Source: a virus
IMG/VR virus record: IMGVR_UViG_3300027859_000026
Coordinates: 1-52,264 of that record
DNA: 52,264 nt
Strand: one strand, 5' to 3'
Positions 1 through 52,264 of the stretch are shown one piece after another; position 1 is the first letter of the stretch, and every line of letters starts with the position of its first letter. The position numbers and the translations under genes are program-made. The notes under the pieces are model-generated. The model did no database searches and was not told the origin of the DNA. It worked only from the letters and a program-made list of their open reading frames with translations.

Positions 1-9
1 GAGCAATTG

Positions 10-348
10 TGGAGCCGGAGGGTTTCGAACCCTCGTCCAGTAAAGATTCATAGCAAGTCTTTTTACAGGTTTAGTGCAAGTTTTTCTAAACTTCCGAAAA
101 TAAATGGGTTTTAGAACTGTTAAGGATTCGTTCTCCGCATCACCATTATTGCATACATACCCTAATACTTCCTTTTACATCTTAATAACCTACAAGTACG
201 CGACTCGGTTACACGATGTGCTTAGCATCTAATCTAATTAGGCTGCCATAGCATACTCAGCGTTTCCAGCTAAGGTTTTTGATGTTGGTCATCACCCATT
301 ACCTGAACTTGATACTTCAACAGAACTGTCAAAGCCAAAGTCGGCCCC
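10..348 (-). ncRNA. ssrA: Phage-encoded tmRNA
   Basis: This is a transfer-messenger RNA, which rescues stalled ribosomes by acting as an alanyl-tRNA and then as a short mRNA for a degradation tag. The 5' end GGGGCCG (348-342) pairs over 7 bp with CGGCUCC (17-11). The third pair is the G3-U70 wobble that marks alanine acceptors, and the discriminator base is A. The T arm is GAGGG-UUCGAAA-CCCUC. The 5' region CUUUGGCUUUGACAG matches the tmRNA D-loop consensus. The tag frame (267-238) follows a UAGCU element and reads GNAEYAMAA, then UAA. At about 339 nt it is near the usual length. CCA is not encoded. It is the last gene on the left and follows a small gene ending at 390. The identification is direct from sequence; the exact 5' and 3' ends are inferred from pairing. 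Confidence 0.95.
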
Positions 349-389
349 ATATATCAAAGAACGTTTTCTTTTATTATTTATCTATTATT

Positions 390-650
390 TTACCTTTTGA
401 GTTCTGGCCACGTTTTTAAAAGTGTTGCACAGTATTCAAATTCTTCTGCTTCTTCGAAAAGATATAAAAAGATTTCAGCAACTTCTAAAAATCTAAGCAA
501 TTCATCATTAGTTGAAAATTTTCTATTATAGAATATCCATTGTAAATCTTCTGTTTTTTTAATGTATTCTACTGTTGAAATATTTTCTTTGCTTTCGACA
601 TTTTGTACGAAATTATTTAATTTTTCTTCAGTTATAAATTTGTACTTCAT
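390..650 (-). CDS. Small hypothetical protein (86 aa)
   Basis: The family is not recognised. The protein is small, acidic and probably helical, with a hydrophobic stretch near residues 55-65 (VAEIFLYLFEEAEEF). I chose the ATG at 650 (MKYKFITEEK) rather than the upstream in-frame ATG at 686. The region just above 650 aligns with the promoter-like repeat before the gene starting at 17023, and the extra 12 residues are encoded by that repeat. It lies alone between a terminator (700-734) and the tmRNA. This isolated position behind a repeat-type promoter suggests an early or middle-expressed accessory protein, but that is inference. Confidence 0.75.
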   Translation of the reverse strand: MKYKFITEEKLNNFVQNVESKENISTVEYIKKTEDLQWIFYNRKFSTNDELLRFLEVAEIFLYLFEEAEEFEYCATLLKTWPELKR

Positions 651-715
651 AGTTATTGTTAATTTGTTATAGTATAAATATAACAATAAAAAACGACATA
701 AAAAAATCTGGAGTG
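651..715 (-). promoter_or_regulatory. Repeat-type promoter module, copy A
   Basis: Read on the minus strand, CACTCCAGATTTTTTTATG is followed by GTCGTTT and then TTATATTTA and ACTATAA. The same order of elements occurs at 17024-17094, directly upstream of another small gene, and in diverged form near 10286-10330. The copy overlaps the 3' arm and T-run of the terminator at 700-734. TATATTTA resembles the Bacteroidetes -7 element TAnnTTTG. The promoter role is inferred from repetition and position. Confidence 0.5.
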
Positions 716-734
716 ATTTATTTTTATCCAGATT
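700..734 (-). terminator. Rho-independent terminator after the 78-aa gene
   Basis: On the minus strand AATCTGGA (734-727) pairs with TCCAGATT (712-705) across a 14-nt loop. The downstream arm runs straight into seven T residues. It starts 24 nt after the stop codon at 758. Confidence 0.8.
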
Positions 735-757
735 TTAAAAAGTTATTAACAATATTG

Positions 758-994
758 TTAATCGTTAGGTCCTTCTGGTAAAATAGCATTTAAAAAATTG
801 AGGACATCGCCTTTATCAAAGCCTTCTTCGTACCAATCATCTAATAACTTGTCCATAGATGCAATAAATTTCTTATACTGAGTTCTGTCAACAATACCTT
901 CCATTCTAGTAACTAGTTCTCTGAAATAAGGAGTACTGACATCTTTTTGATATTCGTTTACGAAATCTTCGAATAGTTTTACATTATCTGACAT
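758..994 (-). CDS. Small protein with capsid-targeting-like N-terminus (78 aa)
   Basis: The family is not recognised. The N-terminus MSDNVKLFEDFVNEYQKD has the LFxDFhNE pattern shared by several proteins of this region. It resembles the T4 capsid-targeting sequence (T4 internal proteins begin MKTYQEF and are cut after a hxE site). Here VNE ends at residue 14. The remaining 64 residues are acidic and helical, ending LNAILPEGPND. A GATATATA promoter-like octamer sits 24 nt before the ATG, and a good terminator follows the stop, so it appears to be a single-gene transcription unit. It may be a small internal head protein; the function is inferred from the motif only. Confidence 0.75.
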   Translation of the reverse strand: MSDNVKLFEDFVNEYQKDVSTPYFRELVTRMEGIVDRTQYKKFIASMDKLLDDWYEEGFDKGDVLNFLNAILPEGPND

Positions 995-1018
995 ATTGAA
1001 TTGTATTTTTATTTATAG

Positions 1019-1026
1019 TATATATC
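1019..1026 (-). promoter_or_regulatory. GATATATA late-promoter-like octamer (gene at 994)
   Basis: GATATATA lies on the coding strand, 24 nt upstream of the ATG at 994. It is one of eight intergenic copies that all have the same orientation. The core-promoter (-10) role is inferred. Confidence 0.55.
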
Positions 1027-1049
1027 TGTATTTTGGAATAGAGTATTAA

Positions 1050-1515
1050 ACATTAAAAAAGAGAAGGATGATTTGGTAGGATTTGCTTGTTACCTACAAA
1101 ACAGTGTGTTGTATAATAATGATGACTTTAAGAGTCAAATGACTTTGACTTATTCTTATCTTTGCCTAGCTAAGGCTTAGACATCGAATAAAACGACTAT
1201 CATATCTTAAATGCGTTATCCCCAACATTAGGACTTTTCCGCCATTAAACTGGGTTTCGGTTTCCCTTACCAGTACATCATTTCAGAATAGCTTTTCTAT
1301 GAGCTTTTCTACTGAGAACCATCATTGAGGTCGTTATCCTCTGCTACCTTTCATTTAAAAGGCTAGTGTCCCATCGGACTGATGAATGTGCTTTATACCC
1401 TTCTGGACAGGTATTATTCAGCCACAAATCAACAACCTTCACCCGTCAGCTCCGGTTGCCTTCTCAATTCTCTTTCGAGAAAATATGTTTGTTCAATACT
1501 TCAAAGATCGTTGTT
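1050..1515 (-). ncRNA. Structured RNA of unknown class
   Basis: The 639-nt gap between CDS 758-994 and CDS 1634-3094 has no plausible gene. It holds a block clearly more GC-rich than the surrounding genome and dense in short perfect helices. On the minus strand these include TTCTC-GAAA-GAGAA (1481-1468), CAACC/GGTTG (1458-1433), ATACC/GGTAT (1414-1395), GAGG/CCTC (1341-1327), ACTGG/CCAGT (1274-1249), GCCT/AGGC (1176-1164) and AGTCAAA-GTCA-TTTGACT (1150-1133). It follows a terminator at 1583-1609, so it may have its own promoter. It has no tmRNA, RNase P, tRNA or clear group I intron architecture. It could belong to the large ornate RNA classes found in phages (GOLLD, ROOL) or be new. The ends are approximate. 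Confidence 0.6.
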
Positions 1516-1582
1516 ATTTTTTAATAACGATAGTTATATATGTTAGTTTAAAAAAGTTTCACATTTTTTTAAAGTTTTTTAC

Positions 1583-1609
1583 AAAAAAAATCCAGGATAT
1601 ACCTGGATT
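1583..1609 (-). terminator. Rho-independent terminator after the 486-aa gene
   Basis: AATCCAGG (1609-1602) pairs with CCTGGATT (1596-1589) around a 5-nt loop and is followed by a run of T residues to 1583. It begins 25 nt after the stop codon at 1634 and separates the cargo operon from the structured RNA. Confidence 0.85.
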
Positions 1610-1633
1610 CTCTTTCATAAAAATACTATTCTA

Positions 1634-3094
1634 TTATCCTAACTTCTCAAAATCTTTAGCTAGCTTTTTCAACATTCTTTCGTTATAGTATTCATCAAGT
1701 TTATCTAAAAAAGCATCATGAGAAAAATCATTAGCAGGTGTTACATACTCTGCCATGTATTTACCATGTGGAGAGTTTAAGAAACCAACTGCTTGTTTTT
1801 CTGTCATTCCTTTATCCATTAAAACATTAACAGCGCTTTGATAAGCTCTTTGACGGTCTTTAGCATTTAAGTCTGACATTTCTTTAAGAAATGCAACATA
1901 TCCTAAATTTTCTCTAGCATTAGATTCTTTAGCCTCGTGAACAGATTCTGCAAGTGCTTCAATGTCCCATTGAATTCTTTCTAATGGAGTTTCATCATAA
2001 GTTAAATTCTTTTTGACCCAATCAACAAGTCCCGGCTCTTGCTTAGCATTTTGAGCCATATCGTATCCATGTTCTGCACCACCCTGTGCTGCAACGCTTT
2101 CAATCCATTCATCATATTTCTTTTCGGTCCATCTTACCTTTTTCTTCTTCTTTGCATGTGGTCCTGCTCCTAAAGTTGACTTTATAGTATTATAGTGATC
2201 TGGGCCAGCAAATACGCCTTCTGCCCATTCTTGGTCTCTTTTATTTCCATTCCAATACTTAATCTTCTTTCTAAATTTTCTAAGTTGGTATTCTGCATCT
2301 TCTATTTTTTCATGATCTGTAACTCCTCCAAAACTTGAACCAAATTCTATCTTCATTCCTTCTAATCTATCAGGGTCCATTTCAAAATGCAAATCTTCAA
2401 TTTTAGCTTCATCAATAGATTCATCAAATCCGTAATCAACTTCCCATTCGAAAGGTGCATTGTTTATAGCATCTGAAAATATTTCATTCCATTCAACCTC
2501 GTCAAATTTATAGAAAGCTGCAATATCTGCTATTTTATCAAGTGCTTGTTCGGTTTTACGATTATCTTTAAGTTCTTTTGGAGATATTCCTGTAACATCT
2601 TTAAGATTTGCTATTATAAATTCAGCAACCTCTTTTTCAGATGGTCTAGACCCTAGTTTTTTTATAACTTTTGCAACTGTGTTATATTTACCAGGTTCTC
2701 CATATTCTTCGTTTAAGAATTGATTAAAATTTGTAAAAATCATTGCTTCGTTTTTATTTTTTTTAAGATCTGCTTCTCTCTTCTTCTTCTTTTTCTTATA
2801 CTCTTCTTCAGCATCTCCTCTTCCAGCAGGAACATCTCCACTTCCATCTGCTGCTCCATTAAAATTAGATGGGAAACCAACAGGTCCCATACCTCCAATA
2901 TTTCCTGGAGATAAGTTTTCTTCTAATGTGCCTCCTAAATGTTCTACCATTTCTTTTTTAAATTCAGATAATTCATCATCATTAAGTTTTGGATATACTT
3001 TAGACCTTAAATTCTTAATTAATTTACTAGCTTCTGAAAGACCTTTTCCTTCATTAACTAAACTTTCTTGTTGTGCTTTACTATTTGCTGGCAT
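1634..3094 (-). CDS. Multi-domain putative capsid cargo polyprotein (486 aa)
   Basis: No single family is recognised. The protein is a string of small charged domains separated by hxE sites like those cut by T4-type prohead protease: VNE15-G, LNE129-E, IDE229-A and VHE387-A. The third segment contains an aromatic FTNFNQFLNE motif (residues 120-129), like a capsid-targeting sequence but internal. A Gly/Pro-rich linker (about 64-92) and a lysine-rich stretch (100-112) precede it. The last segment (388-486) is a helical domain with NLGYVAFLKEMSDLNAKDR. It starts 15 nt after the stop of the 639-aa gene, with an A-rich leader and no Shine-Dalgarno, and ends before a strong terminator. I infer an internal head protein precursor; the roles of the modules are unknown. 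Confidence 0.8.
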   Translation of the reverse strand: MPANSKAQQESLVNEGKGLSEASKLIKNLRSKVYPKLNDDELSEFKKEMVEHLGGTLEENLSPGNIGGMGPVGFPSNFNGAADGSGDVPAGRGDAEEEYKKKKKKREADLKKNKNEAMIFTNFNQFLNEEYGEPGKYNTVAKVIKKLGSRPSEKEVAEFIIANLKDVTGISPKELKDNRKTEQALDKIADIAAFYKFDEVEWNEIFSDAINNAPFEWEVDYGFDESIDEAKIEDLHFEMDPDRLEGMKIEFGSSFGGVTDHEKIEDAEYQLRKFRKKIKYWNGNKRDQEWAEGVFAGPDHYNTIKSTLGAGPHAKKKKKVRWTEKKYDEWIESVAAQGGAEHGYDMAQNAKQEPGLVDWVKKNLTYDETPLERIQWDIEALAESVHEAKESNARENLGYVAFLKEMSDLNAKDRQRAYQSAVNVLMDKGMTEKQAVGFLNSPHGKYMAEYVTPANDFSHDAFLDKLDEYYNERMLKKLAKDFEKLG

Positions 3095-3109
3095 TTTTAT
3101 AATTATTTT

Positions 3110-5029
3110 TTACCAAGCAAGGTTTTTGTTTTTAAGTTTCTTTAAACGGTCTTTAATATCCTTAGCGTACTTTAAAGCTTCTTTTTCATTGTACTTAACT
3201 TCCCATTGCTCTTCTCGTACGTCAGCTCCTTCTTTTTCAAGTCTCGCTTTTGCATTTTCTGCGTCATTAGTATATCTAGCCCATCTTTCATAATCAGACA
3301 TTAAATTATTGGTAAAATTAGAAAGGTCGTTTATTTTAAAATCTCTTCCATCTTTACCAGTTCCCATAATAATTTGGTTGTACTTGTCTTTCTTTTTATT
3401 TTTAATACCGGCTTTCATAATATCTGCTATTTCTTCGATAGCTTTTACTACTTCTTTATCTACGTCTAAAGTACTAGACCTTTGTGTAAGAATTTCTTTA
3501 TATCTTGCCATGTTTGCATTTTTAAATTCTTTATCATCTTTAAATGCAATTGCTCCTTCTTTAGCTTGGCTTCTTTGCATTATTTTATTTCCTGTAGTTT
3601 CAAGAGCTTCTGGGTTAACAACAAATGCAGCATCTGCAATTGATATTACTCTTGAAAGACTTCCAAGTCCGGATGCATCCCATCCAGAATATGATTTATT
3701 TGGTCCAATATCAGAAACGCTTGAATGCCTTTTAGAATTTGGGTCAGTTGTTAAAGAATACTCGCTACCATCACGTCTATTACTCCATCTACTTTTTACA
3801 TAAAATACCTTTTTGCCTTTAGCAAGTGCTAAAAGAGAGTTTGCTGGAAATTCAGTGTTATAGTGTCCGGAAGCATACGGATTTTCTTTTGCTTGAGTTG
3901 TATAATAAAATACGTAACCATTTTGTTTTGGTCCATCTTTAGGATCGACATCTATTATTTGGTGGTCTTCTACTTTGTCTAATGCTATTTTTGTTTGGCC
4001 ATAAATTCCTTTTAAAAGCGATTTAGGGCTCTTTTTCATACTTAAAAGATTTCTAAGTTTAGAGCTTTTAAGCGCTTCGTTAATTTCTACAGATTCTTCT
4101 ATGTATCTTTCGTTTACAAAGCTTGAAAAGTCTGTGTATATTGTTGATTCTTTTATAAGGGTTGATTCGAATGTTTTCATCCATTTACCTAATACTTTTC
4201 TTGCTTCGCTTTTACTTAAACCAAATTCTTTTTGTAAATAAGGGGCTGCTCCCCACATGTTAGTTGCTCCAGAATCTCTTAGTGCATTTAGAAAATCAAA
4301 GTATGGTTTATCTTCAATTGATTCGTTAACTACTGATTCGTCCATTTTATCACCGTTAGGTTTTTTACCAGTCTTAACAGCATAAGAAACTACTTCTTTA
4401 GTATTAAATGCAGGTTTTGGAGCTCTACCTCCGTTATATTCTTTATCCCATTCTGCGATAGATTTATCATCTTCTAAATCAAATTCACCGTTCTTATAGG
4501 CTTCGATTGCGTTCATAGTAAATCGAGAGTCCCAATTTTTCGGTGCTCTAGCCTCATTTACAGATTCATACATATTAGAAGTTGCTTCATCTGGTAAATC
4601 TTCCCAATCAGATTCTACATATTCTAGAGCGTCATCTGAATCAGAAAAAGCCTGTAATAACCATTCTTCTCTTTGGTCATCATCTGCTTTATCCCAATGT
4701 TTTTTTGTAATTTCTTTTCTACCTTCATTTACGGATTGAATAGTATTTGCTATTTTGTTTCCATATCTTGAAAGAGTTATAGTGTCTTCTTCTACCTTAA
4801 AAAATCTTTCATTTCTTTTTGCCCATTTACTTGGACTTTTAGAATGCTTTGAAACTATCTCGTTAAACTCAGAAAGGGTCAATTTCTTGTCCCTTAATGC
4901 TTCAATAATAGTATTTCTAATGTTTGCGTTTTGTCTTACGTTTTTTTCTGGATAGTTTTCTGTATATTTTCTTTTGAGAACTATTTTAGATTCATCTAAA
5001 GACTCTAAGTACTTTTCAAAATTTTGCAT
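3110..5029 (-). CDS. Beads-on-a-string putative capsid cargo polyprotein (639 aa)
   Basis: It begins MQNFEKYLES, an aromatic N-terminus similar to the capsid-targeting peptide of T4 internal proteins. Five sites of the prohead-protease type follow: VNE102-G, VNE159-A, VNE236-S, VNE307-R and INE318-A. They bound small modules: 103-159 (acidic, with ITKKHWDKADDDQREEWLL), 160-236 (RAPKNWDSRF and GGRAPKPAFNTKEVVSYA), 237-295 (YFDFLNALRDSGATNMWGAA, helical, like a helix-turn-helix) and a C-terminal domain of about 320 residues. FSSFVNE at 301-307 repeats the targeting motif. A GATATATA octamer lies 30 nt upstream. It leads into the 486-aa gene 15 nt later. I infer a precursor packaged and cut in the prohead; the enzymatic role of the large C-terminal domain is not recognised. 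Confidence 0.8.
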   Translation of the reverse strand: MQNFEKYLESLDESKIVLKRKYTENYPEKNVRQNANIRNTIIEALRDKKLTLSEFNEIVSKHSKSPSKWAKRNERFFKVEEDTITLSRYGNKIANTIQSVNEGRKEITKKHWDKADDDQREEWLLQAFSDSDDALEYVESDWEDLPDEATSNMYESVNEARAPKNWDSRFTMNAIEAYKNGEFDLEDDKSIAEWDKEYNGGRAPKPAFNTKEVVSYAVKTGKKPNGDKMDESVVNESIEDKPYFDFLNALRDSGATNMWGAAPYLQKEFGLSKSEARKVLGKWMKTFESTLIKESTIYTDFSSFVNERYIEESVEINEALKSSKLRNLLSMKKSPKSLLKGIYGQTKIALDKVEDHQIIDVDPKDGPKQNGYVFYYTTQAKENPYASGHYNTEFPANSLLALAKGKKVFYVKSRWSNRRDGSEYSLTTDPNSKRHSSVSDIGPNKSYSGWDASGLGSLSRVISIADAAFVVNPEALETTGNKIMQRSQAKEGAIAFKDDKEFKNANMARYKEILTQRSSTLDVDKEVVKAIEEIADIMKAGIKNKKKDKYNQIIMGTGKDGRDFKINDLSNFTNNLMSDYERWARYTNDAENAKARLEKEGADVREEQWEVKYNEKEALKYAKDIKDRLKKLKNKNLAW

Positions 5030-5059
5030 TTTTATATTATTATTTTTTATCTGTTTCTT

Positions 5060-5067
5060 TATATATC
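5060..5067 (-). promoter_or_regulatory. GATATATA late-promoter-like octamer (gene at 5029)
   Basis: The octamer is on the coding strand, 30 nt before the ATG at 5029, in the 42-nt gap after the stop at 5072. The -10 role is inferred from the recurrent position. Confidence 0.55.
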
Positions 5068-5071
5068 TATA

Positions 5072-6076
5072 TTAAATTTTTACCCAAACTTTAATTCCAT
5101 TAGGAGCTTGTGTTATAGAACTTAATCCCATATTTTTAGGATTATTTTTTAAGTTTTTTAAATACACGACATCATTGAAACCGTCATTTTTATCTTTTAC
5201 TAAAAAAACAAACTGTTCTTTTTTACTAGACCAATCTTTTATAGCCATGGCTTCTATTTCAGAAAAAGTCATTATCTTATTGCTATTAATAGATTGTCTA
5301 AATTGTTTTTCTAAAGATTTTCTTCCTTTTTCTGTATTGATATCTCCTATAAGTTCTTCGGAAGGAGTGTACACATTTAACTCTCCTTCTGCACCTAACT
5401 CTACTTTAAAATCTTTTTTAAACTGGGGTGGTAACTCTGTAATATCTTTTGCTACAGCAACGAATTTAGAAGCTTCACCGTCTAGCATTTTTGAAGCGAT
5501 TAAATCACCACTAGTAGTTCCAGCTTTTAAATCTTTATGGGAGTATTTTAATAAATTATATAATTTTCTTAATTCATCCCAAACTCGCGATTTAGCACCA
5601 TTCCATTTTTTACCAGTTCTCCAACCTACTAGTTTTCCACTAGTTTGTCTAGTAACTTCTTTAAGTTCAGCAGTGTCAATAATTTTGCCACTTTCGTTAA
5701 ATAAATTTAAGTCAACATCAGAACTTCCTCCTCCTATTGCCAAATTTTCAACAGCGTATCCCATCATTATTTCTCCTTTACCAATACCATCTACTTTTAA
5801 ATTAAATAATACGTTTGCACTAGCTTGATCTGCACTTAAATATTTTTTAATTTTATTAATAGAATTAGGACCTAGGTCGTCGAGTTTAAGTCTCATTCCA
5901 AAAGGAGCTTTTCCACCAAAATATGTATTGTTTAATCTATCAAAAAGCTCTTGTTTTTCTTTTAATATTGTTGATTGTGCTAAAGAAAGAGCATCTTTTG
6001 TTGATATATTCCCTTTTCTTTCAAAGATTTGGTTAACCTTATTTAATTCTGATTCAAATTGCGTTCTAATACTCAT
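5072..6076 (-). CDS. PD-(D/E)XK-nuclease-like protein
   Basis: The protein has about 334 residues from the chosen start. Numbered from the longer in-frame start at 6097, residues 117-146 contain the core VENLAIGGGSSDVDLNLF, then AELKEV (D127, D129, E144, K146). This D-x(n)-ExK arrangement after a conserved E and a Gly-rich turn is the signature of the PD-(D/E)XK nuclease fold. The fold call is inference from motif spacing. The ATG at 6076 follows the upstream stop by one base (TAA-A-ATG) and has an A-rich leader; the ATG at 6097 would overlap the previous gene by 20 nt. It sits between the nucleotidyltransferase fusion and the polyprotein genes, so it may belong to the same cargo set, although no clear hxE site with a targeting motif is seen at its start. 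Confidence 0.75.
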   Translation of the reverse strand: MSIRTQFESELNKVNQIFERKGNISTKDALSLAQSTILKEKQELFDRLNNTYFGGKAPFGMRLKLDDLGPNSINKIKKYLSADQASANVLFNLKVDGIGKGEIMMGYAVENLAIGGGSSDVDLNLFNESGKIIDTAELKEVTRQTSGKLVGWRTGKKWNGAKSRVWDELRKLYNLLKYSHKDLKAGTTSGDLIASKMLDGEASKFVAVAKDITELPPQFKKDFKVELGAEGELNVYTPSEELIGDINTEKGRKSLEKQFRQSINSNKIMTFSEIEAMAIKDWSSKKEQFVFLVKDKNDGFNDVVYLKNLKNNPKNMGLSSITQAPNGIKVWVKI

Positions 6077-6077
6077 T

Positions 6078-7907
6078 TTACTTTGTTTTAAATTCATTAA
6101 ATGTTAACACGGATTCTTTCTGTTGAACTTTATTTAGTTCTAATTGTAATTCATAGAACATAGAATGAATTGAAGGTGGTGTTAACTGCTTAAACTCGTC
6201 TTCATTCTCGTTTATTATTGCTTCTCTAACTTTAGTAGCACTAATATTTTCTTCGCCTCTTTGTATTTCAAAAAGACTAAATTCTTCTAGAACATTTAAC
6301 TGTTCTCTATATTTTACATTGTCAACTTGATATCCATAACCTTTCATTCTGTCGGTTCCGGAACCCCAAAGAACTGGTTCGTATTTAGGTCTAAGTTGAT
6401 TAAATATTTTGTCTATTCCTGCAGTTTCTACAACAATCACATCTTCTATTTTCTGGTCTACTTTTGCCATTTCTAAAAGTTGCATTTGAGTTTCAACTGT
6501 AAAAGGCCTTCTTTGTGCATCGTCTTTTTTCTTAGTTTTTGATTTTACTAAAACAACAACAGTGTTTAAACCATTCTGTTCATATAAATTTTCTAAAACT
6601 TTAGTATGTCCTAATGTAAATGGTTGAAATCTTCCAACAAACATATTTACTTTTTTAGCACCTCTTTCAATATAATCTACTTTAAGTCCTTCATTTATGG
6701 GACTTTTTTGTGATTTTAAAGTATCATTGATTTTAAAAGTTTGAAAGTCCATTACTTCAGATTCTTCTACTTCTCCAAGTACCTGTGCTTTTATTGATTT
6801 AACTATTTTATTTAGAGATTCTAATATATCTCCAGTTAATAATGCAGTTTCTTTATCTCTTAATTTTCTAAAAGTTCCTAAAGTTATTTTTAATAGTTCT
6901 GCAACTTGTTTTGAATTGTTAATATTTTTAATTGTTTCTTGATTGTTTAAAAAAATAGGATTTAATTCAAACTCTTTTTCTTTAGCAAAATCTGCACTTT
7001 TAAAATCTATTCCTAAAAATGATTTTTCATGCTCGTTTAAAAAAGAGTTAAAAGCGGCTGACATTAGTTCTAAATATCTTTCATCCGCACTTTTACTTTC
7101 TAATTTTATTTTATTAAAACCAAAATCATTAAAATACTCTATTAGACGAAGTACTGTTATCTGATATGCATCTGAAGAAGACCTTTCTTCTTTATTATTT
7201 TCTTTTAAAGGGCTTTGAATCTTAAAGTTTTTAATGTTGTTTCCTTCTTGAAAAGATATTATAAGCCCATCAATTTCTTTTGTAAGGTCATTATGTAGCT
7301 TTGAACTATGAATAGACTCATTAAATACTTTAAATATTCTATGTGTAAAACTAAAATCACTAAAATACTCACGAGACTCTTCTAAATCAAGAGACAATAT
7401 ATTTATTAATTTTTCAATTTGATATTCGGCTAAATTCCCTTTAAATATTAAAGTAGGTTCATCTACTTCTAGTATTTTAGCCCATTTATTTAATATTTTA
7501 GGGTCTTTAATTACTTTTTTTACTCTACCATCTTCTTGTATTACTTGAATATGCGTTAAAATTAAATTATTTTTAGGAACTGTATCGTATTCTACGTTAA
7601 CTGTTTTATTAGAAGTCATATAGTCAAAACCAAACTTCCAGTCACTTGGCATCTGTTCTAACTTTTCTAAAAGAAGAGCTTTAAAATGCATGATAGCTTT
7701 TTCATAATAGGATACTATTGTCCTATCTACTTTATCAATAGATTCATTTTTACCAGATTTAAAAAACTCTACATTGCCTTGTTTTCTATTGACATAGAAA
7801 CTACTTGCTTGAATTTTTTCAGTAACTACACACTTTTGTGACAAAAGATGTTTTACTTCTTCTAATTCATTATTATTAAAATAATCTTTTAAGTCTTTTA
7901 GTGCCAT
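6078..7907 (-). CDS. Ligase-like nucleotidyltransferase fused to NMN-adenylyltransferase-like domain
   Basis: The C-terminal part (about 417-600) is a cytidylyltransferase/NMNAT-type domain. It has GRFQPFTLGH at 425-434 (the HxGH class motif in TxGH form) and ISATKVR at 555-561 (the ISSTxxR signature), suited to transfer AMP to a mononucleotide such as NMN. The N-terminal 240 residues look like a DNA/RNA-ligase nucleotidyltransferase: TEKIQASSF with candidate lysine 31, FGFDYM, EIDGLIISF (211-219) and KNFKIQSP (226-233). The classic KxDG is degraded to KIQA. Between them SPINEG (INE406-G) is a predicted prohead-protease site exactly at the domain joint, near an FQTFKIND motif. Known marine T4-like phages carry NAD-related adenylyltransferases. 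Function in NAD synthesis or RNA repair is inference. Confidence 0.85.
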   Translation of the reverse strand: MALKDLKDYFNNNELEEVKHLLSQKCVVTEKIQASSFYVNRKQGNVEFFKSGKNESIDKVDRTIVSYYEKAIMHFKALLLEKLEQMPSDWKFGFDYMTSNKTVNVEYDTVPKNNLILTHIQVIQEDGRVKKVIKDPKILNKWAKILEVDEPTLIFKGNLAEYQIEKLINILSLDLEESREYFSDFSFTHRIFKVFNESIHSSKLHNDLTKEIDGLIISFQEGNNIKNFKIQSPLKENNKEERSSSDAYQITVLRLIEYFNDFGFNKIKLESKSADERYLELMSAAFNSFLNEHEKSFLGIDFKSADFAKEKEFELNPIFLNNQETIKNINNSKQVAELLKITLGTFRKLRDKETALLTGDILESLNKIVKSIKAQVLGEVEESEVMDFQTFKINDTLKSQKSPINEGLKVDYIERGAKKVNMFVGRFQPFTLGHTKVLENLYEQNGLNTVVVLVKSKTKKKDDAQRRPFTVETQMQLLEMAKVDQKIEDVIVVETAGIDKIFNQLRPKYEPVLWGSGTDRMKGYGYQVDNVKYREQLNVLEEFSLFEIQRGEENISATKVREAIINENEDEFKQLTPPSIHSMFYELQLELNKVQQKESVLTFNEFKTK

Positions 7908-7936
7908 ATTATTTATATGATTAAAATCCGTTTTGT

Positions 7937-8329
7937 TTATTTGCCGTTGTGGAGAGCCTCTGCTTTTTTAGCAGCTGCTTTAACACTTTGCATCGCTCCG
8001 GAAAGAGATTTTTTATTTAACATTCCCACTATTTTATTACCATTATCTCCAAAAGCCTCAAGTTCTCCCTTACCTGTTATGCTAATTCCATAAGAAGGTC
8101 CGTAAAAACCACCGTCTTCGACGCTAACCATTGTAAGAAGAGCTGAGTATGTGTTAAATTTCAGTTTTTTATTTCCTTTATCTACAGTATAAGAACCTTG
8201 AAACTTATCTTCTTTTTGCTTAGCTGCTAATTTTAGTAGAGAAGAAGCTGCTTTAGCATTTATTTCATCAGCTTGAACTTCTTGTACATTTTCTGATACG
8301 TAATCTTCGTATAATTTTACCTTTTTCAT
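7937..8329 (-). CDS. Small putative internal head protein (130 aa)
   Basis: The N-terminus MKKVKLYEDYVSENVQEV carries the aromatic targeting-like motif with VSE ending at residue 13. What follows is a compact domain with alternating hydrophobic pattern (YTVDKGNKKLKF, GPSYGISITGKGELEAFGD) that looks like a small beta sheet, then an alanine/lysine-rich helix. The family is not recognised. It lies 14 nt downstream of the 218-aa gene and 29 nt before the nucleotidyltransferase fusion, in one run of closely spaced genes. An internal capsid protein is inferred from the N-terminus. Confidence 0.75.
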   Translation of the reverse strand: MKKVKLYEDYVSENVQEVQADEINAKAASSLLKLAAKQKEDKFQGSYTVDKGNKKLKFNTYSALLTMVSVEDGGFYGPSYGISITGKGELEAFGDNGNKIVGMLNKKSLSGAMQSVKAAAKKAEALHNGK

Positions 8330-8343
8330 TTTTTATTTTGTTT

Positions 8344-9000
8344 TTATTGATTTATCATTATTCCATTTAACTGATCTGCGAAGCCGTTAGAAAAACCTAA
8401 TTTACGGTTTGATAAACCTATAGTAGTATAATTTGTTCCATAGCTAAAATCAAAAGTTATACCGCCATCATTGCTATTATATTCTTCAAATACAAAGAAA
8501 AGTAAATACAATTCTTGCATTATTTTTTCTGTTGTCTTACTATCAATACCGCTACCAATAGTTACTGCTATTATATAACTATCGCTTCCATTATTGAAAT
8601 TTACTCTTGGCTGAATATCTCCACTAACGGTCGATCTCATTGTTCCAGACCAACCAGCCGCTGCAGGTGTACTAGACTTAGCAACCTCTTCAGGTTTATA
8701 TTTTGCAACCACCTTTCCTATTTCTTTAGCTAATGCTCTTGCATAATTAGGATTGAAAAGGTCATAGTCACCTCTTTTTGGTGAATGCATTCTAGCGAAA
8801 TGTCCAGCATGTTTTTCATAGTGAATATTTCCAGGTTTCATTTTTTCAAGTTTTGATATTATCATGTCATACCATCTTTCCCCAGCTTCTGCCTGATATT
8901 TAGCGTATTCTAAAGATGCTTCTATTTTATCAGCAATTCCTTTTTTACCAAATTGAACTCCTTCGTTTATGAATTCGTTAAATGATTCGTATAATTCCAT
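8344..9000 (-). CDS. Putative internal head protein with capsid-targeting N-terminus (218 aa)
   Basis: MELYESFNEFINEGVQF is one of the best matches here to a T4-type capsid-targeting sequence, with INE13-G fitting the (I/L)xE-(A/G) prohead-protease consensus. The body has a helical section (IADKIEASLEYAKYQ), a Pro/His-containing region (HYEKHAGHFARMHSPK), a low-complexity linker near 128-135 and a C-terminal beta-rich section (GGITFDFSYGTNYTTIGL). No family is recognised. Its ATG overlaps the stop of the upstream 421-aa gene (TAATG), implying translational coupling to that ligase-like enzyme. Confidence 0.78.
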   Translation of the reverse strand: MELYESFNEFINEGVQFGKKGIADKIEASLEYAKYQAEAGERWYDMIISKLEKMKPGNIHYEKHAGHFARMHSPKRGDYDLFNPNYARALAKEIGKVVAKYKPEEVAKSSTPAAAGWSGTMRSTVSGDIQPRVNFNNGSDSYIIAVTIGSGIDSKTTEKIMQELYLLFFVFEEYNSNDGGITFDFSYGTNYTTIGLSNRKLGFSNGFADQLNGIMINQ

Positions 9001-10265
9001 TATCTTCCGTATTTTATTATTCCCATTAGCTGATTTATTGCAGCAAACGTACCTGTTAATTTCATAGTTTTTCCTTTGTACTTAAATACAATTCCTTCTG
9101 TAGGAACTATACTTTCAATACCCCCAATAGTTTCTAATCTATTAAGTTCACTTTCTATTTTTTGGACCTGTGTAAGGTCTCCATTTAGTTTTATATCTTT
9201 AGCAGCTTTTCTAATCTTATTATGTAGATTTTCTTTTTCTAAATCAGGGTTTGCTGCTACAAAATTACTTGCATTTTTTAAAACATCAGCACCTAACTCT
9301 AAAAACAAATTCTCAAATGGCAATATGTTCTGCTTGTATTTTTTATGTCTATCTTTATCAAAGTCTTTAATTTTAGATAAAACATCAGGTTCTACCATTT
9401 TTTTAATGGCTACCATATTAAGAGTTTGTTTGTCTTTATATGCCCATCTTAAAAATAAACCTTCTTTTATTTTTGAATCTAAATCTTTAAATTCTTTTTC
9501 TATTTCTTTACTCCACCATGCCTCGTGATATTCTTTTACTTCATCACCGTCTTTTAAGCCAAACTCATCTCTTAATTTGTCTAACTTTTTAAAATAATAG
9601 TCTCTTCTAGCCTCAAAGTCAATATCTTTTTGAAGTTTAATAATTTGAGGAGGTATAATTGTAAAAGTCTTTTGCACATCTAATTCGACACTTCTAATAA
9701 TTTTAGCCAATTTTCCACCAGCTTTACCGTCTTCTGATATAATCTTTCCAGTTTTATCTACTTCTACCATTCCATGGAATTGAATTAAGTCTCTATCATA
9801 ATTAATTACATTAGGGTTTTTAGTGTAAATGATTTCCATATTTAAGAAGTTTGTTCCTTCTTTAAAATCTGAAGTATCTTTAAGGTTAGATAGTGAAGCA
9901 TCTAAATCTTTAGCTGCTAAAACAAAAGTTTCTTCTACTAAAGGAGATGGATGTCCCTTAAACATATTAATAATACCTGCTAAATTCATTGGAGTTATTA
10001 ATGTTCCTTTATTTCTAGCAAAAAGAACTTGACCATTTTTAACAGTTGCAAATAAATTTTGACCGTCTGTTTTTTCAGTTGGTCCATCTTCAAATGTCAA
10101 ACTACCTTGTAAACCGTCCTCTACAATTCCTTTAAAGTCTTTAAATGTTAAGTCATGTAAATCAAAAGGGTGGGCCATGTGGCCTGCCGCTCCACCTTCT
10201 AAAATCAATTGATTTTCGACTATTTGATATTTTTCAACTAAGAATTGAGTATACGTCTTAAGCAT
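9000..10265 (-). CDS. KxDG ligase-type nucleotidyltransferase with capsid-targeting leader (421 aa)
   Basis: This appears to be a member of the ATP-dependent DNA/RNA ligase superfamily. Motif I is TEKTDGQNLF, with the nucleotidyl-acceptor lysine at K65; RNKG (84-87) fits motif Ia; FLNMEIIY (140-147) fits motif III; TEGIVF (389-394) fits motif IV; GKTMKLTG (398-405) fits motif V. It should form an AMP-lysine intermediate; the substrate is unknown. The first 23 residues start MLKTYTQFLVE and end LILE, followed by GG, a capsid-targeting leader with a prohead-protease-type site that would release the enzyme. It has its own promoter-like TATATTTG upstream and is coupled to the 218-aa gene. A capsid-delivered ligase is inference. 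Confidence 0.85.
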   Translation of the reverse strand: MLKTYTQFLVEKYQIVENQLILEGGAAGHMAHPFDLHDLTFKDFKGIVEDGLQGSLTFEDGPTEKTDGQNLFATVKNGQVLFARNKGTLITPMNLAGIINMFKGHPSPLVEETFVLAAKDLDASLSNLKDTSDFKEGTNFLNMEIIYTKNPNVINYDRDLIQFHGMVEVDKTGKIISEDGKAGGKLAKIIRSVELDVQKTFTIIPPQIIKLQKDIDFEARRDYYFKKLDKLRDEFGLKDGDEVKEYHEAWWSKEIEKEFKDLDSKIKEGLFLRWAYKDKQTLNMVAIKKMVEPDVLSKIKDFDKDRHKKYKQNILPFENLFLELGADVLKNASNFVAANPDLEKENLHNKIRKAAKDIKLNGDLTQVQKIESELNRLETIGGIESIVPTEGIVFKYKGKTMKLTGTFAAINQLMGIIKYGR

Positions 10266-10285
10266 TAGTACATTATATGTTTATA

Positions 10286-10293
10286 CAAATATA
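10286..10293 (-). promoter_or_regulatory. Bacteroidetes-type -7 promoter element, module copy C
   Basis: TATATTTG on the coding strand matches TAnnTTTG, the -7 box of Bacteroidetes sigma-ABfr promoters. It lies 20 nt before the ATG at 10265 and 2 nt after the terminator T-run. A TTTG occurs about 16 nt upstream, slightly close for a -33 box. The module (CCAGATTTTTTT, then TTATATTT) resembles copies at 651-715 and 17024-17094. Confidence 0.5.
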
Positions 10294-10295
10294 AT

Positions 10296-10327
10296 AAAAA
10301 AAATCAACCCAAAAAAATCTGGGCTGA
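10296..10327 (-). terminator. Rho-independent terminator after the 462-aa gene
   Basis: TCAGCCC (10327-10321) pairs with GGGTTGA (10310-10304, one G-T wobble), followed by eight T residues. It begins 18 nt after the stop codon at 10345. Confidence 0.85.
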
Positions 10328-10344
10328 ATTTTTTTAAATTATTT

Positions 10345-11733
10345 TTAACCTACTGAAGACTTTAGCATTCCAACTGCTGCACCATAATCTCCATCTGATT
10401 TCTTTAGCATCCCTTCTGCTGCTTCTTTTGCTTTTTCTTCGTCGTATTTATCTCCAAATGCTTTTTTGTAAATAGCCTTAGCCATTTCCATAAAGTCTTC
10501 ATCTGATTTTACTTCTGCTTCATTTACTTCCTTTGAAGTAACCTTATAAGTTTTACCATCAAATTCAAAAGTTTCTTCTCCAGCTTCTCTTGCTTTATTA
10601 ACAGCAGCTACAAATCTTCTACCTTCGTAGATTTCCATAACCTTGTCTCTATCGACTCTTATTTGCTCTCCTTCAAATTGTGCATTGAATGCATTTAACA
10701 TTGATTGTGCAGTTGAGTCATCTTTTAGCATTGTTGATATGTAAAGAGCACATCCTTCTACAATTGCTTGGCCTCCCCAATCTGCAGCGCTTGCAATATC
10801 TCCTACGTAATTAAATAATATTTCTTTAATTCTTCCGCTACTTATTTTAGCATGATATCCTCCAAGTCCTGGTAATTTAATTTCAATACCTTTAATATTA
10901 GCGCCTCTTATTGCTTTTAAGACTGCTGGTTTTTCTGTATGGAAGTTAGCATCTGTCATTGCTTCTCCGCAAATGTATTTAACACACCCTAGCATTCCTT
11001 CTTTTCCAAGCTGGCCTAAATCTACTAACTTTTTAGTAAAAAGTCTATTAAGTTGAGTAACTACTTTTTTAGCAGCTCTTTTTCTCTCTACTTGAATTGC
11101 TTCGTTAATTTCTATTTCTTCAGTAATTTCTGATTCAAATTTATGCCCGACGATTTTAAGACCGGCAACTCCAGGAAAGTATTCTCCTTGGTCTGTTTGA
11201 ATTCTTCCGCTTGAACTAGACTTATGTGGTTCTGTAAAACCTTTGACAGTAATTGCGTCTCCTCTAAAGTCTTTAGTCTTGTATGGTAATTTAACAATCT
11301 TTCCAGTTTTTTCATCCATTAACTGTGCTGCTTCTTCTACTTTATAAGTTTTGCCATCAACTTCGAATTCTTCTTCTCCGTCTTCTTTAGCTTTTTTAAC
11401 AGCAGCTCCAAATTTGTTACCTTCTACTTGATATTTCTTGCCATCAACTTCGAATTCTTCTTCTCCGTCTTCTTTAGCTTTTTTAACAGCAGCTCCAAAT
11501 TTGTTACCCTCAGTTTCTAAATCTTCGTTATTGTTAGATAATGTTGTAAAAAATTCGGTTCTTTTTTCTTCATCTAGTTCAGCAACTGAAGATACATTAT
11601 ATTTTGATAATAGTTCAGTAAATCTCTGTGCTTCAACTTGTCTATTTACAGTAGCAGCCCATTTCTCTTTATCTTCAATAATTCTTTTTCTAGTTTGAGA
11701 AAAACTAGCAAATGTTTCTAATTTTCTTTCCAT
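10345..11733 (-). CDS. Repeat-containing putative capsid cargo/core polyprotein (462 aa)
   Basis: The protein contains a 29-residue unit, NKFGAAVKKAKEDGEEEF followed by VDGKKYQV, twice in tandem (75-103 and 104-132) and a third diverged copy near 371-399 (RRFVAAVNKAREAGEETFEF). Prohead-protease-type sites occur at INE211-A and VNE405-A. The latter releases a 57-residue helical C-terminal domain ending DGDYGAAVGMLKSSVG. The central domain (212-370) is unrecognised, with GLGGYHAKISSGRIKEILFN. The N-terminus LETFASF weakly resembles the targeting motif. A GATATATA octamer lies 27 nt upstream, and a strong terminator follows. It may be a prohead core or internal protein. Confidence 0.8.
   Translation of the reverse strand: MERKLETFASFSQTRKRIIEDKEKWAATVNRQVEAQRFTELLSKYNVSSVAELDEEKRTEFFTTLSNNNEDLETEGNKFGAAVKKAKEDGEEEFEVDGKKYQVEGNKFGAAVKKAKEDGEEEFEVDGKTYKVEEAAQLMDEKTGKIVKLPYKTKDFRGDAITVKGFTEPHKSSSSGRIQTDQGEYFPGVAGLKIVGHKFESEITEEIEINEAIQVERKRAAKKVVTQLNRLFTKKLVDLGQLGKEGMLGCVKYICGEAMTDANFHTEKPAVLKAIRGANIKGIEIKLPGLGGYHAKISSGRIKEILFNYVGDIASAADWGGQAIVEGCALYISTMLKDDSTAQSMLNAFNAQFEGEQIRVDRDKVMEIYEGRRFVAAVNKAREAGEETFEFDGKTYKVTSKEVNEAEVKSDEDFMEMAKAIYKKAFGDKYDEEKAKEAAEGMLKKSDGDYGAAVGMLKSSVG
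11338..11511 (-). repeat. Tandem 87-bp coding repeat (two copies)
   Basis: Two adjacent 87-bp units in the 462-aa gene, 11425-11511 and 11338-11424, are nearly identical in DNA as well as protein. They differ only at a few bases near the ends, which indicates a recent duplication. A third, diverged unit lies further along the gene. Confidence 0.9.
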
Positions 11734-11760
11734 TTTTACTTATTTTTATTTCAGTTTTAT

Positions 11761-11768
11761 TATATATC
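11761..11768 (-). promoter_or_regulatory. GATATATA late-promoter-like octamer (gene at 11733)
   Basis: The octamer is on the coding strand, 27 nt before the ATG at 11733, in the 41-nt gap after uvsW. The promoter role is inferred. Confidence 0.55.
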
Positions 11769-11774
11769 AAAGAT

Positions 11775-13277
11775 TTATCCATCAAATTGAAATTTCTTTA
11801 TTTCGTATTTGAATTTTTGTTCTTTATATATGCTTTGTCTTGCTTTCGAATGCTTCATTAAATAGTTTTTCCACTCGTCAGTACATAAATCATCTACAAA
11901 GTCTATAATTAAAACTTTATCTTTTGACTTATGCTGTCTTAGACCCCTACCAATACTTTGTCTTATAATTACTTCTGATTTAAAACTTTCTGTAAAGAAA
12001 ATATTATGGATTTTTTTTATAGATATACCTGTTGAAAAAGTACCATAGCTTGCTACAATTACTACATCGTCTCCTTTTTCCATTTTCTTTTTATATTCTT
12101 CTCTTACGTCTTTATCAATACCACCGTCTACATAGTAAATCTTTTTGTTGGTTTCCTGTCTTAATTTATCATATATTTTTTTGCCATGTTCAATTCTATG
12201 AAATAGTACAAGGCTGTTTTTAGGTATTTTACCTATGACTTTTGTAATAAAATCCAATCTTGGTTCAGATTGTATTATATAATTCTGTTCTAATTGAAAC
12301 ACGTCTTTGCTTTCATATCTGTTTTGTGACATTTCTTCAAATGCCTTTTTTGTAGATTCAGGTGCATAATCCATCTCAATAACTTTAACGAAACAGTTTG
12401 CTATATAACCTTCTTGTTGTAAAAAATGAGCGTTTACTTCTGATATTAAAGGTCCTGTATATGCCATTAATGTTAGTCTATCCAGTGTTGCTTCTTTTGG
12501 TATTGTACCAGAAAGACCATATCTGTATTCTGCATTTGTGCATTTTGAAAGAATTGTTTTTATAGATTGACTTTTCATTTTGTGACATTCATCAATTATT
12601 ACAGCGTCAAATTGATCGAAGTATTCTTTTCCTTTCTTAACAAGAGATTGATATGTTCCTATAACAACATTTCTCCCATCTCTTATTTTTTGCCCACTAT
12701 AAATTTGTTGTATTTTTATATTAATTCTATTTGCAAAATTATAATCACTAAAATCTTCAGTAGCTTGAACAACAAGTGAAACATTAGGTACTATAAAAAG
12801 AATTTTTTTAGCTTTTTCCTGTTCTAAAAGATACGCGACTGTTAAAAAACTTATCAGAGTTTTACCAGCTGAAGTTGCGAGTTCACTAAGACATTTTCTG
12901 AATTTTAATATGTTATATGCAGCTTCAATTTGATAATCTCTGGGAGTTATCTCTGAACCTTTAAAAAGCTCTAAGGCATACTTTTCAAACCATTCTGCTG
13001 AAATATTTTTATCAAAAAGTTCGGTTACGCCTTCTATTTTAAGTTCAAACTTATATTCTTTACAGAGGCTGTATACATATCTCCACAGTCCAGAAGGAAT
13101 CCATTTATTGTCTTTAAAATAGGATATGTAACCATCCCATACTCCTCTTTTAACTAGAGGATTAAATCTCCAGCTATCTATTCTCTTTGTTAAAGAAATA
13201 TTAAGTTGCTCTAATTCTAGTTCTGTCGCCTCGTCAACTCTTAAAAACTGTTTGTTTTCTGTTAGTGTTAGTAACAT
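11775..13277 (-). CDS. uvsW: UvsW-like recombination/branch-migration helicase
   Basis: This superfamily 2 helicase of 500 residues is essentially the length of T4 UvsW. Walker A is ATSAGKT (134-140), Walker B is DECH (229-232), motif III is YGLSGT (253-258), and motif VI is QSIGRGLRQ in the C-terminal half. The N-terminal 110 residues (RFNPLVKRGVWDGYISYF) match the UvsW DNA-binding region. In T4, UvsW unwinds R-loops and branched recombination intermediates and shifts replication from origin to recombination mode. It lies 21 nt downstream of the uvsY-like gene, the same neighbourhood as in T4. The assignment is firm. Confidence 0.95.
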   Translation of the reverse strand: MLLTLTENKQFLRVDEATELELEQLNISLTKRIDSWRFNPLVKRGVWDGYISYFKDNKWIPSGLWRYVYSLCKEYKFELKIEGVTELFDKNISAEWFEKYALELFKGSEITPRDYQIEAAYNILKFRKCLSELATSAGKTLISFLTVAYLLEQEKAKKILFIVPNVSLVVQATEDFSDYNFANRINIKIQQIYSGQKIRDGRNVVIGTYQSLVKKGKEYFDQFDAVIIDECHKMKSQSIKTILSKCTNAEYRYGLSGTIPKEATLDRLTLMAYTGPLISEVNAHFLQQEGYIANCFVKVIEMDYAPESTKKAFEEMSQNRYESKDVFQLEQNYIIQSEPRLDFITKVIGKIPKNSLVLFHRIEHGKKIYDKLRQETNKKIYYVDGGIDKDVREEYKKKMEKGDDVVIVASYGTFSTGISIKKIHNIFFTESFKSEVIIRQSIGRGLRQHKSKDKVLIIDFVDDLCTDEWKNYLMKHSKARQSIYKEQKFKYEIKKFQFDG

Positions 13278-13298
13278 TTATAGTATTTCTTTTTTTTA

Positions 13299-13742
13299 TC
13301 ATACCAGATCCTTTATAGCTAATCTGTTACGAACAGCAAAACCCATATTATCTAGGGTTTTTACTGACTCTCTATAGAAATCTATTTGATTTTCTAATAG
13401 AGATAAAATCATCTTATCATCTCCTAATTCTGCCTCAAGAAACTTTTCTCTAATTTTATCTGTTAATTTATAATCATATTGATAATATTTTATCCAAGTC
13501 TCTTTCCACTTTACATCTATAGATTTTTTTTGCTCTTTAGATTTTACTTGAATATACATTAGTTGCTCAACTAATAATTGTCTTGTTTGTAAAATATCGC
13601 CTATTACGATTTCCATACCGCTTAAAGTTTTTATACCATTAGCGAGAGATGTTATTTTTCTAGACCACTTGTCTCTTTGTTCTCCTAGTTTACTATCTAA
13701 AAGTGTAATTCTGTTTTCAGTTGTTTTAGCTCCTTCTTCCAT
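13299..13742 (-). CDS. uvsY: UvsY-like recombination mediator
   Basis: At 147 residues it is close to T4 UvsY (137). It is helical and rich in charged residues, with RDKWSRKITSLANGIKTL and MIYIQ-like pattern LMYIQVKSKEQ typical of the family. UvsY loads the UvsX recombinase on gp32-coated ssDNA. The position between the primase/gp32 genes and uvsW supports the call. Its ATG shares one base with the preceding 68-aa gene's stop, so the two are probably coupled. The sequence match is weaker than for UvsW, so part of the confidence rests on size and context. Confidence 0.75.
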   Translation of the reverse strand: MEEGAKTTENRITLLDSKLGEQRDKWSRKITSLANGIKTLSGMEIVIGDILQTRQLLVEQLMYIQVKSKEQKKSIDVKWKETWIKYYQYDYKLTDKIREKFLEAELGDDKMILSLLENQIDFYRESVKTLDNMGFAVRNRLAIKDLV

Positions 13743-13948
13743 TAAAATAATGATTTGTCTTTGTTATTTGGTTTAATAAATTTTGCTGCTTTTAATTTCT
13801 TTTTATGCTTAGGCTCCGGAATTTCAAATCCGGTGCTTAAATACCCCTTGTCTTTAAACTCAAAATCTATAAGATGTTTAATATTTTTAAATCTATCACC
13901 ATCGTTATAGAACTTGTCTATTTCTTCTTCCATACTTAAATCAAACAT
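13742..13948 (-). CDS. Small hypothetical protein (68 aa) between primase and UvsY
   Basis: The family is not recognised. The N-terminus is acidic (MFDLSMEEEIDKFYNDGDRF) and the C-terminus is lysine-rich (KHKKKLKAAKFIKPNNKDK), giving a strongly polarised charge. The ATG overlaps the primase stop by 8 nt and the stop overlaps uvsY by one base. It is therefore embedded in a coupled replication operon and may be an accessory of primase, UvsY or the helicase loader; this is inference from position only. Confidence 0.75.
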   Translation of the reverse strand: MFDLSMEEEIDKFYNDGDRFKNIKHLIDFEFKDKGYLSTGFEIPEPKHKKKLKAAKFIKPNNKDKSLF

Positions 13949-15023
13949 ACAACAGATCCAATTTATTATTTGTGAAATAGTTATTTAATTCAGATAAATT
14001 TAACTTAATCTGATTATTATAGCAGACTTTTATTAAATCATTCAGATCTTTTATGTTAGTATATTTATCTAATTTTTTATCTTTAATATATTTCGACCAC
14101 ATAAATACGGTCTTTCCTTTTTTAAGTTTTTCTATAGTCTTTTTAAGACCGGCGCTATCGTTATCCAGCATATATCTTACTGATTCAATAGCATCTAATT
14201 TCATAGTATCTCTTCCAACTGTACAAAGTGCTATAGAGTTTTTCATAAACATTGCGTCCATTGGTCCTTCAAATACAGTTACTGGTTGTTGAAAGTTTAC
14301 GTTTAATGCTCCAAAAAGAGTAGAAACATTGTTGATTCCGGTAAGGGTTTCTTCATCTAACTCTAAAGGTTTATTTAAAATAGTTTCATATATTTTTGAT
14401 ATATCATACGTTAAGTATCTAGAGCCTTTTCCTTTCATTCTTCTTGATTGTGCTCCTACAATTTTACCTTCTAGTGTTTTATTTAATATCCAAAGCCTTC
14501 CTTCTTTTTCATTATATAGAAATCTATCTAACTTGTGACTTAAAAGTCTATTTTTTAATTGAAACCATATCCAGTCTCCTGGAACTATATTTTTAGAATT
14601 AGTAGCTTTCATGAACTCTTTTTCTTCTACCGCAAGATTTATTATTTTTTCATAAACAAAGGGCGTAAACTTTTCATACTCTTGTGTAGCTGCTTTATTT
14701 ACTTTTATATAATCTAAAACCTCTATGACGTCCATGTTTTCTGACATTCTAATTCCATGGTCTTTAAGAAAGTTATAAATGTCAGAATGATGGTCGCAGT
14801 TAAAGCAATGATATTGTAAAGTGCTCCAATATATATTGCCTCTTTTTAAAGTGTCATCTTTAGTAGAGTCTCCACAATAAGGACATGCCAGGCTTAATCT
14901 ACCTGACATGTCTTTTATCATTTGCTTGTTGTGGTTTGTATGTTCTTTAAGAACTACCTGCTTTAAAGCTTTTTTGATTTTTTCCTTAAGTTCTAAAGAA
15001 AGAATATTAGATTTCGAGGTCAT
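13941..15023 (-). CDS. gp61: DNA primase, gp61-type
   Basis: This DnaG-type primase of 360 residues is close to T4 gp61. The zinc-binding domain is visible as CPYCGDS (C47, C50) and YHCFNC (C73, C76). The TOPRIM core contains TVFEGPMDAM (E252, D256) and MLDNDSAG (D287, D289), the metal-binding acidic residues. It makes RNA primers for lagging-strand synthesis with the gp41-type helicase, which is not in this window. The start overlaps the end of the gp32 gene by 17 nt, so primase and SSB are probably co-translated. Confidence 0.93.
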   Translation of the reverse strand: MTSKSNILSLELKEKIKKALKQVVLKEHTNHNKQMIKDMSGRLSLACPYCGDSTKDDTLKRGNIYWSTLQYHCFNCDHHSDIYNFLKDHGIRMSENMDVIEVLDYIKVNKAATQEYEKFTPFVYEKIINLAVEEKEFMKATNSKNIVPGDWIWFQLKNRLLSHKLDRFLYNEKEGRLWILNKTLEGKIVGAQSRRMKGKGSRYLTYDISKIYETILNKPLELDEETLTGINNVSTLFGALNVNFQQPVTVFEGPMDAMFMKNSIALCTVGRDTMKLDAIESVRYMLDNDSAGLKKTIEKLKKGKTVFMWSKYIKDKKLDKYTNIKDLNDLIKVCYNNQIKLNLSELNNYFTNNKLDLLYV

Positions 15024-15927
15024 TCAAAAAAGATTCTAAATCATCTCCACTAGTTGTTGCTTCTTTTTTTGTTTCAGATGCCTCAACTGTTTTATTAACA
15101 GGAGTTTCTTCTGTTACTACTTTATTAATAGGAGTATCAAATGTTTGATTTGTGACTTTATCCATTGCGTCTCCTGGGTTTAAGTACATTTTAATGACAC
15201 TATTTACAAATTCTCTAGTTGGTTCATCCCATGCTCTATATTCAAAAGATTTAAGAGATGGAGCTTCTTCTAGTTCTGTTTTAATAGTATTCATGTCTTC
15301 TTCTACCCTTTCTGCTGATTTTCCAGCATTTCCTAATTGAATTGAAGATTTTGAAGATGAGAACTTAGAAGTATCGTAGTTATTATAGTCGTTTTGTCGA
15401 GTAATAATAAGCTCGAAGTTTTTACCTTCAAATAAATCAAATACCTGTGTTGGGTCACCAAAATTAGGTTTAAGTTCTGCATCGATTTTTTCTTTGATTT
15501 TATAACCAAATTTAAAAATCTTATATGTTCCTTCTAATTCAGGATGCTGAGGGTCTTTGATGATTTTTACAAGAGAAACATACTGCTCTCTTCTTTTTAA
15601 TTTATCAGAAGCTTTACGGTCTACAGCTGAGTCTGATTTTCTTAATTTCCAGAAAGCATCTGCTACTGGACAACTTTCACCAATTGAACTTGGAGAATCT
15701 ACTAATTTTGATTCACCATCAGGGCCTGTTAGCCAGTTGACGTATTTCTTAATTAAGCTGTTTCTTGGGTTTTCTACGTTAGGTACAAAACGAATAAGAG
15801 CCTTATAGGTTCCGTCTTTTCCGTCGTCTGCAGTTGGCTTATACATTGTGTTTGTGCCAGTGCTTTGTTGTTGTTCATGTGTATCGATATCTTCTACACC
15901 AATACTAAAAATGTTAAATTCACTCAT
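15007..15927 (-). CDS. gp32: ssDNA-binding protein, gp32-type
   Basis: This is the replication SSB of T4-like phages at 306 residues (T4 gp32 is 301). It shows a core with ALIRFVPNVENP and YVNWLTGPDG, a FxxKxxI-type beta core, and a very acidic C-terminal tail ending DDLESFLNDLEI, which recruits partner proteins. Odd: T4 gp32 holds a structural zinc with three cysteines and a histidine, but here only C86 (ESCPVADAFW) is left, so the zinc site appears lost. Upstream is a 537-nt gene-free stretch with a promoter-like octamer 184 nt before the ATG. That long leader fits the translational autoregulation known for T4 gp32. Confidence 0.92.
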   Translation of the reverse strand: MSEFNIFSIGVEDIDTHEQQQSTGTNTMYKPTADDGKDGTYKALIRFVPNVENPRNSLIKKYVNWLTGPDGESKLVDSPSSIGESCPVADAFWKLRKSDSAVDRKASDKLKRREQYVSLVKIIKDPQHPELEGTYKIFKFGYKIKEKIDAELKPNFGDPTQVFDLFEGKNFELIITRQNDYNNYDTSKFSSSKSSIQLGNAGKSAERVEEDMNTIKTELEEAPSLKSFEYRAWDEPTREFVNSVIKMYLNPGDAMDKVTNQTFDTPINKVVTEETPVNKTVEASETKKEATTSGDDLESFLNDLEI

Positions 15928-16111
15928 AATTCTTTAATTTACTTTAATTTACGTTTATTACTTTAATTATATAGAAAACTTTTAAATTGTTTAAAATATG
16001 AGCTTTTTAAATAAGTCTATCTGACTAGGGATTGCTTTCTTAAATAAAGCCTAAATTAGTATGTTTTAAAGCCCAGTAATTTTTGCAATTTTACTGTTTT
16101 CCATATTAATT
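15928..16111 (-). other. Long leader of the gp32 gene
   Basis: This AT-rich stretch without a gene lies between the GATATATA octamer and the gp32 ATG. It contains a CAGTAA/TTACTG hairpin (16096-16074) and a GCTTT/AAAGC pairing farther down. Other genes with the octamer have leaders of only 19-30 nt. T4 gp32 represses its own translation by binding a folded leader; a similar role here is inference. Confidence 0.45.
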
Positions 16112-16119
16112 TATATATC
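16112..16119 (-). promoter_or_regulatory. GATATATA promoter-like octamer (gp32 leader)
   Basis: The octamer is on the coding strand, 184 nt upstream of the gp32 ATG and downstream of the tRNA-like gene. It is the only copy not within about 30 nt of a convincing start codon. Confidence 0.45.
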
Positions 16120-16166
16120 TCTATTTTATTTTGTTTATATCCCACTTAGACTCTCCTTTCGGTTGT

Positions 16167-16197
16167 AGGCGTGGATAATTGCATATTGCTGACGCCT
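16167..16197 (-). other. Stem-loop between tRNA-like RNA and gp32 leader
   Basis: AGGCGT (16197-16192) pairs with ACGCCT (16172-16167) around a 19-nt loop, followed on the minus strand by CCGAAAGG, a small GNRA-type hairpin. No T-run follows, so it is not a standard terminator. It could be a processing signal or part of a small RNA downstream of the tRNA-like gene. Confidence 0.4.
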
Positions 16198-16231
16198 CGT
16201 TGTTCGGTTTTTATATAACCTATCTAAGAGC

Positions 16232-16364
16232 TGGGGAGGGACGGAATCGAACTGTCATCTACTATTCTACACCATTTTCCAAATAAGTGATCTGCTTATT
16301 CTTCATGTCTGATCAGGACTAGGTTCAATAAGAATAGTCGCCTTAACCATTTGGCTACCTCCCC
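16232..16364 (-). tRNA. tRNA-like RNA with greatly enlarged anticodon arm
   Basis: The acceptor stem is perfect: GGGGAGG (16364-16358) pairs with CCTCCCC, then A as discriminator. The D arm reads TAGCCAAATGGTTAAGGC (GCC/GGC stem, GG in the loop). The T arm is GACAG-TTCGATT-CCGTC, with one A-C mismatch. The anticodon region, however, is about 60 nt too long. ACTATTCT pairs with AGAATAGT (8 bp) and closes a loop of roughly 60 nt that contains AATAAG-CAGATCA-CTTATT. No normal 7-nt loop with U33 is available. It could be a tRNA with a short intron, a degenerate tRNA or an anticodon-less tRNA-like RNA. CCA is not encoded. Confidence 0.7.
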
Positions 16365-16464
16365 GTTTTATTTTTAATTTATTTAGTTTACCAATTGGGC
16401 TTCTAGTAATTGAAATGATATTATTGCATTTTTCAATAAAATCTATTGTTTTTTTATTCATGAT

Positions 16465-16629
16465 TTATTTTTGGTTTAATAATTCTGCTTTAGTAGTTGT
16501 TTTACCGCATAATTTACATTTAACTTTAATATGCGTTCCAGTACCATATACAGATTCATATACCCATAAGTGTGTATGGTTTTTATACCAGAAGCGATAC
16601 ATCCAATCTGCTATTTTTCTTTTAATCAT
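16465..16629 (-). CDS. Small CxxC protein (54 aa)
   Basis: The ATG at 16629 (MIKRKIADWM) overlaps the stop of the preceding gene by 8 nt (ATGATTAA); a longer frame reaches back into that gene but is unlikely to be real. The sequence has HTHLWVYESVYGTGTHIKVK, then CKLCGK, resembling one half of a zinc ribbon, with nearby histidines as possible ligands. The start is basic and aromatic (WMYRFWYKNH). Small proteins of this type are common in phages; the function is unknown. It is the last gene before the tRNA-like RNA. Confidence 0.75.
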   Translation of the reverse strand: MIKRKIADWMYRFWYKNHTHLWVYESVYGTGTHIKVKCKLCGKTTTKAELLNQK

Positions 16630-17023
16630 TTTTATTATTTTTGTGTGAATAAAAAGTAAAGGATGCTGGATAGTCTCTATCACCGTCCCATTCCATTTCA
16701 GAATCTTCAATATCTCCGTACTCGAATTTATATTCTGAAGTCATTGCGTTAGCCATCTCAAGGGCTTCTAATAATAATTTGTGCTGGTTATCTGACCAGT
16801 ATCTAAAGTTTTGAACTCTGATATAATTACCTTCTAAGACGGTAGAGTCTGTAGAATGAGAAGAACTTCTCAGCTGCGGATCAAAAGTCGATTCAAAAGA
16901 ATTTTCTTTTTGATTCCATAAATGCTTCTCGTCAAAAGTAAACCCTTTTGCTTTTAGGCTATCTCCTAAAATTGTTACGTCTTTGTGATTCTGTGCTATT
17001 GTCAAATTATATCTTTTTTTCAT
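16622..17023 (-). CDS. Hypothetical protein (133 aa)
   Basis: No family is recognised. The protein is hydrophilic, with a serine-rich segment near 52-62 (RSSSHSTDSTVLEG) and a helical, acidic stretch (LLLEALEMANAMTSEYKFEYGDIED). Its upstream region is a near copy of the promoter-like module before the gene at 650, including the same ATAAC leader before ATGAA. The gene is therefore probably expressed with the same timing. It is translationally coupled to the small CxxC gene. Confidence 0.75.
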   Translation of the reverse strand: MKKRYNLTIAQNHKDVTILGDSLKAKGFTFDEKHLWNQKENSFESTFDPQLRSSSHSTDSTVLEGNYIRVQNFRYWSDNQHKLLLEALEMANAMTSEYKFEYGDIEDSEMEWDGDRDYPASFTFYSHKNNKND

Positions 17024-17094
17024 GTTTATTGTTATTGATTAATTAATTATAGTTAAATATAATCATAATAAACGACATAAAAAAATCTGGAGTG
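17024..17094 (-). promoter_or_regulatory. Repeat-type promoter module, copy B
   Basis: CACTCCAGATTTTTTTATG, GTCGTTTATTATGATTATAT and ACTATAA occur on the minus strand in the same order and spacing as in 651-715. Here the left arm that makes a terminator hairpin in copy A is missing, so the conserved part is the promoter-like section. The function is inferred. Confidence 0.5.
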
Positions 17095-17160
17095 AATTAT
17101 TTTAAAAAAAGTTTATTATTTTTGAAACAAAAGCCGCTACGTGTTATATAACTTAAGTCT

Positions 17161-17826
17161 TTAGGAAGGAGAGGTTAGATTAGCTTTCAGGACTCTTAAC
17201 AAACTATTAAGATAAAAGGCATCTACAAGGTCATCAAAGGGTTTAGGAACAGACTTACCCACTTCAAGTTTTTTCGAGAACTTCCAAAAATTATTCTCTT
17301 CTAGAAATTCCTCTCCCGTTCTATTTTCAACAAAGACGTCCCAAAGAGTTCTCTTATTCATATTACCTTTTCCAGCATGTTTTTTAATTGTTGCAGGGGA
17401 GACTGTTTGAATATCTTCAGGTTTAAAATATTTAAGAAGTTTTATCTTAAGAATAGAAGCAGCACTTGCCATATCAATAATATTGTTAGTTCCTCCTTTA
17501 GAACCATAACTTACTCCTTCAAAGGCTATCATATAACCGTCTTCTTTAAATGTGTTTTGAGTAATAAGATTAATGATATCATTTGACATCACATCATATC
17601 TTTTTATTTTAGCTAACTCAACACTAGAATAATCTAATTCTTTTTCAAAATCAGGTTGAAATACAAGAGTAACCTCTTTTAACATTCCCAATTCTTCTTG
17701 TAATTTTATAGCCTTTTTAGAACCATTTCTTTTAACATACGAAATAAAATGGTATTTTTTACTCTTATCATTAAATATGCATATACCCGGGGAATTAAGA
17801 GAAAAATCAATAGTAATAAAATTCAT
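17161..17826 (-). CDS. RuvC-like Holliday junction resolvase
   Basis: The protein has an RNase H-like fold signature of RuvC-type resolvases. IDFSLNSPGI places the first acidic residue at D7, AFEGVSYGSKGG gives E103, and KPFDDLVDAFYL gives D198, D199 and D202. At 221 residues it is slightly longer than bacterial RuvC. It would cut branched DNA before packaging, the job done in T4 by endonuclease VII (gp49), which has an unrelated fold. It begins one base after the stop of the 122-aa gene, so it is likely coupled to it. Confidence 0.85.
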   Translation of the reverse strand: MNFITIDFSLNSPGICIFNDKSKKYHFISYVKRNGSKKAIKLQEELGMLKEVTLVFQPDFEKELDYSSVELAKIKRYDVMSNDIINLITQNTFKEDGYMIAFEGVSYGSKGGTNNIIDMASAASILKIKLLKYFKPEDIQTVSPATIKKHAGKGNMNKRTLWDVFVENRTGEEFLEENNFWKFSKKLEVGKSVPKPFDDLVDAFYLNSLLRVLKANLTSPS

Positions 17827-17827
17827 A

Positions 17828-18196
17828 TTATAGTCTTTTACCTATAACAGCTCCTAAAGCGGTACCTACAAGTCTAGAAGTTAATAAATCATAAAGTACT
17901 CCTTTATTTATACCTAATACTTTAGCTATCATTTTACCAAGAGATTTACCTAATGCAAAACCAGTTAGACCACCTATAATAGAACCAAAAAATCCTTCAT
18001 TAGTAACTTCATTATTAAATCTTTCTAAATCAATTTCTCCATTTTCATTTCTGTATTCATTTAGAAAAGCATCAACTGCTTCGTCTACTTTAGATTCTAA
18101 TTCAGGAGTCCATTCCTGCTGAAGACCTTCTGTTAAAAGGCTCATTTCTTCTTTTGTAACTTTATTTTCTTCTAAGTATTTTACAAATGTTTTCAT
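17828..18196 (-). CDS. Glycine-zipper protein with capsid-targeting N-terminus (122 aa)
   Basis: MKTFVKYLEE is the closest match in the window to the T4 internal-protein leader MKTYQEF, and LLTEG (LTE23-G) fits a prohead-protease site. Acidic residues 25-65 are followed by a hydrophobic glycine-zipper region, FFGSIIGGLTGFALGKSLG and VGTALGAVIGKRL, able to form two membrane-spanning helices. I infer a capsid-internal protein that could insert into a membrane during DNA entry. A holin is an alternative. It sits 15 nt after the tail-tube-like gene and directly before the resolvase. Confidence 0.8.
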   Translation of the reverse strand: MKTFVKYLEENKVTKEEMSLLTEGLQQEWTPELESKVDEAVDAFLNEYRNENGEIDLERFNNEVTNEGFFGSIIGGLTGFALGKSLGKMIAKVLGINKGVLYDLLTSRLVGTALGAVIGKRL

Positions 18197-18211
18197 AATT
18201 TATATATTTAT

Positions 18212-18763
18212 TTAATCTATGTCTATTTTTATACTAAATTTATTATAGTAAAAATTAACATCAAATGTATTAAATTCTGCTACATTTTCAGCTAAGTTTA
18301 AATTTAAGTCTGATATTGAGTTCATGATAGGTTTTTCAAACTGTATACTTGCCAAACCTAAACCTTCCGCATCTAATATTCTTAATTTTACATCCGGTAT
18401 ATATTTTTCTAATGTCTGATCTGCATAGTAATGTAAAAGAGTATCGGTTAATATCCAATAATTTATGTAACCGTCTAACAATTGAAATTTTACAGTAAAT
18501 TGTCTTTCAATTGTATTTTGAATTGGTATTCTACCTCTATGGTATCTTACAGTTCCGTCATTATCAGCCTGTTCTACCGGGTCGAAACTTATTCCTGGTA
18601 AATTTACTTCTTGTATTGTGTAATTAATAAAATCTATAGGATTTTCTAACATATTACCAGGTATTTTATGTAAATAGCTTTTGTATTTTTCAGCTACTTC
18701 TGCTGGTATAAAATTTTTAGGGAATCTAAAATCAAATAAATTATTTCTACTATTTAAAATCAT
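18212..18763 (-). CDS. Tail-tube-like structural protein (183 aa)
   Basis: It begins with a proline-rich N-terminus (FRFPKNFIPAEVAEKY) and has the pattern DFINYTIQEVNLPGISFDPV, then GYINYWILTDTLLHYYAD, and a C-terminal FNTFDVNFYYNKF. This is typical of small tail-tube-like proteins of T4-like phages, including the gp19/gp48/gp54 fold group. The size suits a tube or tube-adaptor protein. Whether it is the major tube protein cannot be told from this window. The ATG overlaps the stop of the 666-aa gene by 4 nt. Confidence 0.6.
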   Translation of the reverse strand: MILNSRNNLFDFRFPKNFIPAEVAEKYKSYLHKIPGNMLENPIDFINYTIQEVNLPGISFDPVEQADNDGTVRYHRGRIPIQNTIERQFTVKFQLLDGYINYWILTDTLLHYYADQTLEKYIPDVKLRILDAEGLGLASIQFEKPIMNSISDLNLNLAENVAEFNTFDVNFYYNKFSIKIDID

Positions 18764-20760
18764 ATTGCATTAAATTTACCTTTATAAACCATTGTTTCAG
18801 TAGAACCATTATCTACAGAAATATAGTAATTTTTATTTGTAATAGCCTGTATTTTTAATGCATTAGCCTTACTTATTTGAAACAAAATTTCACCTTTACT
18901 TGCATCAATATCTTTAAAAGTAGTAATATTGTTAAAACATAGTCCAGAATCAAATGTCATTTTTACACTTCCAGATTCTAAAAATGAAATAGCTTTTTCT
19001 TCACCATCTTCTATCTTAGAAACTGAAAATTTAACGTAAGTATCAAATGGACCTATCCTTAAAACTTCTTCGCGTCCTATTGTTTTAACAGTTCCTTCTT
19101 CTAAATTTACTATTTCAGGAGTTGCTTTTATTTTTAATCTTTCTATGAATGTAGGAGTATATTTTACTTGACCCTTTGGTAAAGAACTATTTAAAACTTG
19201 AGCAGTATTTCTAGTAGATTGTCTATCTGGTAAAGTGTTGTATATTCTAGTTAAGTTATTGGTAGAATTTATGTTTACTCTTAATAGTCTTTTTCCATAT
19301 TTAGATGCATTTGTATACGTTAAACTTGCATTTTTAACTATTTGAGTGTTGTCAGTCTGATTATAAATTCTCATAACAACATCTATTGCAAAACTTGTAG
19401 CAGTGTTACAGTATTTAATAATAGGTCTAAATTCTATAGGTTCTTCCCAATCCTCTACTTTAGTCATTTGAGTAGAGTAAGTTTCTATAAAACCAGTACC
19501 TACATTTTCAAACACTGTTATATCAAATATCACTGATATGTCAGCAGTTGAATGTAATATTTTATCAATTATATGTGCTTCAAAATCAGCGGCACTTCCA
19601 TCTTTTTCTCCAAATATTTCAAAATAATCGCCATCTGACGCTTCTTGAACTTTTACTGTAAAGTCTTGAAATTCATCTTCTCTACTTACCAATAAATTTT
19701 GCGAGTCTCCTGTATAAATGTAATCTACGCTTGAATTATCTTCTAAATTATTTATAAGTTTAAAACATATATTATAGTTTGAAGTAGGAAGCAAGTTGCT
19801 AGAACCTACAGTTCCATCTCCATAAAACTCATCTTCAAATTCCTGATACTGACCTATTAAAGTAGGAACTTTAACTTCAATGAAGTTAGTATATAATGTT
19901 TCAGTTATTACAAAAGGTTTAGGATTTTTTATTTCAAAATTAGAAGTGTTTAAATAAACTAATTGAGTCAAATAATTTTGTACTTCATTTATTCTATCTG
20001 TTTTTACTTCGAATAAAAATCCTTGTTTTCCTCTAGAAGCAAAACTAAAACCATTTCTTAAATGAAGTCTTATTTTATCATATCTAATAAAATTAATATT
20101 AGACGTTGCGTTTGTTTGACTTGTTGCTAAATCTGCAGAATTACTACCAGCCCAAGAAGAACTATTAATAAAATTATTAGTGCTATCTAAAAGAGCATAT
20201 TTATTTTCACCAACCTCAACTGCATGGTATCTTCCTATAGTTCCCGACCCTGTTTTTATACTATTTCCAGTTTCTTCATCTGGTGTTGCAAATAAAGGAT
20301 TGGCAGCATTAGCAACCGTTACTTTACCGCCCGTCAAGCCGGTAATGCTATATAAATATGACCCAGTTACAGTAGGTAAGTAGGTGTAAACTTGACTTAC
20401 TGCATCATAAGGAGAACCTATGCTATTTCCAGTAATATCAAAAGTTAAAGGATTAGTAAGTGCTGTTAAATTAAATTTATAAGTTTTACCTACTTCTAAC
20501 AATAACGTTCTTGCTGCAAAATTTTCAATAGCGACATAACCACCAGATTCAGTAACATCGAAATTAACAACATCACTACCAAGCTCATGTATTAAATGTC
20601 TAGTATGTAAATGATTACCGCTAACGGTATCTAAAATTTTAATTTCGCTACCATTATCATCAACATCTATATCATAATCAGTTGCATTAGCCTGATCATG
20701 GTATATAAATTCTAAAAGTACGTCGTCGTCTATCTTGAAATATCTAGATGATTGTGCCAT
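18760..20760 (-). CDS. Virion structural protein with cupredoxin-like domain (666 aa)
   Basis: This is a large beta-rich protein. Residues about 60-150 (FAARTLLLEVGKTYKFNLTA, ITGNSIGSP, then TYLPTVTGSYLYSI) resemble a cupredoxin-type beta sandwich, as seen in some marine phage tail proteins, without the copper-ligand set. The rest alternates short beta blocks with many Asn/Thr. It lies in the fibre/tail block and is coupled to the tail-tube-like gene. It is probably a tail-associated or adhesin protein. There is no recognised name. Confidence 0.65.
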   Translation of the reverse strand: MAQSSRYFKIDDDVLLEFIYHDQANATDYDIDVDDNGSEIKILDTVSGNHLHTRHLIHELGSDVVNFDVTESGGYVAIENFAARTLLLEVGKTYKFNLTALTNPLTFDITGNSIGSPYDAVSQVYTYLPTVTGSYLYSITGLTGGKVTVANAANPLFATPDEETGNSIKTGSGTIGRYHAVEVGENKYALLDSTNNFINSSSWAGSNSADLATSQTNATSNINFIRYDKIRLHLRNGFSFASRGKQGFLFEVKTDRINEVQNYLTQLVYLNTSNFEIKNPKPFVITETLYTNFIEVKVPTLIGQYQEFEDEFYGDGTVGSSNLLPTSNYNICFKLINNLEDNSSVDYIYTGDSQNLLVSREDEFQDFTVKVQEASDGDYFEIFGEKDGSAADFEAHIIDKILHSTADISVIFDITVFENVGTGFIETYSTQMTKVEDWEEPIEFRPIIKYCNTATSFAIDVVMRIYNQTDNTQIVKNASLTYTNASKYGKRLLRVNINSTNNLTRIYNTLPDRQSTRNTAQVLNSSLPKGQVKYTPTFIERLKIKATPEIVNLEEGTVKTIGREEVLRIGPFDTYVKFSVSKIEDGEEKAISFLESGSVKMTFDSGLCFNNITTFKDIDASKGEILFQISKANALKIQAITNKNYYISVDNGSTETMVYKGKFNAI

Positions 20761-20775
20761 ATATTATTTATCTTT

Positions 20776-21564
20776 TTAAAATTGTAACCATTTAGGTGAA
20801 TAAGTTAGAAATAATCCTACTTGTGGACCGTGGTATATACTGTTATTTTTACCAAAAGTTATTCCATATCCTCCTCCAAAACCTAAAGAAAGTCTACCTC
20901 TTTTTTGTTTTTTTATTTTATTAAGTTCATCTTCTACTATAGAAATACCTTCAATACTTTTAAAAGTTATTCCTGGATACTTAGTAGATATATTTATTTT
21001 TTTAATGCCCTCTATCGTTTCTATGCCTGCATATAATTTTATATTTTGGTCATAATCAAAAGTTCCTAAAGCTCCTGTAATTATAGTATCATTTAAAGAA
21101 ACATCAACACTTGCTGTAAATTTTCGCCAATTTTCATCATCATAAAATGTAGAATCTGAAAATATAAGAGTAGTGTCATTCTTAACAATAGCCCAAACAG
21201 TATCTACATTATTTATATTTATCTGGGCCTGTAGCAGTTGATTTAATCTTTCTAATTTTATAGCGTTTTCTAAAGCCTCTTTATATTTGTTTAATAAGCC
21301 AGCATTTTCATTTTTTAATTCTTTTACTGTAAATTGATATCCTTTTATTTCGTTAATATAAAAACCATTTTCATTTTTAAAAACCTCTATTGTGTCTATG
21401 CTAGCCTCTGCATTTCCTTTTACTCTTTCTACTTTATTTTCTAAAGCAATATTTTTCTGTTTAAGTATGCTAACCCTATTACACTGGAACAGCATTAGCA
21501 GTATCATAACTAAAATAGCTGATATAAAATAAATGGGTTGTATTTTTATTTTTTTAAATTTCAT
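20776..21564 (-). CDS. Membrane-anchored coiled-coil protein, spanin-like candidate (262 aa)
   Basis: A basic start (KFKKIKIQP) is followed by one hydrophobic helix (about 12-27, IYFISAILVMILLMLF) ending QCNR, then a coiled coil (about 30-115). A beta-rich C-terminal section ends RLSLGFGGGYGITFGKN and GPQVGLFLTYSPKWLQF, like strands of an outer-membrane or OM-facing domain. The cysteine after the helix could also be a relaxed lipobox. An inner-membrane anchor, long periplasmic coil and OM-facing end is the layout expected for a spanin-like lysis protein. No holin or endolysin is seen nearby, so the role is inferred. Confidence 0.65.
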   Translation of the reverse strand: MKFKKIKIQPIYFISAILVMILLMLFQCNRVSILKQKNIALENKVERVKGNAEASIDTIEVFKNENGFYINEIKGYQFTVKELKNENAGLLNKYKEALENAIKLERLNQLLQAQININNVDTVWAIVKNDTTLIFSDSTFYDDENWRKFTASVDVSLNDTIITGALGTFDYDQNIKLYAGIETIEGIKKINISTKYPGITFKSIEGISIVEDELNKIKKQKRGRLSLGFGGGYGITFGKNNSIYHGPQVGLFLTYSPKWLQF

Positions 21565-21570
21565 AAGCTA

Positions 21571-23544
21571 TTACATCATTGCCACCGCACCTGTAGCGTA
21601 GTGAGTTTTATTATATGCATTAGTTTCAGTAGGCATAGAAAATTTAAAGCTATATCTAATTCTCTGAGTAGTTGGAGTTGAATTGTCTGTTAAAAATTCT
21701 TTTATTAATATAGGTTTTACTGTATACTTTACATCATCACCAGATATGGGTAAGGTGTCATTGTTCAAGTCTAAAACTTGAGGACCTTCATTAAACAAAT
21801 AAATATTATTATCTCCTGGATATATCCTTCCAATAGTATTAAAATTACTAGTACTAGCTACATCAGCTAAGTCAGTTGTTGTATCCGTACTTATAAGCGT
21901 TACATCAACATCTATATACGTACCAGAGTCATTAGTGTATGGAAACACGAAAGAACTCGGATCATCACCTTCTCGTGACATATTCATAGAAATTACAGCA
22001 GGGGAGCTATTACCATCCCAATCGCCGTAGTCCGGTTCTCCAATTCCTATTTCTCCTTTACCCCACACTTGTATCAGGTTACCTATTTTAACATAACCAT
22101 ACCTTGAGGTTTCATACGCAGTTGACGTTGTTGCACCACCAACTGCATTTATTACTCCATAATTAGAAAATTCACCAGCATCAAGAGATGTAGTGCTAGG
22201 ATTTACAACTGCTCCTGTAGCCTCTCTAAACGAACATCCATTATCAGTATATGAATTCCTAATAATTCCCTTTTCCCAAAAATAATCAGTCAATGTTCTA
22301 TCATCTACTGGTCTGTTATAATTAGGAGCTGCAGTGTAGTTAGTTTCTTGAGCTCCTCCGTCTTTCCATCTTAAACCATCTCCAGCAGTTTCTAAACCAA
22401 CTTGACTTTTATGAACACCATTAGGGTCATCAAAATATATACTTTCTGAAGAAGTAATTATATCATCCTCTACTTTTAATTTATCTACTCCTAATATTTT
22501 AAATAAGTTTGATAAATTTGCGTCTAATGTGTTTGAAATATCAGAAGTAATTTCGTTAACAGCATTAAATTGAGCTGTCATTTTATTTTTACCTCCAGGT
22601 GCAGTTGCTAGCATTTCATTTACACTATTAGTTTGAGAAGCTGTCATTCTATTAAAACCAGCAAGTCCTGAGCATGTTAATAAATTACCCTGTCCTGTAG
22701 CAGAGGTAGATAACGTGTTGTTATTTCCGGTTATAATGTTATTACCTACAGCTGATAAATTAATATTATTTGAACCTAAAATGCTAACATCATTAGTAGT
22801 AGCGCTATCACCTATTGTAATATCTCCACCACTTAAAGATTTTACTTGTATATCATCATTTATGTTTACAGATAAATTAGAGTTACCCGTTATTGTAATA
22901 TCACCGGTAGTAGCTGTTAAATTAGTTTCAGCAGACGATATTGTTATATTGTTAGGAATATCTAAAGCAAAATTTGCAGTTCCAGAACCTACAGTTCCTG
23001 TAATTTTAAAAGTAGTGGTAGTACCACTGTGTTCACTTCGTATAGCATAATCAGCAGAACCTGATGCGGAATGAAGAATATTGATATGATTTGAAACTTC
23101 TGTGTTTAAAGAAGGGTCTTGCGGTATTATTATATTTAATAATGCAAGAGGCTCGAAACTAGGATTATTACCTGAAAGATTAAATACATTTTCATCTCCT
23201 AAAATAACTCTTGTTTTTAAATCTGTAGTACCGTCATCATTTTTATTAAAGGGTCTTATTATATTATAAGATGATGCTGCAGTTGCTCCACCATCTACAT
23301 ATATAGTATCGCTATCCCATACGTTTAACGAAACTCCATTTGAACCGCTAGCTCCTGTAGCCCCAGTAGCACCGGAAGGTCCTGTAGAACCTATAGGTCC
23401 AGAAATTCCAGTAACTCCTTGTATTCCTTGAGGCCCTTGAGGTCCTCCTCCGTTAGCTAGTAGCTGATCGAAATTGTAGTTTAATTTGCTTATTTTAATT
23501 ATATCCGAATCTCCTTCGAATATTTCTTTTAAATTTAATGCCAT
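21571..23544 (-). CDS. Tail fibre/adhesin with collagen-like stalk (657 aa)
   Basis: The N-terminus (KISKLNYNFDQLL) resembles the attachment module of phage fibres (INxNFxxL). Residues 34-70 are Gly-X-Y triplets (GPQGPQGIQGVTGISGPIG and following), a collagen-like trimeric stalk. A long Asn/Thr/Ser-rich beta region follows (ITGNSNLSVNINDDIQ, NNIITGNNNTL), typical of beta-helical fibre shafts. The C-terminal part, with YGYVKIGNLIQVWGKGEI, resembles a receptor-binding tip. It probably forms a homotrimer on the virion surface. It precedes the membrane-anchored gene by 6 nt. Confidence 0.8.
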   Translation of the reverse strand: MALNLKEIFEGDSDIIKISKLNYNFDQLLANGGGPQGPQGIQGVTGISGPIGSTGPSGATGATGASGSNGVSLNVWDSDTIYVDGGATAASSYNIIRPFNKNDDGTTDLKTRVILGDENVFNLSGNNPSFEPLALLNIIIPQDPSLNTEVSNHINILHSASGSADYAIRSEHSGTTTTFKITGTVGSGTANFALDIPNNITISSAETNLTATTGDITITGNSNLSVNINDDIQVKSLSGGDITIGDSATTNDVSILGSNNINLSAVGNNIITGNNNTLSTSATGQGNLLTCSGLAGFNRMTASQTNSVNEMLATAPGGKNKMTAQFNAVNEITSDISNTLDANLSNLFKILGVDKLKVEDDIITSSESIYFDDPNGVHKSQVGLETAGDGLRWKDGGAQETNYTAAPNYNRPVDDRTLTDYFWEKGIIRNSYTDNGCSFREATGAVVNPSTTSLDAGEFSNYGVINAVGGATTSTAYETSRYGYVKIGNLIQVWGKGEIGIGEPDYGDWDGNSSPAVISMNMSREGDDPSSFVFPYTNDSGTYIDVDVTLISTDTTTDLADVASTSNFNTIGRIYPGDNNIYLFNEGPQVLDLNNDTLPISGDDVKYTVKPILIKEFLTDNSTPTTQRIRYSFKFSMPTETNAYNKTHYATGAVAMM

Positions 23545-23546
23545 CT

Positions 23547-26500
23547 TTATGACTTTATTTTTATTATAGGCCTAATTTTTGATTTTAAACCTGCTTTTTT
23601 ATTATATATTAACCTAAAATTAAGTGGATTTTTAGAGTCTAATACATAACTATAATTATTATCTAATATGTACCCTCCACTTTCAACGTTAGAAACACTC
23701 TGTGATGAATCTATAGAAGTCGTATATTTTTTACCTGATAAAACATATAAATCAATAGAGTTGATAGAAAATAATGGTAAAATATTATTAGAAACGTACT
23801 CTTCAATATCATCATCTAAAGTATCTATTCTACCAAAACTTTTTTCTAAAGTTACAAATTTAGATATAGTGTCTTTGATTCCTTCATTTTTAAAATATCG
23901 TACTACACTTTTTTCTAAATAAAAATCAATGAATACTTGTGTTTTAGTTTCTGTAAAAGCTACTTCACTTTCAACATTGTTTAATATTTTTGCGTCAGTT
24001 AAAATATCTATGGTTTCAAAATATTCAGAAGTAAAATCGAATATTTGATATGCATTTCCTATTTTAGGAATACATGAAGAGAAAAAGCTTTTTTCTTCAA
24101 TAATATTTTTGGTACCAGGTATTAAAGATTTGTTAGAAGCCGATTCCGATCTTACATAATAATCGTCTTCCCACCTAGAATTAAATACATTAATATCTTT
24201 TTTATCTATTGCAATTTCATCTATTAATGCGTATTTAGGTAAAAGAGAATCTGACTCTGAAAGTTTAATAACACCCTCGGTATCTATTTCATTTACTTTA
24301 TGAAAAAAGTAATTTTTTATTTTACCGTAAGAATTTCTAAAATTAGCATCTCTAATAAAAGTTAAATCATAAAATATTCCTAAATCATTTAGTTTTTTAT
24401 ATAAAGCAACAGTTAATTCATTTAATTGAAGGTTAGTAGTGTCATATTCTGCATTAGTAGGCTGATCTGCCGCCCAATCAGTATTGATTCTATGTCTTGA
24501 AAATGGTTCTCTAAATGTAATGATAGGAGTCATTTCCGGAGAGTATTTACCATTATGTCTTTTTAAGAATGTGAAATATTGACCAAAAGATTCTATTATT
24601 TCATAACCTATTACTGAATTTGTAAGACCAAATGCTTTGGGTTTGTTTGTATCTACTTCTGATGTAAGTTTAGAACTTTTTATAACTTCATTTCCATCTT
24701 CTACATTTATTACAAAACTGTTTTCTATTAACGTTCCGTCATTTTCAACAGTAACATATTCCGCATCATTTGAATTGTTTAAGATATCAGATATGCTACC
24801 TGCAGATAACTGATTAAAAAGAGCTTCATGTGCATTTATACCACCACCGGCATATGTGTATTCCGCCGTTTTATATTGAGACGCTGTGTAATAACCGGTA
24901 GGTTGAATAAGCCCAGTAGAAAGTTCAATCATTGCTCCTTGAAACTGAATAGTATTATTATTAATAATGTTTGCTATTTGAATTCCATATTCTATAGAAC
25001 CTATTTTTATTTTAAGCATTCCAAATAATCCATTAGAAGGGTCTCTTAAAATTTGACTATTAAATAACGAATTTTCTCCGCTTGCATGTTCCATAGAATT
25101 TAAAGTAGTAAAACCTGATGCAGGAAGTGAAGTAGACGATAAATCAATAGCACCACTTATTTCTGCATCAGCATATTCATTAGCAGAATTTATTTTATGT
25201 GATAATTCGTATAATAATCTTCTATTTAGATAAGTAAAATTATCGTCAGAAACCTCCATTTCTAACATCAAAACAACATACTTAAATTTTTTATTTCTAA
25301 TAGCCTTTATACTTAACTTATTAGGTTTAGAACTATCAAATTTTATTTTTAAAAAACTAGAAAATTTATACCCATTAAAACTAGCTGACTTTATGAATTC
25401 TTTAGTAATTGAATTAGTTACTTTTTTTCTATCTTTTAAAGAAAACTTTAAACCTTTAAAAATAGTAGACCCGAAACTCTCTTTACTTCCATTTTCTATA
25501 AAAGTATACTTTTGTTTTTTATTCTCATAATGGAAATATCCGAATTGGTGTTGATAACCCATACTTAAAAAGTAAGATTTAAAATAATTAAAATCAACAC
25601 TTTTAAAATCGTCAAACTCTATAGAAATGTCAGGTGAAGTTTCTAAATAACTAAAATTATCAAGTGGAGTAATGCTATAATCAGGTCTTTTATCTATATA
25701 AAACCATTCATGTGTCATTTTTTTAGGGTCTCTTTCTAAAACTTCTAAACTAGGTGAAAAGTTAGTTTCTCCAAAAGCCTCAGATACGTTTAAATAATAT
25801 GGATTCTCGCGAACATTTGTTGAGTTTATTAAAGACCACTTATTAATATGAGGTACTACTCTAGATTTAGTAGAAAATTGAGTTGTAAAATTTTCTTTAA
25901 GTCTATCATATTCACTTTTCACATATTCAATATCTTCATCGTCACTTGGTGATTCTTGCTTTAATAAAGGCATAAGCACCGCATAATAATCTTCAGGATT
26001 TGAATATAATCTTTCTAAACTTTCTTCATTAAATGCTGATTTTGGACTCGGTGTATCTTTAGGATATCCAGATGTCCTATCATCAGTAAGCTCTTTTAAA
26101 TTTGAGTTTGATTCATCAAAGAAATCAAAATTAAAATCATAAACGTCATACCCGCTAAAATAACCCCAAGAAAGTTTAAATTCTGAAAAAACACTTAAAA
26201 CACCCTTAAGTTTATTTTTTATTTCTTTTTCTAAAATAATCTTTTTAAATTCTGAATTAACTGACCTACCATCTGCTACCTTATCTAAAACTTTATTGTA
26301 ATTACCTAAAGAATCTCTAAAATATTCACCTATTAAAATATCATCTTCGTCATCTAAATTAATATAAATAGATTTATTTTTTTCATTACCTCCTTGTAAA
26401 TAATATGCGGTTTTAGTTGTTAAAAAGGAAGAAGCAATTTCTAAAACATTAGAAGAATCTTCTCCAATTTCTATTTCTAAAAATGGAAAATTAGAATTAG

Positions 26501-28295
26501 TAAAGAAAAAACCAAAATTATTTAAGTTATATCCTTTTATAGGAGACTTAACATATATTGTTTCACCTTCAACAATTGTTTCAAATCTAGTTTTTTCAAG
26601 GATAACTTCTGAAATAGCATTTGCTATATTCTCATGAGACCCTAAACAAGAAAAGTTATTACCATTAGTATGTGATTTTGTTAAAGAATTATCAGCATAA
26701 AAAGTGTTGGCTGCAACATTTACAGGATATACATTTCTAGAAATAAATAAAAATGTATTAGTATTATTTAAGCTTACAAAAGAATGGTCTTCTTCCATGT
26801 TAATTACATCTTCGAAGACGTCAACATACCAAACATTATCATAAGAATTATATTTTCTAGAAACTGAATACTTAGCAAAATTTCCAGTGTTAGGCCACGA
26901 AGAAACTATATTAAGTGTAGTTTCTTCAACTGTAGAACCAGAAACAGCAGTAAAAGAATTAGAAAGATTATCTTCTATAGTTATTAATTCTCCTGGTTCA
27001 TTTTTATTTACAAATATGGAAAAAGATTGTTTCTTTAAATTAACTAAAGTAAAATTATCTCCATTATTAGGAGAACCTATTACTTTTAACTTTATAAAAT
27101 CTCCTTCTGCTTCTGCATTTTCAAATACCTCTACAGTTTTGTCAGATTTTTTAATACCTAAAAAATCAGAATAATCTTTATTATTAGAATCTATCTTTAT
27201 TTGGTATTTAGATATATCCCAATCTACTCCATTCTTAACATTATGATAATCTTTATCTGTTTTTACCCAACCAAACATTCCTAATTCTTTAAAAAAATCA
27301 GAATATGGTAAAGACCAATAATCATCAAGTGTAGTAAAATCTAAATTATGTTCTATTTCAGAAAAAGTAATAGTGTCTTTTAATATTTTTTCAACTTTTC
27401 CTTTACCTATATCATGAGAGTCAACGTATAATCCATAATATCTATTTATATCATACTCTATAGCCTCTTCATCATTAAACATAAATTCTAAATTAAGTAA
27501 ATTAGCACATGCTACTCCATTTCTAGAAAATCCTGATGTTATAAAATCGTTGTATTCTATGATAGGTTTATCAGTATTTAAAGTGTCTTTATATTGGAAT
27601 TCCCCTTTACTAACAAAACCACCTTTTTCTAAATCTATACCATTGTATAAAGTTTGTTCGTCTTTATCAAAAGAAACCGTTAAAGAAGACTTTGGAAAAT
27701 CTTCAGAATTTACATGATTTCTTATATAAGTACCTATATTGCTTTCATCAGAAAGGTCTATCGTCTTTATTAAAGTAGAGTCTGACAATACTTTAGATAA
27801 TCTATCTGCGTTATTAGCATATTCAGAATGTTTTAAATCCACCGGGTCTTTCATTCTAAAAATTAAAAACTTAGAAGGTATTTTTTTATCTAACCATATA
27901 GGTGCAAATATTTTAAATTCAGAATTATATAATTTTGAGAAATTAGATGAAGCTCCGAAATTATAAGTCTCTTCAAACTGTTTTGAGAAATCATCAAGTA
28001 TTGAAAAATCGCTGTACTCTCGCTTTATACCGAACGCTAAATCTAAAGGAGTTGAGTTTTTTATCCAAAACCTAGAAAGGTCATAAGAATACTTTCCATT
28101 TTTACTAACTCTTTTCTTTTTATATTTAAAATTAGACAATTGTTCTGAAGAATCAAAACTTTCTAAATAAATCTCATCATTTTCTACTACAATCTTAACA
28201 TTTGTAGAAAGTTTAGGGTTAGTTCTTAAAATAGGCCTTGATATAAAATCAGAACCATTATTAGTTTCAATATCCGTTCTAATACTTTTAGACAT
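23547..28295 (-). CDS. Giant tail fibre/virion structural protein (1582 aa)
   Basis: This is the largest gene in the window. No catalytic motif is seen. The N-terminal part (SNFKYKKKRVSKNGKYSYDL, DLAFGIKREYSDFSILDDF) is followed by repeating beta-rich segments with many Asn, Ser and Tyr, consistent with a long fibre or fibre-connector protein. I start at the ATG at 28295; the codon before it is TTG. A GATATATA octamer lies 29 nt upstream in a 64-nt gap, so it heads a fibre operon running to at least 18212. The role is inferred from size, composition and neighbours. Confidence 0.75.
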   Translation of the reverse strand: MSKSIRTDIETNNGSDFISRPILRTNPKLSTNVKIVVENDEIYLESFDSSEQLSNFKYKKKRVSKNGKYSYDLSRFWIKNSTPLDLAFGIKREYSDFSILDDFSKQFEETYNFGASSNFSKLYNSEFKIFAPIWLDKKIPSKFLIFRMKDPVDLKHSEYANNADRLSKVLSDSTLIKTIDLSDESNIGTYIRNHVNSEDFPKSSLTVSFDKDEQTLYNGIDLEKGGFVSKGEFQYKDTLNTDKPIIEYNDFITSGFSRNGVACANLLNLEFMFNDEEAIEYDINRYYGLYVDSHDIGKGKVEKILKDTITFSEIEHNLDFTTLDDYWSLPYSDFFKELGMFGWVKTDKDYHNVKNGVDWDISKYQIKIDSNNKDYSDFLGIKKSDKTVEVFENAEAEGDFIKLKVIGSPNNGDNFTLVNLKKQSFSIFVNKNEPGELITIEDNLSNSFTAVSGSTVEETTLNIVSSWPNTGNFAKYSVSRKYNSYDNVWYVDVFEDVINMEEDHSFVSLNNTNTFLFISRNVYPVNVAANTFYADNSLTKSHTNGNNFSCLGSHENIANAISEVILEKTRFETIVEGETIYVKSPIKGYNLNNFGFFFTNSNFPFLEIEIGEDSSNVLEIASSFLTTKTAYYLQGGNEKNKSIYINLDDEDDILIGEYFRDSLGNYNKVLDKVADGRSVNSEFKKIILEKEIKNKLKGVLSVFSEFKLSWGYFSGYDVYDFNFDFFDESNSNLKELTDDRTSGYPKDTPSPKSAFNEESLERLYSNPEDYYAVLMPLLKQESPSDDEDIEYVKSEYDRLKENFTTQFSTKSRVVPHINKWSLINSTNVRENPYYLNVSEAFGETNFSPSLEVLERDPKKMTHEWFYIDKRPDYSITPLDNFSYLETSPDISIEFDDFKSVDFNYFKSYFLSMGYQHQFGYFHYENKKQKYTFIENGSKESFGSTIFKGLKFSLKDRKKVTNSITKEFIKSASFNGYKFSSFLKIKFDSSKPNKLSIKAIRNKKFKYVVLMLEMEVSDDNFTYLNRRLLYELSHKINSANEYADAEISGAIDLSSTSLPASGFTTLNSMEHASGENSLFNSQILRDPSNGLFGMLKIKIGSIEYGIQIANIINNNTIQFQGAMIELSTGLIQPTGYYTASQYKTAEYTYAGGGINAHEALFNQLSAGSISDILNNSNDAEYVTVENDGTLIENSFVINVEDGNEVIKSSKLTSEVDTNKPKAFGLTNSVIGYEIIESFGQYFTFLKRHNGKYSPEMTPIITFREPFSRHRINTDWAADQPTNAEYDTTNLQLNELTVALYKKLNDLGIFYDLTFIRDANFRNSYGKIKNYFFHKVNEIDTEGVIKLSESDSLLPKYALIDEIAIDKKDINVFNSRWEDDYYVRSESASNKSLIPGTKNIIEEKSFFSSCIPKIGNAYQIFDFTSEYFETIDILTDAKILNNVESEVAFTETKTQVFIDFYLEKSVVRYFKNEGIKDTISKFVTLEKSFGRIDTLDDDIEEYVSNNILPLFSINSIDLYVLSGKKYTTSIDSSQSVSNVESGGYILDNNYSYVLDSKNPLNFRLIYNKKAGLKSKIRPIIKIKS

Positions 28296-28324
28296 CAACT
28301 ATTAATATTTTTAGTTTTACTAAT

Positions 28325-28332
28325 TATATATC
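28325..28332 (-). promoter_or_regulatory. GATATATA late-promoter-like octamer (gene at 28295)
   Basis: The octamer is on the coding strand, 29 nt before the ATG at 28295, in the 64-nt gap after the 1180-aa gene. The promoter role is inferred. Confidence 0.55.
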
Positions 28333-28359
28333 TCTTTAATAAAAACCTTAAGTTAAGAG

Positions 28360-31300
28360 CTATACAGTTTTATTAAGAGTTACTGCTTTAATATTATTAA
28401 GATTAAATCCTTTAGGTTTATATTTAGCAAAAACTTCTATATCAAAAGAAAATTGGTTATCATTAGAATCAAATAAGTCTATACCTATTGTTTTTGAATA
28501 CGTCAAATTATTAATCTGAGAAGTATTTAAACCTCCTATTCTTCCAGATGAAGTATCAACGCCTCCTGTAGGTGTAGCTCCAAAATAGTCAGTCATTCTG
28601 TACTGAAACACAATATCTAATGTAATGTTAGGAGCTTTAGCAGTTGTAGAATTTACTTGCTTTTCATCTAATTTACCTATTTTTCTTCTACCAAATTTAT
28701 TATCTCCGCTAACTCTTAAACTTCCTATCCTTGTAGGTGAAGCAAATAAATATGCACCGCATGATTTTCCACCTAATAAAAATTGATCGTTATCGTCAAA
28801 TGACATCTTCATAGTTCTTTCATACGACGGATCGTTATCGTATCTATATGCATTTTGTAAACTAGAAAAATCTTCACTCTCTTGTAGTGTAGCAAGTTGA
28901 CTCATATTTACGCTTTCATGAGAGAACCCGGCCTCACCTATTTGTGGGTGGTCTATATGTATATAAATATTATCATCATAATCTCCTGAAGTTAATGAAT
29001 CTAAAGTAACTACGCCAGTTGTTCCGTCCCAGATAAAATCAGAACTAACAACTCCTGTAGCACCGGTCCCTTGTTTGCCAAAAAATTCAAATCTACTAGT
29101 GTCGTTAGTAGTAAACATGTTTGTTCCTTTTAAATAATCTAAAGGAGCTACAGCATAAAGAGGATTTTCTCCTGAAACGTCCATAAATCTACTATAAATA
29201 AATTGACCTTTTCTCTGAGCAGATTGATTAGGTGATTGATTATTAAATATTTCTGCTGAGGCTTCATTATCCGATAAATTTTGATACTGTAAAGGAACCA
29301 AGTCGTATTTACCTTCAACCGTGTAATAAGTATCGTTTTCAACCCTAGACGCTAAAACTGGAGTTGCAGACGTACTATAATCATGAGTACCCATTTCAAA
29401 AACAACTTCGGTACCAGATGATGAAGAAGGAAATACAGCGTCGTCTCTTTTACCAATAACCCTAGCAATAAGCTCTAAATCAGTAGCTTTTGTATTTTCT
29501 AACAATAATTTAAAAGTTTTTGTAACTATATGTCCTTTTTTAATATTTAAGTCAGCAACCTCATCTGTATAATATCCTGCAAATACCTTAGCAGTTTGAT
29601 TAGCTTCTATTTGATTAACAGTTCCATCTTCGTCAACTAAACTAACTGTTAATTCACCTTCAGCATTTTGTATAGTTTCTCTAAGGGTATCTATTTCTTT
29701 TTGAAGGTCTATCAATTTATCAAAAAGAGTAATAGGTGTTTGTTCTCCTGATAAAAATCCAGAACTAATATCTCTAGCACCATGTGCAAAATAGTTTTCA
29801 TTTGCTATAAAAGCCTGTGCAATGTGTTCATAAAAACCTTTTGATTCAAGCTCCTCAATTAATTTAACAAATGTAGTTTCTTTAGAATTTTCTTCTATTA
29901 AATTAATAACATTAGAAGTATCTAAAAGACCTTCTGGAAAATCAATTTTAACAACCTCACACCAATCAGATTCTAATGGATTAGAAGGATATCCAGCTTC
30001 TGAAATAGATTTAATTCTTATTTCTACACTTTCTCCTAAGTTGATTGGAATATCTAATTGATTAAAGTTAATTTCTTGCCCATCCTCAACAGATTCAGAA
30101 ACCCAAATATACTTACCAGTAACAGAATCTCTTAATCTTTTTCTTACAGGAGTTTCGTATTGATTCCAATTAGAAAAACTTGCAGTTGTTGTTTGACCAT
30201 TAGTTTCAAAAGGAATTTGTTCAATATTACTAGTTTTTCCGCTAGAAGAAACATATCTATATTGAATTTTAAATTGAATAATCTCTTGAGGCAATGTATC
30301 TTCGTTATCTTTTGCTTCCGGAATAGTCCAAAACCCTCTTACTCTATATTTAGGACTTACCTCTAATACATTCTGGTCAGTACTTATACTTTGTATTTGA
30401 TTAACTATAGAAGTATAAAGTTTAGACTCCGCACTTCTTTTTTCAATTAAAGAATTAAGATTATTTTTATCTTTATTCTGTTCTATTTTAGAAGTATATT
30501 TTTTAGTAGCTATCTCAGACCTTTTACTAGTAATCGTATCATCTAGTTTTTTAATAGATTCTAAAACATTAGTTTTATCACTTGATAATTTTTTAATAGA
30601 ATCAAAGGCATCATTAGAGGTTAAATGTGTATTTACTTGTACAACTGAAAAATTAGTAGATATTAATTCTACAGGATCTGGAATAATACCAACAGTTGCA
30701 GGTGGAATAAAATCTTCTTTAAGAGATTTAATAAATTGACCAAAATCAGCAACATTATTTCTATAATACGCGGCTAATGTACTAGTACTTCCATCTGCAT
30801 CTTCTATTGTCAATTCATTAGAATAAAATCCTGTTCCAGGAGACCAATTCTCAGCTATAATTTTAGAAGAAGGGTCAATAGCTTTAAAAAATACAATTTG
30901 TCTTTCATTAAAACCAACATTTATGCTTATATTTACTGAGCTATCTAAATTTTTGTAAATATTTAAAACATTAGAACCTATTGTGACGGAATCAAACCCT
31001 TCTATCAGCTTTAACTCCAGTTGACTTGTCCCAGAATATATGTTGATTATCTCATACCTAGTGCTGTTATTACCAGAATTGACAAGAAGACTATCTCCTA
31101 TGCTCAAAGCTTCAGTATCTTTTAAAGTTTTTTCTCCATCACTATATGTTAATTTATTAAGCGTAAATAATTTAACAGTTCTGGTTACTTCTTCTCCATC
31201 AACTATAAACGTTTTAGAAACATTTTCTACTTTTATAACATCAAACCCTCCATAATATTGAGTAGATTTGAATGGCAAATCTCTTACCTGTTCATCTATT

Positions 31301-31902
31301 GTTATATTTACACCATCAGAAATAATATCGTTAAGAACAGTTTCATAATTTAACTCTTCTAAATCTTTAAAATTATCATCAAAATAAGAAGGTGCAAAAT
31401 CATCCTCTGCCGGAAATATAAATCTTTTAACTAAAACTCGTTCAGTATCTACATCTATTTGACCGCTTACATCAAATTTAACTGTTAAAAGAGGATTTAA
31501 AAAATCTTCAAAAAAGTCGTTATCTGTAGTTTCAAAAGTTGTAGGCAAATCAACTGCTGTTAAATCATTGGCCGGAGTTTTTAATTTTTTAGTGATAACT
31601 CTCTGAAAACTCCCATCTGGTAATTGAACGGTTGCATTTGCAGTACCAATACCACTAAGAGATTTTATATTATTTTCTAATCTTTTAATTTCTTTATTTA
31701 AAAAACCAAAAGAAGGTATTTGATAAGTTTTTATTGTAGTATTACCATCTTCGTCTGGAGCACCAAATAAATCTATAGAAACAGTTATTGATTCATCCTG
31801 AGTCGTCACTGCTTGATTAATTCTTTCGAAAGTTTCTAAAGCATTTGTGTTCATTTGAGTGAACTGTCTAAGTATACTATTTAATGAGTTTTGTGTGTCC
31901 AT
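28360..31902 (-). CDS. Large baseplate-periphery/tail protein (1180 aa)
   Basis: The N-terminal 100 residues are helical with a coil (LNKEIKRLENNIKSLSGIG). A strong coiled coil lies around 430-500 (VLESIKKLDDTITSKRSEI and following). After it comes a fibronectin-III-like region (about 510-670; RVRGFWTIPEA, IQFKIQYRYVSSSGKTS, and SESVEDGQEI), as in phage tail-tip proteins. The C-terminal 200 residues are beta-rich. It lies in the block following gp6 and the gp7-position gene. It is probably a fibre-attachment or baseplate-outer protein; the T4 equivalent is not certain. Confidence 0.7.
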   Translation of the reverse strand: MDTQNSLNSILRQFTQMNTNALETFERINQAVTTQDESITVSIDLFGAPDEDGNTTIKTYQIPSFGFLNKEIKRLENNIKSLSGIGTANATVQLPDGSFQRVITKKLKTPANDLTAVDLPTTFETTDNDFFEDFLNPLLTVKFDVSGQIDVDTERVLVKRFIFPAEDDFAPSYFDDNFKDLEELNYETVLNDIISDGVNITIDEQVRDLPFKSTQYYGGFDVIKVENVSKTFIVDGEEVTRTVKLFTLNKLTYSDGEKTLKDTEALSIGDSLLVNSGNNSTRYEIINIYSGTSQLELKLIEGFDSVTIGSNVLNIYKNLDSSVNISINVGFNERQIVFFKAIDPSSKIIAENWSPGTGFYSNELTIEDADGSTSTLAAYYRNNVADFGQFIKSLKEDFIPPATVGIIPDPVELISTNFSVVQVNTHLTSNDAFDSIKKLSSDKTNVLESIKKLDDTITSKRSEIATKKYTSKIEQNKDKNNLNSLIEKRSAESKLYTSIVNQIQSISTDQNVLEVSPKYRVRGFWTIPEAKDNEDTLPQEIIQFKIQYRYVSSSGKTSNIEQIPFETNGQTTTASFSNWNQYETPVRKRLRDSVTGKYIWVSESVEDGQEINFNQLDIPINLGESVEIRIKSISEAGYPSNPLESDWCEVVKIDFPEGLLDTSNVINLIEENSKETTFVKLIEELESKGFYEHIAQAFIANENYFAHGARDISSGFLSGEQTPITLFDKLIDLQKEIDTLRETIQNAEGELTVSLVDEDGTVNQIEANQTAKVFAGYYTDEVADLNIKKGHIVTKTFKLLLENTKATDLELIARVIGKRDDAVFPSSSSGTEVVFEMGTHDYSTSATPVLASRVENDTYYTVEGKYDLVPLQYQNLSDNEASAEIFNNQSPNQSAQRKGQFIYSRFMDVSGENPLYAVAPLDYLKGTNMFTTNDTSRFEFFGKQGTGATGVVSSDFIWDGTTGVVTLDSLTSGDYDDNIYIHIDHPQIGEAGFSHESVNMSQLATLQESEDFSSLQNAYRYDNDPSYERTMKMSFDDNDQFLLGGKSCGAYLFASPTRIGSLRVSGDNKFGRRKIGKLDEKQVNSTTAKAPNITLDIVFQYRMTDYFGATPTGGVDTSSGRIGGLNTSQINNLTYSKTIGIDLFDSNDNQFSFDIEVFAKYKPKGFNLNNIKAVTLNKTV

Positions 31903-31908
31903 CTATTT

Positions 31909-33828
31909 TTATCTTATTATATCAATTTCAAAATTATAATTAGCTGCATTTATGCATACTATTTCAAAATATGGGTTATCGCTCAATTGAGCATCTGATA
32001 AACTTCCAATCTGTGTATTATAGTTATTTAAGTTATTAGTCCAAATATTTATAGAATTACCGTTTAAATCTAGACCTTCAAAAACAACTTTAAAACTTTG
32101 GCCATCGGACCACTTGATAAGTTTATCATCTAAATATATATTGATATTACTGTCTGCACTTCCGGTGGTTACTTTACCTGACAATCTTAGTTGATTTGAA
32201 TAGCCACCAATTGAAGTCCAAATACCATAAATAGAAGATTGAAATGGCTCATATTGGGATACTGAAGTTATCTCAGTATATCTAGTCTGAGTATTTTCAT
32301 TAAACCTATATGGCCTATTTAAAAAGTAGCCGTTTAAATTATTTTTTATTTTAATTTTGTTAGGAATGCTTTTATCTAAAAGTATACCTTTATCTGCTAC
32401 TAAAACATCTGTATTGTATTGTACCTCAGTAGGAATAGTTCCGTCAACTATTTGATTTATTCTGCTATTAGCACTATTAATTAAACTTAATAAGCTTTCA
32501 GCATCTGATAAATTTAAAGAAGCATTTTCTAAAGAAGTTTCTAAAGAATTTAATCTACTTAAAATTAAGTCAGTTCCCTCAGTTGTTGCAATTAAGTTTT
32601 CTACGTCATCAACTCTTTTCGAAATAGTGTTATATCTAATATTAGCATCTCTTAATATTTTAGTAGCCTGTTCTAAAGAAGCAGTCGTATTCATGAATAA
32701 ATCCATGGAAAACGTAGTAAAGTCATTTACATTTACTTCTACACCAACGTTATCTAAAGACGAATTAAATTTAAGATTTAGTTTAAGACCAAAAGCATTT
32801 CCATTTAAACCAGTAATTTCATTAGGTTTATATTTTACAATTTCAGGAATATAAGAGCTACTTGCCGCGCCAGGATTATCTTGTGGATTGTCTAATATTA
32901 ATATACCATAAAGATTTGTAGACCTATTAGAAGGTACAGATTTACTGTAAAGGTCGTAATAAATTAATACTGCGTTAAACCTAAAGTCTTGGCCGGTCTT
33001 GGCAAAATCTTCTAAAGTCTGTAATGTAGAAGAATTTACTACATTTGCATAATTTTCAGCATCCCAATCAATACCGTAATTAGAAGCCGTAGCACCTATT
33101 AAATATTCACCAGAAGCATTATCAGCCAAAGTTTCAACATCTAAATTTATGTCTGGGTGAATCGTGCCCGCTCTACCATTTATATCAGCCTCTCCTAAAA
33201 TAGAAGATTGTGTAGAATTATAGTTTGTACTATTAAATAAAACAGTAGGGGTAAAACCTACACTAGAAGGTACGTTTATAAATACTTCTTGATAAGCTTG
33301 ACCTTTGTAACTAATATCATTTCCTACATCAATAGTACCTAAATATTTTACAACTCTTTCATAGTCAGTACCTGTTCCACTAGCATTAAATTCTTCTGTA
33401 GAAAAACCAACGCTTGATGCTTCATTAGAATCGGCAGTTTTAAATCTAATAGCACCTGTTTTTTCTAGCCATTTAAAGAATATTTTTTCTGAATCCGAAC
33501 TAAAAAGAGCAGAATCAAAATCATCATCTTGTAAAAGAAGTTCCTCTAAATTAAGAGCGTAATTTTGAAATGTTTTAGCAAATTCTACAGCTGCATTAGA
33601 AGAAGGAACGTATGCCGCTCCAGAATAATCTATCAATGAATCAAACTGAATTGTGTTTTCTCCACTAGAAGGAGCTTGAAAATTAGGCAAATCTAAAAGA
33701 GCATATTTTGAAAAATCAAACTCAAGGTCAGCATTATTAAAAGCCCTTGTTAAATCTCTTGTTCCATTTGCGAAGGCATACATTGTGCCTCCTTGTACTT
33801 GCGGTATTCTTACTAACGGTGTAGCCAT
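31909..33828 (-). CDS. Virion structural protein, baseplate/fibre block (639 aa)
   Basis: The protein begins MATPLVRIPQVQGGTMYAF. The first 380 residues are beta-rich. A predicted coiled coil spans about 385-465 (RVDDVENLIATTEGTDLIL, then LNSLETSLENASLNLSDAE). The last 130 residues form a beta domain ending in an aromatic segment (YFEIVCINAANYNFEIDII), which may bind a partner. It lies 6 nt before the 1180-aa gene and 17 nt after the 176-aa gene. It is positionally like T4 gp8-gp10 but the sequence does not identify which. Confidence 0.65.
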   Translation of the reverse strand: MATPLVRIPQVQGGTMYAFANGTRDLTRAFNNADLEFDFSKYALLDLPNFQAPSSGENTIQFDSLIDYSGAAYVPSSNAAVEFAKTFQNYALNLEELLLQDDDFDSALFSSDSEKIFFKWLEKTGAIRFKTADSNEASSVGFSTEEFNASGTGTDYERVVKYLGTIDVGNDISYKGQAYQEVFINVPSSVGFTPTVLFNSTNYNSTQSSILGEADINGRAGTIHPDINLDVETLADNASGEYLIGATASNYGIDWDAENYANVVNSSTLQTLEDFAKTGQDFRFNAVLIYYDLYSKSVPSNRSTNLYGILILDNPQDNPGAASSSYIPEIVKYKPNEITGLNGNAFGLKLNLKFNSSLDNVGVEVNVNDFTTFSMDLFMNTTASLEQATKILRDANIRYNTISKRVDDVENLIATTEGTDLILSRLNSLETSLENASLNLSDAESLLSLINSANSRINQIVDGTIPTEVQYNTDVLVADKGILLDKSIPNKIKIKNNLNGYFLNRPYRFNENTQTRYTEITSVSQYEPFQSSIYGIWTSIGGYSNQLRLSGKVTTGSADSNINIYLDDKLIKWSDGQSFKVVFEGLDLNGNSINIWTNNLNNYNTQIGSLSDAQLSDNPYFEIVCINAANYNFEIDIIR

Positions 33829-33845
33829 TTACTTATTGTTTTTTA

Positions 33846-34376
33846 TTAAGATATTGTAACGTCATGTGAGCCTACAACATACCAACTAGAACCTAAGTAT
33901 CTTAGTGATAATGTACTCCCTACGTTGTTTAATGCAATATTAGTAGCTGCTGCGACGAGCGTTGCATCGACATTTCCTGCAACTCCTGCTATTAATGTAA
34001 TCTCTTGACCTTCTGAACCTGCAACTAACGATAGAGTACTTGTACAATCAACAAAATAATTATATTCTGTTAAACTCGCTGGCAAAGTCGCTGAAGGTGA
34101 AGCAATATCCTGATAAGAACCAGATTTTATTACACTTCCTCCAAGAGATGTTTCTCCAGTATTACTAAATGAAGTTGAACTTGCTGCTGCTAAGGTAGTA
34201 GCACCTGAAACAACTAACGAAAGTAAATTTGCACTAACACCTGTTAATGCGTTTGTTGTCGGATCTAATAATGCTTTAAGGTCTACTATTTCTGCCTGTA
34301 AAGAATTAAAATTTTCATTAATAGTCACTCTTGATGAAGATAATGAATCTGTTCCTAAAATTTCTATAACTGCCAT
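33846..34376 (-). CDS. Small fibre/adhesin-like virion protein (176 aa)
   Basis: The N-terminus has SSSRVTINENFNSLQAEI, the INxNFxxL pattern that often starts phage fibre proteins, followed by a short coil. The remainder is low-complexity Ala/Ser/Thr/Gly beta sequence (SGATTLAAASSTSFSNTGET) and a C-terminal module, EITLIAGVAGNVDATLVAA, ending in SSWYVVGSHDVTIS. That ending resembles the tip domains of small trimeric tail fibres. It sits between the gp7-position gene and the 639-aa structural gene. Confidence 0.65.
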   Translation of the reverse strand: MAVIEILGTDSLSSSRVTINENFNSLQAEIVDLKALLDPTTNALTGVSANLLSLVVSGATTLAAASSTSFSNTGETSLGGSVIKSGSYQDIASPSATLPASLTEYNYFVDCTSTLSLVAGSEGQEITLIAGVAGNVDATLVAAATNIALNNVGSTLSLRYLGSSWYVVGSHDVTIS

Positions 34377-34388
34377 TGTTTTTTGTTT

Positions 34389-37184
34389 TTATTTTACGTT
34401 TATCATATTTTTTTCGATACTATTCTTATTACCATTACTATCTTCAACCTCCAAAGATATTCTATAAGACCCTTGTTTTTTAAAAATGTACGGTAACCAC
34501 ATATTATCATAATATATATCACTATAATCCGTGTTAGTATCTTTATATATTTTCCATATTGGGTTTTTAATACCAGGCATTTGAGTTTTATCTACCGAGA
34601 TAGTTACATGGGTAGACCTCTCTATATCTCCGCATCCATTTATTATGCGAGTGTTATCAAATGTTGGATTGTAGGGTGTAAAATGAACATCTCCCATAAC
34701 TAATCCATTCGAACTTCCAGAACCTATGCTAAAATAAGCTTCAATAAAATCATAAGAATACGAATAGTTCTTACCAACGCACATTATAAAATTAAAAGTA
34801 TCTACAGCTCCATTATTATTAGTGTCTTCAAAAACAGGATTGTAATTAAATTTAGAAATAATCTCATCAGTAGATGAATTTAATTCATCTGCAATTGCTT
34901 CCCAGCCTGTAATATCTCCAGTATTTGTAGGAGTAGAAGACGTGATAGTATGATACCCTATCTTAGTTTCTTTACTCACTGGATCGAAATGCGATATTGT
35001 TAATACATTACCTTGAAATGCAGTGGATATCTTAAAACTAGCTGCTAAATCTGAGCCTATTCTTGTAGAATTCCACCAACAATGTTTAAAGTCATTCCAT
35101 CTAACATCATCTATAAAATCCCAAGTATAAGGTCCTGTAGTTTCGCCATATCCTGTTAAATTAGCAGGGTCACTATCTATAAATCTTCTTACTGTTGAAA
35201 ACTGCTTTCCTTGAGATTCATTATTAATATAATTACTTCTGTCCATAGTAAGATACAAACTTTGAAAGCTTTCTCTTACTTTTTCTAGGTTTTCAGTAGG
35301 TAGGTCCCAATAACCGCCGCTTTTTTCCCAAGAAGTCTTCCATTTTCTCCATGTCGTATTTTCCTTCCATTGATAAACACCGTAAAGTTCTATTGGTTTT
35401 ACTTCTACATTAAAAAATGATTCTATTTTGTAAAAACTTGTAAAACCGTTTAAGTCAGTTAATCTTAATTCAACGTCATATTCTCCTGTATACGGTACTA
35501 TAATTGCAAGTTTTAACATCTCAGGATGCCATGTTAATTCTTCATTAGGCGTAGAAAGACCATTTGTCTCCCAATATCCTATATCTCCTTTAAATGATTG
35601 AGAATAATCTCTAGGACCTGTAACAACCCATTCAATTTCATAAACATTTCTTTTCCACCAATTATTCCATGTTATTTGATTATCTGTGGCATCTAACCAA
35701 CAAAAATCAGCATCTTCCCATGTTTGGGGTAAAGAAGTACATTCTAAAATTAAAGGAGAGCCTACTGGAATATCATAATATCCAGCAACACTGTTATTAA
35801 AAGTTTCTTTTTCTTCTTCGTAATATTTTAGATAAAAGTCTTCAAAATCAGATATTAATAACTCTCTATCCGCTTGAGAAATATCATCAAATTCTTCTAA
35901 CCCTATAATATTATTACTAGAATCTATAAGAATACTAGAGTCTGTTATTAGTTTATAGTCTTCTATGTATAATTGTTTATTTTCTGGATAAACTTTAAAA
36001 TCAACTTCTTTACCTTCATTAAAAACAGCAATAGGCTCTTGATTATTCCAAACATTAATATTTTTTTGGTCAAAAAAGTCTCCTTCTCCTGTAATATCTA
36101 CAATTTTAGCCTGAAGCGGTAAATAATCTTTTTGTAATTTGCTTTTTAATCCATATAATTTTATCAATACTTCTTCAGGAGTAAAATCAAAAGATTCTTC
36201 TACTTCTGGGATATCCCAAATATCAAATTCTCCAGTAGGATTATTAAGTTTATATACCAACGAAAACCTAGAAGTCTTTTTTAAATTAGAAGAAGGTAAA
36301 TTAAATTTCTTTCTCTTTTTATATGAAAATCCTGAATTAGTATCAGGTACAGGAACTGCTTGAAGTTTTCCAAATGCAGCACCGTCTTGGTTTATATTAA
36401 GCCAATACTCCTTTAATGTTATATTGTTATATCCAAAAAAGTCAATAGCATTAAGTACTGCTTTATATGTTCCAACAAAAGGTTTAATATTGTGTAATTC
36501 TAAAAGAAGTTCTCTTCTTTTTTGATTCATTAATCGCCAATCAATACCATACTCATTAATATCATGTTCCTTAAACATAATAAAATCTCCATCATCTAAA
36601 GAAGCTCCTAAATTTTGTAAAAGATTTTTTAACCTTTCATCTTCTCCTATAGTTTCTCCATAAACTAAAATTTCTGCCAATACTGTATTATCAGAAGCAT
36701 CTGATATTCTTAAAGACTTATCATGTCTTCCTTCATTTTCAGAAGATAGCCCTATATTAACTTGCATTGCGCTGTTTATGTGGCTTGAAACTTCTTTAAG
36801 GCCATTACTATCTATTGAAACAAGATTAGTGTGGTCTAAAGTATCTAAATTTATGGTATCTAATTCTTGTATTTTTACAGTTTCATTTTCTAATTTAGTA
36901 TTGTAGAAAAATAAATCTTTACTTGAGTATACATCTTCTATCCACTCAACTTTAAATTGAGTTCCTGCAGTAGCACCTGCATGTGAAATAGGTGTACCCC
37001 ATACTTGATTTCCTTGAGGGTCTTTCTGTTCTTCAAGAATAAAAAGGTTAGCAGACTCATAAAGTCCTGTAGAAACTTCTGGTAAAAATATTGAACCTTT
37101 TAAAACTCCTGAAACTATATCTTCTTTTAAATTAAGTTCATTTTCTACTCCATTAAAAAATCTTAAATAAGGATATTCTGCCAT
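34389..37184 (-). CDS. Baseplate wedge protein in gp7 position (931 aa)
   Basis: The protein is 931 residues long (T4 gp7 is 1032) and occupies the position after gp25, gp6 and a small gene, as gp7 does in T4. The first 250 residues include WRLMNQKRRELLLELHNIKP. Two beta-sandwich segments resemble PKD/Ig-like domains: about 490-620 (YEIEWVVTGPRDYSQSF and YTGEYDVELRLTDLNGF) and the last 90 residues (KKQGSYRISLEVEDSNGNK). These suggest an extended wedge arm. Sequence similarity to gp7 itself is not evident to me, so the name is positional. Confidence 0.65.
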   Translation of the reverse strand: MAEYPYLRFFNGVENELNLKEDIVSGVLKGSIFLPEVSTGLYESANLFILEEQKDPQGNQVWGTPISHAGATAGTQFKVEWIEDVYSSKDLFFYNTKLENETVKIQELDTINLDTLDHTNLVSIDSNGLKEVSSHINSAMQVNIGLSSENEGRHDKSLRISDASDNTVLAEILVYGETIGEDERLKNLLQNLGASLDDGDFIMFKEHDINEYGIDWRLMNQKRRELLLELHNIKPFVGTYKAVLNAIDFFGYNNITLKEYWLNINQDGAAFGKLQAVPVPDTNSGFSYKKRKKFNLPSSNLKKTSRFSLVYKLNNPTGEFDIWDIPEVEESFDFTPEEVLIKLYGLKSKLQKDYLPLQAKIVDITGEGDFFDQKNINVWNNQEPIAVFNEGKEVDFKVYPENKQLYIEDYKLITDSSILIDSSNNIIGLEEFDDISQADRELLISDFEDFYLKYYEEEKETFNNSVAGYYDIPVGSPLILECTSLPQTWEDADFCWLDATDNQITWNNWWKRNVYEIEWVVTGPRDYSQSFKGDIGYWETNGLSTPNEELTWHPEMLKLAIIVPYTGEYDVELRLTDLNGFTSFYKIESFFNVEVKPIELYGVYQWKENTTWRKWKTSWEKSGGYWDLPTENLEKVRESFQSLYLTMDRSNYINNESQGKQFSTVRRFIDSDPANLTGYGETTGPYTWDFIDDVRWNDFKHCWWNSTRIGSDLAASFKISTAFQGNVLTISHFDPVSKETKIGYHTITSSTPTNTGDITGWEAIADELNSSTDEIISKFNYNPVFEDTNNNGAVDTFNFIMCVGKNYSYSYDFIEAYFSIGSGSSNGLVMGDVHFTPYNPTFDNTRIINGCGDIERSTHVTISVDKTQMPGIKNPIWKIYKDTNTDYSDIYYDNMWLPYIFKKQGSYRISLEVEDSNGNKNSIEKNMINVK

Positions 37185-37185
37185 T

Positions 37186-37455
37186 TTATCTTACGTTAGT
37201 ATCGTCTTTTTTTACTGTAAAGTTTTTCCAATTTTTCATTTTACGTATTTGAAAAATAGTATTCATATAGTAATCAGTACAAAAACCTATAAAAGTTCTG
37301 ATAACATCATTTCTAAAAATATGGGGAGATATATGATTTCTAATAAGTTCATCTTTATAATCATAGCCTAAATTAAGCCTGTTGTCTTTTCGCACCTTCT
37401 GGTAATTATATCTTTTTTCTCTTTTATATCTATATAAATCGTCGTATAGTCCCAT
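37186..37455 (-). CDS. Small basic protein between gp6 and gp7-position genes (89 aa)
   Basis: The family is not recognised. It is very rich in Tyr, Arg and Lys at the start (MGLYDDLYRYKREKRYNYQK), then RNHISPHIFRNDVIRTFIGF with a possible amphipathic helix. The ATG shares one base with the gp6 stop, and its own stop is one base before the next start, so it is tightly embedded in the baseplate operon. It may be a small wedge component or assembly factor; inferred from position. Confidence 0.7.
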   Translation of the reverse strand: MGLYDDLYRYKREKRYNYQKVRKDNRLNLGYDYKDELIRNHISPHIFRNDVIRTFIGFCTDYYMNTIFQIRKMKNWKNFTVKKDDTNVR

Positions 37456-39311
37456 TATAATCCTCTTCTATTTCCTGCTTGAATTCTGCTATAAATAGTT
37501 CTAGGAACTGGAGGATTATCAAAATAAACTGACAATGCACTCATTTCTCCCGTAGAAGGTTCATCTTTTACAAAATTACCTTCTCTATCTTCCCAGTTAC
37601 CTCTAAATACAGCAACTTCATCTTTATCTAAAATGATATCACCATATTTATCTAAACCTATTTTATCATACCAATCAGAAATTGCTTTTTCTCCTCCTGA
37701 TACAGGAATCAACATGTCTGGTTGGTCAAGCGTTATTTTTTTAATTTCTTCTGTTCTTTTAAAGAACACCAATCTTTTTTGTTCACCTTCTTTTCCTAGA
37801 AGTTCGGGTGTTGTGGGGGTAACTGTAACTTTTTTGTAAGTATAATATCCATTTCTTCTGGCCTCTTCTTCAATACTTGAAACAAACTGAACATTTACGG
37901 CATCAACACCCTCAACCCCTTCAATTAATGCAACAATGTCACTTTTAGGAAGCTTATCTCTTCGTGTTACTTTTATTAAATAATTACTAATTGCAGCTCT
38001 AATGTCATTAAAAATATCTTCCTGTTTAAAACCTTCAAACCATCTTATAGATATATCCATTCTGTATTTAACAGCTTTTGGCTCAACAAAAACAGCTTCA
38101 CTAGTAACCATTTGTTGACCACTATCTTCTATAACTCCAATAAATCTATCAGTCTCTTCTTTACTAAAAAAGAATTCTTCAAAAGGAACTGAAAAATAAT
38201 CAGTTCCACTTAATAGTCTTTTTTCTAAATCTGGAATAGCAAAAATATAAATAACGTTATCGTCATCTAAATAACCATCTTCAGTCGTGTTGTATGCGTC
38301 TAAGTAACTAAATTGAGCATACTTAGACAGAAAATACTCATAATTATCAGGGTTTGATAATACAAAACTTCTACTAGCCATTGGTGTAAGCATTTTTGTA
38401 AATTCAGTAGATTCTGGATCTGCTCCCATGAAAGGTGAAACTAAAACTTCAGAATCTAATAATTCATTTAAGTCGTAATCATCTCCTACAGAATCACTAC
38501 CTTCATCACTCCATTTAAAAGTTAAATCTCCAGACTGATTCAAATTACCAGCAGCCCCTTCACATTTCAAATATTGTATTTCTATAGTAGAGCCATTTGG
38601 TGGAATTAACCCAAAATTACCAGTACCGAAATAAATATCAATTCCTCCACTAATACCAGTTTTTATTAAGACTCCTTTATCAGTAGGCCTCATTTCATAA
38701 AGACTTTCAAATTTAGTCCATAATTCCCCATTTACAGAAACTTTAATAAGATTATGGTCTGTTGTTCCACTTACTTTAACATTAAAGCTTTGGAGTTTTT
38801 CTCCAGTTCCAGTAACATTTTGTGACTCTAACTCACCTTGCATAATACTAGCTTGAACCCATCCGTTAGAAGATTTAGGTAAAAGAAATTCATCTTTTTG
38901 AGTCCTTAAAAAATATGTAAGTCCATTATTTTCAAAAGTTATTTTAGTATTTACTGGTATTATTAAATTGTTACCTGCAACATCTGTTGCTGCTCCTGGT
39001 TTCCATCTAAATCTTATTTCTCCGGTTGCTGCAAAACCTCTAGTCGGATCGTGCCCTGCAAGTCTAGCTAAACCATATATAGATTCTGGTTGTTGAGCTG
39101 TATATATGTTTTGTTCTACTGTAGAATCTTCTATGTAGAACATAAGCATTTCATTCATTTCAGACATCACCTCTAATATTTGTGCGAATGGAGAAGCTGT
39201 TGTAAGAAAGTCTCCTGCCCTACCATATACTCTTCCTATGTAATTTGAAGCATCGTCAAATATTTGTTTAGCATTAACTCTTGCTTTCTTTAAAAATTTT
39301 AATTCAGCCAT
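37455..39311 (-). CDS. gp6: Baseplate wedge protein gp6
   Basis: The protein is 618 residues (T4 gp6 is 660). The N-terminus contains IGRVYGRAGDFLTTASPFAQ and QQPESIYGLARLAGHDPTRG, both typical of gp6/baseplate-J-like proteins. The middle has GGIDIYFGTGNFGLIPPNGS and EIQYLKCEGAAGN, the conserved beta core of the family. A C-terminal section (DIRAAISNYLIKVTRRDKL, then SDIVALIEGVEGVDAV) gives the dimerisation domain. It forms the wedge ring of the baseplate with gp53 and gp25. The order gp25-gp6 is as expected for contractile tails. Confidence 0.92.
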   Translation of the reverse strand: MAELKFLKKARVNAKQIFDDASNYIGRVYGRAGDFLTTASPFAQILEVMSEMNEMLMFYIEDSTVEQNIYTAQQPESIYGLARLAGHDPTRGFAATGEIRFRWKPGAATDVAGNNLIIPVNTKITFENNGLTYFLRTQKDEFLLPKSSNGWVQASIMQGELESQNVTGTGEKLQSFNVKVSGTTDHNLIKVSVNGELWTKFESLYEMRPTDKGVLIKTGISGGIDIYFGTGNFGLIPPNGSTIEIQYLKCEGAAGNLNQSGDLTFKWSDEGSDSVGDDYDLNELLDSEVLVSPFMGADPESTEFTKMLTPMASRSFVLSNPDNYEYFLSKYAQFSYLDAYNTTEDGYLDDDNVIYIFAIPDLEKRLLSGTDYFSVPFEEFFFSKEETDRFIGVIEDSGQQMVTSEAVFVEPKAVKYRMDISIRWFEGFKQEDIFNDIRAAISNYLIKVTRRDKLPKSDIVALIEGVEGVDAVNVQFVSSIEEEARRNGYYTYKKVTVTPTTPELLGKEGEQKRLVFFKRTEEIKKITLDQPDMLIPVSGGEKAISDWYDKIGLDKYGDIILDKDEVAVFRGNWEDREGNFVKDEPSTGEMSALSVYFDNPPVPRTIYSRIQAGNRRGL

Positions 39312-39322
39312 TTTTTTAATTA

Positions 39323-39679
39323 TTATTCTAATGTGACCACAACTAAATATTGTGCATCTATTGTTATATTTATATTTGCAATATCTCTTATTTGCCCTCT
39401 TTGGAATGTAACATCTACTCTAGTATCAAATTTTTCAGCTAATGGTATATACATGTCCATTTGTTCGTTAATAAGACTTTTTATTTGTTCTCCATTTGCA
39501 TTTAGCTCATATATCATACTTTCTAAGCTTGCTCCAAAATTAGGACTTCCTAAAACAGTACCTCTATCTGTAAAAAGCATAGTTTCTATTTGAACCATGA
39601 GCTGAGCTATCTCATTTTCAACATGAACCATATTTACATCGTGATTTGGGTCTTCTATTGTTTTAACATATAATTCCAT
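39323..39679 (-). CDS. gp25: Baseplate wedge protein gp25
   Basis: At 118 residues it is near T4 gp25 (132) and belongs to the gp25/GpW-lysozyme-like wedge family. The signature region is LFTDRGTVLGSPNFGASLES, with the EPR-like core replaced by GASLESMIYE, followed by a helix and a terminal beta strand (NINITIDAQYLVVVTLE). gp25 links sheath initiation to the wedge. It lies 11 nt upstream of gp6, the conserved order in contractile injection systems. Confidence 0.93.
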   Translation of the reverse strand: MELYVKTIEDPNHDVNMVHVENEIAQLMVQIETMLFTDRGTVLGSPNFGASLESMIYELNANGEQIKSLINEQMDMYIPLAEKFDTRVDVTFQRGQIRDIANINITIDAQYLVVVTLE

Positions 39680-39698
39680 AGATTATTTATCTAATTTT

Positions 39699-40541
39699 TT
39701 AAGAGTGAAACATCCAATCTACTCCTTCATCACCTTTTATTTCTTCTTTTACAGCTTCTAATTCTTCTTGTCCCATAGAAAGAATTCCATCATAGTCTAT
39801 TTCTACACCGCCTGGTAAAGAAAACTTAAATACCGATAATTTAGAACCTATAGCTACTTTTACTTTAGCAGCAACATATCTAAAAAAGATTTCATCGTCA
39901 TAAAGAGCGCAGTCTGGAATACTTTCATAAAGTTCTAAAATAACATCGCCTTTAGGAGTATCTCCCATAAATTTTAATTCTCCAGTTAATCTAGAATAAT
40001 GAAAACTTAAAGGATTTTCTAATATCTGTCTAGCCATGTCAAAATAACTTTGATTAATTACATAGTATTGTAACTCTTCTGCAGATTCCGAAGCCCCTGC
40101 TCCTTCAAATGCATTTCTAAATAACATCTTGTCTATTGCAAAATCATTTCCTTCTGTGAATCTTAAGTCTAGACCACTTCCTCCTTGATTCCATCCAGAT
40201 GCCAAGTCGTATACACCATAAATAGAAAAAACCTCTCCAGAACCATCAGTACCTGCTTCTGCAAAATTAACACATCTGTTATCTTTAAAATAACTAGATG
40301 AAAAAACTTCTTTAGGAACGTGATAATAGTTTTCTCTTAAACTATATTCATAATTTTTTCTAAACCATTTAATAGCTCGCTTCACTATATTTTTTACTTC
40401 TGGTTCCGGTAAATTTAAAGGAACCATACATGCACCTGTAATTTCTGAGCCAATTTCAGCTAAAAAATCATTTAAACACTCTGTTCCAAAATCTCTTTCA
40501 TTTTCAAAATCACCAGCCTGTCCTGTTCTTATTTTCGCCAT
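39699..40541 (-). CDS. Neck/head-completion-like virion protein (280 aa)
   Basis: The N-terminus has EVKNIVKRAIKWFRKNYEYS, a helical connector motif. The C-terminus has YVAAKVKVAIGSKLSVFKFS, then LPGGVEIDYDGILSMGQEEL and a helix. This pattern (helix, a G-rich turn and DG-L-S-G-E-E) is seen in T4-like proteins annotated as neck or tail-terminator types (gp13/gp14 region). Size fits gp13 (309) or gp14 (256). Which one is uncertain, and a baseplate role is possible given the gp25 neighbour. Confidence 0.6.
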   Translation of the reverse strand: MAKIRTGQAGDFENERDFGTECLNDFLAEIGSEITGACMVPLNLPEPEVKNIVKRAIKWFRKNYEYSLRENYYHVPKEVFSSSYFKDNRCVNFAEAGTDGSGEVFSIYGVYDLASGWNQGGSGLDLRFTEGNDFAIDKMLFRNAFEGAGASESAEELQYYVINQSYFDMARQILENPLSFHYSRLTGELKFMGDTPKGDVILELYESIPDCALYDDEIFFRYVAAKVKVAIGSKLSVFKFSLPGGVEIDYDGILSMGQEELEAVKEEIKGDEGVDWMFHS

Positions 40542-40542
40542 T

Positions 40543-41856
40543 TTAATTTATTTTTTTACTATTTATTATTTCAGTTTTATCAAATTTTGCAGACTTACTT
40601 ATCTTCCCATTTCTAAATATACCACCGATCATTCTGCCTTTAAATATACTATCCCATTGATAAACATAACAATTTGTAGCCTCACACTCTTTACTTACAT
40701 AACTAGATTCTATCTTTGACGATTTAATTAAGCTATTTTGATAAAAATTACATCTTTTTAATTCTGAATTTTCTATTTCTGTTCTAAAAAAATCACAAAA
40801 AGAAAATGTTCCAGTAAGTCGGCAATCTATAAAATCATAATTATCTAAATCAAAGCAATTTTCTAAAGTACCATCTTTAATTTGAACCCTACCTATATCA
40901 CTATCATAATTTATAAATCCTTTAGAAATACTACCATGGCTAATTAACCTAACTACACTAAATTTTATTTTATCCCAATATAAAGATATTATTTTATCTG
41001 AAGTTTTTAAGTCAACTGATAATTTTAATTCCGGATAGTATTTATTTATTTTTTTAAAATCTTTAAGAATTGCAGTATACGGCTCATTTTTATTTAATAT
41101 CCTCTTTAATTCTAAAAGATTTAATTGAGTATAATTTTTATTCGTGGAAGAATGCCATAATTGAAATAAAAACCTATCTAATAAATATAAAACATTTGAA
41201 GTCTTTTTTTGATAATCTTTACCTCCAATATACCTAAATTCTAAATAACCGAGTGATAATTTTTCAAAGTTTACTCCATAGTATTTTTCTTTTGGAAAAT
41301 CAAAAGATTTAGGATTTATTTGCTGACCATTAAAATAACTAGCTTCTATTTTAGGTACGCACCACTTAATAGATTTAGCATATACACTATCTTTTCTATT
41401 TGGAAACATTTTATACACTTCGTCTTCATTAAAATCTAATATAAATTTTAAAGGGTCCATTCTTTGAATAAACTCAGGCTTATTAACTTTTTTAGAATCA
41501 AAACTTACGTTTAAATGAATTGATGATTTTTCAGTTGTATATCCATTCTTATCTATCCAAGCTAAAGTATCAATAATCATTTTTCTGGCATTACCGTATG
41601 AGATAGCGCCTGTAACTAATTCTACAAGTCCTTTACCACCTGACATATCAGGTTCTAACTTAAATTCTTTATCAGTAGGTTTAAAATCACTGTGAGCTTT
41701 ATCCTCAATTCTAATTTTTTTATTTAAAAGAGAAGAAAGAGATTCACGTGTTTTTTCAAGAGGTAGGTTGGAGTAAAATTCAAACTCTACTCCAACCAAT
41801 CCCATTTCTAGAATGTCTTCTTTTTGAGTGTCATTAACAATTTGATACGTGAGCAT
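40543..41856 (-). CDS. Amidoligase-like enzyme with pentapeptide-like C-terminus (437 aa)
   Basis: Residues 20-240 carry the signatures of the COOH-NH2 ligase (Amidoligase_2) fold. These are GVEFEFY (22-28), LEPDMSGGKGLVELVTG (67-83, the xPDxS...GxElV pattern), SSIHLNVSF with H114, and LEFRYIGG. Such enzymes form amide bonds using ATP. From about 335 on, the sequence turns into short stacked repeats (CDFFRTEIENSELKRCNFYQ and following), pentapeptide-repeat or beta-helix style. It starts at a GATATATA-preceded ATG and is one base before the 280-aa gene. The substrate could be a virion or host protein or cell-wall peptide; this is not determinable here. Confidence 0.75.
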   Translation of the reverse strand: MLTYQIVNDTQKEDILEMGLVGVEFEFYSNLPLEKTRESLSSLLNKKIRIEDKAHSDFKPTDKEFKLEPDMSGGKGLVELVTGAISYGNARKMIIDTLAWIDKNGYTTEKSSIHLNVSFDSKKVNKPEFIQRMDPLKFILDFNEDEVYKMFPNRKDSVYAKSIKWCVPKIEASYFNGQQINPKSFDFPKEKYYGVNFEKLSLGYLEFRYIGGKDYQKKTSNVLYLLDRFLFQLWHSSTNKNYTQLNLLELKRILNKNEPYTAILKDFKKINKYYPELKLSVDLKTSDKIISLYWDKIKFSVVRLISHGSISKGFINYDSDIGRVQIKDGTLENCFDLDNYDFIDCRLTGTFSFCDFFRTEIENSELKRCNFYQNSLIKSSKIESSYVSKECEATNCYVYQWDSIFKGRMIGGIFRNGKISKSAKFDKTEIINSKKIN

Positions 41857-41875
41857 GTGATACTTTTACTTTTTT

Positions 41876-41883
41876 TATATATC
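41876..41883 (-). promoter_or_regulatory. GATATATA late-promoter-like octamer (gene at 41856)
   Basis: The octamer is on the coding strand, 19 nt before the ATG at 41856, in the 57-nt gap after the S1 gene. It would drive the amidoligase-neck-gp25-gp6 operon. Confidence 0.6.
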
Positions 41884-41913
41884 ACAATAATCTAATAATA
41901 TAATATTGCAAGT

Positions 41914-43128
41914 CTACTCTACTTCAACTGGAAGTTTTAAGAAAACTTTTTTGGTGTCTTCTTCTATTCTAGTTATTATAACTTTAATCTGATGTTTAGG
42001 TTTATATGCTTTTAAAGCTTCAGTGTTTTCAAATTCACTAATATGTAATAAACCAACAACTCCTTCTTCTATTTCAATAAATAATCCATAATCTTTACAT
42101 GATTTTACCGTAGCTAAAACTTCTGAATTAGGTTTAAATTTTTCATTTATCTTTAACCATGGATTAACTTGTAACTCTTCTTTTTGAGTAAGCGTTATTT
42201 TTTCATTAGAAATAATATCTTTAATTCTGAAAGTTATTTCTTCACCAGCAATAATTTCTCTATTTTTATGGCGCGTTAATACGTCAGGCTCTAAATCATT
42301 TACATGAATCATACCAGTTAAACACTGATTAAATTCACAAAATACACCATATTTCGCACTTCCTGTTACGGTTCCTGTAATTTCTTGAGTTAAATTTTCT
42401 TTAAGCCTTTCAATACTTTCTGGAATTAAAGTTTTTAAATATGACCTATGAGAAACAACAATAGTTCCTTTTTCTTTACTAAAACTTACAGGTACAACAT
42501 ATAAATCTTTATCTAAAATAGAAGTGAAGTCGTGTAGCTTATTTATTCCTGCTAAGCTTCCTGGCATAAAACAGTCTATTCCATTTACTCTTACAATATA
42601 ACCCGCTTCTTCCATCATTCTAGTAACATTACCACTCCAAGCAGTATCTTGTGTCTTAATTGCAGTCTGCATTTCTGTAAAAGTTTTCTTTCTGGCGCCT
42701 TCAGTCAATGAGCCATATAAAGAAACTGAATCATCAAATGGGTCAGAAGTTATCGTAACGTCTACTTCAGTTCCTATTGTTTTTCCTAATTCTCTAAATA
42801 CAGAGTCTTCTTTCTGAAGGTTAATAAAAACTAATTGTCTATAGCCAATATCTACAGTAGCGACGCTATCTTTACTGGAATAAATAACTCCAGAGTATTG
42901 TCTTCCTTGCTCTATTTTAGAAATAGTATTGGTGTCTTCCTCATGTTTATTATATTTGTCATATAATTCTTGAGCATAACTTTCTCTACAGAATACTTTG
43001 TGTTTTGGATTTTTTGTTTTAATGTGAGGATTTCCTTTCCTAATCACTGATGGGCATGTAGCTTCATAGCCTTCCCAATCAAAATTTCCGTTGGCATCAT
43101 ACCACTCGGCGTCAGATTTGTTAATCAT
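41914..43128 (-). CDS. Four-S1-domain, ribosomal protein S1-like protein (404 aa)
   Basis: After an N-terminal extension of about 70 residues there are four S1 (OB-fold) RNA-binding repeats: about 75-146 (GRQYSGVIYS, VDIGYRQLVFI), 157-230, 247-315 (GTVTGSAKYGVFCEFNQCLT, GMIHVNDL) and 333-400 (VKSCKDYGLFIEIEEGVVGL, LHISEF). The last two are the most canonical. Bacterial S1 usually has six repeats in about 560 residues, so this is a shorter relative. It could compete with or replace host S1 in translating A-rich-leader mRNAs, or act in RNA metabolism. It stands alone between two promoter octamers. The domain call is firm; the role is inferred. Confidence 0.88.
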   Translation of the reverse strand: MINKSDAEWYDANGNFDWEGYEATCPSVIRKGNPHIKTKNPKHKVFCRESYAQELYDKYNKHEEDTNTISKIEQGRQYSGVIYSSKDSVATVDIGYRQLVFINLQKEDSVFRELGKTIGTEVDVTITSDPFDDSVSLYGSLTEGARKKTFTEMQTAIKTQDTAWSGNVTRMMEEAGYIVRVNGIDCFMPGSLAGINKLHDFTSILDKDLYVVPVSFSKEKGTIVVSHRSYLKTLIPESIERLKENLTQEITGTVTGSAKYGVFCEFNQCLTGMIHVNDLEPDVLTRHKNREIIAGEEITFRIKDIISNEKITLTQKEELQVNPWLKINEKFKPNSEVLATVKSCKDYGLFIEIEEGVVGLLHISEFENTEALKAYKPKHQIKVIITRIEEDTKKVFLKLPVEVE

Positions 43129-43151
43129 TTTTTTTGTTTTTAAGGTTTAAG

Positions 43152-43159
43152 TATATATC
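43152..43159 (-). promoter_or_regulatory. GATATATA late-promoter-like octamer (S1-like gene)
   Basis: The octamer is on the coding strand, 23 nt before the ATG at 43128, in the 36-nt gap between the 159-aa and S1-like genes. Confidence 0.55.
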
Positions 43160-43164
43160 TTTTA

Positions 43165-43644
43165 TTATTTTAATGTAAAGTTCATTGCACTAAGCGTGAT
43201 AGGTGCAGCATTTGTTGCAGGTCCGGCTGGACTCTGTAGTTGCAAAAACCCAGAAGGTATTGTTAATTTAATGTCTGCATCTTTTACATAATCATCTATT
43301 TCTTCCGATATAATTTTAGAAAGTTCTTTTGATAAAACATCAATTAATTCTTTAGATATTTGCTTTGACATTTGATCTGCAAAGTTTTTCCATTGCTTCT
43401 TTTTAAAATTATCTTGGTTTACACCAGGAGGTTCTAAATTATCTTGATACCATTTATCTATATCTCTTTGTGCCTTATAAAGACCTGCTGGAGGTATAAC
43501 TAGCTCTTCAGTACCGTATTCTTCAGAAATAAAATCTCCATTTCTAACATTGCTATCACCACCTGCTAATTTTTTAGCTAGCTTCTCTTCGAGGTCTTTA
43601 ATTCTTGATTCTATTTTAGATTTTAATGAGTTTTTATCTAACAT
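43165..43644 (-). CDS. Hypothetical baseplate-region protein (159 aa)
   Basis: The family is not recognised. It begins with a charged helix (LKSKIESRIKDLEEKLAKKL), then AGLYKAQRDIDKWYQDNLEP and a second helical segment (FADQMSKQISKELIDVLSKE). The C-terminus looks like a beta strand with small residues (LQLQSPAGPATNAAPITLSA). The start is one base after the stop of the gp5-type gene, so it is probably co-translated with the spike protein and may be a spike accessory. The stop lies just before the S1 promoter. Confidence 0.7.
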   Translation of the reverse strand: MLDKNSLKSKIESRIKDLEEKLAKKLAGGDSNVRNGDFISEEYGTEELVIPPAGLYKAQRDIDKWYQDNLEPPGVNQDNFKKKQWKNFADQMSKQISKELIDVLSKELSKIISEEIDDYVKDADIKLTIPSGFLQLQSPAGPATNAAPITLSAMNFTLK

Positions 43645-43645
43645 T

Positions 43646-44329
43646 TTATTGAGTTTTAGTTACTTGACTTAATTCAGCCCCACTTAAAGGTATAATAGGA
43701 GGGGTGGTTGGTGCTCCAGGAGCTGCACTACCGTGTGTATGTGCATTAAATAAAGCTTGAAAAGTATTTCCTTTAATTACTTGTTCCGCTGCCTGTTCTC
43801 CTAATTCAATATTAGGGCTGTTTATATATGTTCTAGGAGCTTTTACTTCTACTTCATTTTCTGTAAAAAGATAAATTCTATTTTCAGCATCTAGTTGAAT
43901 TAAGGGAGATTCTTCAGCACCAACGCCTGTAGTTACTATAAAACCTTTTTCAGGACTATAATAAGCTCTTAGATTTCTAGCAGCATCATATACTAAAGAT
44001 ATACAGTCTTGTGGTGCTCCACTTTCTGATAAAATATCTGATTTTAAATCAGAATTTTGATTAACCTGATAGATATATTCAGGGTGATAAATATCTCCAT
44101 TATCAAAAATAATTGCAACTATATCTCCAACTCTTGGAATAGCATGTGCACCTGGAGTATTTCTATTAGAGGGACTAGCCCAAGGAATAGAGCTATTAGG
44201 AATATTATCGAATTTTCCAAAAACTTTTACTCTACACCTTCCATCTAAAAGAGGGTCTGCGTTATCTACAACCTCTCCTATCCAGTGACTATCTCTTAAA
44301 TTATCTTTCTGTAAATCTTGAGCTTCCAT
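43646..44329 (-). CDS. gp5: Baseplate spike protein, gp5-type OB-fold
   Basis: Residues 14-95 form the gp5/VgrG-type OB-fold (HWIGEVVDNADPLLDGRCRV, PWASPSNRNTPGAHAIPRVG, then DIVAIIFDNGDIYHP). The middle of the protein (110-185) is a beta region likely to start the needle (ESPLIQLDAENRIYLF, TENEVEVKAP). It ends with NAHTHGSAAPGAPTTPP, as in gpV-like spikes. At 227 residues it lacks the lysozyme domain of T4 gp5, so cell-wall degradation must be done by another protein or not at all. It lies in the hub operon with gp27-type and gp53 genes. Confidence 0.88.
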   Translation of the reverse strand: MEAQDLQKDNLRDSHWIGEVVDNADPLLDGRCRVKVFGKFDNIPNSSIPWASPSNRNTPGAHAIPRVGDIVAIIFDNGDIYHPEYIYQVNQNSDLKSDILSESGAPQDCISLVYDAARNLRAYYSPEKGFIVTTGVGAEESPLIQLDAENRIYLFTENEVEVKAPRTYINSPNIELGEQAAEQVIKGNTFQALFNAHTHGSAAPGAPTTPPIIPLSGAELSQVTKTQ

Positions 44330-44342
44330 TAATATATTTATC

Positions 44343-44495
44343 TTATTTTTTAGGACTATTCTTAAGAGCCTCCTCTATTTCAGTACTATAGTTTAAGTAA
44401 AATTGTAGATTTTCTGGTTTTCTTAGTATTTCTAAATTACCATTCATTATATGTTCACAAAATTCTAAAATTTTGTTTTCTAGCTCTTTATCCAT
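44343..44495 (-). CDS. Small hypothetical protein coupled to hub genes (50 aa)
   Basis: This short gene starts at an ATG at 44495 that overlaps the stop of the 442-aa gene (ATGGATAA, 8 nt overlap). It runs 50 codons, starting MDKELENKILEFCEHIMNGN and ending EEALKNSPKK. It is helical and acidic with one cysteine. The 13-nt gap to the gp5-type gene and the coding-like composition support a real gene. The function is unknown; it may be a hub assembly chaperone by position. Confidence 0.65.
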   Translation of the reverse strand: MDKELENKILEFCEHIMNGNLEILRKPENLQFYLNYSTEIEEALKNSPKK

Positions 44496-45816
44496 TGATG
44501 TTTCCTAAATCAGAATCTTTTTCTGGCGAAGTTTTTGGAAATATGTTTCCTAAATCAGAATCTTGCTCTGGTGTTACATTTGGAAATACATTATCGCCAA
44601 TCCCCACTTTACCATTCGATACTGAATTTTCAGCTTTAGAAACAGCATCGATGGTTTTAGTTGCAAGATTTCTTATGGCATTTAAGCTTCCAGCACTAAT
44701 AGCATCTTGTATATTACTTGCGGCATTTAAACCATATACATTACCTAGAAGAAGTTTAGCAAATGCATCTTGTGTTAGTCTCTCTGCTCCACCTTCGAGT
44801 GCTGCAATTGCATCTTCTAACAGATTTTCCGCAAGTGTGTTAGGAACATTAGGTGCAATTGGGTTTTCTGTATTAGTAGACTCTCCATAACCTTGTATTC
44901 TTTCTATGTTTTTACCAGGTTTTGTTATTGTTCTAGTATCTCCATTAACTTGAGTTTCAGATTGTTCTTTACCACTTACTTTATCTCCTTCACTAGTAGC
45001 ACCTGAGCTTTCAGTTTCTCCATTCGAATTTTGATTTGATGTGTGATATTCATGTATCTTATTAGCACCCATAATTCCCTCAAATTCGTTCAAATATTGC
45101 TTACTATAATATTTTACTATTTGATAATTAATACCTATTTCATTTTCAGCCATTTTTGGCTCAACTTGTGAAAGTCCTGAAAATATTGCAACACCTGAAT
45201 CAGTTTTAAAAGAACATTTTTTTAATCCTACCATAAAATGGGCTCTAGCTGTATACGCAATATCTTTATTTACTACAGTGTATTCTCTATCTTGCTTTAC
45301 AAAATCACTTGTTTGGGTTTTAGTAGTATTAAGTTTTTTATTGGCTATATTTCTTGCATCAGAAACAATAATAAACATATTGAAATACGTAAGGTTACTT
45401 GGAAGTACTCTACACCATCTATTTATATCGTATGCAATATTTCTATACATATCCATAAGACCTGCTATTGATAAATCTAAAGTCTCTGTACATTTTATTT
45501 TTAACCCGTCATCAGTACCTCTATAAGCTTCTTTAAATTCATCGAATTTAAAAATATTTTCGAAACCTTCTAGCTCGTAAAAATACCAAGGCATTTCTTT
45601 ATTTAATTTTTGTAAAAGTTGGGTAAATCTAACTAAACTATCTGCTCTTTCTGGTTCAACTAATACCTCTCTTAAAAATTGTTCAGCTTTCCCGTTAAAA
45701 AGAGGAGAACCACCCCAATCAAAAAGCATAAAAAATGTAAGATATGTTGGGTCCCCATACTTATGTGTCGTATATCCTTTTTGAAACTTAAATCTTTCTT
45801 TTTTGTAATTACTCAT
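44488..45816 (-). CDS. Tail tube/tube-cap-like structural protein (442 aa)
   Basis: The core (residues 20-250: GDPTYLTFFMLFDWGGSPLF, then CTETLDLSIAGLMDMYRNIA, DARNIANKKL and FKTDSGVAIFSGLSQVEP) resembles large T4-like structural proteins thought to sit at the baseplate tail-tube interface (gp48/gp54 position). The C-terminal 170 residues are low-complexity, with NSNGETESSGATSEGDK and a short terminal duplication FPNVTPEQDSDLGN / FPKTSPEKDSDLGN. The exact T4 counterpart is not established. It follows the gp27-type gene by one base. Confidence 0.65.
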   Translation of the reverse strand: MSNYKKERFKFQKGYTTHKYGDPTYLTFFMLFDWGGSPLFNGKAEQFLREVLVEPERADSLVRFTQLLQKLNKEMPWYFYELEGFENIFKFDEFKEAYRGTDDGLKIKCTETLDLSIAGLMDMYRNIAYDINRWCRVLPSNLTYFNMFIIVSDARNIANKKLNTTKTQTSDFVKQDREYTVVNKDIAYTARAHFMVGLKKCSFKTDSGVAIFSGLSQVEPKMAENEIGINYQIVKYYSKQYLNEFEGIMGANKIHEYHTSNQNSNGETESSGATSEGDKVSGKEQSETQVNGDTRTITKPGKNIERIQGYGESTNTENPIAPNVPNTLAENLLEDAIAALEGGAERLTQDAFAKLLLGNVYGLNAASNIQDAISAGSLNAIRNLATKTIDAVSKAENSVSNGKVGIGDNVFPNVTPEQDSDLGNIFPKTSPEKDSDLGNING

Positions 45817-45817
45817 A

Positions 45818-47314
45818 TTATTTTATACTATTTACTAATACTGGCCATTCTCTTCTAAGAAGTGTTAATCTTTGTCTAATAGAACGCTCTCCTTGTTTGT
45901 ATATATATTCTATTCCACCTATTATGTAATGCCCACTCACGAAATCATCTAGGTGAGCTTCTTGCCCAACATCAGATTCTCCTTTGTCTTCAAAATCAAA
46001 AGCTTTTTCTTCTGCTTTTACACCTTTTTCTTTTAATGCTTCATCGGTTTTTTTATTACCTTGAACTTTTTGCGGTTCAACATTATACATTACAACTGGA
46101 AGTTTTTGAAATCTATAAAGACCTGGGTTAAAAGACTGTAATTCTACAGTTAATTGAATTTTATCTAATTCTATTAAGTTTTGATAATTATTAAGAATAG
46201 AATATTTATGGTTAGAATGAACATTTCCCTCTCTATTATAATCCTGTTGTCTTCCTATATACTTATGTTTTACATGGCTTTCATAATGGTCTTCATCTCT
46301 TCTGCCTTTAAGAGGTTCTTCAGAATCTCTTAAATTTTTACTAGAATAAGATTCAATATCAAACTCAATAAGTTTATCACTCTCTAATTCATCGTACATC
46401 TGTAGTATCCTCTTGTATCCGTTCTGTAGTGATACAGTACTCGAATTATTAGTTAAAGACCATTGAGATATTTTATTACCAGTGCCTTCCGCTGACATGT
46501 TATTAGTTAAATACAATTTTGATTTTATTTGGTCATTATCTTCAGTTGCTTTATCTTCTGAAACTGATAAGTCAAATGATGTAATAAAGTCTTGCCCATC
46601 TTCTCCTTTAACATTTTTAGAATTAAATATTTTATTTACTTCTATAAAATTTAAGTAATAGTATTGGTCTATATAAAACGTTTGAAAAGCTTCTTCTTTA
46701 ACATACGATGCGTTGACCAATCCTTTAATAAAGTCAATAGTTCTGTCGTATGCTTGAATTCTTATTTGAGCATCTTCAGTAGAATTAATATTGGTTGCCA
46801 ATCCTAAACCTAAATCAGAGGCAATTTGTTCAAGGTGTTCTAAACTATTTCCTTCAGTAAAAGACCTACACTCTTCTGTAAAAAGTTTAGGTATTTTAGC
46901 AACACCTATAAAACCATAAGTTCTTTCACTATGTGGCAATCCTTTTTTAGGAGACTTTATTGAAATTATATCAAAGTCCATGTGTATACTTTTAAATGTT
47001 TCTTGATTTTTTGAACCTATATAAACACTAATGACATCACCGTCTCTAGGATATTGTGAAGTATCAAAAGCACCTTGAGAATCTTTTATTCTTACGGAAA
47101 GTCTAGGTAAAGCATCAGTTACAGATATTTTAAAATTTAAAATATCTGCCTCTTGAAAATCGTATGAATTTACTGAAATTTTAGGAACGTCTGTACCGAA
47201 AGCTTTACTTTGTTTATCACCTCCCTCGTCTTCATCTAATCGAGGTACTTCAATTGAAATAGGTCTAATAGATGGTTCAGATACTACTAATATATTATTA
47301 TCTAATTCAGCCAT
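45818..47314 (-). CDS. Baseplate hub protein, gp27-like
   Basis: At 498 residues it is larger than T4 gp27 (391). It shows a hub-type pattern: beta-rich N-terminus with FKISVTDALPRLSVRIKDSQ and DGDVISVYIGSKNQETF, a central helical part (TEGNSLEHLEQIASDLGLGL), and FIKGLVNASYVKEEAFQTFY, as in gp27/phage late-control D-type hubs. The C-terminal part contains GHYIIGGIEYIYKQGERSI, then RQRLTLLRREW, like the last domain of these hubs. It binds the spike and the tube. The spike gene is two genes downstream. The assignment rests on pattern and position. Confidence 0.72.
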   Translation of the reverse strand: MAELDNNILVVSEPSIRPISIEVPRLDEDEGGDKQSKAFGTDVPKISVNSYDFQEADILNFKISVTDALPRLSVRIKDSQGAFDTSQYPRDGDVISVYIGSKNQETFKSIHMDFDIISIKSPKKGLPHSERTYGFIGVAKIPKLFTEECRSFTEGNSLEHLEQIASDLGLGLATNINSTEDAQIRIQAYDRTIDFIKGLVNASYVKEEAFQTFYIDQYYYLNFIEVNKIFNSKNVKGEDGQDFITSFDLSVSEDKATEDNDQIKSKLYLTNNMSAEGTGNKISQWSLTNNSSTVSLQNGYKRILQMYDELESDKLIEFDIESYSSKNLRDSEEPLKGRRDEDHYESHVKHKYIGRQQDYNREGNVHSNHKYSILNNYQNLIELDKIQLTVELQSFNPGLYRFQKLPVVMYNVEPQKVQGNKKTDEALKEKGVKAEEKAFDFEDKGESDVGQEAHLDDFVSGHYIIGGIEYIYKQGERSIRQRLTLLRREWPVLVNSIK

Positions 47315-47317
47315 TAT

Positions 47318-48385
47318 CTATCTTTTCTTCTTTTTATTCTTTATATCACTTTCTTTTTTCTTAAGAATATCTTTCTTTTTAATGTTTTCTTTTTTCTTAA
47401 GCTTTTCATCTAGACCCTTTTCAGTATCTTTAATATTTTTAGACTTTTCATCTTGTTGTTTAATATCTAAATCATTAGACTTATCTCCTGCTAATGAAAA
47501 CGTGGTAGTTTGATTTGTCTCTATAGTACCATCATATTTTACAGTAGTCTTTGTAATAGTTGTAGTCTTTTTACCAGCGTCGTATACTACTGATTTTTTA
47601 GTAGATTCTTTACCTATTAATTTACCAGAATCATCATATATTTTTTCAACATCAGAATCCTCAGATGCATTTTTATTGCTATCTAGTTTAGCGGCTTTTG
47701 CCTCTTCAAATTTTTCTAATTCTATTCCTGCTTTTTTTAGTACATCAACTTCTTTTAAAGTTAAGTCTTTCATATCCTTATCAAATATAACAGGGTCTAC
47801 CTTCTTCCAATTTTCATCGCTAACATTACCTAAACCTTTAGAAACTTCAATTTTATTTTTTTTAGGTTTTACTGGATCTGGTAACATTGCACCCATTCCA
47901 AATTCAGTTGCCTTTTCACCATTCTTTTCCGTAAATTTAAAAGTTTTAAATCCGGTTTTAAGAACATTTGGGGGTAAAACTTCTTTTATTTTATACTTTT
48001 TCTTAAGAAAATCTATTCTTTTTTGGTCTTTAGGTGTTAAACGTTTACCATCTAAAAACTCTTGCCTAACAATATTATCTATAGCAACAGAAGGTCTTTC
48101 TAATTTCTTAAAAAAATTACCAACTACTGGTATCTTTAATGTATCACCTTCTTTAATAGAAAACGGGTCTGAAATACCATTAAACTTTAGTAAATAATCT
48201 ATGTGTTCTGAAGTACCATAATAATCTAAACAAATTAAATCTATTCTGCCTTGCTCATCCTTTGTAACGTAGTGCTCTTTTTCCATAAGACCTATTTCTT
48301 CTTTATTTACAAAAAGCATGGTAGGTTGTGTAAGAATTAATCTACCGGCATTTACTATTTTATCTAATATACTTTTAAATTCCAT
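47318..48385 (-). CDS. gp53: Baseplate wedge protein gp53-like, LysM-bearing
   Basis: Residues about 47-88 (RIDLICLDYYGTSEHIDYLL, then FNGISDPFSIKEGDTLKIP) form a LysM-type domain, the hallmark of T4 gp53. At 355 residues it is longer than T4 gp53 (196). The extra part is a charged C-terminal region with a YDDSGKLIGKESTKK segment and an extreme lysine-rich tail (ENIKKKDILKKKESDIKNKK). The tail is unusual for gp53 and may bind nucleic acid or a partner. The start overlaps the 588-aa gene stop by one base. Confidence 0.78.
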   Translation of the reverse strand: MEFKSILDKIVNAGRLILTQPTMLFVNKEEIGLMEKEHYVTKDEQGRIDLICLDYYGTSEHIDYLLKFNGISDPFSIKEGDTLKIPVVGNFFKKLERPSVAIDNIVRQEFLDGKRLTPKDQKRIDFLKKKYKIKEVLPPNVLKTGFKTFKFTEKNGEKATEFGMGAMLPDPVKPKKNKIEVSKGLGNVSDENWKKVDPVIFDKDMKDLTLKEVDVLKKAGIELEKFEEAKAAKLDSNKNASEDSDVEKIYDDSGKLIGKESTKKSVVYDAGKKTTTITKTTVKYDGTIETNQTTTFSLAGDKSNDLDIKQQDEKSKNIKDTEKGLDEKLKKKENIKKKDILKKKESDIKNKKKKR

Positions 48386-50151
48386 TATCCATTTCCAAAA
48401 TTTGAAGCTTTTCTAGCTAAGTTTCCGCTTTTATCACCGTATATTTTTCCATAAGGATCGGCGTCAAACGTTATTGAAGGGTCTATTGCACCTTCTTCAG
48501 TAATATACAGTCTACCTCTACCTGCGTTAAACATAGATTCAATATCTGCTTTATCTCTTGGTCTAGCAGGTTTTAATTTAATAGTAACTGTAAGTTTAGT
48601 TGGAAAATCTTCGTAACCCAACGGCCCGTCAAATTCGAAATCAGTATCGGTACATGCTAAATTTCCTATAACTGCGATTGGGTTAAGAGGATTTCCTATT
48701 GTAAGATGCCAACTACCAGTCGGGTCTCCAGTTAAAAATGCTTTAGCTACTTCTCCACCTTGGGGCCCTCCTAATAAATCCATCATGGCTCCACCAATTA
48801 CATTGTTTAGTATTTTACTAGACCCACCTTTCAGAATATCTTGTACACCTGACGTAATAGTTTTTGCTAAATCTTGAACAACACTTCCTAAAAACCCTTT
48901 TAAATCTCCACTTTGTAGTTTTTTAAGGTCACCAAAAGGTTTACCAACTTTACCACCTCCAGTATATCGTACAGCTCCTCCCCAAAACGGTGCTTGATTA
49001 TATGTTAAAACTAATAGATTAGCAAGAACATCTAGAAAAGCAAGCTTAGGACTTACACCTGGAATTCCCTTTAAATCATAATGAAATTTCAAAGTAAAAT
49101 CTTGGCTGAAATTTAAACCAGCTTCTCTGACCTGAACTGATTTAATTATATTTAAAGGAACTAGTTCATGGTTAGGATAAGTCTGTGTCATTGGGTCCCA
49201 TCCAGATCCTTGCTTTTGTCGCATTCTAGTTTGAGTTGCACTTTCTCCAGCTAAACCACCTTCTATTCTTTGAGCAATAGGGCTAGAATCTATAAATGCT
49301 CCTATTTTACCCCTATCTCTAGGCTGACTATTAATAGTTTGTAATTCTGAAGTTGCCTCTTTCCATTTAAAACCAACACTGAATTTAAGTATCTCTTTCA
49401 TATTATTACCGGGTTTTTCACCCATAAAAGTTATAGCTTGTGCCAAAGCAGGTTGCTGAGTTCTAAAAGGTTTTCCGTTTGCATTAAATTGAATAGGTCT
49501 AATAATGTTATCTTCGCATGGAAATGCAAATCTTCTAAGAGTTAGCATCTGATTATTAGGTATCTTTCCATAATACTTAGTATAAATAAAGTCTCTATAT
49601 TGGAATTGATATCCTGGTGAATATGATAATCTTGAAGTTTCAACTACAATCATTTTAGCAGATGGGTTAACTGGCATGTTACCGTCTGCTCCTCCATAAA
49701 TTTGAGCTTTTCCATATTCTCCGGGAACAATACCTTCTTTTTTACTAAGCCCTTGCATCGGAGTACCTCTATATCTAAAGAGACTCCATCTATTAGCAAT
49801 AGACCTTGGCGAGGTTCCGCTTTCTTGAAAAGTTTTTACCTTTCCGTGTTTTTTACTTATATTGTATTTTCCTGGTCTTTTAAAAGTTTCGTAAGATGGT
49901 GGTCCACTTATGTCTTTTTTAATATCAGATACTAATTGCTTAACATTTCCTACCAGTTCTGCCTGCAAAGCAGCTTTTTTCTCTTCTTTAGTTAATGGAG
50001 GATTTCCTTTAGCACCTATAACTCTAGCATTTAAAACTTCGTCAACACCAGTCTTAGCGTTTTTATATATCCATTTTGCTGCGTCAACACCTGCTGAACC
50101 TACTTCAGTTGCTACCCAAATTAAATCATCAACTACTGGAATATAAGCCAT
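48385..50151 (-). CDS. Large tail/baseplate structural protein (588 aa)
   Basis: It begins MAYIPVVDDLIWVATEVGSA. The C-terminal 120 residues carry SWHLTIGNPLNPIAVIGNLA, then DTDFEFDGPLGYEDFPTKLT and RPRDKADIESMFNAGRGRLY, a pattern that recurs in T4-like hub/tube-cap proteins. The middle is Gly- and Pro-rich with tracts such as GGAMMDLLGGPQGGEVAKAF, which may be helical and buried. It is the first gene after a GATATATA octamer (19 nt upstream) and heads the hub operon. The exact T4 counterpart is unknown. Confidence 0.7.
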   Translation of the reverse strand: MAYIPVVDDLIWVATEVGSAGVDAAKWIYKNAKTGVDEVLNARVIGAKGNPPLTKEEKKAALQAELVGNVKQLVSDIKKDISGPPSYETFKRPGKYNISKKHGKVKTFQESGTSPRSIANRWSLFRYRGTPMQGLSKKEGIVPGEYGKAQIYGGADGNMPVNPSAKMIVVETSRLSYSPGYQFQYRDFIYTKYYGKIPNNQMLTLRRFAFPCEDNIIRPIQFNANGKPFRTQQPALAQAITFMGEKPGNNMKEILKFSVGFKWKEATSELQTINSQPRDRGKIGAFIDSSPIAQRIEGGLAGESATQTRMRQKQGSGWDPMTQTYPNHELVPLNIIKSVQVREAGLNFSQDFTLKFHYDLKGIPGVSPKLAFLDVLANLLVLTYNQAPFWGGAVRYTGGGKVGKPFGDLKKLQSGDLKGFLGSVVQDLAKTITSGVQDILKGGSSKILNNVIGGAMMDLLGGPQGGEVAKAFLTGDPTGSWHLTIGNPLNPIAVIGNLACTDTDFEFDGPLGYEDFPTKLTVTIKLKPARPRDKADIESMFNAGRGRLYITEEGAIDPSITFDADPYGKIYGDKSGNLARKASNFGNG

Positions 50152-50170
50152 AAATAAAAAGATTTTTTAT

Positions 50171-50178
50171 TATATATC
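50171..50178 (-). promoter_or_regulatory. GATATATA late-promoter-like octamer (gene at 50151)
   Basis: The octamer is on the coding strand, 19 nt before the ATG at 50151, in the 35-nt gap after the 197-aa gene. Confidence 0.6.
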
Positions 50179-50186
50179 TAATAAAT

Positions 50187-50780
50187 TTAGACGTGTTTGT
50201 CTAAATCTTCGGCTCCTGGTTTTTCAGTTAAGTCATCAAACCACTGTTTGTTATTTGGGGCTCTTTCTCCTAAGAATCTTTTAAGTGAATTAATAAAATC
50301 AAATCTTGTATGGAAATACAACTCTCCTCTACTATATTGTTTACGAGTACTCATATCAAATAGTTCTTTAAGATTTTGTTCTATAAGAAATGTCTGTATA
50401 TTATTAAAAAAGTCTATTTGCTCTTTTCTTGTTTTACAACAATACACACTGTCTACAACTACTAAATACTTTTCCCAATTATCGCCATTGTATGTTTTTT
50501 CTACAAAATCATCTATTGTTTTAAGGTTTTTTCTAACTAATTTGTATCTAGAATCAGAACCACTAAAATCTCTAATAGTTCTGCCTTTAATCAAGAATCT
50601 TTTTACAAAGGCAATATCCTCATACATTTTATCTATTTTAATTTGATATTGTGGATTGTATTCGTCGAATTGAATATCGTGTATGACTCCTCTTACTGCA
50701 AATAAAATATTGGGGTGGGTTGTTGTAGAAATTAAAGCATGTATAGAATCTCCTTTAGAGAAAAGTTTATGTCTAATCAT
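50187..50780 (-). CDS. Hypothetical protein near hub genes (197 aa)
   Basis: The family is not recognised. It starts MIRHKLFSKGDSIHALISTT; the N-terminal 40 residues look like a small SH3-type beta barrel (HPNILFAVRGVIHDIQFDEY). A mixed helical part follows, including IDDFVEKTYNGDNWEKYLVV and YCCKTRKEQIDFFNNIQTF. The start overlaps the previous gene by 8 nt. The stop is just before the octamer of the hub operon. It may be a hub assembly protein like gp26/gp28 by position. Confidence 0.65.
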   Translation of the reverse strand: MIRHKLFSKGDSIHALISTTTHPNILFAVRGVIHDIQFDEYNPQYQIKIDKMYEDIAFVKRFLIKGRTIRDFSGSDSRYKLVRKNLKTIDDFVEKTYNGDNWEKYLVVVDSVYCCKTRKEQIDFFNNIQTFLIEQNLKELFDMSTRKQYSRGELYFHTRFDFINSLKRFLGERAPNNKQWFDDLTEKPGAEDLDKHV

Positions 50781-51213
50781 TATCTAGAAACTTCACGTTA
50801 TCAAACTTACTTAACACTGAAGGGTCTAAATTTTCTTCAACATTAATAACTACTAAATCAAATTTTAATCCACCTGATATTTCCGATAAGAAGCTTTTAA
50901 AGTTTAATACATTATCTTTATCTAAATTTTTTAGAAGATATGTTATGTTTGCAGTATCTTCTTCATTATAATTTTCTGATTTTTTGTTTTTCTCAACTAA
51001 GTTTCTTATCATCTTTTGAATTTGTAAAGATATTATAGTATCTGAAGGAACATGACCAAAGGGATCGCTCTTAGATAATCTATCACAAACTTCATTGTAA
51101 GAAATAATTTGATTTTTTGTTTTGTCAAAATCTTCTTGCTTTCTTATTTCTTTAGCAAGTTTATTAAATTGAGTTTTATTTTTGCACCAAATACAATCAA
51201 CTTTTAATTTCAT
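50773..51213 (-). CDS. CxxC hypothetical protein near hub genes (146 aa)
   Basis: I chose the ATG at 51213 (MKLKVDCIWCKNKTQF) because it overlaps the previous stop by 17 nt; the 15-residue longer start at 51258 is a GTG deep in the preceding gene. CIWCKNKTQFNKLAKEIRKQ contains one CxxC. A later helical section (DTIISLQIQKMIRNLVEKNK) and a terminal EEN/DFDL region follow (KFDLVVINVEENLDPSVL). It resembles phage hub-assembly proteins with a CxxC start. The function is unknown. Confidence 0.65.
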   Translation of the reverse strand: MKLKVDCIWCKNKTQFNKLAKEIRKQEDFDKTKNQIISYNEVCDRLSKSDPFGHVPSDTIISLQIQKMIRNLVEKNKKSENYNEEDTANITYLLKNLDKDNVLNFKSFLSEISGGLKFDLVVINVEENLDPSVLSKFDNVKFLDND

Positions 51214-51541
51214 ATTTACTGAGTTGTTTTTTATACCTATCAAGAAGTCTTTCAGCACTAGTTATTCTGCCTTTTAATTCGGCTGCCGTTAACTCTTCTA
51301 ATTTTTTAGGTTTTGGAGTGACCTTTATTTCTAATTTTTTAGGGTCTAGGTCACTTCCTTTTTCTAAACCAACGTCTAAACATATATCATTTAAAAATTT
51401 TAATCTATTTTTAAAATCAGCATCTTCATCGAAAACATATAGTGTTCTAGAAGTGTATATTTCTCCAGCTCCATTAATGTTATCATCTTCTAATATTTTG
51501 ACAACACCATTATCAGCTATTTCTATGTCGATATTAGTCAT
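51197..51541 (-). CDS. Hypothetical protein (114 aa)
   Basis: The family is not recognised. Residues 1-60 are acidic and beta/alpha (IDIEIADNGVVKILEDDNIN, TLYVFDEDADFKNRLKFL), then a basic stretch (DPKKLEIKVTPKPKKLEEL) and a C-terminal helix (ELKGRITSAERLLDRYKKQL). The start overlaps the previous gene by 8 nt. The run of overlapping short genes at 50773-52264 suggests one coupled operon with unknown, possibly assembly-related, members. Confidence 0.7.
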   Translation of the reverse strand: MTNIDIEIADNGVVKILEDDNINGAGEIYTSRTLYVFDEDADFKNRLKFLNDICLDVGLEKGSDLDPKKLEIKVTPKPKKLEELTAAELKGRITSAERLLDRYKKQLSKYEIKS

Positions 51542-51908
51542 TCTTTTTACTTCTTTTTTGTAGCGAAGTTTGAGCTTTTAACTCTAATTTTTTTGCTTGT
51601 TTTCTATCTGCTCTATAATTTTCTGTTTTAACAGATCGCAGAGCAAATGCTTCTTCCAAAAAACCTAACTCTTCAGTATTGTGTCCTTTTTCTTTCATTT
51701 TTTCTAGATACTGTACTGATAAATGTTCTAATCTTTCATATCTTGCAGTTTCAATTTCTTCAAGCATTTTTTCATGCTTTGCTCTGCCTTCCTCTCTATT
51801 TCTTTTTCTAAACTCAATTCGAGTAGGGTCCATAAATTGCAATTCACTTAATTTTTTAAGTACTCCTAATTGCCTAAACATTCTTCTCTTTTCTCTTCTA
51901 TTACTCAT
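51534..51908 (-). CDS. Basic helical hypothetical protein (124 aa)
   Basis: The protein is extremely charged, with an arginine- and lysine-rich N-terminus (MSNRREKRRMFRQLGVLKKL), then a predicted long helix (RIEFRKRNREEGRAKHEKML and following, ERLEHLSVQYLEKMKEKGHN). The C-terminus is again basic (RADRKQAKKLELKAQTSLQK). It could be a coiled-coil assembly or nucleic-acid-binding protein. No family is recognised. It overlaps both neighbours by 8 nt. Confidence 0.7.
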   Translation of the reverse strand: MSNRREKRRMFRQLGVLKKLSELQFMDPTRIEFRKRNREEGRAKHEKMLEEIETARYERLEHLSVQYLEKMKEKGHNTEELGFLEEAFALRSVKTENYRADRKQAKKLELKAQTSLQKRSKKND

Positions 51909-52264
51909 AGGTTTTTGATATTTGGGTTTTTACTTGATTTTTAATATCGTCAATTATATTATTTATTTGATTTTCTACATGATAGTCTAGTCCTTCTAAA
52001 AGTTCTTCTTCTCCTAATTCGTCTTTTAAAGCATTAAACACTGTTTTTCCAGGAACGTTAACTCCTATTTTAATTTCAAAATTTGTCTTTTTCTTTTTAC
52101 TTAGCTTGGAAACTATACTAGATATAATAGAACTACTGCTAGCAGCAGTCTCTTCTTCGGCTACATACGAAGGGTCATCACCGGTTACTGGAACTTTCCT
52201 ACTGTTTTCTACTTTTTCCATTTTTTCTGGGGTATCCGCAAAAACAGGTTTTGCAACGCTAGCA
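51901..52264 (-). CDS. C-terminal part of a gene cut by the window edge
   Basis: The frame is open to the end of the window. An internal ATG at 52221 could be a start, but upstream codons read ASVAKPVFADTPEK without a stop, so the gene probably begins outside. The visible part has a Ser-rich segment (VAEEETAASSSSIISSIVSK) and a helical C-terminus (LLEGLDYHVENQINNIIDDI, then KNQVKTQISKTYE). The family is not recognised. Confidence 0.6.
   Translation of the reverse strand, partial: ASVAKPVFADTPEKMEKVENSRKVPVTGDDPSYVAEEETAASSSSIISSIVSKLSKKKKTNFEIKIGVNVPGKTVFNALKDELGEEELLEGLDYHVENQINNIIDDIKNQVKTQISKTYE

What the first reader, a model, noticed from the sequence alone, without database searches (positions are those of the whole stretch)
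758..11733. Cluster of proteins with capsid-targeting-like motifs and prohead-protease sites
Seen: the N-termini at 758-994 (LFEDFVNE), 7937-8329 (LYEDYVSE), 8344-9000 (YESFNEFINEG) and 9000-10265 (TYTQFLVE, then ILEG), and internal segments at 1634-3094 (FNQFLNE) and 3110-5029 (FSSFVNE), share an aromatic FxxFhxE pattern. The gene at 17828-18196 (MKTFVKYLEE, LTEG) has it too. Known: T4 internal proteins carry an N-terminal capsid-targeting sequence starting MKTYQEF, and the gp21 protease cuts after (I/L)xE before A or G. Inference: this phage packs a large set of proteins, some enzymatic, into its head and may inject them with the DNA. I know of no description of such a set for Bacteroidetes T4-like phages.
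Basis: partly seen in the sequence, partly recalled or inferred. Interest (0 to 1): 0.88.

Follow-up and report, generated by a model that had tools for sequence, protein, structure and literature searches.

The report
Phage head-packaging tags on cargo proteins
This virus of bacteria, and many relatives, put the same short removable address label on dozens of otherwise unrelated proteins, including known blockers of bacterial immunity, apparently to pre-load them into the virus head for delivery with the DNA; phage T4 does this with a handful of proteins, here it looks like a large interchangeable arsenal.

Summary
Five of 49 called window genes start with the FxxFhxE motif (0.3 expected). 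In four long relatives, 8-14 genes per genome carry it, most in the form MKHIKLFEQFINE|. Thirty-three unrelated families share this leader, and conservation collapses right after the Glu. Searched blind, T4 gives ipII, ipIII and gp61.1, and the T4 gp23 cleavage site (FGSFLTE|A) is the same motif. Relatives encode an S77 prohead protease fused to a scaffold that repeats [FY]xx[FYH][ILV][AS]E. Cargo domains swap between stand-alone tagged genes and internal modules of multidomain proteins, with borders at hxE: 13 of 20 families within 3 residues (10 exact), random 14%, P = 2e-7. Tagged cargo includes the anti-Thoeris protein Tad3 (4 of 4 copies tagged), Acb1-like 2H phosphoesterases, NMN adenylyltransferase-like and RNA-ligase-like enzymes. 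I conclude: a T4-type capsid-targeting and prohead-processing system, greatly expanded and modular, probably delivering anti-defence proteins at injection. Packaging, cleavage and injection are inferred; no virion proteomics exists and the window (52 kb fragment) lacks the protease gene. I found no description of it in the literature held.

The parts
758..994 (-). 78-aa protein with N-terminal tag MSDNVKLFEDFVNE|; motif at 953-973
   Evidence: no homologue in the loci fetched
1634..3094 (-). 486-aa multidomain cargo protein: head resembling the MCP N-terminus (residues 3-87), Lys-rich stretch, internal tag FNQFLNE (2708-2728), then two or more cargo domains that occur as separate genes elsewhere
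2834..2911 (-). NIGGMG..GSGD segment shared with the MCP N-terminal arm of relatives
   Evidence: (BLASTP two-sequence E = 3e-8)
3110..5029 (-). 639-aa multidomain cargo protein: internal tag FSSFVNE (4109-4129) and INE|A (4076-4084) directly before a C-terminal domain that is a stand-alone tagged gene in L034 and L146
   Evidence: AlphaFold: fragment residues 1-21 disordered, order starts at the site
5072..6097 (-). 341-aa operon member without the full tag; DVDLNL...AELK resembles a nuclease motif (by eye)
6078..7907 (-). 609-aa protein with a C-terminal NMN adenylyltransferase-like domain; invariant Glu406 in a PhxE[AG] site (6690-6698) in the linker before it; conserved C-terminal TFxxF
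   Evidence: C-terminal domain is a stand-alone tagged gene in L199
7937..8329 (-). 130-aa tagged protein MKKVKLYEDYVSE| (motif 8291-8311); its body is an internal module (residues 276-366) of the 3110-5029 homologue in relative G001
8344..9000 (-). 218-aa tagged protein MELYESFNEFINE|G (motif 8962-8982)
   Evidence: homologues include MKHVKLFESFINE| in L197
9000..10265 (-). 421-aa tagged enzyme MLKTYTQFLVE| (motif 10233-10253), variable spacer, second site LILE|GG (10197-10208), invariant EKTDG; RNA-ligase-like
10345..11733 (-). 462-aa operon member with FxxF leader (METFASF type; SFEQFATE in relatives) and repeated NKFGAAVKKAKEDGEEEFEVDGK modules
17828..18196 (-). 122-aa tagged protein MKTFVKYLEE (motif 18167-18187), conserved TNE|G (17996-18004) before a glycine-zipper segment
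   Evidence: 47 sequences

Best explanation
The motif is a capsid-targeting and cleavage tag of the T4 type. During head assembly the leader (M-K-h-[IV]-K-[LT]-[FY]-x-x-F-[ILV]-[NTS]-E) binds the prohead core, whose scaffold carries the same [FY]xx[FYH]hxE element in repeated 14-residue units. The S77 prohead protease, made as an N-terminal fusion to that scaffold, then cuts after the Glu, removing the leader and separating the modules of multidomain cargo proteins. The mature cargo is left in the head and is ejected into the host with the DNA. Cargo is a variable set that includes anti-defence proteins (Tad3, Acb1-like) and RNA-ligase-like and NAD-related enzymes, so the phage can disarm host immunity before its own genes are expressed. 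Shown: tag, its enrichment, the sharp border, co-occurrence with the fused protease-scaffold, modular borders, cargo identity. Inferred: binding to the core, cleavage, packaging, ejection, timing.
For: N-terminal tags exceed chance 6-14 fold in four long relatives fetched without selection for the tag (G001 14 vs 1.8; G002 8 vs 1.3; G005 9 vs 0.6; G008 11 vs 0.9) and 16-fold in the window (5 vs 0.31). Thirty-three unrelated families share it; information content is 3.7 bits at Glu13, 1.2 at residue 14, 0.44 at 15. T4 control: the blind pattern hits only ipII, ipIII and gp61.1; gp23 59-65 is FGSFLTE|A66. Long-form tag: 15, 11, 10 and 5 genes in four relatives, none in phiKZ, SPO1, crAss001, phage G, P-SSM2, KVP40 or S-PM2; the single T4 hit has an in-frame stop; reversed pattern 0 everywhere. 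S77 protease in relatives, in 578-831 aa ORFs, with 4-7 [FY]xx[FYH][ILV][AS]E copies in the fusions examined. Cargo-module borders at hxE, P = 2.4e-7. Tad3: 4 of 4 copies tagged, PDB 9b7d E = 6e-34. Acb1-like proteins mostly tagged, two invariant HxT motifs. T4 Ip1-3 share only this leader, are injected and block GmrSD (PMC12373910).
Against: No virion proteomics or cultured member of this clade was found. The protease is not in the window. PTm1, pT24 and Lak-A1, which have related capsid proteins, show no tag by the patterns used. Some members of the conserved operon lack a full N-terminal tag (5072-6097, 6078-7907, 10345-11733). P1' is often K, N or R, not only A or G. 16 of 34 tag-bearing contigs lack a detected S77, though most are fragments. 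None of the window's own cargo matches a known anti-defence family.
Confidence: 0.85

Rival explanations
1. The tagged proteins are scaffold or core components consumed or degraded in the prohead, as T4 gp67, gp68 and gp22 are, not delivered cargo.
For: The tag-like element repeats in the scaffold part of the protease fusion, and one tagged gene (G001 85253-85597, acidic C-terminus) sits directly before the protease like T4 gp67/68.
Against: Most tagged bodies are diverse, sporadic and partly enzymatic (Tad3, GNAT, ATP-grasp, kinase, 2H phosphoesterase) and lie in accessory islands of up to 8 adjacent tagged genes. Core parts would be conserved.
Confidence: 0.1
2. The leader is an expression or recombination cassette (translation start context, paralogue expansion) with no targeting role.
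For: The leaders are similar also at DNA level, and tagged genes cluster in islands.
Against: Codons vary while residues are kept (one search matches); no shared upstream element was found; conservation ends exactly at the Glu; the same element marks internal module borders, where a start context is irrelevant; T4 homologues of the leader are proven targeting sequences (PMC3012670).
Confidence: 0.03
3. The leader addresses proteins to another place in the infected cell, such as a membrane or a replication compartment.
For: It is a short aromatic, possibly amphipathic segment with Lys residues (by inspection).
Against: It matches the T4 capsid-targeting sequence and the gp23 cleavage site, is absent from the nucleus-forming phage phiKZ, and co-occurs with the S77 protease-scaffold fusion.
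Confidence: 0.02

Closest known systems
T4 internal proteins IPI, IPII, IPIII and Alt with the capsid-targeting sequence, processed by gp21
   Same: Leader of the form MK..[FY]xxFhxE|; unrelated bodies; S77 protease; accessory loci; injected anti-restriction roles in T4 (PMC12373910, PMC3012670)
   Different: T4 has a few such genes; relatives here have about 8-15. Leader usually three residues longer (MKHIKLF...). Internal tags or hxE sites separate modules of multidomain proteins. Cargo includes anti-Thoeris and anti-CBASS-like proteins. Protease and scaffold are one polypeptide.
SPN3US and phiKZ ejection proteins with long propeptides
   Same: Many head proteins cut by a prohead protease and ejected (PMC5694885); phiKZ injects Tad1 (PMC13282480)
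   Different: Those propeptides are mostly over 100 residues without one shared short leader; phiKZ has no match to the tag pattern.
Polyvalent proteins (Iyer et al. 2017, PMC5512222), including P1 DdrB
   Same: Multidomain phage proteins predicted to be packaged and delivered; GNAT and ADP-ribosyltransferase domains
   Different: Processing there is attributed to built-in peptidase domains; here modules are bordered by prohead-protease-like sites and swap with stand-alone tagged genes.
Tenacibaculum phage PTm1 'prohead core scaffolding protein and protease'
   Same: Protease and scaffold annotated as one gene next to the MCP
   Different: No cargo tag found in PTm1 with the two patterns used.

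Membership tests
T4-type capsid-targeted internal proteins | Short shared N-terminal leader on otherwise unrelated proteins | tested here: met
T4-type capsid-targeted internal proteins | Leader ends in a hxE cleavage site like that of gp21 substrates | tested here: met
   hxE at the border; same motif at the T4 gp23 Glu65|Ala66 site
T4-type capsid-targeted internal proteins | Genome encodes an S77 prohead protease | tested here: met
   met in relatives; not found in the 52 kb window fragment itself
T4-type capsid-targeted internal proteins | Protein found in the virion with the leader removed | not testable with these tools
   needs mass spectrometry
T4-type capsid-targeted internal proteins | Injected into the host with DNA | not testable with these tools
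   inferred from T4 (PMC12373910) and cargo type
Polyvalent proteins | Multidomain protein carrying its own peptidase domain | tested here: not met
   no peptidase domain found by Pfam in the window multidomain proteins
NMN adenylyltransferase (6078-7907 C-terminus) | Cytidylyltransferase-like domain with GRFQPxTLGH and ISATxVR motifs | tested here: met
   PF01467 E = 6.5e-14; PDB 2qjo and 1f9a; activity not tested
RNA ligase (9000-10265) | KxDG nucleotidyltransferase motif and ligase fold | tested here: inconclusive
   invariant EKTDG; the five top Foldseek hits are all RNA ligases, but E = 0.12-0.62 and TM-scores are low
Acb1 anti-CBASS nuclease (relatives) | 2H phosphoesterase with two HxT motifs | tested here: inconclusive
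   both HxT invariant, but PF13563 scores as well as Acb1 PF23474
Tad3 anti-Thoeris (relatives) | Homology to solved Tad3 | tested here: met
   PDB 9b7d E = 6.2e-34; PF25185 E = 8e-19 to 5e-22

The most novel reading that the evidence does not exclude
A widespread clade of large T4-like phages runs a general-purpose protein-delivery platform. One removable address tag, also usable as an internal cutting site, lets any protein or chain of domains be loaded into the head, so the virion carries a swappable arsenal of anti-immunity proteins that acts before phage gene expression. The tag then becomes a way to find unknown anti-defence genes by sequence alone.
Probability: 0.65. Interest if true: 0.9.

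Novelty: new variant of a known kind. Interest (0 to 1): 0.82.

Why it matters
If true, the tag is a genome-readable label for proteins that phages deliver at infection. It would turn roughly 170 mostly unannotated families into candidates for anti-defence or host-takeover function. It would explain how large phages act against fast cyclic-nucleotide defences such as CBASS and Thoeris, since the inhibitors arrive with the DNA. And it would extend T4 internal proteins from a few genes to a modular system spread across environmental phages.

Tried and rejected
Shared promoter or leader DNA upstream of tagged genes: nothing convincing. PADLOC on 130 tagged families: no hit. Sequence search of PDB for 9000-10265: none usable. 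Foldseek on the 3110-5029 C-terminal domain: no significant fold. Requiring the full FxxFhxE motif at internal module borders: only 28 of 426 sites, although above background; the minimal hxE site is what is kept. Pfam and PHROGs for most window cargo: no usable match. One weak PHROG tape-measure hit to 8344-9000 (E = 8e-5) was not pursued. Literature: no paper in the library describes such tags outside T4 and the giant-phage propeptides.

Full report
WHAT THE WINDOW IS. The window is a 52,264-base virus fragment (G000) of a T4-like phage: tail tube, baseplate hub, UvsW-type helicase, primase, ssDNA-binding protein and RuvC-like genes match PHROGs, and a tmRNA lies at the left end. Nine adjacent genes (758-11733) and one separate gene (17828-18196), all on the minus strand, are the subject.

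OBSERVATION. Tagged N-termini number 5 of 49 called genes, against 0.31 expected from internal positions and 0.13 from shuffled N-termini.

RELATIVES. The 6078-7907 protein has at least 98 relatives in IMG/VR, the best 80 kept, and 9000-10265 has 60 hits in the loci fetched. Four long relatives (149-212 kb) were gene-called with a simple ORF caller and hold 14, 8, 9 and 11 tagged genes, each far above chance. In all, 512 tagged genes fell into 172 single-linkage families of bodies; this total is inflated by the scan, so the rates quoted come from the genomes not selected by the tag. For 33 families from loci not selected by the tag, the consensus is MKHIKLFEQFINE and the information content drops from 3.7 bits at Glu13 to 1.2 and 0.44 at the next two residues: a detachable leader.

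T4 AS CONTROL. The short pattern, searched blind over T4, hits exactly three genes: ipII, ipIII and 61.1. T4 gp23 residues 59-65 read FGSFLTE followed by Ala66, which is the known gp21 cleavage site (established knowledge; sequence). The motif therefore unites targeting leader and protease site. The long form gives 15, 11, 10 and 5 genes in four relatives (one further hit in G008 and the single T4 hit contain in-frame stops) and none in phiKZ, SPO1, crAss001, phage G, P-SSM2, KVP40 or S-PM2; the reversed pattern gives none anywhere. With the short form P-SSM2 has 2 matches, KVP40 1 and phage G 1, the last equalled by its reversed control. A 462 kb phage has 9 tagged genes and a 735 kb phage has 4.

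PROTEASE, SCAFFOLD AND CAPSID. The S77 protease is in 17 of 27 relatives and 18 of 34 tag-bearing contigs (10 of 11 of at least 140 kb), in ORFs of 578-831 aa, against 220 aa in Mel-JY01. The fusions read in full are an N-terminal protease followed by a scaffold carrying [FY]xx[FYH][ILV][AS]E at 14-residue spacing, 4-7 copies in eight examined and about 12 tandem copies in the 735 kb phage. PTm1 annotates such a fusion already. T4-like phages are common among large contigs, so co-occurrence alone is supportive, not decisive. The MCPs of four relatives carry hNE/hND sites near their N-terminus. The 1634-3094 protein and its homologues share the MCP N-terminal segment NxGGMG..GSGD (BLASTP E = 3e-8), which suggests a second head-associated element.

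MODULARITY. Bodies of stand-alone tagged genes reappear inside larger proteins: the window gene 7937-8329 corresponds to residues 276-366 of the 3110-5029 homologue in G001; the NMNAT-like domain of 6078-7907 is a tagged gene in L199; the C-terminal domain of 3110-5029 is a tagged gene in L034 and L146; a domain of 1634-3094 is a tagged gene in L197 and L251. Over 20 cargo families, after removing cases that could be start-codon errors, an [ILVM]xE lies within 3 residues of the border in 13, exactly at the border in 10, against 14% at random positions in the same proteins, P = 2.4e-7. In alignments the border Glu is invariant: Glu406 of 6078-7907 in a variable linker, Glu21|Ala22 at the start of the 3110-5029 C-terminal domain, Glu11 and Glu23 flanking a variable spacer in 9000-10265. 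The AlphaFold models have low confidence before these sites.

CARGO. Of 130 tagged representatives only a minority match Pfam: Tad3, Acb1, NMNAT-like, zeta-toxin/AAA_33 kinase, GNAT, ATP-grasp, PAP2 and others. All four Tad3 genes in 46 records carry the tag; identity is secure (PDB 9b7d). The Acb1-like proteins are mostly tagged and keep both HxT motifs, though a general 2H family scores equally. These genes sit in islands rich in tagged genes, so the tag rate there is higher than genome-wide and 4 of 4 must be read with that in mind. In Mel-JY01 a gene between protease and MCP starts MYEYVEYILE and ends in what reads by eye as an ADP-ribosyltransferase, like T4 Alt.

MECHANISM. Best supported: the leader binds the prohead core, the S77 protease cuts after Glu, mature cargo stays in the head and enters the host with DNA, where part of it counters defence. 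T4 precedent: Ip1-3 share only the leader, are injected, and inhibit distinct GmrSD enzymes (PMC12373910); phiKZ injects Tad1 (PMC13282480). Targeting and cleavage here are inferred from sequence; injection and timing are inferred from precedent.

VERDICT. The finding is confirmed and its interpretation supported. It is a new variant of the T4 internal-protein system: more cargo, modular multidomain cargo, fused protease-scaffold, and recognisable anti-defence proteins among the cargo.

Noticed in passing
window 7-348 (-): Phage-encoded tmRNA with tag peptide GNAEYAMAA (ARAGORN, Rfam RF00023).
   Followed up: no
window 16232-16364 (-): tRNA match with about 67 nucleotides between the anticodon-stem halves, missed by ARAGORN: possible intron-bearing tRNA.
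   Followed up: partly
L109 about 11548-11600 and the same place before the MCP in G002, G005 and G008: Conserved 5' leader of the major capsid gene, TCGACGA..GGTGACAGAAGCAGAA..CC..GTCGA, looks like a hairpin with an invariant loop; no Rfam match.
   Followed up: partly
L298 1366-1530 (T4 gene 61.1): T4 gp61.1 (54 aa) begins MKTFKEFIKE, the internal-protein leader; it may be an unrecognised packaged protein.
   Followed up: partly
L297 3914-6337: Protease-scaffold fusion of a 735 kb phage with about 12 tandem 14-residue YxEYIAE repeats.
   Followed up: no
window 17828-18196: Conserved TNE|G site before a glycine-zipper segment in 47 homologues: cleavage would release a roughly 55-residue hydrophobic peptide, perhaps membrane-active at ejection.
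   Followed up: partly
L144 22429-23595 (Mel-JY01): Alt-like ADP-ribosyltransferase-looking gene with a tag-like N-terminus between protease and capsid genes (identified by eye).
   Followed up: no
L164 5517-14600: Island with 14 tagged genes by a relaxed motif, seven of them consecutive.
   Followed up: partly
window 40543-41856: Protein with an N-terminus resembling amidoligases and a C-terminus with pentapeptide-like repeats (by eye).
   Followed up: no
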